This document shows, piece after piece, positions 1 to 64,000 of a stretch of 64,000 bases of DNA. A program made the position numbers and the translations under genes. The notes beneath the pieces were generated by a model, which saw only the letters and a list, made by a program, of their open reading frames with translations, did no database searches and was not told the origin of the DNA. Source of the DNA: Gimesia algae. Lineage in GTDB: Bacteria; Planctomycetota; Planctomycetia; Planctomycetales; Planctomycetaceae. The stretch is from contig NZ_CP036343.1 in the NCBI RefSeq assembly GCF_007746795.1, positions 5,741,357 to 5,805,356 of the forward strand. The letters run 5' to 3'. How positions within the stretch are numbered: position 1 is the stretch's first letter; the number at the start of each line of letters is the position of its first letter.

Positions 1-417
1 GGCGGCGACGGACATGATACCCTGGAAGGCGGACCTGACGGATTCGATATTTTGATCGGCGGTAAAGGTTTAGACTATATCCGCGGCCATAACGAACAGC
101 TTTACACAAACTACGGCTCGAATGGCGACATTCTGATTGGTGGTTCCACTGTTTACGATAACGGAATGACCCAGTTATTTGCTATTTACAAAGAATGGAT
201 TTCCGCTGATCCGTTCGGCGATCGCGTTAACAGTGTTCGTACCCGTGTGCAAAATACTGCCGCTGGTGTGAATAACATCAGACTCGACAGTACAACCGTC
301 TTTGATGATGGTGAACTCGATCGGTTGTACGGAGCTGTGGCCCGTGGGGACGACTGGTTCCTGCTTGATCTGGGACTGGATATCAACAACGCCGGTGGTA
401 ACGATATTCGTGAGTAA
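1..417 (+). CDS. C-terminal end of an RTX / hemolysin-type calcium-binding repeat protein (5' truncated by window)
   Basis: The reading frame is open from the first base, so the start lies outside the window. The first residues carry the glycine-aspartate nonapeptide pattern of RTX repeats (GGDGHDTLEGG, then DILIGGKG and GDILIGG), which bind calcium in a parallel beta-roll in secreted or surface proteins. The remaining 85 or so residues are a non-repetitive acidic tail. The repeat signature is seen directly; secretion is inferred from the family. A rho-independent terminator follows about 40 bases after the stop. Total size and partner domains cannot be judged here. Confidence 0.8.
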   Translation, partial: GGDGHDTLEGGPDGFDILIGGKGLDYIRGHNEQLYTNYGSNGDILIGGSTVYDNGMTQLFAIYKEWISADPFGDRVNSVRTRVQNTAAGVNNIRLDSTTVFDDGELDRLYGAVARGDDWFLLDLGLDINNAGGNDIRE

Positions 418-457
418 TTTCACTTGAACATCATCTGTCCCCTGAAGCATTAACACA

Positions 458-497
458 AACAGCCTCTCTGAATTATTTCAGGAGGCTGTTTTTTTAC
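458..497 (+). terminator. Rho-independent terminator after the RTX gene
   Basis: AACAGCCTC pairs with GAGGCTGTT around a short A/T-rich loop and is followed on the plus strand by a run of seven T. It sits between the plus-strand RTX gene and the convergent dihydrouridine synthase gene. Confidence 0.8.
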
Positions 498-509
498 TGA
501 CAAATCAAA

Positions 510-1580
510 TCACCAGCGTTCGACCGGACCATTTGGTGTTTTAATCAATGCGGTCGGTACAGAAGATTCCCGCTCGCCGTGCCGCAGGCGAATCTGTTCG
601 ACGATGTCCTGAAACTCCCCGTCTGACTCCAGTCGCCGCAACCGGTCTTCCAGATCTTCCGGAATTCCCAGGCGGGCACCATACCAGGCGGCAAACTTGC
701 GAATCAAGCGACAGCCAAACAGTTCATGCTGCTGAAACATCAAAGTGAAGTGGCGTTCCAAAAATTGAATCTGTTCTTCCCTGGTGGGCTCGGACACTGG
801 TTCTTCACCTTGAACCACCTGGGAGATCTTACGAAAGATCCAGGGGTCCAGCATGGCTCCACGGCCGATTGACACCGCAGCACAGCCGGTCTGTTGACGC
901 ATGCGAAAAGCATCTTCCACGGTACAAACATCACCATTACCAATGACGGGAATGTGTTGAACGGCTTCGACCGTCTGCCTGATTCCCTCCAGATCCACGG
1001 TTCCTCCAAATCCCTGATTGCGGGTGCGTCCGTGAACTGTAATCGCCGCCACGCCCGCCTGCTCGAATTCGCGTGCCAAAAGCGGCGCGGTAATCGAATC
1101 ACGATCCCAGCCCAGTCGCATTTTGACCGTCACTGGAATCGAGACCGCGTCAACGACTTCTGCCACCATCTGACAGGCTGCGTCGGGGCTACACATAATG
1201 CGGGCGCCACCTCCGTTGCCGTTAATCTTGGCCATCGGACACCCCATATTCAGATCGACGGCAGCATAACCATGCTGATCCAGCCAGCGGGCCGCGGCAA
1301 CCAGCTCGGCAGTGACACCGCCAAAGATCTGAATCGTCAATGGTTGGTCGGCGGGAGAAGTCGTCAGCAGCGCCTTCGATTTGCGACTGCCTGACAGCAG
1401 ATGAGAAGCGAGCACCAGATCCGTGGTGCAGAGTCCGACGCCCCCCAGTTCGCGGATAGCAACTCGGAACGCATGCTGCGTGTAACCCGCCAGAGGCGCC
1501 AGGAAATAACGTGAGGCGAGAACCCGATCCCCGATCTGGATTTCCGGAGCTTCCGTGGTACTCCACTGGATCATTGACAT
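510..1580 (-). CDS. tRNA-dihydrouridine synthase (Dus family)
   Basis: FMN-dependent enzyme that reduces uridine to dihydrouridine in tRNA D-loops using NADPH. The 356-residue protein is typical in length. The FMN-binding TIM barrel starts with FLAPLAGYTQHAFR near residue 26. NMGCP at residues 111-115 holds the catalytic cysteine (Cys114), followed by a glycine-rich loop. VKMRLGWD near 152, TVHGRTR near 181 and VSIGRGAMLDPWIF near 236 are standard Dus motifs, and a short helical tRNA-binding region follows. It is closest in feel to the DusB group, but the subtype is not certain. The maf gene is just upstream in the same direction with a gap of only 22 bases, so the two are probably co-transcribed. 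Confidence 0.93.
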   Translation of the reverse strand: MSMIQWSTTEAPEIQIGDRVLASRYFLAPLAGYTQHAFRVAIRELGGVGLCTTDLVLASHLLSGSRKSKALLTTSPADQPLTIQIFGGVTAELVAAARWLDQHGYAAVDLNMGCPMAKINGNGGGARIMCSPDAACQMVAEVVDAVSIPVTVKMRLGWDRDSITAPLLAREFEQAGVAAITVHGRTRNQGFGGTVDLEGIRQTVEAVQHIPVIGNGDVCTVEDAFRMRQQTGCAAVSIGRGAMLDPWIFRKISQVVQGEEPVSEPTREEQIQFLERHFTLMFQQHELFGCRLIRKFAAWYGARLGIPEDLEDRLRRLESDGEFQDIVEQIRLRHGERESSVPTALIKTPNGPVERW

Positions 1581-1602
1581 AAGCTGTTTTCGAATTTGTG
1601 AT

Positions 1603-2238
1603 TTATACGGTTTGTGAACGATTCAACATTTCGAACACAGTTTCCAATGGCAATCCTACAACATTCGACAGGCTGCCTTCAATGCGGTTCACAAAAATAC
1701 TCCCGGCTCCCTGAATCGCATACCCCCCTGCCTTGCCGCGCGACTCCTGTGTCGAAAGATACCAGTCCAGTCGCTCCCGCACATACTCCTGATCGTGAAA
1801 GGTCACCTCTGTTTCTGCGATCTGTATCGTCACCCGCTGCTGGTATCTCAGGCAGACACCCGTCAGTACCAGATGGGTTCTCCCTGCGTAGTCGTTCAGA
1901 AACCATTCCTTGACAGTTTCCTGCCAGGCAGATTCAACAGGAGGCTGTCCCAGCACAACCAGATCACCTGTTTCCCGTTTGACAACACCGATTGTATCTG
2001 CGGTTAAGATCGGAACCGAGGCGTCAGCCGGCCTCTGCTGAAAGACATCTTCATTTTTGGCAGTACAGATTGAGATCAGCTGCTGTTGTATCGCATCCCA
2101 TTCGTGCAGCTGTTCAAATCCCGCTTCCTCCGGATCAGCGGGAGGCACAACTTCAATCTGAGTTTCTGGCAGAAGCTGTGTGAGCAGTTCTTTGCGGCGA
2201 GGCGAACGGGAACCGAGAATGATGCGAGACAAATTCAT
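1603..2238 (-). CDS. maf: Maf-family nucleoside triphosphate pyrophosphatase
   Basis: Maf proteins hydrolyse non-canonical or modified nucleoside triphosphates to monophosphates and are linked to septum control. The 211-residue product begins with ILGSRSPRRKELL (residues 7-19), the substrate-binding loop of the family. The TADTIG motif near residue 79 carries the catalytic aspartate, and SRGKAGGYAIQGAGSIF near 164 is the conserved second signature. It is slightly longer than the roughly 195-residue norm because of a small insertion near residue 100. It lies directly upstream of the dihydrouridine synthase gene in the same direction. Confidence 0.93.
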   Translation of the reverse strand: MNLSRIILGSRSPRRKELLTQLLPETQIEVVPPADPEEAGFEQLHEWDAIQQQLISICTAKNEDVFQQRPADASVPILTADTIGVVKRETGDLVVLGQPPVESAWQETVKEWFLNDYAGRTHLVLTGVCLRYQQRVTIQIAETEVTFHDQEYVRERLDWYLSTQESRGKAGGYAIQGAGSIFVNRIEGSLSNVVGLPLETVFEMLNRSQTV

Positions 2239-2260
2239 GCAGCTGTTTCTTTAAATCATA

Positions 2261-2509
2261 TTACGAAAGAAAAATGAGAACAAGAATGGTAGCAATGACT
2301 CCCAGGATTCCCAGGGAGACCCACCAGCGAGGTCGCTCGCTGAACGGGTGAGTATTCACGCCTATATATTCTCCACAGACCGGGCAGGCAGGCGCTTCTT
2401 CATATACGTCTGCTCCGCAGTTGGGGCAGACGATGGTTGAAGTTTCCTCATCGAAGTCCGATTCGTCCGGGTAATCTGTATCATATTCTGATTCCCAGTC
2501 ATCATTCAC
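2261..2509 (-). CDS. Small zinc-ribbon protein with C-terminal membrane anchor
   Basis: An acidic N-terminus is followed by a four-cysteine zinc ribbon (CPNCGADVYEEAPACPVCG) and one hydrophobic C-terminal helix (VSLGILGVIATILVLIFL). This is a common planctomycete layout for small tail-anchored proteins of unknown role. I place the start at the GTG at 2509 because AAGGAG lies six bases upstream; an upstream ATG at 2539 or GTG at 2542 would give up to 93 residues but lacks a comparable ribosome-binding site. The zinc ribbon and helix are seen directly; the function is not known. Confidence 0.75.
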   Translation of the reverse strand: MNDDWESEYDTDYPDESDFDEETSTIVCPNCGADVYEEAPACPVCGEYIGVNTHPFSERPRWWVSLGILGVIATILVLIFLS

Positions 2510-2870
2510 GTCCTGCTCCTTCACCCTGATATAAACCATCACGTCCTGAGAGTAATGTTCAGTAAACCAACACGATGCACCGTCTAAAATTCTACGCTGA
2601 ACTCAAATAGTTAGCATTACACATTCAATCTGAAGAAAGTGAATTTTTCTGCGTGAGATTCGGTCCATTTTCGGTATTCAACACTGGAACGTCAGTGTGC
2701 AGAGTTGAAATCTGTTCTACAAGCCGCTTCCCGCTTCTTTCACATCGGTACTCATTGATATCGACTCCACGAAAGAGTACCAGAGTTCCCGCAGTTTATT
2801 ATTTTGCAGGCATCCGTGCGTGCATTCTATTTTTAATCCGATAAACAATTTTAACGACTGGAGAGTCAAG
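2510..2870. other. Intergenic region between divergent genes
   Basis: Holds the promoters of the zinc-ribbon gene (minus) and the DUF1559 gene (plus). It is A/T-rich with no convincing coding frame, repeat or RNA structure. I could not assign a clear -35/-10 pair. Confidence 0.4.
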
Positions 2871-3782
2871 ATGCAGCCTCGGAGCAAATCCGCACTGGTC
2901 CACAGAACTGGTTTTACCCTGATTGAACTACTTGTTGTGATTGCCATTATTGCAATCCTGATTGCACTATTACTACCGGCGGTCCAACAGGCCCGGGAAG
3001 CCGCTCGACGCAGTACCTGCAAGAATAACGTGAAGCAGATGGGACTGGCGCTGCATAATTACCATGAAACGCATCGCAGTTTTCCTCCCGGCTGGGTGCA
3101 ACCATCCACTTCAGCTTCCTGTCAGCCAAGTGTTACCAGTCCCAGCGGCTGTAAACCAGGCTGGGGCTGGGGAACCATGCTGCTCCCCTTCATTGATCAG
3201 GCCAACATGTATAATGCCTTGAATGTGAAGAGTACTCAACTGGTCGCCACTCCCTCTCCGGAATCAAAAACGACCATCCCTCTCTTCCGCTGTCCTTCCG
3301 ACACTGGCAGCCAGCTGAATTCCGATCGAGGTGGCCATGCGACCTCCAACTACAAAACCATCTACGGCAGCCGCGGGACGGGCACATCGATTAACACCAG
3401 CCCGCATAATGCAGCCGGCGGTAACGGCTCTTTCTGGTCGAACAGTAATACTCGACTACGTGATCTCACCGATGGTGCCAGCAACACCGTGCTGATTGGC
3501 GAAACCGCACGGGGACGTGTGGGTTCGATCACTTACAATGGAGGCGTCTGGGTTGGTTACTACGATAATGGCAAAACAGCATCTGTCGTCTGGAAAACAG
3601 AAAACCATTCTGGCTCCCTCATAAACGGAACGTTGGCCTGGGCTTTCAGCAGTCAGCATACCGGCGGTGCCCACTTTCTGCTCGGCGATGGTGGCGTCCG
3701 CTTCCTGAGTGAGAATATCGACGGAACGACTTACGAAAACCTGGGAAAAATCAGCGACGGCAATGTGATCGGCGAATTTTAA
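2871..3782 (+). CDS. DUF1559 domain protein with type II pseudopilin-like N-terminus
   Basis: A short basic leader of 13 residues ends in the prepilin cleavage motif [20 protein letters not shown], so the product should be processed by prepilin peptidase and N-methylated. The hydrophobic helix leads into [20 protein letters not shown], the fixed start of DUF1559. The C-terminus shows the family ending HTGGAHFLLGDGGVRFLSENID. Such proteins are greatly expanded in planctomycetes and their role is unsettled. I choose the ATG at 2871, which has GGAG upstream, over the in-frame ATG at 2820. A bidirectional terminator follows. Confidence 0.92.
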   Translation: MQPRSKSALVHRTGFTLIELLVVIAIIAILIALLLPAVQQAREAARRSTCKNNVKQMGLALHNYHETHRSFPPGWVQPSTSASCQPSVTSPSGCKPGWGWGTMLLPFIDQANMYNALNVKSTQLVATPSPESKTTIPLFRCPSDTGSQLNSDRGGHATSNYKTIYGSRGTGTSINTSPHNAAGGNGSFWSNSNTRLRDLTDGASNTVLIGETARGRVGSITYNGGVWVGYYDNGKTASVVWKTENHSGSLINGTLAWAFSSQHTGGAHFLLGDGGVRFLSENIDGTTYENLGKISDGNVIGEF

Positions 3783-3811
3783 TTTCGGCGGATTTGAATC
3801 CACATAAAAAC

Positions 3812-3850
3812 AAAAACTCCCCGATTCTGTTTGAACCGGGGAGTTTTTTT
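3812..3850. terminator. Bidirectional rho-independent terminator
   Basis: AACTCCCCG pairs with CGGGGAGTT and is followed by seven T on the plus strand. On the minus strand the hairpin is also followed by a T-rich stretch. It lies between the convergent DUF1559 gene and hslU and can serve both. Confidence 0.85.
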
Positions 3851-3867
3851 ATGGATCCATTCTCAAA

Positions 3868-5232
3868 TTATAGGATGAATTTGCTAAGGTCTTCATCTTC
3901 CACAATCGAATGCAGTTTCTGTTGAACATACGGCGCGTCGATCACAATCTTTTTCGTTTTGAGATCGGGTGCTTCAAAGCTGACTTCTTCCAGGAGACGT
4001 TCCAGAATGGTATGCAGACGGCGGGCACCAATATTCTGCGTCGTCTGATTCACTTGAAACGCAATTTTTGCCAGCTCTTCCAGACCATCCTGTTCGAATT
4101 TGATCTTCACGCCTTCGGTTTCCAGCAAAGCCTGATACTGCATCGTAATCGAACTGGTTGGCTCAGTCAGAATTCTGAGAAAATCATCTCGCGTCAGTTC
4201 CTGCAGTTCGACACGAATCGGAAAACGTCCCTGTAGTTCGGGCATCAGATCGGAAGGTTTCGTACGATGAAAGGCACCGGCTGCGATAAACAGCATATAG
4301 TCTGTTTTGACAGACCCACTGCGAGTCTGTACTGTGGTCCCTTCCACGATGGGCAGCAAGTCGCGCTGCACACCCTGGCGGCTCACATCGCCGCCTCGAC
4401 TGCCACCTTCTTCTGAAGTACAGATCTTGTCAAGCTCATCGATAAAGACGATCCCGCTGCGTTCGGCCAGTTGCACGGCTTCTTCGGCAATGGCATCTTT
4501 ATCCATCAAGCCTTCAACTTCCTGGTCGAGGAGAACTCCGCGTGCTTCTTTCACGGACATTTTACGATGCTTACTCTGCTGCGGCATAATGCGTTCAAAC
4601 ATGCCCTGCAGATCGACGTCCATCTGGTCCATGCCCATATTGGAAAAAACCTGCACGGGAGAGCTTTTCGGGTCGATCGAGATTTCGACTTCTTTCTCTT
4701 CGAGTGCCCCCTGGTTCAGCATTTTGCGAAACTTGTCGCGGGTTCGTTCGTAGCGTTCCGATGCGTTTTCTTCCTTACCTTCTTCGGTGGATTCAACGTA
4801 GGAAGCTTCCCATTCGGGTCGCGGAATCAACAGATCCAGCAGGCGTTCTTCCACACGGACTTTGGCTTTATCTACGACCTCCACGCGTTTGTTTTCACGG
4901 ACCAGATTTTTAGCCGAGTCAACCAGGTCGCGGACCATGCTTTCCACATCGCGACCGTAATAACCCACTTCGGTATATTTGGTCGCTTCGACTTTGATGA
5001 AGGGTGCATTGATCAATTTCGCCAGCCGTCGTGTAATTTCGGTTTTCCCGACCCCCGTCGGCCCGATCATGATGATGTTTTTGGGCGTGATTTCATTCCG
5101 CAGTTCATCGGGGAGCTGCTGCCAGCGCCAGCGATTTCGCAGCGCGATGGCGACAGCGCGTTTCGCGTCATCCTGACCGACGATATGTTTATCCAGTTCC
5201 GCGACGATCTGTCGGGGTGTTAACTCTTGCAC
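3868..5232 (-). CDS. hslU: ATP-dependent protease ATPase subunit HslU
   Basis: AAA+ unfoldase that feeds substrates into the HslV peptidase. The 454-residue length is normal. Features in order: [17 protein letters not shown] at the N-terminus, Walker A GPTGVGKT (57-64), the intermediate I-domain from about residue 110 to 240, Walker [11 protein letters not shown] near 260, the sensor region [12 protein letters not shown], and the C-terminal DLSKFIL tail that inserts into HslV. The start is a GTG with GGAGGAG six bases upstream, located inside the end of hslV, so the genes overlap by 13 bases and are translationally coupled. Confidence 0.97.
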
Positions 5233-5780
5233 TGCAGCTCCTCCACGATGATATTATTATTCGTATAGATGTCGATATCTGATGCGATTCCCAGCGATGT
5301 TTTCACAATTTCCGCAGCCGACAGCTGGGAATGCCCAATCAGCGCCCGGGCTGCTGCCGTCGCAAAGTTGCCTCCGGAACCGATGCCGATGACTCCATCT
5401 GAGGGTACAACAACATCTCCCTGGCCGGTAATCAGTAGACTATGTTCGTCATTGACGACGATGATCAGTGCTTCCAGTTTTCGCAAGACGCGATCGGTGC
5501 GCCAGTCACGCGCCAGTTCAGTTGCCGCCCGCGGCATATTACCCGGGTAATCCCGGGCTTTGACTTCGAAGCGTTCCAGCAGAGAAAATGCATCGGCGGT
5601 CGAACCGGCAAAACCACAGATAACGTGGCCGTCGAGAATCTTGCGAATCTTGCGGGTATCGCTTTTCATGACAGTATCACCATGGGTCACCTGTCCATCT
5701 CCGCCGATGGCAACCTGACCGTTATGACGCACTGTTAATATCGTTGTGGAACGCCATTTCTTTTTATCTTTGGAACCCAT
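5220..5780 (-). CDS. hslV: ATP-dependent protease proteolytic subunit HslV, with N-terminal propeptide
   Basis: N-terminal-threonine hydrolase forming the core of the HslUV protease. The mature sequence [19 protein letters not shown] aligns with the conserved start of HslV, so the nucleophile is Thr12 of the predicted product. Here it is preceded by an 11-residue charged leader ([11 protein letters not shown]) instead of the single methionine seen in E. coli, so autoprocessing is probably needed. [16 protein letters not shown] near residue 130 is the second family signature. I start at the ATG at 5780; an upstream in-frame start at 5837 would add 19 unconserved residues. It is the first gene of the hslV-hslU operon. 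Confidence 0.95.
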
Positions 5781-6185
5781 ATCTCTGATTTCATAAAAAT
5801 AATTGCTGATGATTTGAATCTTTACCCTTCGCGGCAAGATACCATAGAACAGTCCCGGAAGACATGCAAGCTTATGCCGAGTGATTCAACGCTGACTCAC
5901 TGTTCATTGTAACGTGTTTCAGATGATTGGAAACCAGCTGAATGGAATGCTTTTTCTCCCGAATACGCAACCTGCGATCATAGTCTTTCTGGAACGCGGT
6001 ATTCAATCGCAGCCCGGTCGTATGTTTTTGTTCTGATGGGTGAGAAAACGTATTCCACAGCGGTTGAGATCAGAAAATCATCCATTTCGTGGACACAAGC
6101 TTGGCGTGGAAGCAAGGAAAATTCACGGATTCCTCCCTGTATTCGCTCATGCCTTGAACTCAAAAGATCGGGTTCAGGATCATTT
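5781..6185. other. Remnant region at the end of the cassette island
   Basis: Between the stop of the DUF6985-like gene and hslV there is no intact gene. One minus-strand frame from about 6075 to 5872 is open for some 67 codons without a good start and may be a coding remnant. The 3' half of the long out-of-frame extension of the DUF6985-like gene also falls here. The hslV promoter should lie in the last 100 bases, but I see no clear hexamers. Confidence 0.35.
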
Positions 6186-6652
6186 TCAGCTAAAATATAA
6201 GCAGTCTGCACCGCCAACATCCAGGACATTATCCCCCTTAATAACAATGTCCACTCCGTGTTCTCGGTCCCACTTACAGACATAAGAGAATCCAACGGCC
6301 AGCGTATCGTTATGTAGTTGATGTATAGCATGTCATCTATCGCTTCCTTTCCAGTCAAGACTGTCATGTTCGCAACCCATTCTGGACCCGCTTTCTCATA
6401 TTGAGACCTGATATCGCAATAATACCTGAATAATCCGGTGCGCACCAATTCGGCATAATGCGCATTCTCGCCGACGATACGCTTCCATAAGTCCACTTGA
6501 AGATAGTGAGGTGGTATTCGCTCCTCATCCTTCGTCTCTACGGGGTCTTCCATTTCCCTCCCGAGTGAACCAAGGTCCGCGACATGCCCTGACCAGTGGA
6601 ACTCGTCCCACTCTAAGATCACATCTGTAAGCAATGTTGGTTTGTTATTCAT
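6186..6652 (-). pseudogene. DUF6985-like protein gene, broken by a one-base frameshift
   Basis: Translation from the ATG at 6652 gives an N-terminus (LTDVILEWDEFHWSGHV) and continues to about LTGKEAIDDM near 6330. From there the conserved continuation is in another frame: IHQLHNDTLAVGFSYVCKWD, then REHGVDIVIKGDNVLDVGG and a stop at 6186. That tail matches what I remember of the C-terminal part of DUF6985 (a W-D-x-E-H-G core, then a hydrophobic strand and a G-G-A-D end). The sum of both parts is about 155 residues. The first frame instead runs on unnaturally to 5978. One base is missing near 6325-6335, or two are extra. The ATG lies only six bases after the attC core, as expected for a cassette gene. 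Family assignment is from memory and moderate. Confidence 0.65.
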
Positions 6653-6658
6653 ACCTCT

Positions 6659-6720
6659 GACTAACGCTTGAATTAAATCGCGCCACGAAGCGGCGTCGGC
6701 TTGAATGAATTTTGTCAGGC
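6659..6720 (-). other. attC (59-base element) recombination site
   Basis: Read on the minus strand, the 62 bases start with GCCTGACAAAATTCATTCAA, continue through GCCGACGCC, loop GCTTCGT, GGCGCG, and end in TTTAATTCAAGCGTTAGTC. This is the standard attC layout: outer boxes R'' (GCCTGAC) and R' (GTTAGTC), inner boxes, and a central CGCC/GGCG hairpin. It closely resembles, from memory, the attC of the aadA cassettes of class 1 integrons. It lies after the YCII gene stop and six bases before the next ATG, which is exactly where a cassette attC belongs. Both outer boxes deviate by one base from RYYYAAC / GTTRRRY. Confidence 0.85.
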
Positions 6721-6750
6721 CGCACCTTCTGCGCCATTTCTATGCTGCCC

Positions 6751-7068
6751 TCAGGACTGCGGGTCGAACCCAAAGCCGCGTAGCTCCTGGTCACAACGAC
6801 AGGCCTTCGCCATGCGCGCGGCCCACGCGATGGCCTCCTCGCGCGACGGTAGTTCGAGTACCGTGAAGCCGCCATTGAGCGGAGGCGCCCACGAGTATCC
6901 TCCTGCGGCAAACGTGCCATCAGCCGAGACGAGCACCGGCGGGACTGCTTCGTCGATTACCGCGTGTGCGTCGCGACCAACCGCCTCCAGTTCGCCATCG
7001 GGTACGACCATCGCTGCGCCTGGAAATGGAAGACAGTCGTATGCGATGTTCTTTGCCGAACGCCACAC
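6751..7068 (-). CDS. YCII-family (YciI-like) protein, shortened
   Basis: The C-terminal two thirds (VLVSADGTFAAGGY, then NGGFTVLELPSREEAIAWAA and ACRCDQELRGFGFDP) match the YCII-related fold often annotated as dehydrogenase or DGPF-domain protein. The usual first strand (MKYxxLIY type) and part of the middle are absent, so the gene looks internally or N-terminally deleted. Starts possible are GTG at 7068 (105 residues) or ATG at 7011 (86 residues); I see no strong ribosome-binding site for either. The base composition is far more G+C-rich than the genes on both sides. It is the middle gene of the cassette array and is followed by the canonical attC. Confidence 0.6.
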   Translation of the reverse strand: MWRSAKNIAYDCLPFPGAAMVVPDGELEAVGRDAHAVIDEAVPPVLVSADGTFAAGGYSWAPPLNGGFTVLELPSREEAIAWAARMAKACRCDQELRGFGFDPQS

Positions 7069-7119
7069 TCGGTGGAAATTTGCGAACGCCAGTGTATAAA
7101 TCTCTGTAGCAGCGCCTTG

Positions 7120-7776
7120 TCAGGAGCCATTCAACCACCCTTGCTCAACAGCATACTCTACCTTTGAAATAAACCACCCATATATTTCGTAATTTTCTTC
7201 CTCGATAAATTGATGCATTTTCAACACTTGATTCTTGTGTATTCCGTTATCCTGCCATGATCGACCTTCGCTATTGATGTTATGAAGAAAAGGCAACAAG
7301 CGATCAATCACTTTTAAGAGTTTCGCTTCCTTACTCTTTCCTGCCTCTTGTTCCTCCCAAAGTTCAATGATATTTCCTATAGGATTTCCTGGGTGCAAAG
7401 CAATTTTTTCTACACATTTGCGTTCTTCAATATGCGCATCACTTCTATTGGTACTGTAAAGAAAGGTATCTCCCGCTTCGATTTCACCAAGATCATGGAG
7501 TAACGCAAGCTTGATGAGCTTCGAAATGTCATAATCTTCCGGAAACAATTCTGCAAACGCCCAGCAGGCCATAGCTAAATGCCATGAATGCTCAGCCGAA
7601 TTTTCCACTCGCTCGCCGCCATTGATGTAAGAGCGTCGATTTATCGACTTCAAAGCATCTAATTGTAGTAAAAAATCAGAGATATTTGAGATTCTCTCGG
7701 ACAAACCTGGCCTCCTGACTTGTATCTCATCGATGTTAATAAGTGGTTCTTTTCCGTGATTGACATTGCATATCAC
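7120..7776 (-). CDS. HD-domain hydrolase (YfbR-like 5'-nucleotidase family)
   Basis: The protein carries the metal-binding HD set of the HD_3/YfbR group: NSAEHSWHLAMA (first histidines), then LALLHDLGEIEAGD (the HD doublet), and a later aspartate in KVIDRLLP. Members hydrolyse deoxynucleoside monophosphates or related phosphoesters; the substrate here is unknown. I place the start at the GTG at 7776, immediately after the attC-like element, giving 218 residues; the TTG at 7800 lies inside that element. The gene is A/T-rich compared with its neighbours, a sign of separate origin. Its stop codon overlaps the sequence CCTGACAAGGCGCTGC, which looks like the left end of another attC whose right end is not recognisable. 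Confidence 0.8.
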   Translation of the reverse strand: MICNVNHGKEPLINIDEIQVRRPGLSERISNISDFLLQLDALKSINRRSYINGGERVENSAEHSWHLAMACWAFAELFPEDYDISKLIKLALLHDLGEIEAGDTFLYSTNRSDAHIEERKCVEKIALHPGNPIGNIIELWEEQEAGKSKEAKLLKVIDRLLPFLHNINSEGRSWQDNGIHKNQVLKMHQFIEEENYEIYGWFISKVEYAVEQGWLNGS

Positions 7777-7878
7777 GCATAACGCTCTGGGCGGGAACAA
7801 TCGCTAAGCCATTCGTATTCGGGAATCACTTGTTGTGAGTTCTTCTTTGGCTTCTCCGCTTCTTGTTGCGCGTTATGC
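7777..7878 (-). other. attC-like inverted repeat upstream of the HD gene
   Basis: Minus strand: GCATAACGC at one end and GCGTTATGC at the other form a perfect 9-base inverted repeat 102 bases apart, with AAGCC and GGCTT as possible inner boxes. GTTATGC is the type of R' box found in Vibrio repeat-like attC sites. The HD gene starts directly after it. The central part does not fold as neatly as in the 6659-6720 site, so this is less certain. Confidence 0.55.
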
Positions 7879-8124
7879 CGACGAGTTATCTGGGCGGGAT
7901 CGGGGAATTCAAATAAAGTCCCAGCGGCCGACAGTCGGTGGCGACGGCCTGTACTCGCGTTAGCTCTGGAGGCATGGAGATCGCCCCTTCGTAAAATACC
8001 AAGCTCTCACGTGATGGTCCATCACGATCTCAGGGAAAATGCATCCATCTTACATAGACATAAAGCTATCTGAAATATTTTCGATGTCAAGCAGTATGTG
8101 AGGGGATCAGGGCTAGGCTGTGTC

Positions 8125-8197
8125 CAGTTTTACTGTAGCGTCTCCAGGGCCATTTGGACCGAGTATAATAGATTGTCAGACGCTATGGTTAAATGTG
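8125..8197 (+). repeat. 73-bp dispersed intergenic repeat, copy 1
   Basis: Matches 36750-36822 (minus strand) at 69 of 73 positions by my alignment. Within it TAGCGTCT (8136-8143) and AGACGCTA (8178-8185) form a perfect inverted repeat 50 bases end to end, enclosing GAGTATAATAGATTGT. Both copies are intergenic. It could be a small MITE-like element, a regulatory element or a small RNA. Confidence 0.8.
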
Positions 8198-8270
8198 ATG
8201 CGATTTAGGCTGCTTCACTTCGAACGCACACTGGTCAGATCAGAAAACCACCCACTTTTCTGGAAAGTAC

Positions 8271-8306
8271 AAATTAAAAAACCCTTCTCCACAGGAAGAA
8301 GGGTTT
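8271..8306 (-). terminator. Rho-independent terminator of the DUF1501 gene
   Basis: On the minus strand AAACCCTTCT pairs with AGAAGGGTTT across an 8-base loop and is followed by TTTTAATTT. It lies about 30 bases after the DUF1501 stop codon. Confidence 0.85.
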
Positions 8307-8335
8307 GATTTAACTAACTGTCGTGTTGATTCAGT

Positions 8336-9754
8336 TTATGCCAGTATTCCGTGGGCGACATGACCGGCGACATCCGTCAGGCGGAAATCACGGCCCGCGT
8401 ATCGGTACGTCAGTTTTTCGTGGTCCATTCCGAGGAGGTGCAATAGAGTGGCATGGAAATCGTGGATATGCATTTTATCTTTGGCGGCATAGTAACCGAA
8501 CTCATCAGTGGCGCCATACTTGATTCCAGATTTCACGCCACCACCGGCGAGCCACATGGTGAAGCCTTCGGGATTGTGGTCGCGGCCATTTTTCCCTTGC
8601 GCAGTCGGAGTCCGACCGAACTCGCCTCCCCAGACGACCAGTGTATCTTTCAACAGACCGCGCTGTTTGAGGTCTTTCAATAACCCCGCGATCGGTTTAT
8701 CAACTTCTTTGGCATTTTTGCCATGCCCTTCCAGCAGATTCCCATGCTGATCCCATTGGACTTTCTGATCGCTGTGTGAAACCTGAATAAAACGCACGCC
8801 CCGTTCCGCGAAACGACGGGCCATCAGACACTGTCGACCGAAATCAGCGGTTTTCTCTTCATCCAGTCCATACATTTTCATGGTGGCTTCGGTTTCGCCG
8901 GAGATATCCTGGATCTCGGGAACTTCTTCCTGCATGCGGAAGGCCAGTTCAAACGAACCAATGCGATCGTTCAGAATCTGGTTCGGGCCGGTCTCTGCCT
9001 GATGCATACGGTTCAAGTCATTGAGAAAATCGACCTGTTTCCGCTGAACTTTGCGGGAGAGAAAATCATTTTTGATATATTCGATCTGCGCCTGTTTTGC
9101 GGCGACCGCTGCATTCCCCAGTGGCGTTCCCTGATAAGGAGCCGGCAGGAATGCGGAGCTCCAGTTCTTCACTCCCCCATGTGCGAGTGTCGGACAAATC
9201 GTAATGAAGCCGGGCAGGTTCTGGTTTTCGGTTCCCAGTCCATACGTCACCCACGATCCCATACTGGGTCGCACAAAGGCATCGCTGCCGGTATGCAGTT
9301 TGAGTAAGGCGCCGCCGTGGGCCGCATTGGTTCCATGCAGTGAGTTAATGATACAGAGATCATCCACGCATTCTGCCACATTGGGGAACAGTTCGCTGAC
9401 ATGAATGCCACTTTCGCCGTACTGCTTAAACTTCCAAGGCGACTTCAACAGGTTACCGGTAGGGGCAAATTGAACCCGTGGTTTATCAAACGGGAGCGGT
9501 TTACCGTCATACTTCTGTAGCTGCGGCTTGTAATCGAACGTATCCATGTGGGAGGGGCCTCCCTTCATGAACAGAAAGATGACCCGCTTGGCCCGGGGCG
9601 TGAAATGGGGTTCTTTCGGCGCCAGAGGATCTTTCAATTGGGAGGCTTGCGCTTCATCATTCAACATAGAGAGTAAGGCGAGGTTTCCGAAACCGACGGC
9701 TGATTTTTTCAGCAGTTCCCGGCGGGAATATAATGATTGAGGTAGGATACTCAT
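8336..9754 (-). CDS. DUF1501 domain protein (Tat-exported, sulfatase-fold)
   Basis: The N-terminus [20 protein letters not shown] is a twin-arginine signal. The body shows the DUF1501 landmarks [32 protein letters not shown] near residue 145, [20 protein letters not shown] near 305 and [15 protein letters not shown] near 375. The family belongs to the alkaline phosphatase/sulfatase superfamily but its reaction is unknown. The gene follows the cytochrome/DUF1549/DUF1553 gene by 72 bases in the same direction, the standard planctomycete pairing, so the two products probably act together on an extracytoplasmic substrate, perhaps a polysaccharide (inference). The length of 472 residues is normal. 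Confidence 0.93.
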
Positions 9755-9826
9755 AACGTGTCTCGTTTATTATTGAACAGTTTCAAAATTGATTCTGGTT
9801 ATTACATTCAGTGACTCTGTGCCCGA

Positions 9827-12328
9827 TTAGCGGAGATAGATAAATTCGCTCGATGCAAAAATGGACTGACAGAGTATCTGCCAGGCACGGGTGATTCGTT
9901 TCTCGGAATCAACTTCTTTTGCCTGCAGTTCTTTTTCCAGTTCTTCCAGGAAGTGCAGGGACTTGCTGACTTCCATCTCGTTCGGTTGTCGTCCATAGGA
10001 TTTCAGGAACAATTCCTGAATCTTCTGTTCGGGTGATAATGCGGTCTGATGTAACACTGTTTCCGCCATCCGATGTGATGCTTCTTCGACCAGTTCGCTG
10101 TTCAACAGAAACAGTGCCTGGGGGGCGACAGTGGTCGAGGCCCGATCACCGTTTAATACACTGGCGTCCGAATAATCAAACAACATAAACATCCCATACA
10201 GGTGATTGCGAATCACGGGCAGATAAATCGAACGCCGATTGAAATCGTAAGTGACGCCATCTTTAGATTCGTGATTGAAGACAAAGGCACGGTTATCCAC
10301 ATTCAGGAGTGAGCCTCCCAGGGCGGGATCCAGTCCGTCACTGACGCTGAGAATAGAATCCCGAATCGATTCTGCATCGAGTCGACGAATATCGGCACGC
10401 CACATCAGTCGATTATCAGGATCGACCGCGGCGGCATGAGCGTTAAATTCGCTGCTCATCTGCCATGTATTGGAGAGTAAAATCAGGCGATGCAGCTGCT
10501 TCAGAGACCAGTCTTCCTCCATCAGTTTGGCTGCCAGCCAGTCCAGTAGAGGTTGATTGCTTGGTTTGGCCCCCAGTTTTCCGAAATTATCGGGGGTAGC
10601 AACAATTCCTTTACCGAAATGCCAGCGCCAGACCCGGTTTGCAATTACGCGTGAGGTTAAGGGATGCTGTCTGTTGGTCAGCCATTCTGCGAACTTCAGA
10701 CGGCCGCTCTGTTTCTCGGGAAACGGATTTTGTGGCTGCTGACTCAGTACCACAGGCACATGGCGGGGGACTGTTTCCCCCAGTGTCAGGTGACTGCCAC
10801 GAATATGAATAGGAACGTCTATGGTCTCCCGTTCGGCTGCTCCCATTGCTGTGGGAACTTCAGGCCGTTCTTTTTTCAGTGATGCAACCTGGTCGCGCAG
10901 CGCTTTCAATTTTGCCTTGACCTCTTTGGAATAAGAGGGTTCCGGCTTCTCGGGCAGTTTAAATTCTTTGCCCCCCTCTGTCTGGAGCCGTTCATTTTCT
11001 GATTTGACCAGCGCGGCAATTTGATCTTCTTCTGCCTTGATCTTCCGATCCCAATCTGCCTGTACTTTCAGTTCCGCTTCTGTCGCGAGCGAGTTTTCGT
11101 TCCAGCGGCCAATTGTCTTGTAACTCTCCATGATTTTGGTGCTTTTCAAGATCCCCGCCAGTCCATAATAATCGTTCGCTGAAATCGGATCGAATTTGTG
11201 ATCATGGCAACGGGCACAGCCGAGTGTCATGCCCATCAGCGAGACGCCAATCGTATTGATCTGTTCGTCGATGATGTCCATTTCCATTTTGGTTTTATCG
11301 ACTTCGGCTAGAACTTTCGGACCTAATAACAGGAAACCGGTGGCTGTCAAACGCTCATTGCGTTCGACAACATCTTTCGCTGGCTCCAGCAAATCACCGG
11401 CGAGTTGCTCTTTGAGGAATAGATCGTAGGGCTTGTCTTTATTCAACGCATTCACGACATAGTCGCGATATTTCCATGCGGTCCCATACGCCACATTCTC
11501 GTCCAGGCCATTTGAGTCAGCATAACGGGCAACATCCAGCCAGTGACGGCCCCAGTGTTCGCCGTAGTGAGGTGAAGCCAGCAGCCGATCCACTACTTTT
11601 TCGAAGGCATCGGGAGAGGAGTCGTTCAGAAAGTTTTCGATTTCCTGTGGAGTCGGAGGCAAGCCGGTCAGATCAAAAGTCGTCCGTCGAATCAGTGTGC
11701 GTTTGTCTGCAGGGCGGGCGGGCGTCAATCCAGCCTGCTCCAGTTGCTGTAGAATAAACTGATCAATCGGATTCTTGACCCACGACTTCTGTTTAACTTC
11801 AGGCAGGACCGGTTTTTTCACTGCCTGGAATGACCAGAACTTGCGTTCTTTTTCCAGATCGTATTTTCCTTGGTCGCTGGGTGCACGCAGCAGACTTAAA
11901 TCCGCATTAGGATAGGGTGCTCCCATTTTGACCCAGTTAGTCAGGTCTTCAATTTCCGCTTTACTCATTTTTTCGTCGGGAGGCATCTGCAGATCGTTGG
12001 ACTGATAGTTGACCGCGGTGATCAACAGACTCTGCTCCGGTTTGCCTGGAACAATCAATGATCCCGCTTTGCCTCCCTGAGCAATACCTTTGAACGTATC
12101 GACGCGTAAATCAGATTCCTGAGTATCTTCGCCATGACAGTCATAGCAGTGCTTGATCAACAGCGGACGGATCTTCGCTTCAAAAAACTGGATCTGTTGC
12201 TGATTGGGTTCTTTCTCAGCAGCCTGAAGTGATGTGACACTCACTGCAGCGAGGGCGATTAATAATCCGCATGAACCCTGTGTTACGAAAGTACAGAAAC
12301 AATCTCGTAAACGAGCAGACATCTTCAT
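9827..12328 (-). CDS. Planctomycete cytochrome C (PSCyt1) - DUF1549 - DUF1553 secreted protein
   Basis: After a signal peptide (hydrophobic GLLIALAAVSVTSL) comes the PSCyt1 domain with a single heme motif, CYDCH at about residues 61-65, and a DLQMPP loop that may supply the methionine ligand. DUF1549 follows (QFILQQLEQAGLTPARPADK, then HYGEHWGRHWLDVARYADSNG), with a second cysteine motif CARCHDHKFDP near residue 375. A coiled, Lys/Glu-rich linker near 430-490 leads to DUF1553 (LTSRVIANRVWRWHFGKG, then LDAESIRDS). I start at the ATG at 12328; the longer frame to 12397 lacks a ribosome-binding site and signal-peptide logic. It is upstream of the DUF1501 gene in one probable operon. Confidence 0.93.
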   Translation of the reverse strand: MKMSARLRDCFCTFVTQGSCGLLIALAAVSVTSLQAAEKEPNQQQIQFFEAKIRPLLIKHCYDCHGEDTQESDLRVDTFKGIAQGGKAGSLIVPGKPEQSLLITAVNYQSNDLQMPPDEKMSKAEIEDLTNWVKMGAPYPNADLSLLRAPSDQGKYDLEKERKFWSFQAVKKPVLPEVKQKSWVKNPIDQFILQQLEQAGLTPARPADKRTLIRRTTFDLTGLPPTPQEIENFLNDSSPDAFEKVVDRLLASPHYGEHWGRHWLDVARYADSNGLDENVAYGTAWKYRDYVVNALNKDKPYDLFLKEQLAGDLLEPAKDVVERNERLTATGFLLLGPKVLAEVDKTKMEMDIIDEQINTIGVSLMGMTLGCARCHDHKFDPISANDYYGLAGILKSTKIMESYKTIGRWNENSLATEAELKVQADWDRKIKAEEDQIAALVKSENERLQTEGGKEFKLPEKPEPSYSKEVKAKLKALRDQVASLKKERPEVPTAMGAAERETIDVPIHIRGSHLTLGETVPRHVPVVLSQQPQNPFPEKQSGRLKFAEWLTNRQHPLTSRVIANRVWRWHFGKGIVATPDNFGKLGAKPSNQPLLDWLAAKLMEEDWSLKQLHRLILLSNTWQMSSEFNAHAAAVDPDNRLMWRADIRRLDAESIRDSILSVSDGLDPALGGSLLNVDNRAFVFNHESKDGVTYDFNRRSIYLPVIRNHLYGMFMLFDYSDASVLNGDRASTTVAPQALFLLNSELVEEASHRMAETVLHQTALSPEQKIQELFLKSYGRQPNEMEVSKSLHFLEELEKELQAKEVDSEKRITRAWQILCQSIFASSEFIYLR

Positions 12329-12550
12329 GATTTTTCCCAGCAGTTTCAGGTAGGAACCACACATTGATATTAGTGGAGCGAGAGTCTCTCTCACCAATAA
12401 TGAGCGGCTATTGAGTGAAGGTAAGAACTTTTGAAGAATGAGCTTATGCCTTACCCTCTATTATATGATCTCTGGTTCAGAAGTCAGCAAAAATACCAAC
12501 TTAAAACAGTTTCTCAGCGACTTTTTAATCGTTTGGCAGCCATAAACCGC

Positions 12551-13693
12551 CTAATTTCCAACAAAACTCTTAGAGAGTGCATGGTTCAATTCACTCAGGA
12601 ATGTCTCGACATTTTCCATTGTATTATACCCATGCAAGGCCACGCGGATGCGTCCGGCATGGTACATAGGGTGAATTTGTTTACTGTGCAGATGCTGATA
12701 AATACGTTCTGCTTCGGGGTGACGAAATGCGATAATTCCAGCCAGATGTTCGGGACTGCGGGGCGAAATCAACTCAACGGACGTCTCTTTCAAGCCTTCC
12801 AGGCAGGCTTCGACCAGCGGTGTGGTCGCTCGATTGATCTCATCAACGCCGGTGGAAGTAATGTAATCCAATGCTGCCCGGATGGCATAGACGGCAGGGT
12901 AATTGGGCATACCCACGGTAAAGCTGGCAGCACCAGGCAGACTTTCCGCTGCTTCAAAACGCTGATCACCAAATGCGTCTTTCAGATTGAACCAGCCTCC
13001 GGCGGGAACCGTCCAATCGCGGGCTTTAGCGGAAGGGACGCCCACCAGTCCGCCACCGTGAGAAGCGAGAATCCATTTATGCGTACTACTGACGATTAAA
13101 TCAATGTCAGTCAAATCCAGAGGAATCCGTCCCAGGGCCTGTGTCACATCCAGAGCGATCAGAGCAGAAGAGTTCGCACGAATGGTCTGAATCACATCCT
13201 GCAGAGGTATTTTATAGCCATTAAAAAAGCTGACCAGCGAAATACTGACCACCCGGGTTTTTTCACTGAGCAGCGACTGCAGATCTTCGAGGTTCAACTC
13301 CCAGTCTCGAGACTTCCAGACCTTCACGGTCGCCGGGCAACTCTGCTGCAGACCATAGGTATAGCTGGCAGGAAAATCCAGATCGCTGACAATAATTTCA
13401 TCACCCGTTTTCAGTTGCAGTGCCTGGTATGCAAGATTGAATGCTTCCGAACTGCAGGAGCAGATACTGACTTCTTCAGAACTCAATCCGTACATCTGAG
13501 CCAGCAGTTCTTTTGCTGCATCCCATTGAGCTTCATGCAGCTTTCTGCCATCCATGCCCAGCAGTTTATCCTGAAAATACTGCTGAAACGCATTCCCGAC
13601 GGATAACGGGGGAATGCCTTCAGCGGCCGTATTTAAATAGACGCGTTCCCCCAAACTGGGAAAATCCTGATCTCGCGTAGACTGATCTAACAT
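12551..13693 (-). CDS. Class V aminotransferase (PLP-dependent, NifS/SufS-like fold)
   Basis: The 380-residue protein has the PLP-binding features of class V: LDVTQALGR near residue 181 (Asp182 for the pyridine nitrogen) and SSTHKWILASHGGG with the Schiff-base Lys206. VYLNTAAEGIPP at the N-terminus is the usual opening. No cysteine-desulfurase active-site loop is obvious, so I would not call it a desulfurase; the substrate is open. It begins 23 bases after an IclR regulator gene in the same direction, with CGGAG before the ATG, so regulator and enzyme probably form an operon for catabolism of a small amino compound (inference). Confidence 0.85.
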   Translation of the reverse strand: MLDQSTRDQDFPSLGERVYLNTAAEGIPPLSVGNAFQQYFQDKLLGMDGRKLHEAQWDAAKELLAQMYGLSSEEVSICSCSSEAFNLAYQALQLKTGDEIIVSDLDFPASYTYGLQQSCPATVKVWKSRDWELNLEDLQSLLSEKTRVVSISLVSFFNGYKIPLQDVIQTIRANSSALIALDVTQALGRIPLDLTDIDLIVSSTHKWILASHGGGLVGVPSAKARDWTVPAGGWFNLKDAFGDQRFEAAESLPGAASFTVGMPNYPAVYAIRAALDYITSTGVDEINRATTPLVEACLEGLKETSVELISPRSPEHLAGIIAFRHPEAERIYQHLHSKQIHPMYHAGRIRVALHGYNTMENVETFLSELNHALSKSFVGN

Positions 13694-13716
13694 GAAAACT
13701 CCGTTCGATTCACCCG

Positions 13717-14532
13717 TTAAGTTTTATTGACGCCATGGGCCGGGGCATCCTGTTGACTGATCATTGTCGGCCCAAACTCACTGGAAATTGCCTGCGAACA
13801 TTCGAGCATGGCTGAAGAAATCCGGGCGCTGTCATCGGCTTCCCCGACCCGTAGAATATGGGAAACACATAAGACTGCCAACAGTCTGCCATCGGCGCCC
13901 AGAATCGGCGTCGCTGTATCCTGAACGCCTACAATCAGAGTACTTTCCATCGTGCGGAAACCGGACTGCCTGATGCTGGCAAACTCGCTTTCCCACTTGT
14001 TGATCTGCTCTACAGGCGGATCGGACTGCTCCCAGTATTTCTGACGCTGATCGGCCGTGTGGAAGGCCAACGCGACGTGACCGCTGTTGCGTTCGTGTAA
14101 CTTGAAACTGGCACCGATGCGGACCGCCAGGGAAACGTCCGCGTCGCAGTCCACGCGGGCAATCACCAGCATCTTATTGCGGACGACCAGATTCAGATGA
14201 CATGATTCGTTCAGTTCGTTTGTGAGCGATTCCATGTGTGGCGTGGCACGGGCGATCAAGGCTTCGGTGCTGGCATGTTTCGCCCCCAGCTCAAACAGCT
14301 TGGTACTCATGCGGTACCCCTGGTTGGCATCCCGGATCAGGTAACCCTGCTCATTCAGACACGCCATCACCCGGAACAACTCCTGTTTGGTGCGACCCAG
14401 ACGTTCTGCAATGTCCGTTAAAGAGAGTGGCTGAGAGATCCCGGACAGGAGCTCCAGCACTTCCAGACCCTTTTCCAGAGCCGGTACCCGGTATGACAAT
14501 CTTGATTCGGTGCGCTCTAATGTTTTACTCAT
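13717..14532 (-). CDS. IclR-family transcriptional regulator
   Basis: An N-terminal winged helix (ALEKGLEVLELLSG, then SLTDIAERLGRTKQELFRVM as the recognition helix) is followed by the IclR effector domain from about residue 90, ending with TATPILGADGRLLAVLCVSH. Length (271 residues from the ATG at 14532) is usual. IclR proteins generally sense small organic acids and control nearby operons; here the downstream aminotransferase is the obvious target along with the gene itself. The in-frame start at 14568 is less likely. There is no clear Shine-Dalgarno sequence, and the upstream A/T-rich stretch ATGATTTTACATATAAAA may contain the operator. Confidence 0.9.
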   Translation of the reverse strand: MSKTLERTESRLSYRVPALEKGLEVLELLSGISQPLSLTDIAERLGRTKQELFRVMACLNEQGYLIRDANQGYRMSTKLFELGAKHASTEALIARATPHMESLTNELNESCHLNLVVRNKMLVIARVDCDADVSLAVRIGASFKLHERNSGHVALAFHTADQRQKYWEQSDPPVEQINKWESEFASIRQSGFRTMESTLIVGVQDTATPILGADGRLLAVLCVSHILRVGEADDSARISSAMLECSQAISSEFGPTMISQQDAPAHGVNKT

Positions 14533-14614
14533 GAAATATGATTTTACATATAAAACACCATTCGTCAAGCACGAAATCTGAATTTACAATGTAGACCTAT
14601 CATCAAAAGAGAAT

Positions 14615-14643
14615 ACACCTTAGGTCTGTAGTCCCTAAGGTGT
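14615..14643 (-). terminator. Stem-loop after the spoVR operon
   Basis: ACACCTTAGG pairs perfectly with CCTAAGGTGT across a 9-base loop, about 40 bases after the last gene of the spoVR cluster. On the minus strand ATTCTCTTTT follows, a weak U-tract, so termination is likely but not certain. Confidence 0.6.
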
Positions 14644-14682
14644 CTGGGTGGAAATCGTCTATCGATTATTCTGTCCCGGGGT

Positions 14683-15177
14683 TTATGGAACCGTATCCAC
14701 AAGGTCTTCGACGAGCTTTTTGAGAACCTCATGAGTGACCTGCAGATCAACCTGGGTTCGACCCGTCTGGCCTTTCTGCGACTCAAAGCGTTTCAGACTG
14801 AAATTGCCATTCGCATGGGAGGACAGAATTACCTCATAAAACCGGGTGCCGGTCGGTTTCTGATCGGGGGGAGTCGATCGAATGAGTACCTGGGCTGCAT
14901 CCTCGTCATATTCGAGTGGACCGATATTCTCAAGCAGGTATGTGATCCGCTGACAGAGTTTCTGTCCCCACTCTTTGAGTTTGTCAAACGTGGCCTGTGT
15001 CAGCGCTGGGACATTGACGCGGATTTCCTGAAAAGAACAGCTCATTGTGTCAACCGAAGTAAAATCGAGAATGACTTCGATCTTACCTTTTGCAGCCAGC
15101 GTTACCGTGCGCGGCTGAGCTGAATGAAAGCCGACCAGTTGAATCAGTTCATGATTGAGTTGGTTTAATACAGTCAT
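14683..15177 (-). CDS. Conserved small protein of the spoVR cluster, function unknown
   Basis: I do not recognise a named family. The 164-residue protein is soluble with no signal peptide or membrane segment. It has alternating beta-strand segments (RTVTLAAKGKIEVILDFTSV, then TRFYEVILSSHANGNFSLKRF) and a C-terminal helix. It starts with a strong GGAGGA and begins 24 bases after spoVR, so it is almost certainly the last gene of the prkA-yeaH-spoVR operon. Its place suggests a role in the same stress response; that is inference from context only. Confidence 0.75.
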   Translation of the reverse strand: MTVLNQLNHELIQLVGFHSAQPRTVTLAAKGKIEVILDFTSVDTMSCSFQEIRVNVPALTQATFDKLKEWGQKLCQRITYLLENIGPLEYDEDAAQVLIRSTPPDQKPTGTRFYEVILSSHANGNFSLKRFESQKGQTGRTQVDLQVTHEVLKKLVEDLVDTVP

Positions 15178-15201
15178 AGGAGAATCCTCCTGACGAGGAT
15201 C

Positions 15202-16731
15202 TTAGTTTTTTTCTTTGGAATTCGTGGAGTGTTTTTTGCCATCGTAGCTCAAAATCGTGGGGCGATCGTCAACGACGGTTTCGATATTCACGGGGCGTTT
15301 CCAGATGGTATGCAGGTTGACCAGTGTGTCCTGAGCATAATCCAGTTTGAGCTCTACTCCCAGGTATTCATGTTCCAGGTAGAGTTCGCCTCGATTTTTA
15401 TAGTTTGCATCCTGCACGTAAATCACAGGACGACCATGATTGCTCAGGCTGTTCAACAGCTGCTGTTTGATCTGTTGAAATTCTCGTGACTGAATTTCAT
15501 AAGTCTTGTTGGAATCGTTATAGGCAAACGAAAACATTTTCTGCTTATAACAGAATTCGGGGGTCAGAAAGGTATCGATAAAGGTAATATCATTATGGAT
15601 CCTTCTGACCTCAAAGATCTTTTCGCGGCCTAAACCGAGATCCTGATCCCAGTGTTCCTTCTGATACATGTCGGTGCAGTTCTCGTATTCCGGCCCGAAC
15701 TGTCCTTTATTCCAGCGTTCTTCAATATCTTTGAGTAGTTCAATCCCCAGTTTGTAGGGATTCAATCGATTGGGACTGGTTGCCATCGTGCCACTGTGAT
15801 GGTCGGCATAATTGATGAGTCCTTCATCCGTCAGACCGTGCCGGGTCATGATGGTGGAGTGCCAGAAACTGGCCCAGCCTTCGTTCATAATTTTAGTCTG
15901 CCCCTGGGGAGCAAAGTAGCAGGCTTCATCGTGGATGATAGTCAGTACATCCCGCTGCCAGTCTTCCAGGGGCGCATATTGTATGAGAAAGTACAGAACA
16001 TCCCGCATTCGCTCTTTGGGAAACTTCATTTGATCAGAGAGTTCCCGCGCTTTCTGCCGTTTCTGGCTGGCTTCTTCCTCGAGCACTTCTTCCGGATTGA
16101 TATACCGATCCATATAATACTTGGCCGGAAAACGTCCGCCGGTACTTTCGCTCTCTTCGTCAGTACGTTTCTTCGTCTCTGCTCTGGTTTCTGTTTTCTG
16201 TGTTCTGCGAATGTGTGGTGAATACGGATCGATGAGGCTTTCGAGTGACAGACAGGTATCGATGAACGTCTCGACCACTTCGTAGCCGTGGTTGTCAATA
16301 TGCCGATTCATGCGGGTGGCATGGTTGGCCATCTGATCCAGCATTTTCCGGTTCGTCTGCGAGAACCAGGCATTGTTCTTAAAAAAATCACAGTGACCAT
16401 AAACGTGGGCAATCACCAGTTTCTGGTCGGTAATATCATTCGCACTGAGCAGATAGGCGTAACAGGGATCGGTGTTGATCACCATTTCGTAGATTTTCTG
16501 CAAGCCGTAAGAATAACCTTTCATCAACTCATCATACTGTGCCCCGAACCTCCAGTGCGGATACCGAACCGGGAACCCGCCATACGCGGCGAACATGCTC
16601 AGCTCTTCATAGTCCAGGACTTCAAAGATGGTTTTAAAGAAGTCCAGGCCGTAATCGAGCGCATGCTGTTCCATCTCCTGCTGGATATCGCTCAACTCTT
16701 TTGGCAAAGGTCGATAAGTTGTCACTACCAT
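15202..16731 (-). CDS. spoVR: SpoVR family protein (YcgB homologue)
   Basis: Full-length 509-residue SpoVR/YcgB family member. Clear family features include HVYGHCDFFKNNAWF near residue 130, MNEGWASFWHSTIMTRHG near residue 280, GQFGPEYENCTDMYQKEHWD near 340 and the C-terminal domain with YVQDANYKNRGELYLEH. The protein is cytoplasmic; in E. coli YcgB is induced with YeaG-YeaH under starvation, and B. subtilis SpoVR is needed for the spore cortex, but the biochemical function is unknown. GGAG precedes the ATG. It lies third in the prkA-yeaH-spoVR operon. Confidence 0.95.
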   Translation of the reverse strand: MVVTTYRPLPKELSDIQQEMEQHALDYGLDFFKTIFEVLDYEELSMFAAYGGFPVRYPHWRFGAQYDELMKGYSYGLQKIYEMVINTDPCYAYLLSANDITDQKLVIAHVYGHCDFFKNNAWFSQTNRKMLDQMANHATRMNRHIDNHGYEVVETFIDTCLSLESLIDPYSPHIRRTQKTETRAETKKRTDEESESTGGRFPAKYYMDRYINPEEVLEEEASQKRQKARELSDQMKFPKERMRDVLYFLIQYAPLEDWQRDVLTIIHDEACYFAPQGQTKIMNEGWASFWHSTIMTRHGLTDEGLINYADHHSGTMATSPNRLNPYKLGIELLKDIEERWNKGQFGPEYENCTDMYQKEHWDQDLGLGREKIFEVRRIHNDITFIDTFLTPEFCYKQKMFSFAYNDSNKTYEIQSREFQQIKQQLLNSLSNHGRPVIYVQDANYKNRGELYLEHEYLGVELKLDYAQDTLVNLHTIWKRPVNIETVVDDRPTILSYDGKKHSTNSKEKN

Positions 16732-16802
16732 AATATTCTCCGTCAGCTCTTGTTGACTATTGAATGATACGCTGACTGGCTGCTGTCAATCACAACAGTT
16801 TT

Positions 16803-17909
16803 TTATTTCCCTGTTCCCAGGAATGTTTTAATGGAACCGTAAATTGCTTCTTTGTCATCAATTTCCGAGAGGATCAGATTATCGAACTCCTCTTCCACTT
16901 TGCGGAGTTCTTTTATGAAATCACCCGATCCATACGGACTGCGGACCTGCCCGTAACAGAACAGGTTACAGATTGGAAACAGATTTTGCTTAAGGTTTTC
17001 GATACAGTCCGAATTGTCTTCACCCCAATTGTCTCCATCCGAAAATTGAAAACAGTAAATATTCCATTGGGAGGGGGGAAAGTCGCGTTTGATAATGTGG
17101 TCGGCAGCCCGGTAAGCGGATGAGATACGTGTCCCGCCACTCTCTCGAATGCGGTAAAACGTATCCTCATCCACTTCATGAGCCACAGCATCATGCACAA
17201 TATAACGGCGTTCAATGCCGTCATATTGCCGCTTGAGCCAGGTATCAATCCAGAAGGCTTCCGTGCGGACAATTTCTTTCTGCACATCGGTCATCGATCC
17301 GGACACATCCATCATATAAATGACCGCAGCATTCGTATGCGGCTCGGTAACGGTTTTCCAACTGCGAAAGCGTTCATCATCTTTCGTGGGAACAATAAAC
17401 GGATCTTTGGGATCGTAATTATTCGTGGCAATCATCCGTCTGAGTGCGCGTTTGTAAGTACGTTTAAAATGGCGCAGTGAATCCGGACCTGTCGGACGGA
17501 TCGAAGTATAACGGTCTTTCTGTGATGTAAGCGCATCTTCCCCCTTGGGTTCAATCCGCGGAAGCTCCAGCGCTTCGCCGAGCATGTCGGCCAGTTCTTC
17601 GAGCGTCAATTCAACTTCGCGAATATGCTGCCCGCGTTCGTTACCGGCCTGACCGGGACCATCGCCCTCCCCTTTACCGCGGCCAATGGGCTGTCCGACT
17701 TCGCCTTCTCCCTGCCCGACACCGCCGCTCCCTTTTTCGCCGTGCTGAAAATGGGGAATCTCGATATTCGGAACGGGGATACTGACAGTCTCGCGGCCTT
17801 TACGACCAATCATTTCACCATGATTGATATATTTCCGGAGCTGTTGTCGGACCTTCCCTTTGATAATTTTATCGAACCGTTGCTGGTCACGATCTATTCT
17901 TCGCACCAT
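16803..17909 (-). CDS. YeaH/YhbH family protein (DUF444)
   Basis: The 368-residue length and sequence fit YeaH/YhbH. The N-terminus RRIDRDQQRFDKIIKGKVR is the family opening, a glycine/charged low-complexity stretch lies near residues 57-90, and a von Willebrand A-like domain with MMDVSGSMTD near residue 200 provides a MIDAS-type metal site. The family is encoded next to the PrkA kinase across bacteria and is thought to act with it. Here it follows prkA by about 100 bases and precedes spoVR by 71, matching the known three-gene stress module. Confidence 0.95.
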   Translation of the reverse strand: MVRRIDRDQQRFDKIIKGKVRQQLRKYINHGEMIGRKGRETVSIPVPNIEIPHFQHGEKGSGGVGQGEGEVGQPIGRGKGEGDGPGQAGNERGQHIREVELTLEELADMLGEALELPRIEPKGEDALTSQKDRYTSIRPTGPDSLRHFKRTYKRALRRMIATNNYDPKDPFIVPTKDDERFRSWKTVTEPHTNAAVIYMMDVSGSMTDVQKEIVRTEAFWIDTWLKRQYDGIERRYIVHDAVAHEVDEDTFYRIRESGGTRISSAYRAADHIIKRDFPPSQWNIYCFQFSDGDNWGEDNSDCIENLKQNLFPICNLFCYGQVRSPYGSGDFIKELRKVEEEFDNLILSEIDDKEAIYGSIKTFLGTGK

Positions 17910-18010
17910 GGTATCGAGCCCCTTTCAGAACAGGGAATCAGAGTGAGTCGGCTCTCATTTAATTCCTTCTTATCCCGGGTTGAATCGTTCTATTCAGACC
18001 TGACAATGAA

Positions 18011-20071
18011 TCAGGCAGCGTCACTGTTCTTTTTCGTATCGCCGCGAGCAAAAATGCTGGCAACGTACTGCAGGACGTCTGTCGCAGATTCTTCGTCGTA
18101 ACCGTAATTTCGAATGAGCCGTGCTTTAACGATGTCGATCTTTTCCTGCGTTTCGGAATCGACGACATTTGAAACCAGACTCGTCAGTTTGATCGTATCC
18201 TTCTGGTCCTCAAACAGTTTCATTTCGAGGGCTTTCTGCAGACGATCATTCGTTTTGTAGTCGAACGATTTGCCATCCAGTGACAGGGCACCAATGTAGT
18301 TCATGATTTCGCGACGGAAATCATCCTTCCTGGTGTCCGGGATATCAATTCGTTCTTCAATGGATCGCATCAGGCGTTCATCCGGTTCTTCATATTCGCC
18401 GGTGAATTTGTTTTTCACGCGTTCTTTCTGCGTGTATGCCTTCACATTATCCAGATAATTGCCACACAGTCGCGTGAGTGCTTCCTCGTCGGCGGCAATC
18501 GCACGCTGAACTTCGTTCTTCACGATGTCGGTATACTCTTCCTTCACAACAGTGATAAGTTGACGGTAATGATCACGCATATCATCGTTGGCAATCAACG
18601 AGTGATGCTTCAGTCCCTCTTCAAGTTCATTCAGCAGCATGAACGGATTCAGGTTGGAACTATGTGAGTTGACCACCAGGGCGTTCGAGATTTTATCCTG
18701 CACATAGCGGGGAGAAATTCCAAACAGCCCTTCGGACTTGGCTTCCTTGCGAAGCTGTTCCACATTTTCGGTGGTGAAGCCCGGCAGGGATTTTCCGTTA
18801 TACAGATTCATTTTCTGGATTAACGTCAGTCCGTGATGTTTGGGAGTTTCCAGCCTCGTGAGCACGGCCCACATCGCGGCGATTTCCAGCGTATGCGGGG
18901 CGATATGTTTACCACGAACGCGTTTGGTATTGTAGTCCTTCTCGTAAATCTTCACTTCTTCACTGAGTTTCGTGACATAGGGTACATCTATTTTTACCGT
19001 ACGGTCGCGGAGTGCTTCCATGAATTCGTTGGACTGCAGTCGGCGATATTCCGGTTCGTTGGTATGACCGATAATCACGGTATCAATATCAGTCTGCGCG
19101 AATTTCTTCGGCTTGATTTTATGTTCCTGTGAAGCCCCCAGGAGGTCGTACAGAAACGCGACATCCAGTTTCAGAACTTCAATGAATTCAATCAATCCAC
19201 GGTTGGAGATGTTGAATTCCCCATCGAAGTTAAAGGCACGGGGATCGCTTTCGCTTCCATACTGGGCAATTTTGCGATAATTGATATCGCCGGTCAGTTC
19301 GGTCGAGTCCTGATTTTTCTCATCTTTCGGCTGGAAGGTACCGATGCCGATCCGATCCTGTTCCGAAAAGGTGATACGTTTCACCACGATCTGATCCATG
19401 ACTTTGGTCCAGTCGCCGTTGGCTTTTTCAAGACGTTCATTGAAGATAAATCGACTGAGCGGGCAGACTTCGCCTGTAATTTCTACTCCGTAGCCCGCAT
19501 CTTTATCGGGATCACGCTCCGCATTCAGATAGTCGCAGATCTCCTGACGATTCTTGAGGGGTACCAGCTGCAACGGATCGCCATTCATGGGATCCCAGAG
19601 AATCGTGCCGTCTTCTTCTTTCCAGCCAAAGCTGTACAGGGCACCATCTTCGGTACGGGAATAGCGTTCTAGCCCCTGCTTGAGCAGACGGGCAATCGTA
19701 CTTTTGGAACTACCGACCGGGCCATGCAGTAACAGCACACGGCGTTCGCTGCCATACTTGAGGGCGGCCGACTTGAAGACGTTGACCAGTTCCATCAGAG
19801 GTTGGGAAAGTCCGAAGATGCCATCTTTGCCATCGTTTACGGGATCGTCAAAGAAGCGGTAGCGGATGAGACTTTTTTTGCCTTCGACCGGGTAAGTTCC
19901 ATAGCTCATGATCATGTCATAAACACGCTGGAACGCCGTTCGCGTCACCCGGGGATCCTGTCGAACAATATCGAGGTACTCTTCAAAAGACCCCTGCCAG
20001 TGTTCCTGAAGAAATGAGTCCGCATTCAGCTGACCCGAGATTTGATTTAAGATTGATCGACCATTTTCCAT
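18011..20071 (-). CDS. prkA: PrkA family serine protein kinase (YeaG homologue)
   Basis: A 686-residue PrkA: AAA-type N-terminal domain with Walker [14 protein letters not shown] near residue 115, then the C-terminal kinase-like PrkA domain. Sequences such as [20 protein letters not shown] and [14 protein letters not shown] are standard in YeaG homologues. It phosphorylates proteins during stationary phase or sporulation; targets here are unknown. The ATG at 20071 has the strong sequence GGAGGAGGA upstream, so I prefer it to the longer frame at 20128. It is the first gene of the stress operon, and the promoter must lie in the 650-base gap upstream. Confidence 0.95.
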
Positions 20072-20728
20072 GGGACTCCTCCTCCTGGCATTACGAGTGG
20101 CATTCCTGCCCATCGATTTATCAGCCAATAAGTTTGAGGTAATTTGATAAGGGAAATTTTTCTAAAGTGCGAGAGCCTTTCACTATGTCCAGAATATTCA
20201 GTATCAAACAGACACGCATGGCGCAGGGATAGTTCCCTCATTCAAAATAAAATTGAAATGAGGTTGTTTAACAGACCGTCCATGGCCAACACCTAATTGT
20301 AAAAAGTGGGATTATCGTGTGGACGTGACTCGAGCATTTTCAGGGCATGCCACACAGGAATGTAAGGGACCTAATATCATGTTTCGAGCATTACTATTAT
20401 TTCCCACGTCTTTATTTGAGACAATACCAATATTCAAGTCTGTGATTTTCGCTACGAAAAACGGCTGCATCCATCTACCTTTAAGTGACTACTTGATAAC
20501 CAGTTAGTAAAACAAAACCGAACACAAACTGTTTCCGGGAATGCACGTGGAGATGCCTGAACGGACTGGCTCTGAGTGGATTAGACAGACTGGATTCGCT
20601 CTCTTACAGGAAACACGACCTGCTTCGATCAGCACTCTTCTTACGTCAATAAAAGTGTGAACAGTAAAATAATTTTCGTGGTTTTTTACTGAAGCGTTTG
20701 CCAGTCTGCTGAAACCAGGAGCATCCAC
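20072..20728. other. Long intergenic region upstream of prkA
   Basis: About 650 bases with no supported gene; the short frames here have no homology I can recognise or ribosome-binding site. It must contain the prkA operon promoter on the minus strand. I looked for sigma-54 (GG-N10-GC) and sigma-70 hexamers and could not assign them with confidence. Confidence 0.4.
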
Positions 20729-23245
<2,517 letters not shown>

Positions 23246-23252
23246 TCGATTC

Positions 23253-24008
23253 TTACTTGAGTGTATCCAGCACCTGATTCAGGTACTGCTTCACCTGGGG
23301 ATCGACTTTTTCGTACCCTTTTTCAGAGCGGGGTTGTCCCAGCGCGTGCCGCATGGCGTTGTGCATCAGGTAGCGGCCGGTATCGGTTTTCATGTGAATT
23401 GCATCGCGGTAAATATCGGTAATTTCATCGAAAGGCGCTTTGTTGTTTTTGATATCCGTATTCACCTGGTCCAGCAGATCGATGGCATGGGTCTGTTTGA
23501 ATTTCCGCTCAGGATATTTTTTCTGCAAAGCAGCCAGCAACGCCTTCATATAAGTGGGGCTGTGCTGCATTTTCCCGGTGACCACTTTGCTGGCATATTC
23601 TTCAGCACGGGTCTTACTTCGTGCCCAGCCTGTATGAATGATAAAGATTGCATTGGGCTGCATATCCACCCATTTGGAAATCGTGGCGAGATCTTCGTCC
23701 AGCGTTGCACCGTAGTGTGTCTGCACGGAGATCAGATCGTACTGTTTTTCCTTGAGTGCCTGTGGCCAGAGTGTGGACGTTTTCACACAAGGCATCTCCG
23801 GGTGTGCCATGATGTAAGGCAGACTCTTGCCACAATCAACGTGCCACTGCACATCTCCCTCCAGTAATGAAGGAACCGTATCCCAGGTCAGCGAATTCCC
23901 GATCAGGTAATAACTTTTGGCGTTCTCTTCCGCCTGGAGCACCGAACTGGTTAAGACAAAACAGAGCGTGCTGAGACAGACTGCAAACACGGAAAGCGAC
24001 TTGAGCAT
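23253..24008 (-). CDS. Secreted SGNH/GDSL hydrolase-like protein
   Basis: A signal peptide (VFAVCLSTLCFVLTSSVLQA) precedes YYLIGNSLTWDTVP, which resembles block I of SGNH hydrolases with GNSLT in place of GDSL. Near the end, DAIHMKTDTGRYLMHNAM provides the Asp-x-x-His pair of block V. The family therefore fits, though the substrate (an ester of unknown type) is not known. AAGGAA precedes the ATG. The gene lies about 60 bases after tRNA-Arg in the same direction with no terminator between them. Confidence 0.75.
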   Translation of the reverse strand: MLKSLSVFAVCLSTLCFVLTSSVLQAEENAKSYYLIGNSLTWDTVPSLLEGDVQWHVDCGKSLPYIMAHPEMPCVKTSTLWPQALKEKQYDLISVQTHYGATLDEDLATISKWVDMQPNAIFIIHTGWARSKTRAEEYASKVVTGKMQHSPTYMKALLAALQKKYPERKFKQTHAIDLLDQVNTDIKNNKAPFDEITDIYRDAIHMKTDTGRYLMHNAMRHALGQPRSEKGYEKVDPQVKQYLNQVLDTLK

Positions 24009-24069
24009 CAGATCTGTTCCTTCGTCTAGCGAGAAGTAATACGCAGAATGAGCATTTCCTGAGAAAACA

Positions 24070-24143
24070 TACCCCCGGCAGGGTTCGAACCTGCGACCTA
24101 TGCTTTAGGAAAGCATTGCTCTATCCAACTGAGCTACGGGGGC
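24070..24143 (-). tRNA. tRNA-Arg (anticodon CCT)
   Basis: A 74-base cloverleaf: acceptor GCCCCCG pairs with CGGGGGT, D-arm GCTC-AGTTGGATA-GAGC, anticodon arm ATGCT-TTCCTAA-AGCAT with anticodon CCT, and T-arm GCAGG-TTCGAAC-CCTGC. The acceptor ends in a G-T wobble at positions 1-72. CCA is not encoded. It reads AGG codons. Confidence 0.95.
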
Positions 24144-24156
24144 TGAAGTGTGACCT

Positions 24157-24186
24157 AATATAGTAGCAGTTCAGTGCTTTCGTCAA
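24157..24186 (-). promoter_or_regulatory. Sigma-70-type promoter of tRNA-Arg
   Basis: On the minus strand TTGACG (-35) and TATATT (-10) are separated by 18 bases and lie 13 bases before the first base of the mature tRNA. This is the clearest housekeeping promoter in the window. Confidence 0.75.
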
Positions 24187-24248
24187 ACGTCTGCTCTGCC
24201 GGAATTGAGAGTGACACCAAAAAGAGAGGTCGGGTGCGCCTGCAGCGT

Positions 24249-24740
24249 TCATTTCATGGGTTCGGCTTTGACATACAACTCTTGGGGGGCAGTTTCGTAA
24301 TACTTGAACATCGCCGGGCAGATCCAGCCTTCCATGTCGGAATCGGAGAAGCGGTAGTAGTTACCCCCTCCATCGCCGCGGAGCCAGACCAGCTTCTTCT
24401 GATACTGGGGAAACGGATTGGCCGAAAACAGCAGACGGAAGCCTTTGTCGGCATCCGGAATGTCTTTGACGATCACATCGATCATTTCCGGGACGCCCGC
24501 CACGAATGGTTCCTGTACCAGGCCGGCAGAACTGTCGTCGAAGACCCAGGTTCCCTGATGTCGATAGGGGGCGATGACCATGATTGCGTTTTGTCGGGGT
24601 AGACCAGAAGCAAATGGGGGCAGTTTGAGTTGCCACGCGAAACCGCCCGCAATCAGAATCAGGATCAGGGCCAGCAGGCTGAGTCGTGCCCAGTTCGTGC
24701 GCGGTAACTTCGTTCCTTGTGGTACAGGTTCCTCAGACAT
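24249..24740 (-). CDS. Membrane-anchored DUF6717-like protein
   Basis: One N-terminal transmembrane helix (LSLLALILILIAGGFAW) is followed by a soluble domain opening with IMVIAPYRHQGTWVFDD and continuing with PFVAGVPEMIDVIVKDIPDA and GFRLLFSANPFP. I associate this pattern from memory with DUF6717, a small planctomycete-rich family of unknown function. AAGGAG precedes the ATG. It is a single gene just upstream of the tRNA-Arg promoter. Confidence 0.75.
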   Translation of the reverse strand: MSEEPVPQGTKLPRTNWARLSLLALILILIAGGFAWQLKLPPFASGLPRQNAIMVIAPYRHQGTWVFDDSSAGLVQEPFVAGVPEMIDVIVKDIPDADKGFRLLFSANPFPQYQKKLVWLRGDGGGNYYRFSDSDMEGWICPAMFKYYETAPQELYVKAEPMK

Positions 24741-24887
24741 GGGTTGCTCCTTTGATCGGATTTATCAGTTACCCGTTTCTATCAGTTTAACCGATTGTCC
24801 GTCGATTGCGAAAAAATTGTCTCTCGGTCATCTGATTGCCGACATTAATTAAAGAATGATATCTTAATTTGAGGTGGATCAGAAAAC

Positions 24888-25352
24888 GTGGCGAAACGTA
24901 AGTCAATCGAACCAATCAATGTGAATCAGTGGATCGCGGCCTTTTGCGGGATGATACTGGGGCTGTTACTGGAAGCGATTATCGGCGGCTATTCCTGGAT
25001 GGAAACCGGACCGATGATCCGGTTTCAAAGTGGTGTCCGCCTACCTGTTATCGGACCTCTCCTGGGCGGGATACTGGCCTATCTGTTTGCGTTGCGTTTC
25101 GGCGAGGTCAAAATCCGGGGTGTGTTGAAGCATTCGATTGTCGGAGCAATCGTCGGCCTGCTGATCGGCTATTTTCTGGGTGCCTGCGTCCTGGCCCCCA
25201 TGCTGGCACAACAGGATCCGTATTACAGCTTCCTCAGAAGTAAGGTCACCGCCGGCTATACACGGTTTTTCATCTTGAACGGCATGCCTGTGTGTGCGAT
25301 CATAGGATGTATGCTTGGTATGATTTACAGTGTGAAACTCAAACGACGGTAA
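24888..25352 (+). CDS. Small multi-pass membrane protein, function unknown
   Basis: The 154-residue product has about four hydrophobic segments (FCGMILGLLLEAIIGG; PVIGPLLGGILAYLFAL; IVGAIVGLLIGYFLGACVL; VCAIIGCMLGMIYSV), rich in glycine. It starts at a GTG with GAGGTGG upstream. The next gene begins five bases after its stop. No family is recognised. Confidence 0.7.
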   Translation: MAKRKSIEPINVNQWIAAFCGMILGLLLEAIIGGYSWMETGPMIRFQSGVRLPVIGPLLGGILAYLFALRFGEVKIRGVLKHSIVGAIVGLLIGYFLGACVLAPMLAQQDPYYSFLRSKVTAGYTRFFILNGMPVCAIIGCMLGMIYSVKLKRR

Positions 25353-25356
25353 TGAA

Positions 25357-25629
25357 ATGGCCCGTATCCTGAATCGTGCTCGTCTTATTATTTACAGGGC
25401 CATTTTTTATTGCGGGATTACTGCTTTACTCCTGCTGGTTGGATATGTCCTCAGCATCGGTCCCGTCTACGCTTTCATGTTTCACCATCCTGATGTTGTT
25501 CCGATTGAAACGAAATGGCAAATCATTTCTTTCTACTCTCCCCTCTATGTCCCCTGTGGTCAGGATTGGGTCAGTTCAATCACTGTCAGATATATCGGGT
25601 TTTGTCATTCACCCACATTTTATTTCTAA
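25357..25629 (+). CDS. Small hypothetical membrane protein
   Basis: A 90-residue frame with one strong transmembrane helix (FYCGITALLLLVGYVLSIG). It begins five bases after the stop of the preceding membrane-protein gene, which suggests translational coupling, but it has no recognisable family and its own ribosome-binding site would lie inside that gene. It could be a real small subunit or a degraded gene. Confidence 0.4.
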   Translation: MARILNRARLIIYRAIFYCGITALLLLVGYVLSIGPVYAFMFHHPDVVPIETKWQIISFYSPLYVPCGQDWVSSITVRYIGFCHSPTFYF

Positions 25630-25681
25630 ACCCGACAAAGTGTTCTGGAGCATGCTGCTTCAGTATTCATCCTGACTTCGA

Positions 25682-26854
25682 TCACCAGTTGTATTCAAAC
25701 CCCACGCCGGTCACCCCTGACCAGGAAATCGGATAGACGCTCCAGTGACGATCCGGATTTTGTGTCGCATCGACGGCGTTGGTGGCGATCCACGCCATCC
25801 ACCAGCCGAGAAATACCTGTGAGGGGTAATGCCGATTGTCATTGATGCGGGAGAGAGGCACCAGCGTGGAACCGGCGTAGAACGCCAGTTTGAGTAAAGG
25901 TTTATCGGTCACTTTGGCGGCATCCAGAAACGGAATGGCTCCCATGAAGCTGTGGCCGCTGACACCGTTATTGTCCTGGAAGGGCTTCCACTTTGCATTC
26001 GCAGTGGTTTCCCCCGGACGCGAGGCACCGGTGGCTAACTGCATGGCCAGCATCGGGGGTGTGCCGACAATGATCGCGCGAATCGAGCGTTCCCCCCATT
26101 CCCCGGTCCGATTCACAAGCGGGATTGTTTCAAACATGGCCCCTGCCACCCAGGCTGCAGCAAACAGCGGAATAGTATAACGGCCATTGCCCAATTCTTT
26201 CTGCGCATGCAATCCGTGCAGCCATTCATCGGATGAGGCACTGAGTACACTGGATTGGCTGTGATTCTGTATGCCGCCATCCAATGAGGTATTCGCCATA
26301 ATCGCGCCGATGCCGAACCCGCCTGCCAGCCAGGTCAATGACTCTTTCGAGTAATAATTGGCATGGTCGCTTTTGACTTGACTCCACAGCGTCAGCCGCT
26401 CACTTTCCATTTCGGTTTCGAAACTGGGATTCACGCAGCCGAACTCACCCAGAGGTTCTTCCGACAGAAAACCGGTCACAACTACAGATGCCGGCAATCC
26501 ATCAGGTAAGGCTTCATCAGCCTGTACATATTCAGTCAATACTTCGCGGGGTGGATTAAGCCAGTCTGAACCCATAGGGTCGTCTCCCCTCAGTACAGCC
26601 AGTCCCAATTCTTCCTCTACTGCAGCAGAAGCCTGATCACTCTTGTGCTGAATGCCTGGTTTAGCATCACGCGATGTCGCTGGTGAAAGTTGGGGTGTTG
26701 ATCTTAACCATTTCCCTCTGGAGGAAGTGTTTGTCGAAATACAGCCCGTTAACTGAACCAGCGCAAGCAGGCACACGGACAGCAGAAAGATGCGTCCGAA
26801 GCCCCGACTGCGTGCGCAGTTTGTCTGTAATATCAACGTCTGAGTTTGTTTCAT
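25682..26854 (-). CDS. PAP2-like lipoprotein (membrane-associated phosphatase family)
   Basis: The N-terminus has a lipobox, LLALVQLTGC, so it is probably lipid-anchored outside the inner membrane. After a variable region the C-terminal half shows the PAP2 acid-phosphatase motifs: KWKPFQDNNGVSGHSFMGA (variant of the PSGH motif) and SRINDNRHYPSQVFLGW (variant of SR-x5-H-x3-D, with Gln where the last acid is expected). The missing aspartate makes full catalytic activity uncertain. There is no clear ribosome-binding site. The upstream neighbour is the sulfatase-type membrane protein in the same direction. Confidence 0.8.
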   Translation of the reverse strand: MKQTQTLILQTNCARSRGFGRIFLLSVCLLALVQLTGCISTNTSSRGKWLRSTPQLSPATSRDAKPGIQHKSDQASAAVEEELGLAVLRGDDPMGSDWLNPPREVLTEYVQADEALPDGLPASVVVTGFLSEEPLGEFGCVNPSFETEMESERLTLWSQVKSDHANYYSKESLTWLAGGFGIGAIMANTSLDGGIQNHSQSSVLSASSDEWLHGLHAQKELGNGRYTIPLFAAAWVAGAMFETIPLVNRTGEWGERSIRAIIVGTPPMLAMQLATGASRPGETTANAKWKPFQDNNGVSGHSFMGAIPFLDAAKVTDKPLLKLAFYAGSTLVPLSRINDNRHYPSQVFLGWWMAWIATNAVDATQNPDRHWSVYPISWSGVTGVGFEYNW

Positions 26855-27050
26855 CGAGTGATTTAAGAAGGGAGAAAAACTGAGATGTGAGTTGCTGAAC
26901 TGAGCATAATGAGCTGAAGAAGGGGGAGGCGAGGAAAGGAATATCTGCCATGATGCAGGTAAAGGTGCGAGTGAAACAGAGCTGCTGTAGCGCTCAACAA
27001 CACTCAGGAGTCAGCGTTTCACTCAGCACCAGAAATTCAATTGAGGTGTT

Positions 27051-29132
27051 TTAAATGCTTTGATCTTTCTGCTGGCTGTTTTGTGGATCGGGATACCAGC
27101 GGTCGGAATAATAAAGTTCAAAGGCGGCCTGGAAAAATGCCACGGCATTGTGCAGCATCTCCTGATCGGGATTTTTCTGTTGATTGAGTTGATGCGTGGC
27201 GCGATCCAGTTGAAAGCCTGCTGATGACTTCCCAAACCCCAGCACGACCATGCGATTTTGTGAATCGAGTAATGCGACATCATGATTATGCTGCATGATG
27301 GCCCGGCCCCGCCTGGGATCAGTCTGCAGGACATCGTAACCAAAGAAGACCGAGCGATAATCACTGCCCAGCCGCCCCATGATGGTCGGTGCGATATCCA
27401 GCGAACAGGCGAGGGTGCTGCAGCGTGTCCCCGCGGCTGTCCTACCAGGTTGAATCAGCAATACCGGTACACGGTAGGAACTCATGGGAAACAGCTGGCT
27501 GCCGGTAACACGGGCGCCGTGGTCACCCATGACGACAAAAATCGTATTTTGATAGAAATCATGGGACTGTGCTTCGCGGAAGAAATAACCGAGTGCCCAG
27601 TCTGCATATTTCACGGCATTGGCGCGAGTCTGCTCACATTCAGGAATGCGACCTTCAGGGTAAGTATAAGGGCGATGATTGGAGACCGTGAGAATCGTGG
27701 CAAAAAACGGTCGTCCGGACTTTTGTAAACCGTCCAGTTCTGTCAATGCCTTGTGAAACAGGTCCTCATCGCTGACTCCCCAGGCATTCGCAAAGATCGG
27801 GTCATGAAAATCTGCCTGTTCGATAAAATGGTTGAAGCCATTGGCCTTCATGAAAGAACGTACGCCATCAAACAGCCCGCGTCCGCCTGTCATAAACAGT
27901 CTTTCATAACCTCGACCTGCGAGCACATTTGCCAGCGTAAAGACATGCTCCGAGTGATCTCGCTTGAGGATCGACTCGGTAGGAATGGGAGGCATGGAAG
28001 TCATCACCGCTTCCAGAGCCCGCGCGGTCCGGTTTCCCGTTGCATAAAAATTATCAAACAGCAGTCCCTGCTTCGTCAATTTATCGAAGTGGGGAGTCAA
28101 TCCGCGCTTGTCACCCAGCACCCCGATGAAGTCAGACCCCAGGCTCTCCTCTAGAATCAAAACCACATTATAATCGTGTTCAGGTTGCCCTGTATGGACC
28201 ACCCGGTCAACGGGATTATTCGAGGACTGTTTCAAGTCATCCCCGTCACCGACAATCTGCCGTCTTAATCTCTGTTTGACTTCCGCATCAGCAATGGTCA
28301 TATAATTTTTGTTGAAGTCAAAACGACAGGTCCAGGCGTAATACACAAAGCTATATAAACCATTCCAGGAGCATTCATTGGCAACGCGATCACGAGAGAC
28401 CTGACGGCTCTCGGCACTGGTAGATGACCAGAGGATGGCAATGGCAGTCAGGCAAGTGAAGAAGATTCCATAACGTTTCTGCCAGGGCATGGCTGTCGCA
28501 ACCTGTGCATGGAAATTTTTTCGCAACAGATACCAGCAGTTGCCTCCACAGAGTCCCACAACCGCCAGCAGCTCGATCAACGGGTAGGATTCCCAGATGT
28601 TGCAACAGACTTCCGTGGGATAAACAATGTATTCAAAGGCAATGTAATTCAGTCGAGACTGAAATTCATCAAAGAAAACATATTCTGCAATGCAGAGAAA
28701 CGGAAGAAACAGAAACGCGATGATCCAGGTCAGATCCAGCAGTAGACGGCTCATCCGACCTTGCAAGCTGTGTTCTGACAGGAATGTGATGTGAATTAAC
28801 TGGGGGATCACAAAACAGAGCGCCACCAGCACATCATACTGAAAACCGACAAAAAACAGCTGCAGTTCCTGCCAGATCGAGACCTTGTCCAGACTGGTAT
28901 AGCTTATCACCATCACTGTCCGCAGTAAGAGCAGATAGGCAAGCGTGATGGCAAAGATCGTTGCCAGCACGGAATAACGTCCCGACCAGTTCTGACACGA
29001 AATAAAGATACTTCGTAACGCTGTTCGCAGACCAGGATCGGTTCCGGCTCCCTGTACTGAGTCCGTCTGTTTCGCTGTATTCGTTCCTGACAGATTTAAG
29101 GCTGTCTCTGCAGGTAGCAGTATTTTAGACAT
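27051..29132 (-). CDS. LTA-synthase/sulfatase-type membrane phosphotransferase
   Basis: Five N-terminal hydrophobic helices (residues about 50-230) precede an extracytoplasmic sulfatase-fold domain. It begins with VVLILEESLGSDFIGVLG (metal-binding glutamate), carries the nucleophile threonine in GNRTARALEAV, and has IFVVMGDHGARV with the conserved D-H pair. This is the architecture of lipoteichoic-acid synthase-like and phosphoglycerol transferase enzymes; in a planctomycete the acceptor is unknown. The ATG at 29132 has AAGGAG eight bases upstream and is preferred to the in-frame ATG at 29171. A PAP2-like lipoprotein follows downstream, and the two could act on the same lipid-linked substrate (inference). 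Confidence 0.9.
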   Translation of the reverse strand: MSKILLPAETALNLSGTNTAKQTDSVQGAGTDPGLRTALRSIFISCQNWSGRYSVLATIFAITLAYLLLLRTVMVISYTSLDKVSIWQELQLFFVGFQYDVLVALCFVIPQLIHITFLSEHSLQGRMSRLLLDLTWIIAFLFLPFLCIAEYVFFDEFQSRLNYIAFEYIVYPTEVCCNIWESYPLIELLAVVGLCGGNCWYLLRKNFHAQVATAMPWQKRYGIFFTCLTAIAILWSSTSAESRQVSRDRVANECSWNGLYSFVYYAWTCRFDFNKNYMTIADAEVKQRLRRQIVGDGDDLKQSSNNPVDRVVHTGQPEHDYNVVLILEESLGSDFIGVLGDKRGLTPHFDKLTKQGLLFDNFYATGNRTARALEAVMTSMPPIPTESILKRDHSEHVFTLANVLAGRGYERLFMTGGRGLFDGVRSFMKANGFNHFIEQADFHDPIFANAWGVSDEDLFHKALTELDGLQKSGRPFFATILTVSNHRPYTYPEGRIPECEQTRANAVKYADWALGYFFREAQSHDFYQNTIFVVMGDHGARVTGSQLFPMSSYRVPVLLIQPGRTAAGTRCSTLACSLDIAPTIMGRLGSDYRSVFFGYDVLQTDPRRGRAIMQHNHDVALLDSQNRMVVLGFGKSSAGFQLDRATHQLNQQKNPDQEMLHNAVAFFQAAFELYYSDRWYPDPQNSQQKDQSI

Positions 29133-29305
29133 AAAATGAATCTCCTTATTCTTAAAAATCTCATCCTTCATTTTTTCAGCCGCTGCTCCGAAGTTTTTAG
29201 TAATTCGCGTTAAAAAATTTTTACGGGTATGTACAACTCTGCTGCCTCAAGAATTCGGCCTGTTTTAAAGTCCGAAATTTCTAGTAGAAGCAGCGAAAAT
29301 TTTTA

Positions 29306-30463
29306 TCATTCCTGACGGGTAGGCTGTGGTATTTTTGAGCGATCGGTCAAGGTTTCCCGAGCTCCTAACAGTTCGTGTAATTCCGTATGACGACTGTAGA
29401 CTTCAAAATCGTTTGCTGAAAATCCAAAGTCATGCAGTGCGCCGGCTGTCCAGGTAGGCCAGGGAGACCAGTTGGCACGCGGAGAAGCAAGCACATCAAC
29501 GGGCAGCCAGATCATCCCAATCAAAGCGGCACTCAACACGAGACTGCAACATGCCTTCAGACCGGAAATTTCAAAAGGCCGAGTCATTTGATGATTTCTG
29601 GCTATCTGGGTTAACCGGCGGGCACGATGGGCGACGATGCTTTTCCCGCGACCGAATGCCAGTGGTGTTGGAGACTCATCCTGCTGCGCGGCCCCGTACT
29701 CAATAATAGTCAATAAGGTCCGCAGATACTGCGCAATTTCCTGAGGCGAATCGATGGCGGCTTCGTCGCAGGCAAATTCACGCGTGAGCGACGATTCCTG
29801 AGAGGCCCACCAGACCATCGGATGGAACCAGAAAATGGTTTCCACCAGACGCTGCAGGAATAACTGTAGTGGATGCCCCGTTTTCAGATGTTCCAGTTCA
29901 TGACGCAGGATAAAATTGATTTTCTGCGATTCAAATTCCAACAGGTATTCCGGTACCACGATATAAGGGCGATGAAACTGAGAACAGAATGGCGTTTTCA
30001 GGCGGTCGCTGGATAACAGTTTGACCTGGGATTTAATATTACTACTGGCATTCCCGTTCAAAACATCAAGATTCTCCGCAAAAGCGTACTGGTGTGGATC
30101 AACACTCCGGCAGGTTTTGAGAAACTGGTTCACCTGAAATGCCCGGTACATGAAAACCAGTAGTGACAGTGTTGCTCCTGTCAGCCAGATAAAAAACAGA
30201 ACGCGTCCTGCCTGCATTTCAAGATTGACGATCGTAGAAGCATTCTGAGAGTCGATCGAAGCCCAGGGCTGAAAGAATCGTGGATGGGGAAACAGCACCG
30301 CAACAACGATCAACATCAGCAGGACAACATAACAGACTGTCCAAAGACGACACTGCAGGCGTTCGCTGCTAACCAGCTTCCCCAGCCAGTGGGCGATAAT
30401 GATCACAACTGACACTTGCACCGAAAGAGAGACCGCCAGTTCCAGAAACTGCGTGGACGTCAT
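29306..30463 (-). CDS. M56-family metallopeptidase (BlaR1/MecR1-like membrane sensor)
   Basis: Four transmembrane helices (near residues 8-28, 40-58, 86-108 and 305-325) surround a cytoplasmic zinc protease domain with HELEH at residues 188-192 and the third ligand region STREFACDEAAI. There is no penicillin-binding sensor domain after the last helix, only a 60-residue tail, so the signal is unlikely to be beta-lactam. The start overlaps the BlaI-type repressor gene by four bases (ATGA). By analogy, signalling would activate the protease to remove the repressor. Confidence 0.9.
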   Translation of the reverse strand: MTSTQFLELAVSLSVQVSVVIIIAHWLGKLVSSERLQCRLWTVCYVVLLMLIVVAVLFPHPRFFQPWASIDSQNASTIVNLEMQAGRVLFFIWLTGATLSLLVFMYRAFQVNQFLKTCRSVDPHQYAFAENLDVLNGNASSNIKSQVKLLSSDRLKTPFCSQFHRPYIVVPEYLLEFESQKINFILRHELEHLKTGHPLQLFLQRLVETIFWFHPMVWWASQESSLTREFACDEAAIDSPQEIAQYLRTLLTIIEYGAAQQDESPTPLAFGRGKSIVAHRARRLTQIARNHQMTRPFEISGLKACCSLVLSAALIGMIWLPVDVLASPRANWSPWPTWTAGALHDFGFSANDFEVYSRHTELHELLGARETLTDRSKIPQPTRQE

Positions 30464-30834
30464 GCTTCCTTCTCCAGAGATTCGATGGCTTGTTTCAATT
30501 CTTCGATGTCTGATTGTGACATTGAATCTCCTTCGACCAGGCTGAGCACGAACGACTTGACGGAACCGCCAAACAGACGCTGCGTCAGATCGGCGGCCAT
30601 ACTGTTGCTGATCTGTTCCCGGGAAACAGCAGGTTCGTAAACATAGGCTCTCCCCTGTTTCTTTTTACGGAGCACGTCGCGCTGTTCATCCAGGATTTTC
30701 AGGGTAGTCATCACAGTCGTATACGCCAGGGGACGTTTCAGTGAATCCACGACATCCTGAACCGTTGCGCGGCCTTTTCGCCAGACAACATCCATCACTT
30801 CCAGTTCGCATTTGGTGAGATGAAGTTTGGGCAT
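30460..30834 (-). CDS. BlaI/MecI/CopY-family transcriptional repressor
   Basis: The 124-residue protein from the ATG at 30834 opens with KLTKCELEVMDVV type sequence (here LTKCELEVMDVVWRKG), the winged helix of BlaI, and includes LAYTTVMTTLKILDEQRDVL, the recognition helix. The C-terminal dimerisation helices follow. AAGGAAA precedes the start. It overlaps the M56 peptidase gene and forms the usual repressor/sensor pair. I could not identify a TACA-TGTA operator upstream, so the binding site and target genes are not known. Confidence 0.93.
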   Translation of the reverse strand: MPKLHLTKCELEVMDVVWRKGRATVQDVVDSLKRPLAYTTVMTTLKILDEQRDVLRKKKQGRAYVYEPAVSREQISNSMAADLTQRLFGGSVKSFVLSLVEGDSMSQSDIEELKQAIESLEKEA

Positions 30835-30930
30835 CACACATTTCCTTTCTTTCGATTGGACTTCAAACAAGTCATCATATTAGAAGTCAATCATAGCATT
30901 GGCGGTAATACGCTTCTTATATGAGCTTTT

Positions 30931-31866
30931 TTATTGCGCAACTCTGCGCGAAAGTTGCTGGTAGGTATTTGTATCGAGTGACTCTGAGAGCAGGCTGACG
31001 TGCCCGTCTCCCCAGAGGAAGTTGACGCCGCCGGGGTGACGGCTGGAAAATTCACATTCATCACAGAGTTTGCAGTTCGGGCTTGTCATGGCACTGCCAA
31101 CCAGGCGGCAGGCGGCATCCTCGCCGAGAGAATCTACTCCCAGCCAGGTAGAGGGAACCAGAGCCATCGTTCTCTCGCCGACAATAATCGTGTGGGTTAA
31201 CCCCCGTTGCAGATGATGGAATGAAACCGGCACTGATTCACAAAAGGTCCCGTCTCCAGCGGGAGCAGGAATACTGTCATCGGCTTCCAGGGTCCCGAAC
31301 ACGCCGACATAACTGGCTGTAGGCAGCTTGAGAATCGGAGTATGCGCAACAGACAATGCATGTTCTTCGTATAACATGAACGTCGGATCAATAATATCGG
31401 ACGGACACAGAAAATTGGCGATCACCGTTTCGCGGGCAGTCGTATTGGAAAAATGTGAGAGTACCTGATTGCGATCGACCTGTTCGTACATCGCCCGTTG
31501 TTCCAGGTAAGGAAGTAACGGAACAGACCAGCCATACGCCGAATGCTTCGTTCCTTCCCATTGCCAGCCGGCAGGCAGACAACGGTAACTGTCATGATAA
31601 GAGTGCAACGCCAGACCGATTTGTTTCAGTTGATTTTTGCATTGCAGTTGCCGGGCTGCTTCGCGGGCTGAGTTGACCGCTGGCAGAATCAGGCTGACCA
31701 GAGTCGTAATAATTCCAAAGGTGACCAGTAATTCGAGAACCGTAAACCCTGTGCGGCTGCCTGTCTTATGTCTGCGTGTGCGCACACAGAGCAGCAATTC
31801 CCTGCCTTGCCTGCGGAGGGACTGATGTAGCACACAGTTCCTCAAGCCTATCGGTCCCTGATACAT
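30931..31866 (-). CDS. DUF1559 domain protein with pseudopilin-like N-terminus
   Basis: A long basic leader of 38 residues precedes GFTVLELLVTFGIITTLVSL, the prepilin cleavage and helix motif, then ILPAVNSAREAARQLQCKNQ of DUF1559 and the ending SRHPGGVNFLWGDGHVSLLSES. It diverges more than its paralogues, with TFGIITTL in the helix. AAAGGA lies seven bases before the ATG. Its frame is intact to the conserved end. It is divergent from the next DUF1559 gene at 32298. Confidence 0.9.
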   Translation of the reverse strand: MYQGPIGLRNCVLHQSLRRQGRELLLCVRTRRHKTGSRTGFTVLELLVTFGIITTLVSLILPAVNSAREAARQLQCKNQLKQIGLALHSYHDSYRCLPAGWQWEGTKHSAYGWSVPLLPYLEQRAMYEQVDRNQVLSHFSNTTARETVIANFLCPSDIIDPTFMLYEEHALSVAHTPILKLPTASYVGVFGTLEADDSIPAPAGDGTFCESVPVSFHHLQRGLTHTIIVGERTMALVPSTWLGVDSLGEDAACRLVGSAMTSPNCKLCDECEFSSRHPGGVNFLWGDGHVSLLSESLDTNTYQQLSRRVAQ

Positions 31867-32297
31867 GAGTCAAAATCCTTTTCTGTCGAGCGATTTCACT
31901 CGGAAGACGCTTTTTACTAATTATTTAGTTTTTTGTCAAGTACTGATTTTCAGACTGTTAATTTGACAACAGTTTCCAGGTCCTGAAGATTTCGAAAATC
32001 GGGAACAATACATCGTCAAACCAATCGCTTTTATGAAATCCCCCCTGACTCAGAATATTGAAAATCCAGGGCTGATTCTCTTCCGTGGAAATTGTGAAGC
32101 CATTTTCAAACAAGTATTCATTGATCGCTCATGATGTATTAACAATTGATCGGTAGAGTACCCGCAACACACAGGAAAGGGACTTAGTTCCCTGTTCCTG
32201 ATTAAGGTCAGTCAAGACCCACACCGGCATTACCCCGCCTGCGAAAACTGAAACGCTCACTTACATTTTATTTTTTTCACATTCAGGAGAACGGAAA
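31867..32297. other. Intergenic region between divergent DUF1559 genes
   Basis: Contains a 56-codon coding remnant on the minus strand (31958-32128, listed separately), a small inverted repeat AGGGAC-TTA-GTTCCCT near 32176-32192, and the promoters of both flanking genes. No complete gene is supported. Confidence 0.45.
31958..32128 (-). pseudogene. Possible gene fragment, C-terminal remnant
   Basis: A stop-bounded minus-strand frame of 56 codons without a start reads like natural protein: it has balanced composition, with stretches such as INEYLFENGFTISTEENQPW and SDWFDDVLFPIFEIFRTWK before the stop at 31958. There is no homologue I can name. The absence of a start and of an upstream continuation suggests the end of a decayed gene. 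Confidence 0.35.
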
Positions 32298-33280
32298 ATG
32301 AAGACGTTACGTCTATTTTCTCCGAAGACTACCGGTACGTCCCCACGTCCCTCACACAATCGAAACGGATTTACTTTAATTGAGCTGCTGGTCGTGATTG
32401 CGATTATTGCAATTCTGATCGCGCTACTGCTGCCTGCTGTTCAACAGGCCCGCGAAGCAGCCCGCCGCACCCAGTGCAAGAACAATCTCAAGCAGATTGG
32501 CCTGGCTTTTCACAACTTCCACGACGTTCATGATCAACTTCCCAATGGTGCCCGCGACGGCGCAGGCACTTCGTTTGCCTGCTGTAACGCGACTGAACGG
32601 GAAGGCTGGAGCTGGCTCTATCATATTCTGCCTTACATGGAACAATCCAACGTGTATGACCTGGGTACCGATGACGATCCGGGGGCCACGTATCACCTCG
32701 TTGGTCGCAAAGGAATTAAAGCCTACTACTGTCCTTCACGCCGCGGTCCAAAATCTTACAGCGGCTACTATCGCAGTGATTATGCCGGCAACGGTGGTCA
32801 GCGTTCAGGGGGAATTACCAGTTCCGTCAGTACGGGAAAACGGGGCGTTGTTGTCCAGACCACCACACGCCAAATTCGCATCAACGATATTCAGGATGGT
32901 GCTTCCAATACAATCATGGTCGCAGAGAAAGCATTGCACCCGGATCGCCATGGTGCAGATGGCGGTGATAATGAACCCTGGAATAACGCGGGCTGGGATG
33001 AATGTGTCATCCGCCACGGAGCCGGGATCACCAGTGCCGGCGTTGAATATGGCCTGACTCCCCTGCCCGATGTGAAGGCGCCCACCAACACCGTCGCTGT
33101 GGTTGACAAAGGGGGCGTCAGCTGGACCAACTGGCATCCCTTCTTCGGTTCCGCCATGATGGTGGGATGAATGCCTGCCTGGCTGATGGTTCCGTGAGAT
33201 TGATCAGCTACAACATTGACCAGGAGGTCATGCGTCGGGTTAGCCTGACTGACGACCGTGAACCACTCGAGAATTTTTAA
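32298..33280 (+). pseudogene. DUF1559 pseudopilin-like protein gene with a one-base frameshift near its end
   Basis: The first 290 codons are a normal DUF1559 protein: leader, [40 protein letters not shown] and the beta-rich body. The frame then runs into a stop at 33168-33170 after FFGSAMMVG. In the next frame the exact family ending continues: [20 protein letters not shown], then IDQEVMRRV and a stop at 33278-33280. Restoring one C in the CC at 33154-33155 rejoins the two. The product as read would lack the last 42 conserved residues. It may be a genuine lesion or an assembly error. AGGAGA precedes the ATG. Confidence 0.88.
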
Positions 33281-33320
33281 GCAAGCTGAATGGCCTGCTC
33301 TCTTTTGAAATCGTGAGCAC

Positions 33321-33365
33321 GCAGGGCATCTGCCGTCTTCCCCCCGGAGACGAATGATGCCCTGC
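33321..33365. other. Long intergenic hairpin
   Basis: GCAGGGCATC (33321-33330) pairs perfectly with GATGCCCTGC (33356-33365); inside, CGTCT and AGACG pair around a C-rich loop. No U-tract follows on either strand. It lies between the frameshifted DUF1559 gene and the small lipoprotein gene, and may be an RNA-stability or partial-termination element. Confidence 0.6.
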
Positions 33366-33434
33366 TGTTAACGAAGATTATCCCGACGCGCTGATTACAA
33401 TATAAATCCTATTAATCGTTAAAGAGGTTTACCT

Positions 33435-33629
33435 GTGAAACTGCTGTCTTGTATTTTGATATTAACTGTATGCTGTCTGCTCTCTGCCTGTGGGGGTAGT
33501 GAAGATGAATTGGATTCCGGCGAGATCACTCCCGATGTGAAAGCGCAGATGGAGAAAGAAAAACAGGAAGTGTTCGAATCGGAATCAGCGCATCGTGAGC
33601 AGATGCAACAGGAGGCGAAAGGGAAATAA
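33435..33629 (+). CDS. Small lipoprotein
   Basis: A 64-residue product with lipoprotein signal LLSCILILTVCCLLSACGG (lipobox LSAC) and an acidic, charged tail. It starts at a GTG with GAGGT eight bases upstream. Small lipoproteins of this kind commonly follow DUF1559 genes in planctomycetes, and this one lies 154 bases after one in the same direction. No function is known. Confidence 0.8.
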   Translation: MKLLSCILILTVCCLLSACGGSEDELDSGEITPDVKAQMEKEKQEVFESESAHREQMQQEAKGK

Positions 33630-33658
33630 GCAGATCCTGGACCGTACTCACGCGTCGT

Positions 33659-34183
33659 TTATACTGTTTTCACAGTATTCGATGAATTGAAGTATCGTCC
33701 AGTCTCCCTCCCAGGCAAGAGAAATTGATTCGCCGGGTACATGGAGATTCCATTTTTTTGAATTTCCAGTCTCACGATCAATGGAGTTAAATCGTCGAAC
33801 GGTCCCCAGAACAGGGGGCCGAACGGGTCTTGCGGATGCAGGGGAGGTGGAGCTTCAAGCGGCTTTTCCAGGCCGATTGCTTCTGAAATGATGAGCGCGA
33901 TCTGTTGCTTTTCAGGTGTATTGAACCAGTTATTTTTCATTACCCAGTTATCAATCTGCCCGCGTGCTTCGAGCTGATCCACAATCTCTTTCTCAACAAT
34001 TGCTAATTCCTGCGATTCATGACTACTTTTGTGAAACCTTGCTAGCAGCCCAGCCAATATCCATCCAACCAAAGGAATGTGTTTGAATCTGTTCTCCCAG
34101 CACCCTGGTGGAGGAGGTGGCGACACAACAGGTGGCCAGACCTGAGTTAATTTGACTGGAGGGTAATCTGATCCGATCAGCAT
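33659..34183 (-). CDS. Hypothetical protein with a short hydrophobic segment
   Basis: I do not recognise the family. The 174-residue product has a proline run near residues 18-26, a hydrophobic segment (IPLVGWILAGLLARF) that may be a membrane helix, a helical middle part and a proline-rich stretch (EAPPPLHPQDPFGPLFWGPF). It has no strong ribosome-binding site. It lies 25 bases after the stop of the TPR-like gene in the same direction, so it may be the second gene of that operon. Confidence 0.6.
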   Translation of the reverse strand: MLIGSDYPPVKLTQVWPPVVSPPPPPGCWENRFKHIPLVGWILAGLLARFHKSSHESQELAIVEKEIVDQLEARGQIDNWVMKNNWFNTPEKQQIALIISEAIGLEKPLEAPPPLHPQDPFGPLFWGPFDDLTPLIVRLEIQKNGISMYPANQFLLPGRETGRYFNSSNTVKTV

Positions 34184-34208
34184 GATTAAGAATTCAGTTC
34201 CATTAATT

Positions 34209-35330
34209 TTATTTCCTCATTGCATCCACATAGCGGTCCATAATCAGATCGCAGTCCAGTGCCTGCAGACGAGGCAGTGAGAGCTGGTAGAGTTGTTCGG
34301 CTTCTTCATTTTCTTCAAGTTCTGCCAGGGTGACCGCCAGGTAGGCACGGTTCAAATCGACAATCTGCTGTAGCAGCGCCTGACTGGTAGCGAGGGGAAC
34401 CAGTTGGGTTTCGCATTGACGAAACAGGGCTTCTGCCGCCCGGTAATTGCGAAAATTCAGTTCGAGCACGCCTTTGAAATACTTAAGTAACAAGGCCACC
34501 AGATCATTCAGATGCATCTCTTCCGCTTCCGCAATCAACTCGGCCGCCAGGGGACTGTCCCGGTTGGTTTTCGTCAGGGCATACGCGTAATCAATGATGA
34601 CCGTCGGGTTATCGGGAGCTTCCTCATAAGCCAGGCGCATGCATTCTATGACGTTGTCATAATCTCCGGTCACCTCATACAGTTCCGACAGGCGTCCCAG
34701 ATACATCCAGTGGGGCACATCTTCTGATTCTTCGTAGGGTTCCATCAGATCCAGTGCTTCATCGAATCGATCCAGCGCCGCCAGCGCGACGGCGGCACGC
34801 GCCGCGAGTTCGAAGTCGGGAATTTTGCCGCGCAGACGATGAACCTGATCTAGAACTTCTTCCCAGTTTCCCCAGGAAAACGCGTGCATCAGTCTGTCAT
34901 ATTTGCGACCGAGCGAATAATAGGCATTCCAGAAACAGATGGGAATCGGCAGCAGAAGAAACCCGAGCATGATATAATCAGACTCATCCGGCCCGGAAAC
35001 CTGATCCCAGCGATAGACGGCAATTCCCAGTAGTACAGGAATCACCCAGCGCAACTGCCAGTAACTTTTCCGCAGATAAAACAGGAACAGCTGAAAGTTG
35101 GTCAGGTACTGCAGCTTGACCATATCAGCGGCCGTCAGATTTTCTTCCACTTGCGGTTGCGGACCGAACAGATCGGTGGTGACAGCGTAAGCATCGTCAC
35201 TATGCAGAACAATTTCCGTCAGCCCCTGCTCTTCAAACTCGCGAACGGCGTTCTGAGAATTATCCGCCTCGACCCGCCGCGTTTCCCGCTTGCCGTTTTC
35301 ATTGGTTCCACTGATTAAAAACACCGGCAT
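34209..35330 (-). CDS. Membrane protein with TPR-like repeats
   Basis: The N-terminal domain (PVFLISGTNENGKRETRRVE) is a small alpha/beta module, followed near residue 85-145 by two transmembrane helices (WVIPVLLGIAVYRW; YIMLGFLLLPIPICFWNAYY). The rest is helical with TPR-like pairs (AALDRFDEALDLMEPYEES; EVTGDYDNVIECMRLAYEEA). It probably acts as a protein-interaction scaffold at the membrane; no specific function is known. I start at the ATG at 35330, which has GGGAG upstream; the in-frame extension to 35486 is unlike the family part. Confidence 0.78.
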   Translation of the reverse strand: MPVFLISGTNENGKRETRRVEADNSQNAVREFEEQGLTEIVLHSDDAYAVTTDLFGPQPQVEENLTAADMVKLQYLTNFQLFLFYLRKSYWQLRWVIPVLLGIAVYRWDQVSGPDESDYIMLGFLLLPIPICFWNAYYSLGRKYDRLMHAFSWGNWEEVLDQVHRLRGKIPDFELAARAAVALAALDRFDEALDLMEPYEESEDVPHWMYLGRLSELYEVTGDYDNVIECMRLAYEEAPDNPTVIIDYAYALTKTNRDSPLAAELIAEAEEMHLNDLVALLLKYFKGVLELNFRNYRAAEALFRQCETQLVPLATSQALLQQIVDLNRAYLAVTLAELEENEEAEQLYQLSLPRLQALDCDLIMDRYVDAMRK

Positions 35331-35538
35331 GGCAGATTTTCTCCCTTTCAATCCTGATGATTTGCTGATTGAATCCAGCAGTGCTCTATTGACAGACAAG
35401 CACACGAGAGCGGACTGGCAGCCGGTTACATCATGAACGATTGAGACTCTTATTCCTACCTTGGAATTCAAAATTTCATACGGCACTGAAAATCCATGTT
35501 GCCCGGATCAGAACTCACTTCCAGAGATTGATTGTGAC

Positions 35539-35577
35539 GTAAAAAAACGCATCGCCGATTAAAAATCAGGATGCGTT
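35539..35577 (-). terminator. Rho-independent terminator of the UspA gene
   Basis: On the minus strand AACGCATC pairs with GATGCGTT across a 16-base loop and is followed by seven T. It is 26 bases after the stop of the universal stress protein gene. Confidence 0.88.
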
Positions 35578-35602
35578 GAATGTCAGCTGAATACAGTCGT
35601 GA

Positions 35603-36553
35603 TTACTCAGGCACGACGGGTGAAACAAAGTCGGCAGGTTTGAAAGTCAGAACCGAACAGTGAACTTTTTCCAGCATGCGTTCTGCGGTGTTGCCGATGA
35701 AAAATCCACTGAGCCCCGATCGTGCCAGGGTTCCCATGGCGAGTAGATTGACTTTATTTTCGGCGATGAATGCAGGAATCGCCTCTTCGGGTGAACCATC
35801 CAGCACATGCACCTGCACGCCGTAAGAAAGTGTGCGAAAATCGGTCTGGGCCAGTTGCTCATTCAATTCGTTTTTCACTTCTTCCTGAATATCTTCAGAG
35901 CATTTCTTAAGAGTCTGTTCGTTGATACCCAGCCCTTTGAGACGTTCATCAAGCCTCGTATCAATGGCGTGAACCAGATGTATTTTCATATCAGCCACCT
36001 GGGCAGCATTGACGATGAAATTCAGGATGTCGCTGCTGACTTCGCTCATATCGCTGGCGACGACGATCTCTGGAACATCGGGTTCTTCATCAACCTTCAC
36101 AGCATAAACCGGACAGGGGCACTGACGGAACAGGTTCATGACCGTGCCACCAAACAGACGACCGGTAAATCCGTGTGGTCGCGTACCCACCAGGACCATA
36201 TCATGGTTGTTTTTGATGACTTCCAGAATAATTTCGCGCCAGGGGGGACCCAGGGCCACTTTAGAAGAACTGTCAACGCCCTGCTCTTTTGCCTGTTCAA
36301 TCAGAGTCTGCATCACAGCAATCGCTTCATCCGTTACATTTTTATGCAGGTGATCCCTATCTTCCTGAATCAGATGTTTGGTATGTGCTGACAGATCAAT
36401 GGCGGCGAAGAATTCCAGTTTTGCATTGAACATCCTGGCGACCCAGATCGCACGTTCGACAGCTTCTGCGGTCTGCTCATTCAGATCGGAAGCGACGAGC
36501 CGATCAGCGTGGGTCAGATCGACGCCGACAAGAATTGAATTGATTGATTGCAT
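35603..36553 (-). CDS. Universal stress protein with two UspA domains
   Basis: Two UspA domains of about 150 residues in tandem. Domain 1 starts NSILVGVDLTHADRLVASDL and ends with the nucleotide-binding G-2x-G-9x-G type motif GTRPHGFTGRLFGGTVMNLF; domain 2 starts IVVASDMSEVSSDILNFIVN and ends GTLARSGLSGFFIGNTAERM. Both ATP-loop motifs look intact. I start at the ATG at 36553. A copy of the 73-bp dispersed repeat lies 200 bases upstream and might influence expression. Confidence 0.92.
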   Translation of the reverse strand: MQSINSILVGVDLTHADRLVASDLNEQTAEAVERAIWVARMFNAKLEFFAAIDLSAHTKHLIQEDRDHLHKNVTDEAIAVMQTLIEQAKEQGVDSSSKVALGPPWREIILEVIKNNHDMVLVGTRPHGFTGRLFGGTVMNLFRQCPCPVYAVKVDEEPDVPEIVVASDMSEVSSDILNFIVNAAQVADMKIHLVHAIDTRLDERLKGLGINEQTLKKCSEDIQEEVKNELNEQLAQTDFRTLSYGVQVHVLDGSPEEAIPAFIAENKVNLLAMGTLARSGLSGFFIGNTAERMLEKVHCSVLTFKPADFVSPVVPE

Positions 36554-36917
36554 GGTTTTATCTCTTGATGCTTGCGATACATAATTCGGTACTCTTAAAA
36601 CCATTATGACAAAAGTGAGACGCTGTTCCTAGCCTGAATTCGGGTTTCTCGAAACAGGTTCTGCATGCACACTTAATAATATACCAGAAAGATACCTGAC
36701 GATCGCAGCGGGACAGAAAGATAAATCGGGCATCCCTTCCAGAGCGTAACACATTTAACCATAGCGTGCCACAATCTATTATACTCGGTCCAAATGGCCC
36801 TGGAGACGCTACTGTAAAACTGAATAGAGTCTAACTTTCGATTTGGAAGTATGAGTTATACAGATAACAAGACGCGATTTGCAATCGCTGAAGACTGTGG
36901 ATCAATTTCACAGCCGT
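36554..36917. other. Intergenic region upstream of the UspA gene
   Basis: About 360 bases with no supported gene. It contains the promoter region of the UspA gene and copy 2 of the dispersed repeat (36750-36822). The short frames present have no recognisable product. Confidence 0.45.
36750..36822 (-). repeat. 73-bp dispersed intergenic repeat, copy 2
   Basis: On the minus strand the sequence begins CAGTTTTACAGTAGCGTCTC and runs through GGACCGAGTATAATAGATTG, matching 8125-8197 with four mismatches. The inverted-repeat ends are TAGCGT and ACGCTA here. It is oriented toward the UspA gene. Confidence 0.8.
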
Positions 36918-37766
36918 TTATTGTTTGGGCTTTTGCATCAGTACGATAAACTCATGGACTTTATTCACGCGAAAAACGGAGGGATATCCGAGAGGCCTGA
37001 GATTATTATATTCGGCCTGGCGATTCCAGATGATCAGATCGTCGTAGAGAAAACCAATCTCCTGCAGACGGGTAGCAAGGTCACTGTGAAAGGGAAAAAA
37101 CTGGCTGCGTTTACGCAGGTCCATGACGATGGCACAGCAGTAGGCACCAGGTTTCAACGCCGTTAAAACCTGGGAAAAAACACGGTTTAATTCATCGAGA
37201 AACGCATTGTAGTCTTCGATGACCCCGAGATCCTGATCATGGTTCCCATAATGACGGACCGCCTTGTGGTCTGCTGAACGTCGCTGGTTCAAGACATTCC
37301 AGTAAGGAGGTGAGGTAATACATAAGTCGACGCTTTCCGGTGAAACGTGTTCTTCTAAATTGAGTGCAGAACCATGTATAATGCGTGACTTACATTCAGT
37401 CTGGTCGTCGGCTTCGAGATGAAGCGCCGTGAGACGTTGCCGGGCCACTTCCGCATAATCTTCTGACAGTTCCAGTCCGATCCCGGTTTTACCCATTTTT
37501 TCCGCGGTGAAAATTGTACTGCCCGATCCAGCAAATGGATCGAGGATCACCTCCCCCTGTAAGGGGAGAAACGTCTCGATGAGTCGTTCGACCAGCATTT
37601 CGGGGAAAATCGCGGGATGCTTGAGCCGGACTTCCTCAAGCGACTTGCGAATGTCACTCCAGACACTGATCGAATTCTGGATCCAGCGTTTGCCGTCCAG
37701 CGCATTATAGGGTGGAGGCAGCCGCCTGGTGCGTTTCTTTTTGGCTGGTTCATCAGAAGTCGACAC
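36918..37766 (-). CDS. Orphan site-specific DNA methyltransferase (SPPY type, N4-cytosine or N6-adenine)
   Basis: SAM-binding motif I DPFAGSGST (residues 76-84) precedes the catalytic motif TSPPYW (151-156). This order (I before IV) is the gamma-type arrangement rather than the beta-type in which DPPY comes first. The part before motif I (HPAIFPEMLVERLIETFLP) is motif X-like. The SPPY form is typical of N4-cytosine enzymes, but N6-adenine activity cannot be excluded. It starts at a GTG. At 282 residues there is little space for a target-recognition domain. No restriction gene lies next to it, so it looks like an orphan regulator or a leftover of a restriction system. Confidence 0.88.
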   Translation of the reverse strand: MSTSDEPAKKKRTRRLPPPYNALDGKRWIQNSISVWSDIRKSLEEVRLKHPAIFPEMLVERLIETFLPLQGEVILDPFAGSGSTIFTAEKMGKTGIGLELSEDYAEVARQRLTALHLEADDQTECKSRIIHGSALNLEEHVSPESVDLCITSPPYWNVLNQRRSADHKAVRHYGNHDQDLGVIEDYNAFLDELNRVFSQVLTALKPGAYCCAIVMDLRKRSQFFPFHSDLATRLQEIGFLYDDLIIWNRQAEYNNLRPLGYPSVFRVNKVHEFIVLMQKPKQ

Positions 37767-37942
37767 GCCGAACTGGGTCCCCTGTGAAAACAGTGACAGT
37801 GATTACGAATTTATGATGTTCCTTGTGGTCCATCAATCCAGTAATGACAGATGGTCAATGTCAGGCGCACACGCGAACGAGCGTGCGGACGATTTCGGCC
37901 AACGTGGCATTCCAGGTCTGATAAGACACCAGCGTACTCAAT

Positions 37943-40900
37943 CTACAGACTTTGTAAATAGGCATTCAGATCAGCCAGGTCGGCTGGCGTCAAATCTTTG
38001 AGTAACCCTTCCGGCATAAGTGAGCTGCTTTTCTTGCTTTCAAAATCGATTTCGTCGGCCTCAATGCGGGTCGTCTGGTTATTGGAATTGCGGAGTGTGA
38101 GGCCATCGACAGAACGATAAACGACCAGCCCCGTAAAAACTTTTCCTTCAATGGTCCCGATGACGGTGGTCTGATAGCGGGGGGAGACATCCCGGTTTGG
38201 GGCCACAATCGCAGTGAAAAGGTCTTTCCGGGAGAAACGTTTCGCGACACCAGCCAAGGCGGGACCTAATGCGCTGCGGTTACCATGGCATTGAACACAG
38301 GCGCGTTTTCTAAACAGCGCGGCACCACGCTCGCTGCTGCCGGCGTCCCAGTCAACCGTTTCCAGCATGGCGTTTAACTTTTCGGTTTCCTCGCCTCCCA
38401 GTTTAAGAATGCGTGTATAAACTTCGGGATATTGTTTCGACAACCAGTCTGCCCAGGCCTGAATCAGAGCCCGCTGCCTGGTGAGATCTGCGACATCTGC
38501 AGGATTACCGATTTGTTGCCCTGTCCATTTCTGTAAGAGCGTCACAATCCGTGACTGCAGTTTCTGTTCTCTTTTATCGCTCCCCATCCGCCTTAGTGTC
38601 GCAAACAACCGTACGGTTTCTTCTGGCGATTTCGGCGGCGCCAGTTTTTCCAGAGCCGAGACACAGGCTTCCAGAACTTCGATCTGTGACGAGCCCAGTC
38701 CCTCAAAAAATTTATCACGGTCCTGCTCTTCCGGAGCAGATGAAAGTACCGCGAGCACCGCAGGCTGCAGTGCGAAATCATCGTAAAGATCGCGAATCAT
38801 TTCCCGATGTTCGGGTTTCTTCGATTCTCCGAACAGAAACACAACGTCGCTGCTCCAGAGAAAATCAGGATCCGCGTCAATTTTTCGCTCAAACGCGGCG
38901 ATCGCTGTACCCAGGAACTGCCCCGGCAACTGACTCAAAAACAGTACATGCCCGGGCAACCCAAAGCCGGGCTGCTCCACAATCTGGCGGGGCAGGTCGG
39001 CGTCAATTTTCACCAGCTGTGCATAAAGTTCTTTAAAGCGATCGTCCCAGTTTGTGTCCTGTGGCAGCTTGAGTCGGAGAAGTTTCTCATCGATGGACAC
39101 TAGTGATTTGGCAATTTTTTTCGACTGTGCGGTACTGCGGTCACTGGGAATGCGCGCCGCGACGATCAGATAATGAATATCGGTCACGGGATCAGAGTCG
39201 TCGGTAATTTTTTCCAGGATGCGATCCAGCAGACTGGGATTGTAGGGAGCGAGCATCGACAGTGTCCGCGCCAGTTCATAGTCGAGCACTTCATGACTGC
39301 TGGGAAACGCGTCCATCAGGCGGATGCGAATCGGGTCGAGCTGTCGTTCATATTCTGCCAGGTCAACGCCGTTGGCGTACCCATCAAAGACCGCAGCCAT
39401 TTTAGTGGGTGGCCCCAGATCACCGAGCCCCAGTTGAATCAGACGTAGTGCATCCAGACGCAAATCGGTCTGGTAGTCCCCCTCGAACACCGTGACCCCG
39501 GTACGGACCGCGAGCGGCACAACGCCTCCCTGCTTGATGACATTGGCATACGCGAGCGTAATCAACGCCGCCCCTTCCGAGGCTTCGACGCTGTCTGAAA
39601 GTGATTTGAAATCTTCGGCATTCAACGTGGCTGCTGCCTGTGCCGCCGACTGTCTGACATAACGGGCAGATGCGTCCAGCGTTTTCTGCAAACCGGTCAG
39701 ACACTCACTCTGATCGATCTGATCCCCGAGTTGCAACAGAGTCTCCAGTGCAAAACGGGCGACGAGAGGCGAATCGTCCTGCAGCAGTTCATTCAACCAT
39801 TTCGATTTCTGCTCGGACGGTCCAGGGTACGCGAGTGACCAGGCCAGGCGGGCGCGAACCCGTTCTGATTTGTCCTGCAGCAGTGGTTCGATCACGGAGT
39901 CCGGTACACCACCCAGCAGTTCGGTGATAATTTCAATGCACCGCACGCGTTGTGCATCGGAGCGCCCCGGATTCAGGGCGGCCTGTGAAAAGGCTGCGGG
40001 CTCGATTATTTTCACCAGGGGAAACCAGTTCTCGCGCGACCAGCTGCTGAGGGGCTGCGGCGACGAGAGGCAGGCTTCCAGAGCAGGTGATGTTTCTGTT
40101 TCGTGATTCGGATTCTCCGCAACTGCTATCGCAGACAAATCTGGTTTCTGTGCTTCGACGGGCCCGGTGTATTCGATCTTGAAAACAGAGCCACGGGTAC
40201 CACGTCCCCCCACGCTGACATACAGACAACCATCGGGTCCGACGGCGAGGTCGGTCGGCGCAAAGCCAAACTGCCCGACCCCTGTGATAAAATCAATGGG
40301 ATCGCTGGCATAACTGCCGTTATAGTTTCTCAGTGGGATCGCGTGTACGCGGCCGAAGGTCCAGTCGGCGACGAACAGTGCTCCCTGATATTCCTTGGGA
40401 AACTGACGCTGTTGATAACTGCTCACGCCGGTCGGAGAGCCTCGATGAAAGGCGGCAATCGCGGGGGGCATATCCAGAAACGAATCGGGACGTTTCCAGC
40501 TGCGACTTCGCCAGCCCGCATTCGAACCGGGCAGTACATGAAACACACGCGTCGGCCGATACCAGGGGAGCGAAATATCGCGTTCGCCATCACTGTCGTA
40601 AGTAAAAACATCGCCGTTGGGATTGAAGGCGAAATCATACGCGTTGCGAAAACCGTCCGCGAGCACTTCTCCTTTGGTCAGATTGGGACTGAGCCGCATT
40701 AGAGTTCCTGCGTAAGGTTTTTTCACAGGTGATGTTTTGGATGTGATATACTTTTCATTAATCCCTGCGGTATTTCCGAGCAGCAGATACCAGTAACCAT
40801 CAGGGCCACGCTGAATGGAATGTGTATTGTGTTCGCCGCCGGTACGAGTCTGCAGGAAAACATCCGGTTTGCCGTCAGCACGATCGTCGGCGTTTTCATC

Positions 40901-41281
40901 TCGATAGCGAATCAGTCCCGCGTCTCCCGTGCAGAGCAGATCTCTGCCGAGAAAATACATTCCCTGGGCACCGGTGGCGGGGCCATCCGCGTACTGCTTG
41001 AATGATTCCGCGACGCCATCACCGTCGGCATCAATCAGAATACGAACATAGCCGGGTCCGGAAACCACCACGCGCCCCAGGGAATCAATGGTCATGGAAT
41101 AAATGTCGTGAGCCAGATCATCATCAGCATAAAGGGTGGCACGAAAGCCTTCCGGAACTTTCAACCCGGAGAACGGTTCGGCTGCAGCAGCGACATTCAG
41201 CCTGGCAAATAGCGATCCCGTCAAACAGACCAGTAACAGAATCAGGCGCTGGCCTGTCAAACACGAATGATAAAAAGGCAT
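37943..41281 (-). CDS. PVC-type heme-binding CxxCH protein with beta-propeller and HEAT-like region
   Basis: A signal peptide (LILLLVCLTGSLFARLNVAAA) is followed by a six-bladed glucose/sorbosone-dehydrogenase-like propeller from about residue 35 to 375 (GLKVPEGFRATLYADDDLAH; VQRG-type blade ends such as GPDGYWYLLLGNTAG). A long helical HEAT-like region follows to about 960. The C-terminus is a cytochrome-c-like domain with one heme motif, CVQCH at residues 995-999, and a methionine-bearing tail SSSLMPEGLLKDLTPADLAD. This 1112-residue layout is the standard PVC-type membrane-bound dehydrogenase. The electron acceptor and substrate are unknown. GAGGT lies just before the ATG. Confidence 0.92.
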   Translation of the reverse strand: MPFYHSCLTGQRLILLLVCLTGSLFARLNVAAAAEPFSGLKVPEGFRATLYADDDLAHDIYSMTIDSLGRVVVSGPGYVRILIDADGDGVAESFKQYADGPATGAQGMYFLGRDLLCTGDAGLIRYRDENADDRADGKPDVFLQTRTGGEHNTHSIQRGPDGYWYLLLGNTAGINEKYITSKTSPVKKPYAGTLMRLSPNLTKGEVLADGFRNAYDFAFNPNGDVFTYDSDGERDISLPWYRPTRVFHVLPGSNAGWRSRSWKRPDSFLDMPPAIAAFHRGSPTGVSSYQQRQFPKEYQGALFVADWTFGRVHAIPLRNYNGSYASDPIDFITGVGQFGFAPTDLAVGPDGCLYVSVGGRGTRGSVFKIEYTGPVEAQKPDLSAIAVAENPNHETETSPALEACLSSPQPLSSWSRENWFPLVKIIEPAAFSQAALNPGRSDAQRVRCIEIITELLGGVPDSVIEPLLQDKSERVRARLAWSLAYPGPSEQKSKWLNELLQDDSPLVARFALETLLQLGDQIDQSECLTGLQKTLDASARYVRQSAAQAAATLNAEDFKSLSDSVEASEGAALITLAYANVIKQGGVVPLAVRTGVTVFEGDYQTDLRLDALRLIQLGLGDLGPPTKMAAVFDGYANGVDLAEYERQLDPIRIRLMDAFPSSHEVLDYELARTLSMLAPYNPSLLDRILEKITDDSDPVTDIHYLIVAARIPSDRSTAQSKKIAKSLVSIDEKLLRLKLPQDTNWDDRFKELYAQLVKIDADLPRQIVEQPGFGLPGHVLFLSQLPGQFLGTAIAAFERKIDADPDFLWSSDVVFLFGESKKPEHREMIRDLYDDFALQPAVLAVLSSAPEEQDRDKFFEGLGSSQIEVLEACVSALEKLAPPKSPEETVRLFATLRRMGSDKREQKLQSRIVTLLQKWTGQQIGNPADVADLTRQRALIQAWADWLSKQYPEVYTRILKLGGEETEKLNAMLETVDWDAGSSERGAALFRKRACVQCHGNRSALGPALAGVAKRFSRKDLFTAIVAPNRDVSPRYQTTVIGTIEGKVFTGLVVYRSVDGLTLRNSNNQTTRIEADEIDFESKKSSSLMPEGLLKDLTPADLADLNAYLQSL

Positions 41282-41451
41282 GGGACCTCAGGTGAGTTAA
41301 ATAAAAAACTTTGATTGATGGAATTCAAGGAGAGTCAAAAATCAGGTCGGGTATATGGAAGGAACCCGCAGTCATCATAGTACCTGAGTGCAGGTCAAAG
41401 CAATCCCGCTGTATCAGGACAGAAGAAAGTGAGTGGGATGCGTATTTACCG

Positions 41452-42747
41452 TTATTTACTAACTGTCCAGAATTCAGGTAGATCCTCCAGTGTCTCAGAC
41501 ACGATCTGCAGAATCGCCTGTCGTTCCTGTACAGGAAACGCATCCGGATCGACGTCCCAGGACTGTTCCAGTTCGGCTAGAGAGGCAGTCAAAAATGAGT
41601 AGACGTTCTGCAAAATCCTGTGCCGCGCTGCGGAAGGCATTTTGTTGAAACTGTCCGTGTAGATCAGATAACTCAGGCGATAGCGAAACAGTTTTGTCTG
41701 CAGATCGAAGTCCTTCAAAGAACGTCCGCTGGCATCCCGCTTTCCTGATTTTTCAAACCACGCCTGATAGTCGGTGGTACCATGTAAAGGACCTGTCAGT
41801 TCTGCTTCATCGAGGAATAGCAGATAGCGTACCAACTGCTGTTCCACATCTGATCTGAGCCCCAGTTGCTGTTCCATGCTGGCACGGGTGATCAGGTTGT
41901 GTCCGTGGACCTGATGATCCAGAATGAGGTGTGCCACCAGATCCGAATGCGGATTCAGATATTTCGCAGTATCGAAGAACTGGTCGATGTGTTTGAGATT
42001 CGCCCGGAGAGCCGGATTGGTCTTTGCCGCTTCGATGGCATCCCGATTAAAGAGATTGCCCAGATGAGTCATATCAGCGTGTGTGCCTGTGACGTACCAG
42101 CCTCCCCAGCGTTTCTCCAATGGTTTGTCATGGGAGATCTGGGAGTAGCCGGAAATGGGTCGGCCGTGCCGATCGGTGAGAAAAGAGCGGACAAGTAACC
42201 CGGGAATCCGCAGACTCGAATCACCACCATGACAGGCCAGGCAGCGTTCCGAGCGTACCAGGTGAGGCTCTTTAGACGCTTTGACGGCGAGTTCATAAAA
42301 AATGGTGCCCTTCAACGGGTCGACCGAGGCAAATTCCATCTTCTTCGCCCCGGGAACCCAGCCGACATAGACATCGTCGTTAAAATAAACAACGCGGGGA
42401 TTTTCCGGATTGATGATTCGCGGATTGAGCGCCGTCTTGGAAAAGACCATCAGTTGAGAGGATTCGGGGATCTGTAAAGCTTTGAGCACATCCCTTAGAT
42501 AGCCCCATTGCGCATCGTAGTTCAGTTTGAGTGTCCGGGCGGCCAGCGCCTGTTCCAGTCGTGACGCAGGATCAGAGTGTTCTCCCAGTCCATATTCGAC
42601 GGGAGGCAGTCCAAAAGGGATCGGGTCCTTAAAATCAATCTGCTTCAAGGGTTCAGTTGGTTTGGGGGCCACCAGCGGTTCTTCTGCTTTTACCAGTAAG
42701 GTAAAAAACAACAGCAACAGTCCCAATATCATTACCGGTTTTGTCAT
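41452..42747 (-). CDS. Secreted protein with a single CxxCH heme motif
   Basis: A signal peptide (VMILGLLLLFFTLLVKA) precedes a 410-residue mature part with one heme-binding motif, RCLACHGG, at about residues 168-175, and histidine-rich helical regions (HLILDHQVHGHNLITRASM) that could supply further ligands. The general features resemble conserved planctomycete proteins of the c-type cytochrome class, but I cannot name a family. I start at the ATG at 42747 because it directly precedes the signal peptide; the in-frame extension to 42876 does not. It is 170 bases upstream of the PVC heme protein in the same direction and divergent from dsbD. Confidence 0.8.
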   Translation of the reverse strand: MTKPVMILGLLLLFFTLLVKAEEPLVAPKPTEPLKQIDFKDPIPFGLPPVEYGLGEHSDPASRLEQALAARTLKLNYDAQWGYLRDVLKALQIPESSQLMVFSKTALNPRIINPENPRVVYFNDDVYVGWVPGAKKMEFASVDPLKGTIFYELAVKASKEPHLVRSERCLACHGGDSSLRIPGLLVRSFLTDRHGRPISGYSQISHDKPLEKRWGGWYVTGTHADMTHLGNLFNRDAIEAAKTNPALRANLKHIDQFFDTAKYLNPHSDLVAHLILDHQVHGHNLITRASMEQQLGLRSDVEQQLVRYLLFLDEAELTGPLHGTTDYQAWFEKSGKRDASGRSLKDFDLQTKLFRYRLSYLIYTDSFNKMPSAARHRILQNVYSFLTASLAELEQSWDVDPDAFPVQERQAILQIVSETLEDLPEFWTVSK

Positions 42748-43087
42748 GTCTGAAGATCTACAATTGATCAAATATCTTTGATGGGTTAAAATAGGCAATG
42801 TCATATTATAACAGGTTTTACCAGCGAGATGCGAACAAACCGATTGTCTATGGTACCAGAATCTGTTTGCAGTCAACAGCTTAACGATATAAATCTGAGT
42901 GAGGTTGAGTTCACATCACCCGTAGAATTAGTCTGCCGGTGTTGACTGGAGTTTCTAAAATCCCTATGAATCTGTCAGGATTTGTGACTTACTTCACAGA
43001 AGAAAACAGTCCTGCAACCGATATAATTTAACAAGTTGGCTTACGGGCCCGTTCGTCTTACATCTGAGTTTTTGGAAGGGTTTCATT
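42748..43087. other. Intergenic region between the heme protein gene and dsbD
   Basis: Holds the divergent promoters. A TATAAT at 43022-43027, 60 bases before the dsbD start, could be its -10 box, but no good -35 is spaced correctly. Nothing else is evident. Confidence 0.4.
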
Positions 43088-45424
43088 TTGAAAACTCCCC
43101 GCCGCTTGACCGCCTCTGTTACTATCCTCACCGTTTTAGCTGCTCTGGTTTGCATGCCGTTCGCTTTGCAGGCTCAAAATAGCAACCTGGAAGCTTTTTT
43201 AGACAAGAAGAAAGCCGCTGCTACTGATGCCGGCGTCAAAACAGAAGTCAGTGTGAGCCTGTTACCCCAGGATGCCAAAGCGGGAGAGACCGTAACGCTC
43301 TCGATTGCAGTCATTCTGCCGGAAGGCGCTTATACTTATTCCACCAACCCGACTTTCGATGGTGCGACGAAAATTAAGATAGTCGATGCCAAAGGTCTGA
43401 CGGCGATCGACCAGCATTTCAACGCGGACCATCCTCCCAAGAGCGTGTATGAAGTCCTGTTGAAGAAAGAAGTCGAGAAATATTCAAAACATGTAATCTG
43501 GAGCCGTCGCTTTAAAGTCAACCAGGATGTGACCAGTCCGTCCCAGGTGATTATTAACGGACAGCTGGATTATCAGGTTTGCAACGCGGATCGTTGTGTT
43601 GCGTTACAACATCCCTTCAGTGCCATGCTGACTGGTAAACAGGAAACCGCGCCTCTGTCCTTTACCGTAATTCCTGAACGGCGCTCAAAAGCAGATCCGG
43701 TGGAACTGAGTTTTGCTCTCACTCCTGCCAGTTCCAATCCCGGGAAACTGGTGCAGTTATCCATCACAATGAAGCTGGAAAAAGGCTTCCATACATTTGC
43801 ACTCGACCAGGACAAGACGCAGGCGGGGCTGCCGACCCATATTGAGCTGTTTAAACTGGAAGGATTGAAACCGGTTTCGAAACAGTTTTCTGTCAGTCCG
43901 GAACCGAAGCAGGAGTCTCACAGTGAGTACAATCAGCGGACCCACTACGACGAAGTGGTCTGGACGCGTCTCTTTGAACGAATTCCGGATGCCAAGGCCA
44001 TTGGTGTGGAAGGCAAGCTGAAGTATCAGATCTGTAATGAAGGCAGTTGTCGTCCGCCGCTGCCTGTGGAATTTCAACTGGGCAGTCTGAATAACGCCCA
44101 GCCCGTGGCAATGTCTTCACTGGAAGAACTCAACGCCCCCGAAAGCGATGATGAATTCAAGTCTGTTGCTGAAGCGAGCGACCAATCCCTTGCCTCCTAC
44201 CTGCTTTTTGCCTTTCTGGGTGGATTGATTCTCAACGTGATGCCTTGTGTGCTGCCTGTCGTCGCGATTAAAGTGATGAGCTTTGTGCAGCAGGCGGGCG
44301 AGAGCCGCGCGCGAATTTTCGCGTTAAACATCTTCTATTCCCTGGGTGTGCTGGTTGTCTTTTTAGGCCTGGCTTCACTGGCGGTCTTTGCGAATCTTGG
44401 CTGGGGCGGTCTGTTCCAGAGTACCAAGTTTAATATCATCATGGCCTGTATTGTGTATGCGATGGGGCTGAGTATGCTGGGTGTATTTGAGATTCCTGTT
44501 CCCGGAATGGTGGGGTCCGCCGCCAGTGGTCAGCAGAAAGAAGGACTGACAGGTGCGTTTTTAACGGGCATCCTGGCAACCCTGCTGGCAACTCCCTGCA
44601 GTGGACCGTTTCTGGGACCGGTTTTGGCGTGGTCTGTGAAACAGACACCCGGTATTACGTATCTGATCTGGCTGGTCATGGGCCTGGGGATGGCGTCACC
44701 TTATATTCTGTTCAGCGTGTTCCCCAAAGCGATCAACTACCTTCCCAAACCGGGAATGTGGATGGTGCGGTTCAAGGAATTTTCGGGAATTGTGTTGATG
44801 GGTGCGGTGATCTTTATCATATCGTTTCTGGATGAATCGCTGACAATCCCTGTGCTGATCATGCTGCTGGGAATTACGACCGGCCTGTGGATGATTGGCA
44901 GCCTTTACACCCACAATTCTTCAATTCAGAAGAAAATGACCGTACGTGTGTTTGCATTGCTATTCACCGGTGGCATCTGCCTGTTCGGATACAGTATGAG
45001 TCAGAAGTCCGCCAATGAACTTCCCTGGGTGCAGTTTAACGGGGCAGAACTGGAAAAATTGAAAACCGAAAACAAAACGATACTGATTGACTTTTCTGCC
45101 AAATGGTGTCTGACCTGTAAACTGGTAGAAAAACAGGCGCTCAATACACCAGAGACACTGGAAATGATTAAAAAGCACAATATCGTTCCCATATATGCCG
45201 ATTACACAGACTACTCTCCCACCATCAAAGCGTTGCTGGATAAATATGAAAGCGTCAGCATTCCGCTGACAGTCATCTTGCCGGCGAATCGACCCGATGA
45301 TCCCATCATTATTCGTGACGTCTATACACAATCAACTCTGCTAAATGCTCTCAAGGAAGCTGTCGATACGGCTTCGGTGGAGAAATCGGCGAAGCGGGAA
45401 ATGGTATCGACGACCGCACACTAA
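43088..45424 (+). CDS. dsbD: Thiol:disulfide interchange protein DsbD
   Basis: Transfers electrons from cytoplasmic thioredoxin across the membrane to periplasmic thiol proteins. A signal peptide (VTILTVLAALVCMPFALQA) is followed by two N-terminal DsbD-alpha-like domains, each with a cysteine pair (CNADRC at residues 165-170 and CNEGSC near 317). Eight transmembrane helices carry the redox cysteines in VMPCVLPVVAIKVM and ATPCSGPFLGP. The C-terminal thioredoxin domain has DFSAKWCLTCK with CxxC at 674-677. A duplicated N-terminal domain is unusual. The start is TTG with GGAAGG upstream. A strong terminator follows. Confidence 0.95.
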   Translation: MKTPRRLTASVTILTVLAALVCMPFALQAQNSNLEAFLDKKKAAATDAGVKTEVSVSLLPQDAKAGETVTLSIAVILPEGAYTYSTNPTFDGATKIKIVDAKGLTAIDQHFNADHPPKSVYEVLLKKEVEKYSKHVIWSRRFKVNQDVTSPSQVIINGQLDYQVCNADRCVALQHPFSAMLTGKQETAPLSFTVIPERRSKADPVELSFALTPASSNPGKLVQLSITMKLEKGFHTFALDQDKTQAGLPTHIELFKLEGLKPVSKQFSVSPEPKQESHSEYNQRTHYDEVVWTRLFERIPDAKAIGVEGKLKYQICNEGSCRPPLPVEFQLGSLNNAQPVAMSSLEELNAPESDDEFKSVAEASDQSLASYLLFAFLGGLILNVMPCVLPVVAIKVMSFVQQAGESRARIFALNIFYSLGVLVVFLGLASLAVFANLGWGGLFQSTKFNIIMACIVYAMGLSMLGVFEIPVPGMVGSAASGQQKEGLTGAFLTGILATLLATPCSGPFLGPVLAWSVKQTPGITYLIWLVMGLGMASPYILFSVFPKAINYLPKPGMWMVRFKEFSGIVLMGAVIFIISFLDESLTIPVLIMLLGITTGLWMIGSLYTHNSSIQKKMTVRVFALLFTGGICLFGYSMSQKSANELPWVQFNGAELEKLKTENKTILIDFSAKWCLTCKLVEKQALNTPETLEMIKKHNIVPIYADYTDYSPTIKALLDKYESVSIPLTVILPANRPDDPIIIRDVYTQSTLLNALKEAVDTASVEKSAKREMVSTTAH

Positions 45425-45454
45425 ACCTGATTCAAATAAGTGACTCTATCCAGG

Positions 45455-45486
45455 GCGGCACTCTTTTCGAGTGCCGCTTTTTTTAG
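45455..45486 (+). terminator. Rho-independent terminator of dsbD
   Basis: GCGGCACTC pairs with GAGTGCCGC across a 5-base loop and is followed by a run of T. It lies 30 bases after the dsbD stop. Confidence 0.92.
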
Positions 45487-45592
45487 TATGGTATGTTTCA
45501 TAATTTATATTTCATCATTTAACCTGCCCCTGCCTCGATGATCTGTCACGATCCTGACCGGCGTACATTCTTAACTGGCATTGAGAAGAATC

Positions 45593-47071
45593 ATGCAAGA
45601 CAACGCGCCAACCCCCGCCCCGGAAGAGAATGACGAGATTGTTGTCGCAGCGCCACGCAGGTCGACCTGGTCGGAAATGAAGACCGCGGAGGACTGGTGG
45701 GCAATCTGGATCGGTGGGGGACTGTTGCTGATCTGTTTTCTGGCAGTCTATCTTTCCCTGCCTGCTGACTTTGCAGAGCAGTTGAAGGCCGCTGAAACGA
45801 CCGGTGAAAAAGTAAGCGTGCACAGCCCGTTGAAATCGTGGCTGGGCAAACCGGGTTCGTGGAACCAGAATCCGCTGGACTCGCTGTTTCCGGCTGAGAA
45901 AAGCAATTTGATTCTGCCGTTATGTGTGGTATTCCTGATCAGCCTGGCAGGTTTTTCCCTGGCGAACAAAGTAATGGGACAATCTGCCGTCAAATTTGGT
46001 ATCGGGTTTCTCGGTGTCTTTCTTCTGGCGGTACTGGCATACATTCTGACCGGGCAGGATGTCGTCAAACGTTATAACCTGGAATATGCGCTGTGGGCGT
46101 TAATGCTGGGTTTGATCATCAGTAATACGATCGGAACTCCTCGGTGGATGAAGCCGGCCCTCAAAACGGAGCTGTATATCAAGACCGGACTGGTCGTCAT
46201 GGGCGCCAGTGTTTTATTCAGTCGACTACTGACACTGGGTTTGCCGGGAATTTATGTGGCCTGGGTGGTCACGCCCGTGGTGTTGATCAGCACGTATCTG
46301 TTCGGTCAGAAAGTGCTGAAAATAGAATCGAAGTCGTTGAACATGGTGATCTCGGCAGACATGTCCGTCTGCGGAGTCTCGGCGGCGATTGCGACTGCTG
46401 CTTCCTGCAAAGCGAAAAAGGAAGAGCTATCGTTTGCCATCGGCCTGTCGCTCAGTTTCACGGTGCTGATGATGATTCTCATGCCTATCTTCATTGAAGC
46501 TTTGGGAATTGACCCGATTCTGGGTGGTGCCTGGATGGGCGGAACAATTGATTCAACGGGAGCCGTAGCTGCTGCAGGTGAAATTCTGGGAGAGGAAGCC
46601 GGGCAGGTCGCTGTCACGATCAAGATGATTCAGAACATCCTGATCGGCGTGACTGCCTTTGGTGTCGCCGTGTACTGGGTAACCTGTGTGGAGAGTAAAA
46701 AAGAAGACTCCCAGATCAAACCCGATGCATGGGAAATCTGGTATCGCTTCCCCAAATTTGTGCTGGGTTTTATTGTCGCTTCTGCTTTATTTTCTCTGTT
46801 GTACACAACGCTGCCGGGCGGGGATCTGATCGTACCGGCGATGGTCAAGGAATCGTCGAAGGTCTTCCGAGGCTGGTTCTTCTGTCTGGCGTTCGTGAGC
46901 ATCGGACTGGAAACCAATTTCCGCGAGCTGGCCAAATTCCTCAAAGGGGGCAAGCCGTTGATTCTGTATGTTTGTGGGCAGTCACTGAACCTGCTGCTGA
47001 CACTGCTGATGGCCTGGCTGATGTTCTCGGTCTTTTATGCCGACGTCGTGAAAGAAGCCTTCAGCAAGTAA
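45593..47071 (+). CDS. YeiH-family putative sulfate exporter (UPF0324)
   Basis: A membrane protein of 492 residues with about eleven helices and the YeiH/UPF0324 signatures [34 protein letters not shown] and [20 protein letters not shown]. Members are proposed exporters of sulfate or sulfite; evidence is limited. It is longer than E. coli YeiH (about 350 residues) because of an extra N-terminal part with two helices and a 60-residue loop (residues 20-130). ATG at 45593 preceded by GAGAAG is preferred over TTG at 45581. Confidence 0.88.
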
Positions 47072-47205
47072 ACGAACGGCTGTAGTGGCCGGTGTTTATC
47101 TCCAGCGAATTGCGCGGTTGGTTTATAATTGCACCTTCCAGAGCAAGCCATGTTCAGGAATACCAGCCAGCGGTGAGATCCCGTATGTCGGCCAGCGCTG
47201 GAATT

Positions 47206-47235
47206 CAGATTCAAACGATAACCAGTTTGAATCTG
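47206..47235. repeat. Perfect 11-bp inverted repeat
   Basis: CAGATTCAAAC (47206-47216) and GTTTGAATCTG (47225-47235) are separated by eight bases. There is no U-tract, so it is not a standard terminator; it may be an operator or RNA hairpin. Confidence 0.6.
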
Positions 47236-47570
47236 ACATTACCAGAATGGCATGTTGCAGCGGGAACAACCGATATTTCTCAACTGGCGCAAGATTGGTG
47301 AAGCTATGGTTCATGACAGGTGTCGGTCAGGTGTGGGTGTGTCGCATTTTCGTGTGTTTTATGGTTCTTTTTGACCGGAAAAATGGTGCTTAACATGCAG
47401 TCTTTTCGCGTCTTTTTTTTCAAACGTGTGTCAAACCAGTGGATTTAATAATAACCATATTAACAGGGAGCCATCGATTCAGCAGGCAAGAAAAACGGCC
47501 AACGCGCGCGACGCTTAGCAGGGAGTTTCGAGAGGGGCGTGGCGGGGTCAAGTCGAGTTTGTGCATACGT

Positions 47571-47601
47571 AAAAAACACCCCGAGGTTGAACGCCGGGGT
47601 G
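47571..47601 (-). terminator. Rho-independent terminator of argF
   Basis: On the minus strand CACCCCG pairs with CGGGGTG across an 11-base loop, followed by TTTTTT. It is 26 bases after the argF stop. Confidence 0.88.
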
Positions 47602-47626
47602 GTGTGAGATGTTCAGCAGTATCTGA

Positions 47627-48544
47627 TTATGACTGCTGCATTAACCAGACCAGGAGCCCTTTGGCCAGATGCTTCCGATTTTCAGCCTGTTCAAAAACGA
47701 TGCTGTGAGTACTGTCGAGAACGTCATCAGTGACTTCGAGCCCTCGCTTGGCGGGCAGGCAGTGCATGAAGCGACAGTTCTTGTCGGCTGCGGACAGCAG
47801 GCTGTTGTTGATCTGGTAATCAGCGAAGATCTGTTTGCGTTTTTCGGTTTCCGCTTCCTGCCCCATGCTGGCCCAGACATCGGTGTAGATCACAGTCGCA
47901 TCAGCGACCGCTTTGTGTGGATCGGCTTCCAGTTCAAGCTGAATACTGGGAAACTTTTCTTTCAAAGAATTAACGAGCTTCGAGCAGAGTTCAAATCCCG
48001 ACGGAGAAGAAACCACGAACGGGACATTCAGCTTTGCACAGCAGTTCGCCAGAGAATAAGCGACGTTATTTCCGTCACCCACATACACCAGCTTCTGCTG
48101 TGAGAGATCGCCGGAGATTTCCTGCATCGTAAACAGATCGGTCAGCGCCTGGCAGGGATGACTCAAATCGGAAAGCGCATTGATAACAGACGCCTGGGAG
48201 TTGGCGGCGAACTGTTGAATCAGCTCATGCGAGAATGTTCTGAGTGTGATCACATCGGAATAGCGGCCGATGACCCGGGCGACATCTTCGACGGACTCGC
48301 GTCCATCGAGGCCTGCCTCTTTGCAGGAAAAGAAACTCGCGCCGCCACCCAGTTCCCACATCGCTGATTCAAAACTGAGTCGCGTCCGCAGAGATGGCTT
48401 CTCGAAGACCTGTGTCATGGTTCTGCCCTGTAATAACTGGGGGCGTTCGCCGCGGGCTCTTTTATCTTTGAGCTCCTGTACCAGGGCAAATATCTCGAGT
48501 ATTTCTGACGAATCCAGATCGTGTAAGGTAACTAAATGTCTCAT
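47627..48544 (-). CDS. argF: Ornithine carbamoyltransferase
   Basis: Forms citrulline from ornithine and carbamoyl phosphate in arginine synthesis. The 305-residue product has the carbamoyl-phosphate loop FEKPSLRTRLSFE near residue 50, the HPCQALTD motif near 132, the ornithine-binding DVWASMG near 227 and HCLPAKRG with the active-site cysteine near 268. I start at the ATG at 48544; an upstream TTG at 48559 is in frame. It follows argD in the same direction after 114 bases that hold a strong hairpin. Confidence 0.96.
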   Translation of the reverse strand: MRHLVTLHDLDSSEILEIFALVQELKDKRARGERPQLLQGRTMTQVFEKPSLRTRLSFESAMWELGGGASFFSCKEAGLDGRESVEDVARVIGRYSDVITLRTFSHELIQQFAANSQASVINALSDLSHPCQALTDLFTMQEISGDLSQQKLVYVGDGNNVAYSLANCCAKLNVPFVVSSPSGFELCSKLVNSLKEKFPSIQLELEADPHKAVADATVIYTDVWASMGQEAETEKRKQIFADYQINNSLLSAADKNCRFMHCLPAKRGLEVTDDVLDSTHSIVFEQAENRKHLAKGLLVWLMQQS

Positions 48545-48578
48545 GGATTTCTCAATCAATGACTGGTTAAAAACAGGA

Positions 48579-48617
48579 ATTCCTGTTCGCTTCTTGAATT
48601 AAGATTCGAACAGGAAT
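48579..48617 (-). promoter_or_regulatory. Intercistronic hairpin between argD and argF
   Basis: On the minus strand ATTCCTGTTCG pairs perfectly with CGAACAGGAAT across a 17-base loop and is followed by TCCTGTTTTTAACC. It lies after argD and 35 bases before the argF start. It may be a partial terminator, an attenuator or a processing site. A third overlapping copy of the string AACAGGAATTCCTGTT could allow alternative pairing. Confidence 0.6.
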
Positions 48618-48658
48618 CAGTGAAAGGTCAATAATATCCTGGAGCGGGTTGGCTGGTG

Positions 48659-49864
48659 TTATTCTTCCTCGGCCATTTCGCGTAAGACGGTCGCGATGAT
48701 TTCGCAGCCTTCTTCCACCTGTTCCGCGGTCACATTCAACGGCGGCAGCAGACGGAGCACCGTATCGTGAGTGGAATTGATCAACAGACCACGCTCCATA
48801 CATTTACTGACGGCAGGTCCCGAGGGAATATTCAAATCAACGCCAATCATCATCCCCTTGACGCGGACTTCCCGAATGATGGGGAGTTCGGTCTGCAACT
48901 GTAAAAAGAACTGACGGAAGAGATCGGACATCACCTGACAGTTTTCCAGCAGATTCTGATCTTCGATCATCTGACCGGTCGCGAGACCAGCAGCCATCGC
49001 AAGGGGATTTCCGCCAAACGTGCTGGCATGCATGCCCGGCCGGAGACTGGGAGCCACTTCCTCGGTTGTGATGAATGCTCCTGCGGCAACGCCACCGGCA
49101 ATCCCTTTGGCCATGGTCATGATGTCGGGCTGTACGCCCCACTGCTGATAACCAAACCAGGTTCCGGTTCTTCCCATGCTGGTTTGCACTTCATCGAAGA
49201 TCAGCAGGCAATTGGCTTCGTCAGCGATTTTTCGTAAACCGGCCAGGTAACCCTCGTCGGGGATATTAACACCTCCTTCTCCCTGAATGGGCTCGACGAG
49301 AATCGCACAGGTTTCATCGTCGGCCAGACTGGCGACCGCTTCCAGATCGTTAAACGGTGCATAGCGAAAGCCGGCGACTAATGGTCCGAGCCCCGCATGA
49401 TACTTGGGTTGTGCGGTTGCAGTCACAGCGGCATAGGTTCGACCGTGAAAGCCATTTTCGCAGGTAATGATTTTCGGTCGTTTTCCATCAAAATGCAGCC
49501 GCGCCAGTTTAATGGCACCTTCGACGGCTTCCGCTCCACTGTTACAGAAGAAGGCTTTTCCGAAACTTCGCGTACAGAGGAATTCGGCAAAACGTCCCTG
49601 GGCTTCGGTGTACCAGGTATTGGGAACGTGAATCAATCGCGAAACCTGATCCTGAATCGCAGCGACCACCGGTTCGGGACAGTAGCCCAGAATATTACAG
49701 CCCCAGCCGGGAAACAGATCGAGGTAACGTTTGCCTTCCGCATCCCAGACATACGAGCCTTCGCCGCGCACGAGGCTGATCGGATAGCGACCGTAATTGG
49801 GGATCACATACTTGTCGAATAGCGCAATCGTTTCCTGACTGCTGGCATGACCCGTTACTTGCAC
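48659..49864 (-). CDS. argD: Acetylornithine aminotransferase
   Basis: Class III PLP aminotransferase that makes N-acetylornithine in arginine synthesis. Visible features: [14 protein letters not shown] near the N-terminus, [15 protein letters not shown] (phosphate binding), [15 protein letters not shown] with the PLP-binding aspartate, [11 protein letters not shown] with the Schiff-base lysine and [13 protein letters not shown] place the start at the GTG at 49864, which has GAGGT six bases upstream and matches the usual N-terminus; the frame is open to 49984, but that extension is not conserved. It is followed by argF, a small arginine operon. Confidence 0.95.
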
Positions 49865-50175
49865 TTTTGTACCTCGTTCATTCTGGAATTTCCGTAAATT
49901 CACAATATCGGTTGCGGGGAAAGGAATTCTGACACTAATTCCCGAACTCAAGTTCGAAAAAACAGCAAAGTTCCCGCTCTCCACTTAAAATGGCTCTCGT
50001 ACTGCCGATAGGAAAGGGACCGCTGTCCGGCAGAAAGAAGCCGGAGATTATAGCAAATCCCTCCGGAAATCGCAGTAAACCGAGGAAAAGAATCGGATTC
50101 CTCACCAAATTTTCATTCAGAGCCAAACCGTTATCAGCAAAGATGTTCAGCAAATCAGAGTTGATGAATTCCGTG
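49865..50175. other. Intergenic region between hemB and argD
   Basis: About 310 bases on the minus strand that should contain the argD-argF promoter. I see no unmistakable ARG box or hexamer pair and no coding frame that I can support. Confidence 0.35.
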
Positions 50176-51225
<1,050 letters not shown>

Positions 51226-51452
51226 TCAGATTATGGTCGATTTCCGGTTAATTATAAAGCAATATACGATTTTTAAATCTGCTTGAGACTTGAGATTAGA
51301 CCATTGCAATAGGCAGGCAAGTTCAATACTGTATTATTTAGTAGGGTACGAACCCTCCCACCTGAAGAACTGAGATCACAGACTTCGAAAGCTGAGTCTG
51401 CAATCCGACATCAGTGATACCACAATTCATAAACGAACAGTGAGGATCTTCT

Positions 51453-53690
51453 ATGCGAAGAATAAACATGGTGCTCGTCGGCTCCGTTGTGCTGTTTCTA
51501 ACCGCCTCTCTTGCATCTGCAGGCGACTGGGCACATTGGCGTGGCCCGGAACACAATGGCATTTCTCGTGAAACTAACCTGGTTGCCGACTGGAATCTGG
51601 ACGGCAAAAACATTTTGTGGAAATCGGATATTGGTGGTCGTTCCGCACCGATCATTTTAGACGGTCGCGTTTATCTCAACTGTCGAACTCATCATGATGT
51701 CACTGACCCGGTAGAGAAAATCCATGCCCGGGAACAGGTTGTCTGCTGGGATGCCAAAAACGGTGATCTCCTCTGGAAAGATGAGTTCAATGTTTTTCAG
51801 ACCGACATCCCCTCACCGCGCGTTGGCTGGGCCAGTATGGCCGGCGATACGGAAACCGGAAATGTTTTCGTGCACTCCGTCAGTGGTCTGTTTCGCTGTT
51901 ATTCTCCCGAAGGTAAAATTCTCTGGGAAACATCACTGGCCGAAGATTACGGAAAGATCTCCGGCTATGGTGGTCGTACGCAGACTCCGGTCGTTGATGA
52001 AAATCGTGTGATCGTCAGCTTTCTGCAGCTTAACTGGGGCAAAACAGCGTCCCCTCCACCAAAGCAGGCTTACTACGCGTTCGATAAAAAAACCGGCAAA
52101 CTGCTCTGGACTGCTGCTCCCGGTGGTGCTCCATTAGACACAAATTATTCGGTGCCGATCGTCACAGTCATTGATGGCACCCGCATGTTAATCGCTGGAA
52201 ATGCCGATGGTGGCTGCTATGCGATGAATGCCAGAACCGGAGAAACACTCTGGGGCTTCCAGATGTCCAAGCGTGGCCTGAATACATCACCCGTAGCTGA
52301 TGGCAAATACGTTTACATCTCACATGGTGAAGACAACATCGATACCGTCGACTTTGGACGTGTTCAATGTATCGACGGATCTTTGCGTGGTGACATTACC
52401 AAGACAGGCAGTGTCTGGCGTGTTGATGGCATCAAAGCCGGCTATACCAGCCTGCTGGTGAAAGACGGCATCCTGTATGTAGTAGCTGACACCGGTCGAA
52501 TGTATGCCTACGACAGTAAGGACGGTAAAGAACTCTGGACCTATAACCTGGGTACTGTCGGAAAAGGATCTCCTGTCTGGGCCGATGGTAAACTGTACGT
52601 GATGGAAGTGAATGGCAACATTCACATCCTGAAACCCAGCCGAGAAAAATGTGAAGAACTTTCGCACGTCCAACTGCTGGCACGCGTTGATAAAGGGATG
52701 GATGAAATTTATGCCTCCCCGGCCATAGCCGACGGTCGCATCTATTTCGTTACCCGCGACAGAACAATCTGCATTGGTGATAAGAACAGAAAACCAAGCA
52801 GTGATCCCGTGCCTCCACTGGCTGAAGAAAAGCCGATGCAGGATAAAATCGCTTCTATTCAACTGGTCCCTTACGAGGTCGCTGTGACACAGGGGGAAAA
52901 GATTGACTATGAAATCCTGGCTTACGATGCGAATGGTCGCTTCATTAAAAAGGTCGATGCCAAACTGACTCCGGGTCCAGGTATGGAAGCGGTGAAAGTG
53001 GACGGCATGAGCGTCACAACTCCCTCCGATCTGAAAGCCCCTGCTGCAGGTACCGTTTCAGTCAAAGTGGGTGATGCAACCTCAGAAGCACGGATTCGCG
53101 TTTTCCCACCACTGCCCTGGAAATTTGATGCCCAGGGATTAAAAGGCAAGCAGGTTCCCCCAGCCTGGGTGAATGCATTTCTGAAACTGCAACCCAACGA
53201 GGTGGATGGAACAACGGCATTTAAATCCAGCCCCGGTAAAGGTCGACCCAGTGCCAGCATCTGGCTGGGGCCCTCCAATATGAGTGAACTGGCTCCTAAC
53301 GGGTACACGGTTCAGGCTGATGTTTATCTCAAAGAGCAAAAACGTAAGCTGGCCAGCCTGGGTGTGACTGTGAATCGATATGACCTGATTCTGAAAGGGA
53401 ATTCCAGTAAACTGGCGATTCAGAGTTGGGCTCCCCACAAACGAATGGCAAAAGAAGTTAAGTTCCGTGCAAACCCTGACACCTGGTATACTATGAAACT
53501 GAAAGTCGATATCAAGGATGGCCAGGCTGTCGTTAAAGGTAAAGCCTGGCCGCGCGATAAACCGGAACCGGAAGAGTGGACCATTGAAGCCACTGACCCC
53601 CATGCAAATACCGAGGGCAGCCCCGGGATTTATCTTTACCGTCTCGCCGATGGCTACATCGATAACATCATTGTCTCTGAGGATAAATAA
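51453..53690 (+). CDS. Secreted PQQ-type beta-propeller repeat protein
   Basis: A signal peptide ([18 protein letters not shown]) precedes an eight-bladed quinoprotein-like propeller of about 420 residues with the usual blade ends ([10 protein letters not shown]-like opening, [49 protein letters not shown]). The C-terminal 300 residues form beta-rich domains, including one resembling a concanavalin-like sugar-binding fold. No PQQ-binding residues are obvious, so an enzymatic role is not shown. GAGGA precedes the ATG. The stop overlaps the next start (TAATG), so the two propeller proteins are coupled and probably form a complex. Confidence 0.9.
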
Positions 53691-55579
53691 TGAAAAAGTC
53701 TTTAATTCGATTTGCCCTGTTGAACTCCCTTGCCTGCTTCGCAGTCATGACAACAGGTTGCGAATCCAGCGACTCGACGAAACCATCTCCCCAGGCAAAA
53801 ACCGAACTGGGCGGATCTGCTCCTCTGGAAGAAGCAGGTTCGACTACGGTTGACGCAGGAGTAGATGTACCTGAAGCAGAACCCGATATGAAAAAATCGG
53901 AACCCAAACTGGACACTGATGGAAATCCCATAGAATCCAAGTCAGAAACTCCTGAACCGGCCAAACCGGCAGCAGAGCCCAAACCGGAATCAAAACCTGC
54001 TCCCAAAGCAGAGTCCAAACCGGCGCCGAAAACCGAAGAAAAACCAAAGTCTGAAAAGACTTCAGAGGCGAAACCGAAAGCAACTGGTAAATCAGTCGTC
54101 ACCGGTGACTGGCCCATGTGGGGTGGTGACCCCACTCGTAACATGGTCAATAAAACCACGGGCCTCAATTTAAGCTTCAAACCTGGTGAAGGTGAAGACA
54201 AAGGCGAAAACGTCCTCTGGGTTTCCAAACTGGGTTCACAGACTTATGGAAACCCGGTTGTAGCTGGCGGACAGGTTTACGTCGGAACCAATAACGGCGG
54301 TAAGTATCGTCCTAAGTATGAGGATGACCTGGGCGTGGTCCTTTGCTTTGATGATAAAACCGGCGATTTTAAATGGCAGCTATCCCGTGAAAAACTGCCT
54401 CAGGGCCGCGTGAACGACTGGCCGGAACAGGGAATCTGTTCTGCTCCCTGCATTGAAGGTGAGCGTTTGTGGGTCGTCACTAATCGTTGTGAACTGATGT
54501 GCCTGGATACAAAAGGCTTTTATGACAACGAAAATGATGGTCCTCACAAAGACGAAAAAGAGACTGACAAAGAAGACGCCGATATTATCTGGTCTCTGGA
54601 TATGATCGAAGATCTGGGTGTCTTCCCGCATAACCTCGCCACCAGTTCTCCTGTTGTGCACGGCGACACTGTCTTCCTGCTGACATCCAATGGTGTTGAT
54701 GAGGCACACTTGGAAGTGCCTGCTCCCCGGGCCCCCTGTTTTCTGGCGGTCAATAAAAATACCGGAGAAATTATCTGGGAAGATAACACACCCTTCGATA
54801 ACATTCTGCACGGTCAATGGTCCTCTCCTGCGATCGGTGTCGTAAATGGCAAAACACAGGTCTATTTCCCTGGTGGAGACGGGTGGCTGTATGCTTTCAC
54901 TCCCGAAGGTGACGGCGAAGGTAATGGCAAATTGATCTGGAAGTTTGACCTGAATCCTAAGGATTCCAAATGGGAACTCGGTGGTCGAGGAACTCGAAAT
55001 GCCCTCATCAGTACCCCTGTTTTCTATAATAACAGTGTCATTCTAGGCGTAGGACAAGACCCCGAACATGGTGAAGGCGTTGGTCATATCTATCGGATAG
55101 ATGCGACTAAAACCGGCGACATCAGTCCACAGATCTCTGATGGTAAAGATGGCTGGAAAGACAACCCGAATTCAGGAAAGATCTGGCATTACGGCGGTGA
55201 AGACGTCGATGGCAAGCTGACCGGTAAAAAAGGTGATCTGCTGTTCCGTCGCACTATGTCGACGGTCGCTATCGATGATGGACTGGTCTACGCTCCGGAC
55301 TTGAGTGGATTCGTACATTGCCTCGACTTCGAAACCGGTAAACGTTACTGGGAATACGATATGTTTGCAGCCTGCTGGGGTTCTCCGATGGTTGTCGATG
55401 GAAAAGTCCTGATTGGAAATGAAGATGGCATGCTGGTCATCCTCAAGGCAGGTAAAGAAAAGAAACTGCTGGATGAGAAAACATTCAACTCTTCTATCTA
55501 CAGTACCCCCACCATTGCCAACGGCAAAATGTATGTCTCTGATCGATCACAGCTCTATTCGATCAAAGTGACTGACTAA
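53690..55579 (+). CDS. PQQ-type beta-propeller lipoprotein with Pro/Lys/Glu linker
   Basis: The lipobox FAVMTTGC anchors the protein to a membrane. Residues about 30-135 are a low-complexity Pro/Lys/Glu/Ala spacer (repeats of ESKPAPK type), which likely spans the peptidoglycan or periplasm. The rest is a propeller with quinoprotein blades ([45 protein letters not shown]). It is translationally coupled to the preceding propeller gene (TAATG overlap). A strong terminator follows, so the pair is a two-gene operon. Function is unknown. Confidence 0.9.
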
Positions 55580-55613
55580 CAACAGGTTACAGCCTTTCAC
55601 TCTGTAATAGATT

Positions 55614-55648
55614 ACCGAAGTCTGTTCTCAACAGACTTCGGTTTTTTT
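55614..55648 (+). terminator. Rho-independent terminator of the propeller operon
   Basis: CCGAAGTCTGT pairs with ACAGACTTCGG across a 6-base loop and is followed by seven T, about 35 bases after the lipoprotein stop. Confidence 0.93.
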
Positions 55649-55774
55649 GTGCGCTGCGAATCCGGTTTTGACATAAAACCATTTTTTTGATACACCCCGC
55701 TACACCAATCTTCTGGCCAGTTCAGAGCAGGTCTTACCGACTCTCTCTTGTACGTAACGGGTAACATTTTCCTT

Positions 55775-56590
55775 ATGTCTTCTGCCATCATAGTCATTCC
55801 CTGTTTCAATGAAGAAAAACGACTGGAAGTACTCCAGTTTCGGAAATATGCTTTGGCACATCCGAAGCATCAGTTTCTATTTGTTAACGATGGCAGTAGT
55901 GATCGCACCGGGTTAATTCTTGATGACCTGCAGGCAGCAGTTCCTGAGTCATTTGACGTACTGCATCTGTCCCGCAATCAGGGAAAAGCGGAAGCAGTCA
56001 GACAGGGGATGCTGCAAGCCTTCCAGGCAGATGTCGATTATGCCGGCTACTGGGATGCAGATCTGGCGACTCCTCTGGACATGATACCCGAATTTACACA
56101 ACAACTGGATCAGGTCCCGCAACTCTCTCTAGTGATTGGGGCCCGCGTCAAGTTGCTTGGCAGGCAGATTGAGCGACAGCAGTTAAGACATTATCTGGGA
56201 CGCATCTTTGCAACAGCCGCCTCGACAGTATTACAACTCCCCATTTATGATACCCAGTGTGGTGCCAAACTCTTTCGTGTCAGCCATGAAAGCCGAACCC
56301 TGTTTTCAACACAATTCTTAACCAACTGGATTTTTGATGTGGAATTACTGGCTCGTGCCCGACAGCTGGAAAAGTTTTATCAGTGTGATTCGCTGGAAAC
56401 CACGGTATATGAACTGCCTCTATCACGCTGGCAGGATGTAGCGGGATCAAAAGTGAAACCACATGATTTTCTGAAAGCATTCTTCGAACTCTGTTCCATC
56501 TACTGGTATTACCTGCGTCCTGCACTGAAAAAACCATTCGCCACATTGCCTGTTGCTTCGAGTTCAGACAGAGTCCGCAAGGCAGCCTAG
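55775..56590 (+). CDS. Glycosyltransferase family 2, dolichyl-phosphate glucosyl/mannosyltransferase-like
   Basis: The N-terminus AIIVIPCFNEEKRL is the GT-A opening, followed by FLFVNDGSSDRTG (nucleotide binding), LSRNQGKAEAVRQGM and YWDADLATPLDMI with the D-x-D metal site. YDTQCGAKLFR near residue 160 is characteristic of the ALG5/DPM1-like group. There are no transmembrane helices at the C-terminus, unlike many polyprenyl-phosphate enzymes. Donor and acceptor are unknown; a polyprenyl phosphate acceptor is likely by family. I start at the ATG at 55775 rather than the TTG at 55748. Confidence 0.9.
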   Translation: MSSAIIVIPCFNEEKRLEVLQFRKYALAHPKHQFLFVNDGSSDRTGLILDDLQAAVPESFDVLHLSRNQGKAEAVRQGMLQAFQADVDYAGYWDADLATPLDMIPEFTQQLDQVPQLSLVIGARVKLLGRQIERQQLRHYLGRIFATAASTVLQLPIYDTQCGAKLFRVSHESRTLFSTQFLTNWIFDVELLARARQLEKFYQCDSLETTVYELPLSRWQDVAGSKVKPHDFLKAFFELCSIYWYYLRPALKKPFATLPVASSSDRVRKAA

Positions 56591-56609
56591 CCTTCTGCAG
56601 GGGCTTTAA

Positions 56610-56975
56610 CTAAGCGCGATAAAACGCATAGGCAATCATGGAGTTGACCGCTGATAACACGAATAACAGCACTGCGACGATTACCAACATCCAGTTGCGG
56701 ATGCTTGCCAGATAAAGCATCAGCGCGACAAACAGGATGGAGATCAGGTACATACCTGCCAAAGCTCGTCCGTCTGAGAGATCATGAAACCATGCTGCAC
56801 GTGGCAAAAGACCGGGTAATGCCGGCCACATTTTGATCCAGGTCCAGCGGTAGGATGTCCAAACCCCTTTACTTAAAATCAACCAGGAATACGGGTAATA
56901 AGTACAGAACAGAATCACCGGTATCACGATTTTGAGTGAAGGTCGTCGTACCGATTTTCGAGATCTGTCAGACAT
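56610..56975 (-). CDS. Small membrane protein, function unknown
   Basis: A 121-residue protein with a basic N-terminus and three hydrophobic helices (IVIPVILFCTYYPYSWLIL; GMYLISILFVALMLYLASI; MLVIVAVLLFVLSAVNSMIA). Its ATG overlaps the stop of the upstream zinc-ribbon gene by eight bases, so the two are translationally coupled. No family is recognised. Confidence 0.75.
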   Translation of the reverse strand: MSDRSRKSVRRPSLKIVIPVILFCTYYPYSWLILSKGVWTSYRWTWIKMWPALPGLLPRAAWFHDLSDGRALAGMYLISILFVALMLYLASIRNWMLVIVAVLLFVLSAVNSMIAYAFYRA

Positions 56976-57375
56976 GGTGAATGTTGAACCAGCTGTTGCA
57001 GTATCCGCACTTCACGTCACCGTGAGGAGAGACATCGATATTATCGGAAAGTGGTGCATTACACTTCGGACAGGTATAAGATCCCTGACTGGAATCCTGC
57101 ATTGCAGAACGGAATGATTTCGATCTCATTTTTTTCAGACCTTTGCCTGTCAAAGCACAATAGGCGGTAAAGCCACCAATCACCACGAAGGGAATCGCAA
57201 TAAAAGAAGCAAAGATCCGAAAGAACAAAGGCGGTGAATGGAATCCCCCGAAAGGCTGTGACCACATGAACCCAAGTACCGTCAGGCCGATGCCAGCAAA
57301 GACGCAGCCTATCACTACTCCTACAAACCGGGCTCCTGCCGCTATATTTTTTTGCTGGTTATCGAGTTCGTTCAT
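56968..57375 (-). CDS. Membrane protein with C-terminal zinc ribbon
   Basis: Two transmembrane helices (FVGVVIGCVFAGIGLTVLGF; FFRIFASFIAIPFVVIGGF) are followed by a zinc ribbon YTCPKCNAPLSDNIDVSPHG with the second half CGYCNSWFNIH. The family is not named, but the layout is common in planctomycetes. Two starts are possible: ATG 57375, or ATG 57420, which overlaps the stop of the upstream DUF4159 gene (TAATG) and would give 150 residues. The tight overlaps on both sides show a three-gene operon. Confidence 0.75.
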   Translation of the reverse strand: MNELDNQQKNIAAGARFVGVVIGCVFAGIGLTVLGFMWSQPFGGFHSPPLFFRIFASFIAIPFVVIGGFTAYCALTGKGLKKMRSKSFRSAMQDSSQGSYTCPKCNAPLSDNIDVSPHGDVKCGYCNSWFNIHHV

Positions 57376-57419
57376 CTGAGTCCCAATCCCGTTTCGACGA
57401 ATGAGTAGTCTGACCCGCA

Positions 57420-59876
57420 TTAATCGACTTTAATGCCTTCGACCTTATTTTTGAAGGCAATATCCTGAAGTAAGGCATAGCGAACGATATTCAATGCCAG
57501 ATTGACCGCATCCTGTGTTAAGTAACCCGCACACGCCACTGACGCTTGCTGCTCCAGAGCGCAACTGATGTCGTATTTACTGTAAATGACTGCCAGATGC
57601 CCATCGATCTCAATTCCCTCCAGTAAGGGTTCCACTACGAGTGTCTGTGCTTTCAGCGGCTGATTCACATCGTCGACTTCCATTTGACGACGCCTGACGC
57701 GGCGGACATCATACCCTGTCTGCTCTGAAAATAGGGGATGCTCAATCGGAATCCGCTTCAACTCGCGCGTCGGAAACATTTCTCGAATCATCTGACGAAA
57801 ACTCTGATCAAACGGTTGTGAACCACAACAGGCATCAGCGAACAGCACGGCACCATTCTCCAGCGCCTGTCTGATATTCGCCTGTTCTGACTTCGACAGA
57901 CTGAACTGACTTCGCCCATGCATATAAATCAAAGGATACTGCATCAGATTCGGATCGCTGGCGGGCAGGCTGGGAGTTTTCGTAGAAGCAATCATGCCCG
58001 CCTTCTGATTCAGCGCTTTCAACAAGTTACTGAGAGCCCGCGGTGCAGCGTCCCAGGTTCCTGTGTGCCGAATCTTGGCAATCTGCAGGAATCCGCGTTC
58101 GATCTGATTCTGCTTGCCTTCTGTATTCGCCAGCTCTTCCTGATCCAGCTTGTTAGGTGGTTCACGGCCAGTGGCATACGCAATCACGTTAGTACCAATC
58201 CGAATTGCCCGGGTGATCATTGAGGTGGCTTTGACCGAACGATCTTTTGACGGGAAACGCATCCACTTATCCCACAGACAGGCCAGATCATCAGGACAGT
58301 AAATAATCGACGTGCGACAGCCGACATCGACTCCGTACAACTCGACACTTTCTGCATCCAGGAGATACTCACAACGGAAAACGGGATGGTCGGCAGTCAG
58401 TCGCTTCAGCTGTACTTCCCCCTGGGGATACATTTTTTTTATGAGCTCGCGGAATCCCCGATCAAAGCCTGCTCCGTTACAGTTATCAACGGCGAAAATA
58501 AAGCCCCCCTGCTCCACGTACTGTTTGAGGGTGGCTACTTGCTTTGCATCGAATTTCGGATCATCCAGACCGCTGAGAAACAGGACCGGCGCCTGCCTGA
58601 GTACCGAAACGCCGGCCCCCTGGATTGCCAGATCCAGATTGACGGTTTGCCAGGTAAGCAGCTTCGGCCAGTCGGGACGGCCGGACAAAGCATCGGTCAG
58701 GTTCAATATATCATTCTGATGATGATTCCAGTTCGGAAGCGTATCCGGCTTCCGCTTGACCTGAGCATCGGAATTGTATTCCAGTTTATTGATGAGGACC
58801 GGAGCTAAACCTTTGGAGAGAAAGAGTAGTACAAAACTGGTGCCCAGTACGGGATCACTTTCCTGACCGGCGCCTTTCCAGGAACCATCCCGAACAGATT
58901 GTCGTTCTGTAAGGAATGCCGCGCCTTCACGGTACCAGTCGTGTTTACCAAAAAACCGTGTTCCACTCAGTCGGCCGGCGCGTTCGAGTCCGTACAGATA
59001 ATACAACAACCAGGAGTTGACTCCAGGATTACTGCCCACGGAAAAGTGATTCGCCATCCAGCGGATAGCACGTTCGATTGACTCATCATCGTCTTTATTA
59101 ACGCAACAATTGGGGGTTCCATCCGGATTGATCTCCAGCTCATCTCCCAGCATGGAATTCACGATCACCATGGTCGCGATCCCTGCAACGGTCATACTGC
59201 CCCGACTGGCTCCGACTTTCGACTGATAACCCCAACCACCATCTGAGCTCTGCTGAGTTCCCCAATACTGTTTGATCAGTTTCCAGGTATTGGTACTGAC
59301 TGGAACACCGGCATGGACCGCATCTCTGAGCGCCAGAACCGCATACTGACTGTTACTGCGATCAGCTGTTCCCCCTCCTCCGATCGCCATACCAGGGCCA
59401 TACCCCCAGCCGCCAGCATCGGGACCTGTTTTGACCTGACTTTTTTCGAGCTGCAGGACCAGCGACTGGATCAATGTGTGGTCGCGTTTCCCATCTTTCG
59501 CAGCAGCCAGTGCCATAATCATCAAACCGGTCTGATATGTTCCCCGAGGATCAGGAGCACGCAACGTACGCAGATACTTGAGACCACGCTGCACGGGTTC
59601 ATCTTTGGCTGTCATGCCACTGTTGATGATCGCCATCAAGGCCAGGCAACTGATACCAACTTCATGGCTACCACCACGAGTCGGCCAAGAACCATCTGCA
59701 TTCTGATTTTTAACCAGAAAGTCACGCCCCCGGTCAATCGAGTCGACGACGGCTTGAGCTGTCAGTTCCTGTGCAGATGCAGTCGCATTAAATGGGAAAA
59801 AGACAGCAATGCAGATGGCACCTGTCATCGTCCAGCGCAACGCCCCGTGCGCTCTTCGAAATTGCAAACATTCCAT
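57420..59876 (-). CDS. Secreted protein with prenyltransferase/squalene-cyclase-like repeats and two DUF4159 domains
   Basis: A signal peptide (MTGAICIAVFFPFNATASA) is followed by alpha/alpha-toroid repeats with the GSWPTRGG and GGWGYG-type turns (residues about 45-350). Two DUF4159 domains follow: the first around residues 400-560 (LFLSGLDDPKFDAKQVATLK; FIFAVDNCNGAGFDRGFREL), the second around 640-800 (IYMHGRSQFSLSKSEQANIR; VLFADACCGSQPFDQSFRQM). DUF4159 has a flavodoxin-like fold of unknown function. Family genes in planctomycetes usually sit with MoxR, DUF58 and vWA genes; here a divergent moxR lies 414 bases away. Confidence 0.9.
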   Translation of the reverse strand: MECLQFRRAHGALRWTMTGAICIAVFFPFNATASAQELTAQAVVDSIDRGRDFLVKNQNADGSWPTRGGSHEVGISCLALMAIINSGMTAKDEPVQRGLKYLRTLRAPDPRGTYQTGLMIMALAAAKDGKRDHTLIQSLVLQLEKSQVKTGPDAGGWGYGPGMAIGGGGTADRSNSQYAVLALRDAVHAGVPVSTNTWKLIKQYWGTQQSSDGGWGYQSKVGASRGSMTVAGIATMVIVNSMLGDELEINPDGTPNCCVNKDDDESIERAIRWMANHFSVGSNPGVNSWLLYYLYGLERAGRLSGTRFFGKHDWYREGAAFLTERQSVRDGSWKGAGQESDPVLGTSFVLLFLSKGLAPVLINKLEYNSDAQVKRKPDTLPNWNHHQNDILNLTDALSGRPDWPKLLTWQTVNLDLAIQGAGVSVLRQAPVLFLSGLDDPKFDAKQVATLKQYVEQGGFIFAVDNCNGAGFDRGFRELIKKMYPQGEVQLKRLTADHPVFRCEYLLDAESVELYGVDVGCRTSIIYCPDDLACLWDKWMRFPSKDRSVKATSMITRAIRIGTNVIAYATGREPPNKLDQEELANTEGKQNQIERGFLQIAKIRHTGTWDAAPRALSNLLKALNQKAGMIASTKTPSLPASDPNLMQYPLIYMHGRSQFSLSKSEQANIRQALENGAVLFADACCGSQPFDQSFRQMIREMFPTRELKRIPIEHPLFSEQTGYDVRRVRRRQMEVDDVNQPLKAQTLVVEPLLEGIEIDGHLAVIYSKYDISCALEQQASVACAGYLTQDAVNLALNIVRYALLQDIAFKNKVEGIKVD

Positions 59877-60290
59877 CGCTCTTCTCTTTCGATGCTCTCA
59901 ATACATTTAATGGGTTAAAGGCAGAATGACAGGAATTCAATCCTGACGCAGATTCATTTCACGTCATTAGATCGATCGCGCGGCCTGTGCCCTTCCCTGT
60001 CTGGTAGAGATGATTCGCATGCTATTATAGTTTAAGAAATCTCCCTACTTACCATTTTTGTCCGTTTTTTAATAAATCCTGTACTTTTTCAGCCGTTTTT
60101 TAGATTGTAGCAGAATTGCCTGAGCAAGTCAGGACTCTCTGTTTCTCTTGTCATTTAAGAAGAGTATAATCAGAGTCTCTGTAATTCTGTTTCCACATCC
60201 ACACGTACTGAACACTGGTTGTAGTGACCAGAATCTGGACGAAACCGGAACAATCAGTCGAGATTATTTACTAGAGAGAATGGGATAACA
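59877..60290. other. Intergenic region between DUF4159 gene and moxR
   Basis: A/T-rich with long T-runs and two divergent promoters. A TATAAT at 60165-60170, 120 bases before moxR, is a possible -10 box but lacks a good -35. No gene is evident. Confidence 0.4.
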
Positions 60291-61307
60291 TTGGCCAACG
60301 AAAAACGCGATTACGATGATTTTCTGGAGAAACTGAAACGTCACCACGATGTCATGGTGGAAGAACTGCATAAAGTCATCATTGGGCAGGACGCCGTCAT
60401 TGAACAGATACTGGCTGCGATTTTTACCGGGGGGCATTGTCTGCTGGTGGGCGTACCCGGTCTGGCAAAAACATTGCTGGTCAGTACGATCGCCCGTATT
60501 CTGGACTGTGAGTTCAAGCGGATTCAGTTTACCCCCGACCTGATGCCCTCTGATATCACCGGAACGAATGTGCTCGAAGAAGAGGATTCCGGCCGCCGTT
60601 CCTTTCGCTTTGTACAAGGCCCGGTTTTCACCAATATTCTCCTGGCAGACGAAATCAACCGAACGCCCCCCAAAACTCAGGCGGCTTTACTGCAGTCCAT
60701 GCAGGAGCGCGAAGTCACTGTAGGGCAGACGACATACGACCTGCCTGATCCATTCTTTGTGATCGCCACACAGAACCCCATTGAACAGGAAGGGACATAT
60801 CCACTGCCCGAAGCACAGTTGGACCGCTTTATGTTTAATATTAAAGTGGAATACCCCAACCTCGAAGAGGAAGAAAAAATCCTGGCATCGACCAGCCAGA
60901 GCGAGAAACCTGAAATCCGAAAAGTCCTGTCAGCGAAATCGATCGTCTATCTGCAACGCCAGATCAATATGATTGAAGTCGGCCCGATGACGATTAACTA
61001 TGTCACTCGACTGGTGAGAGCAACACGTCCATCAGATGGATCGGCTCCCGCTTTTGTGAAACAGATGGTCGACTGGGGCGCAGGACCACGTGCAGGCCAG
61101 TATCTGATTGCAGGCGGAAAAGCGATTGCCGCCATGTCAGGCCGGGCGAGCGTCTCGTTGAATGATATCAGAAGGGTAGCGGTCCCCGTGCTCAGACATC
61201 GTATCTCCACCAATTTTCAGGCCCAGGCTGAAGGTATGGTAACCGAAGATATTATTGCCCGCTTATTGGAAGAGATCCCGGAACCCAGTATTCCTAAGTA
61301 TGAATGA
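60291..61307 (+). CDS. MoxR-family AAA+ ATPase
   Basis: MoxR chaperone-like ATPase of 338 residues. Walker A GVPGLAKT lies near residue 60 and Walker B LLADEINRTPPKTQAALLQS near 118. ATQNPIEQEGTYPLPEAQLD (sensor 1 region) and PVLRHRISTNFQAQAEGM at the C-terminus are standard for the family. MoxR proteins act with von Willebrand-type proteins to mature metalloenzymes or envelope complexes. The usual DUF58 and BatA/B partners are not downstream here; the neighbour is a convergent kinase gene. The start is a TTG with a weak ribosome-binding site. Confidence 0.93.
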   Translation: MANEKRDYDDFLEKLKRHHDVMVEELHKVIIGQDAVIEQILAAIFTGGHCLLVGVPGLAKTLLVSTIARILDCEFKRIQFTPDLMPSDITGTNVLEEEDSGRRSFRFVQGPVFTNILLADEINRTPPKTQAALLQSMQEREVTVGQTTYDLPDPFFVIATQNPIEQEGTYPLPEAQLDRFMFNIKVEYPNLEEEEKILASTSQSEKPEIRKVLSAKSIVYLQRQINMIEVGPMTINYVTRLVRATRPSDGSAPAFVKQMVDWGAGPRAGQYLIAGGKAIAAMSGRASVSLNDIRRVAVPVLRHRISTNFQAQAEGMVTEDIIARLLEEIPEPSIPKYE

Positions 61308-61332
61308 TTGTTTCATAACCCAATGCTCGAAC

Positions 61333-61369
61333 AGCAGAACTGACTTCTCAATGAGCAGTCAGTTCTGCT
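61333..61369. repeat. 13-bp inverted repeat between convergent moxR and kinase genes
   Basis: AGCAGAACTGACT (61333-61345) pairs perfectly with AGTCAGTTCTGCT (61357-61369). The right arm lies inside the 3' end of the kinase gene. No U-tract follows on either strand, so it may act as a bidirectional terminator only weakly, or mark an RNA 3' end. Confidence 0.6.
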
Positions 61370-62832
61370 GAGTCGTTAAGCTGATGCTGCAGCACTTTCT
61401 GAATTTTGGCTCGCAGGTTCCGAATTTTGATCGGTTGAACCAGAATTCGCGAACGATCCGTTTTCTGAAGTGCTTTTTTCGCGCTGGCATTTTTCTCAGA
61501 GAGCACAAGCACAGCAGCCAGATCGGCATCCATCGCCAGCGAATTATTGAATGCTTCCAGAGCACCCGCTCCAATCGAATCTTCCATGAAGACCACACAA
61601 TCAGGCGCATTTTCCTTAATGCGGTTCAGGGCCCGTTCTATATCGCTGAGAATCAGTACTCGATAACCATGCTTGGTGAGATATTCTCTGAGGACATCCT
61701 GGTGTTTGGGACGGTTCTCCACACACAAAATTGTGGGGGGAGCGATCACCATTTTTAATTCCTGCTCAGCGGAGGGCTTCGATTCAGCCGGTTTATCAGC
61801 TGTGCCAGCTTCACCTAGTTGGGCACGCACTTCCAGCAGATCCTGAATGGCCTCGGTTGCTGACTGATAACGTTGAACAGGCTGGTAGGCCATCAGCTTT
61901 TCCAGCACGTTTACAATGGGAGTGGGCAGATCTGGTTCGAGCGTCGTAATGGGAGGGACCTGTGAATAGCGTGAGGGTCGCTTTCGTTCTTCAATATCTT
62001 TCGTTCTGGGGAAGGGGGGCTTACCACTGAGCAGTTCATAAAAGATAGTGCCGACAAAATAGAGGTCGCTGCGGGGATCGTTACGGGGTGCTCCCGTCGA
62101 TTTTTCCAGTGTTCCGTATTCAACAGCCCGCTGGTGTGCTTCCCCGGCACCACTGGCGTCATCTTCGCCTGCCAGTCCAAAGTCAATCAGTTTAGCAACC
62201 CCCTGAATTGACATCAGGACGTTGGTGGGTTTCATATCTCGATGAGTATATCCCAGGCGATTGGCATACTCCAGACCTTCGCAGATATCCACGGTATAGT
62301 TAATTGCTTCAATGGGAGATAACTTTTTGCGGATCGTTATGAAATCTCGCAGGTTTCCACCTTCGACAAATTCCATTGTAAAGTAGTGCGTATCGTCCTG
62401 AACTCCTACATCATAAATCGACACAATATTTTTGTGTTGAAACTGTTTACAGACTTCAGCTTCCCGATGAAACATTTTGACCGTTTCGGGATCTTGAGCC
62501 CAGCGCTGCCGGAGAACCTTAACGCCGACCATGCGACCATCGTGCAATGAAGCAGCCCGGTATACGCGGGCAAAACTCCCGGAAGCATTCTGATACATGA
62601 GCTTATTATCACCGAGTACCAGTCCATCGAACTCGTTGGTTTTGAGCCGACCTGCCTGAAAAGAAGTGATGAGATTCTTACGCTCTAACAGGCGAATGAG
62701 CTGATCATCATCAGTTGATTTTTCCTGAAGCTCCTGAAGACAGGAATCCATATCCTGCTGTGAAACGAGTCGCATGCTGACTAATTCCACACTGAGCTTT
62801 TTCTTTTGTGACTTCTTATTGAAAAAAATCAT
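61348..62832 (-). CDS. Ser/Thr protein kinase fused to a degenerate receiver-like domain
   Basis: After a 65-residue helical region, a eukaryotic-type kinase domain runs from about residue 75 to 345: VKVLRQRW (ATP-anchoring lysine), GYTHRDMKPTNVLM (catalytic loop with HRD), IDFGLAG (DFG). The C-terminal 125 residues resemble a response-regulator receiver: ILCVENRPKHQDVLREYLTK, then DCVVFMEDSIGAG and RILVQPIKI. The phospho-acceptor position, the usual DD pair after the first strand and the conserved lysine are all altered (VEN, FME, QP), so it is a pseudo-receiver. No transmembrane helix is present, so it is cytoplasmic. Confidence 0.9.
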   Translation of the reverse strand: MIFFNKKSQKKKLSVELVSMRLVSQQDMDSCLQELQEKSTDDDQLIRLLERKNLITSFQAGRLKTNEFDGLVLGDNKLMYQNASGSFARVYRAASLHDGRMVGVKVLRQRWAQDPETVKMFHREAEVCKQFQHKNIVSIYDVGVQDDTHYFTMEFVEGGNLRDFITIRKKLSPIEAINYTVDICEGLEYANRLGYTHRDMKPTNVLMSIQGVAKLIDFGLAGEDDASGAGEAHQRAVEYGTLEKSTGAPRNDPRSDLYFVGTIFYELLSGKPPFPRTKDIEERKRPSRYSQVPPITTLEPDLPTPIVNVLEKLMAYQPVQRYQSATEAIQDLLEVRAQLGEAGTADKPAESKPSAEQELKMVIAPPTILCVENRPKHQDVLREYLTKHGYRVLILSDIERALNRIKENAPDCVVFMEDSIGAGALEAFNNSLAMDADLAAVLVLSEKNASAKKALQKTDRSRILVQPIKIRNLRAKIQKVLQHQLNDSAELTAH

Positions 62833-63198
62833 TCGCGGTCCATGATCTGCCGATGCACATCAGGCAATGTATTAGATTTGCTGTAAACCAAATGGAAACA
62901 GAACAGTGAGTTCAAATTTGATTTAGCTGTTCTCTTTCGCGAAAAAGAAAAAATGAGTGCCTCGTTTACATAAAATCCAGTCGCCAGATATCATCTCTGA
63001 ATTGAATGAGAGCTAAAAAGTATAATAAAACAACGGCCCTGAAATAGATACAAAATTCCAGATATGAATTTTTGAATTAGGGAGAATGACAAATTATAGC
63101 ACCTGAATTGATGCAAGGGAATCAGTGAACACGCGCGCAGAAAATAATTTGCCAATTTCAGCGTTCGATGAAGCGCATTCGTTCTAAACAGAACAGAC
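62833..63198. other. A/T-rich intergenic region
   Basis: About 365 bases between the kinase gene and nagA, with no coding frame, repeat or hairpin that I can support. The kinase promoter should be within it. Confidence 0.4.
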
Positions 63199-64000
63199 TC
63201 ATGAATTCACGAGCAATGTCCCGTATTTGACCGCGCCACAGGCGAGCGTGGTCTGAATATTCATTCGGGAGCCAACTCCTTCGTAGTGGAAGAGAATCAG
63301 ATCGGCCCGGGAACCAGCTTCCAGGCTGATTTCCTCAAAACCCAGCAGTCGAGCTGGATTGAGACCTGCCATATCCAGTGACTCCTGCAGGGTAATCCCT
63401 GCCATGTCAATCGCGGTCGTCACACAGGTATCGGTTTCCATACCGGACCCAGCCAGTAACTGTCTCTGGCCTGCAATCACAATCGGGCCATCTTCCAAAA
63501 CTTCCATTTTGACCGAACCTTCTCCATAAATCCCGGGAGGAGATCCCGCCAGCCCGGAGGCATCGCAGGTAATGATTGTGTTCTCGACACCTTTGGTCTT
63601 AATAATGGTCCGGACAACACTGGCGGGCAGGTGATGTCCATCAGTAATAATACTGGCCATCAGCCGTGGTTCGCCTAACTGCTCCCAGATGTAATTGGGA
63701 TGTCGACGCAATGTCCCATGCGCCCCATTGCCCAGATGAGTACTCAATTGAGCCCCGGCATCAACGGCTTCCATGATGTGTTCCGGCTCTGCAGCCGTGT
63801 GACCAATTGAAACCACGACCCCGGAAGCAACTGCTTTTTTGATAAACGAAATCGCATTATCGACTTCGGGAGCCAGCGTGATCAGTCGAATGCGATTTCC
63901 GGAAAGTTCCTGAAGCCGACAGAATTCATCCCAGTCTGCAGCCCGCACCTGATCCAGTGGATGTGCACCACGAGGGCCCTGCATAGGTGAAATATATGGA
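63199..64000 (-). CDS. nagA: N-acetylglucosamine-6-phosphate deacetylase (5' truncated by window)
   Basis: The frame is open to the window edge, where PYISPMQGPRGAHPLDQVR matches the NagA region after the first metal site. SIGHTAAEPEHIMEAVDAGA and STHLGNGAHGTLRRHPN carry the metal-binding and substrate histidines, and TCDASGLAGSPPGIY contains the catalytic aspartate (usually D-A in NagA). The end AGSRADLILFHYEG is the typical amidohydrolase C-terminus. It removes acetate from GlcNAc-6-phosphate in amino-sugar use. The start lies beyond base 64000, so length and operon partners are not visible. Confidence 0.92.
   Translation of the reverse strand, partial: PYISPMQGPRGAHPLDQVRAADWDEFCRLQELSGNRIRLITLAPEVDNAISFIKKAVASGVVVSIGHTAAEPEHIMEAVDAGAQLSTHLGNGAHGTLRRHPNYIWEQLGEPRLMASIITDGHHLPASVVRTIIKTKGVENTIITCDASGLAGSPPGIYGEGSVKMEVLEDGPIVIAGQRQLLAGSGMETDTCVTTAIDMAGITLQESLDMAGLNPARLLGFEEISLEAGSRADLILFHYEGVGSRMNIQTTLACGAVKYGTLLVNS

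Follow-up and report, generated by a model that had tools for sequence, protein, structure and literature searches.

The spacer between hslV (ORF 5220-5837) and a DUF1501 gene (8336-9754) on the single 7.93-Mb contig of Gimesia algae very probably holds what is left of an old integron cassette array that is now immobile, lacks an integrase, and has kept one gene. Three genes lie head to tail on the minus strand of this spacer: an HD gene, a YCII-like gene, and a third ORF (DUF). As the original prediction had it, they are of unlike base composition: the GC content is 0.405 for HD (7120-7704), 0.639 for the YCII-like gene (6751-7060), and 0.472 for part of the DUF ORF (6100-6652), against 0.503 for the window (the whole 64-kb stretch of DNA that was analysed). 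The segment had been placed at 5872-8000; its actual limits are at about 6093-8232. Below, G000 is the own genome, G008 and G012 are the congeners that carry the segment, and G006 is a congener with an alignable empty site.

The original prediction, a decayed cassette array without an integrase, was right in kind, although not in age and detail. The evidence that carries it is the kinship of one worn site, attC1, to known attCs, the kinship of a second site to a stretch of plasmid pKAZ2, the lack of an integrase, and the existence of attC-flanked relatives of HD. The segment no longer works as an array and most likely descends from one.

A Cassette Gene Kept by Selection

The HD gene (7120..7704, minus strand) starts with TTG and encodes 194 aa. 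That it is an HD hydrolase gene is borne out by its match to HD_3 (E 9.7e-36, 123.6 bits, with a cut-off of 22.5), and its solved kin by sequence are 3kh1, HDDC2 (4dmb), and YfbR (2paq), which places it with the HD_3/YfbR/HDDC2 phosphohydrolases. It falls far below the cut-off of the NCBIfam 5'-deoxynucleotidase equivalog (25.9 of 122 bits). The product is most likely a 5'-nucleotidase-like metal phosphohydrolase.

Among the 80 relatives kept of 582, the nearest outside Gimesia are gammaproteobacterial (Porticoccus 81%, Microbulbifer 79%, Halomonas socia 77%, and Nevskiaceae 77%). In 392 planctomycete genomes, matches outside the genus (at E 1e-25 or better) reach at most 40%. In a tree of 43 rows, for which 34 of the 80 loci were used, the three Gimesia rows fall within a 10-row clade (support 96/92), the other seven rows of which are gammaproteobacterial.

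In certain of these hosts, HD is a gene cassette bounded by attCs. Matches to an attC covariance model (E up to 5; see below) were found in 3 of the 80 loci, L097, L098, and L101, all of which belong to the 10-row clade, and an attC adjoins HD in each. HD is bounded on both sides in L097 and L098, while in L101 the upstream attC was found by the model and the downstream one by eye; the flanking matches in L098 and L101 are rows on which the model was trained, and those in L097 are not. The four other gammaproteobacterial rows of the clade (L096, L099, L100, and L102) gave no model match, and L096 and L099 look attC-like by eye. An integrase over the cut-off lies on the same contig as HD, 1.3 kb away in the uncultured gammaproteobacterium L_MB228 (L097, genome G415) and 6.1 kb away in Halomonas socia (L098, genome G416). 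The HD proteins of Halomonas socia and L_MB228 are 77% and 73% identical to that of Gimesia, and their attCs lie right at the stop codon, where Gimesia has an attC-like site. Unlike the Gimesia sites, these attCs are recognised by the model (as training rows, in the case of the two Halomonas sites), and unlike Gimesia, both hosts have the integrase nearby.

Among the three Gimesia copies, omega is 0.094-0.122 for HD and 0.033-0.041 for hslV, so HD is under purifying selection. In all three pairs, dS is lower for HD (0.215-0.326) than for hslV (0.387-0.534), which may be due to codon bias or to later exchange among congeners.

A Worn attC Site, a Probable Second One, and a Palindrome

The site attC1 (6659..6720, minus strand), which would belong to the YCII cassette, had been described as a canonical attC. 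Its kinship to the attCs of class 1 cassettes stands; its form is not fully canonical. In blastn at an E limit of 10, the stretch matches 4,922 of 72,556 plasmid records; 26 of 40 matches sampled at even steps of the ranking have an E of 2e-7 or better, and the best among those listed is 3e-11. The named features under these matches are aac(6')-IIa, aadB, and aadA16. Over its length, attC1 is 85.5% identical to the attC of aac(6')-IIa, 80.6% to that of aadB, and 82.3% to its own G008 copy, so that it is kin to known attCs by sequence. It is worn, however: R'' is GCCTGAC, where GAC replaces AAC and thus faces the GTT kept in R' (GTTAGTC), and the spacer is 2 nt longer. The covariance match is partial (10.9 bits), with an E of 4.9 when the whole window is searched with filters off and of 0.19 when 2.5 kb is searched. 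Its folding energy is unremarkable (z -0.14), being equalled by 86 of 200 shuffled sequences. No significant model match was thus obtained at 6659-6720, an outcome that the original prediction had named as counting against it. Because the site is homologous to true attCs, the weak score points to mutation rather than to the absence of an attC. In G008, the copy is more decayed, with GTT changed to GAT in R' (GATAGTC), while in G012 the homology ends at 6739, where a copy of a 95-bp repeat starts.

One or two attC-like inverted repeats had been announced beside attC1. At 7055-7125 (minus strand), for which no coordinates had been given, a worn attC-like site of the HD cassette, attC3, begins over the HD stop codon. 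It has relatives outside the genus: in blastn against plasmid pKAZ2 (KR827391), the own copy matches with an E of 1e-4 at 79% and the G012 copy with an E of 7e-12 at 87%. The matching stretches of pKAZ2 and of Providencia follow a gene stop; they bear no attC annotation and are not model matches. Inspection by eye shows AAC, GTT, and arms that pair in the pKAZ2 stretch, after the stop of the gene; the central hairpin resembles, by eye, the estX attC. Two other weak model matches lie 1.2-2 kb upstream of the pKAZ2 stretch (L207, E 0.23 and 0.62). The Gimesia site itself folds in an ordinary way (z 0.78), has no covariance-model match, and, like attC1, has GAC in place of AAC in R''. From this homology to an attC-like plasmid stretch, 7055-7125 is probably an attC.

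A third candidate, at 7777..7878 on the minus strand, is a true palindrome that may descend from an attC. Its minus strand folds better than shuffled sequences (z -2.97; 2 of 200 shuffles), its R arms pair perfectly, and it holds a 9-bp AAC..GTT inverted repeat, for which 0.13 are expected per strand of 64 kb (30 resamples). It was missed by a strict scan, and it has no blastn match under E 1 and no attC-model match up to E 10. It is a possible remnant attC2. The claim that start codons directly follow the attC ends is right for the DUF gene, whose ATG (6652) lies 6 nt past the end of attC1, but not for HD, whose start lies 72 nt past the end of 7777-7878.

Two Broken Genes

The YCII-like gene (6751..7060, minus strand) is broken. 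Alignment with G008 and G012 reveals that a deletion of about 40 bp has removed the start of the own copy, which bears a second deletion, of 45 bp, inside; the gene is intact in G012 (113 aa) and has an early stop codon in G008 (101 aa). The identity as YCII was not confirmed, the scores of 15.5 and 15.3 bits being below the Pfam cut-off of 24. The nearest plasmid relative (85%) is on a megaplasmid of Gemmatirosa; of two attC matches there, the nearer is about 0.8 kb away, and they do not flank the gene itself. The two matches on this megaplasmid (L229:20954-21830) lie about 0.8 kb and more from the gene, and a tblastn search with four IntI proteins found no integrase in the 45 kb that it covered. 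Since none of four relatives of the gene (L034-L037) has an attC, YCII may have been an ordinary gene.

The DUF ORF (5978..6652, minus strand), which would be the cassette gene after attC1, has lost its 3' end: roughly the last 36 codons come from DNA with homology to the empty site. Since the ORF runs through the direct repeat described below into this DNA, both the original 3' end and any attC have been lost. G008 retains the first 19 bases of the gene and no more. Likeness to DUF6985 had been suggested, and the shortened ORF has a weak match (E 0.14, 13.1 of 24.5 bits), whereas the full ORF matches no family at E up to 1. No relatives were found in 391 further planctomycetes, in a search that recovered the own copy as a control; nor were any found in plasmids, viral contigs, and 274 gammaproteobacteria, where the searches had no positive control and show little.

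Integrase and attC Sites in the Genus

The original prediction that no integrase is in the window extends to the genome. An integron integrase match (TIGR02249) over the cut-off was found in none of 17 Gimesia genomes, the own included, as compared with 71 of 392 genomes in the phylum. Tyrosine recombinases of 298-336 aa give the best matches in the own genome; they align in two pieces and leave out model positions of about 176-239, where the integron-specific additional patch of intI lies. No intI with this patch, as a complete integron would have, was found in the own genome. Two of the tyrosine recombinases, both of 298 aa and with the same scores (L001 and L002, at G000:C1:565639 and 6759556), have relatives of equal length at several places in G001 and G013 and are perhaps a mobile element.

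The covariance model was built from 20 attC arms and replaced a first regular-expression scan, which had found 13 candidates, spread over 6 of 20 planctomycete integrase regions. On positives, the model gave, at E up to 1, 53 matches in 15 of 28 loci (these include two overlapping pairs of loci, and many of the matches are training rows) and 18 matches, one of them a training row, in 11 of the 20 planctomycete integrase regions at the same E; it matched none of five Microbulbifer, Photobacterium, and Vibrio regions (L186, L187, L188, L190, and L191). In the own genome, no match was found at E up to 10 (150 of 2,163 first-look candidates scored), and no significant attC was found in the 64-kb window. 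The model is narrow, so its silence on the own genome does not prove the absence of attCs. At E up to 5, single matches occur in 6 of the 17 Gimesia genomes. Those in G012, G001, G002, and G014 (L209, L211, L212, and L213) score from 25.5 to 30.1 bits, and L212 and L213 have a common motif, TAACAAATCGCTCAACCGG, in opposite orientation.

Insertion into the Spacer

The segment is flanked by imperfect direct repeats, which appear when its ends are aligned with each other and with the empty site: one on the hslV side (6062..6092) and one on the DUF1501 side (8233..8263). The hslV-side repeat matches 8237-8257 at 86% over 21 bp, or at 77% over 39 columns with gaps, and the empty site of G006 can be aligned with either end of the segment, the two alignments overlapping by 23 bp. 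That the direct repeat might be a dispersed repeat was rejected, since there is one further match with two mismatches in 17 genomes, and not at the syntenic place.

A gene order common to all related genomes, which the original prediction had named as counting against it, was not found. Of 16 congeners, eight have both flanks without the segment, two (G008 and G012) have the segment, and six have no flank match. Seven of the eight segment-free congeners have 211-228 bp between the aligned flanks, and G006 aligns almost throughout. In G012, the duplication is no longer visible, and an extra gene for a protein of 1,121 aa lies between hslV and YCII; this gene (L030:1984-5349) has weak matches to HEAT repeats.

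The supposition that the genes had been recently exchanged does not survive. The HD and YCII genes of G008 and G012 are 84-85% identical to the own at the DNA level, and the three copies have decayed differently. Recent transfer was rejected on this ground, and contamination or misassembly was rejected for the same divergence of 15-16% and the same differences in decay.

Flanking direct repeats are not produced by cassette insertion. Their presence suggests that the segment entered by some other event.

Probable Origin and Fate of the Array

The most probable scheme is as follows. The HD, YCII-like, and DUF cassettes, each of which would once have ended in an attC, entered the common ancestor of the three Gimesia lineages and came to rest in the hslV-DUF1501 spacer between the imperfect direct repeats. 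Without an integrase in the genome, the attCs no longer serve recombination and have drifted, and the YCII and DUF genes are in the process of loss. Selection has retained HD, the kin of a gammaproteobacterial cassette, as a normal gene of the chromosome. We infer the arrival of the cassettes as an array and the route and direction of their transfer. Selection has thus kept one gene, and the sites and the remaining genes are decaying.

Another possibility overlaps with this scheme, the route of entry being the sole difference: the segment might be a genomic islet acquired by non-integron transfer, via an integrative element or illegitimate recombination, the donor's array never having been active in Gimesia. 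The flanking repeats and the empty site favour such an islet, none of the 17 Gimesia genomes has an integrase over the cut-off, and at 7885-8113 there is additional DNA in which no clear gene is seen. However, inspection of the ORF list by eye turned up no ORF in the segment resembling an integrase or a relaxase, and the single attC-model matches in 6 of the 17 genomes (E up to 5) suggest that attCs may not be foreign to the genus. We consider this route plausible, at somewhat below an even chance. A more specific version, in which the direct repeats are the mark of an unrecognised integrative element that brought a ready-made gammaproteobacterial array, the HD cassette of which was then domesticated, seems to us unlikely; if true, cassettes would gain a route into integrase-free lineages.

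The array might also be still usable, with its imperfect attCs recombinable by an integrase acting in trans and its cassettes still mobile. In a passage of PMC9668308, the cassettes of CALINs are described as movable by foreign integrases, and attC1 retains GTT in R' (GTTAGTC). This reading is very improbable, given the change of AAC to GAC in R'' of both attC1 and 7055-7125, the altered spacer, the lack of a significant model score, the HD-YCII order kept in three lineages, and the breakage of YCII and DUF. Finally, the idea that palindromes in the spacers between unrelated acquired genes resemble attCs by chance, to which the silence of the covariance model, the ordinary fold energies of attC1 and 7055-7125, and the unsupported status of 7777-7878 might lend themselves, is scarcely credible in the face of the E of 3e-11 with which attC1 matches resistance-cassette attCs, the E of 7e-12 with which the G012 copy of 7055-7125 matches pKAZ2, and the attC flanks of HD in its gammaproteobacterial kin.

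Comparison with Known Arrays

The locus had been called a CALIN, and it resembles one in its head-to-tail cassette-like genes, its attC-related spacers, and the lack of an integrase over the cut-off in the genome. The label does not hold in the working sense given in part of PMC9892861, which is that of at least two predicted attCs. No significant attC is predicted in the window or in the own genome, and homology yields one worn attC (attC1) and one probable one (7055-7125). With attCs below detection by the model and two of its three genes broken, the Gimesia locus is a fossil and not a countable CALIN. Off-target insertion, loss of intI, and rearrangement are among the routes to CALINs proposed in a section of PMC8618304. 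A remnant of this kind is missed by such a covariance model, and such remnants may therefore be undercounted.

The cassettes of class 1 integrons with attCs of the aadB or aac(6')-IIa type are alike in that attC1 is 81-86% identical to these attCs over its length. In contrast to them, the Gimesia array is chromosomal and planctomycete, has its AAC triplet changed, has no intI over the cut-off, and contains no resistance gene among its three genes.

In our search of the literature, we found no publication on integrons in Gimesia (this does not extend to a claim that the locus is unpublished) and none on IntegronFinder in connection with CALIN degradation and pseudogenes. The Gimesia remnant clearly illustrates a phenomenon of a known type: a cassette gene common to gammaproteobacteria and Planctomycetota has been selectively kept after its recombination sites decayed, and an empty site and three differently decayed copies are available for comparison.

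The Remainder of the Segment

The segment ends in two stretches of other DNA. The first (7885..8113) is remnant DNA in which the ORF list gives no minus-strand ORF of 60 aa and which, among 14 loci compared, is common to G012 alone. The second (8114..8208) is, from comparison of the genome and its congeners, a copy of the 95-bp dispersed repeat. This element has no Rfam match at the gathering score, and a scan of the window at gathering scores gave a tRNA and nothing else. It matches at least 43 places in the own genome (40 of 300 candidates scored) and has matches in all 16 congeners searched. As RNA, its plus strand would form a strong hairpin (-33.1 kcal/mol for 8110-8212). In G008 and G012, copies of the element occupy the places of worn attCs of the locus.
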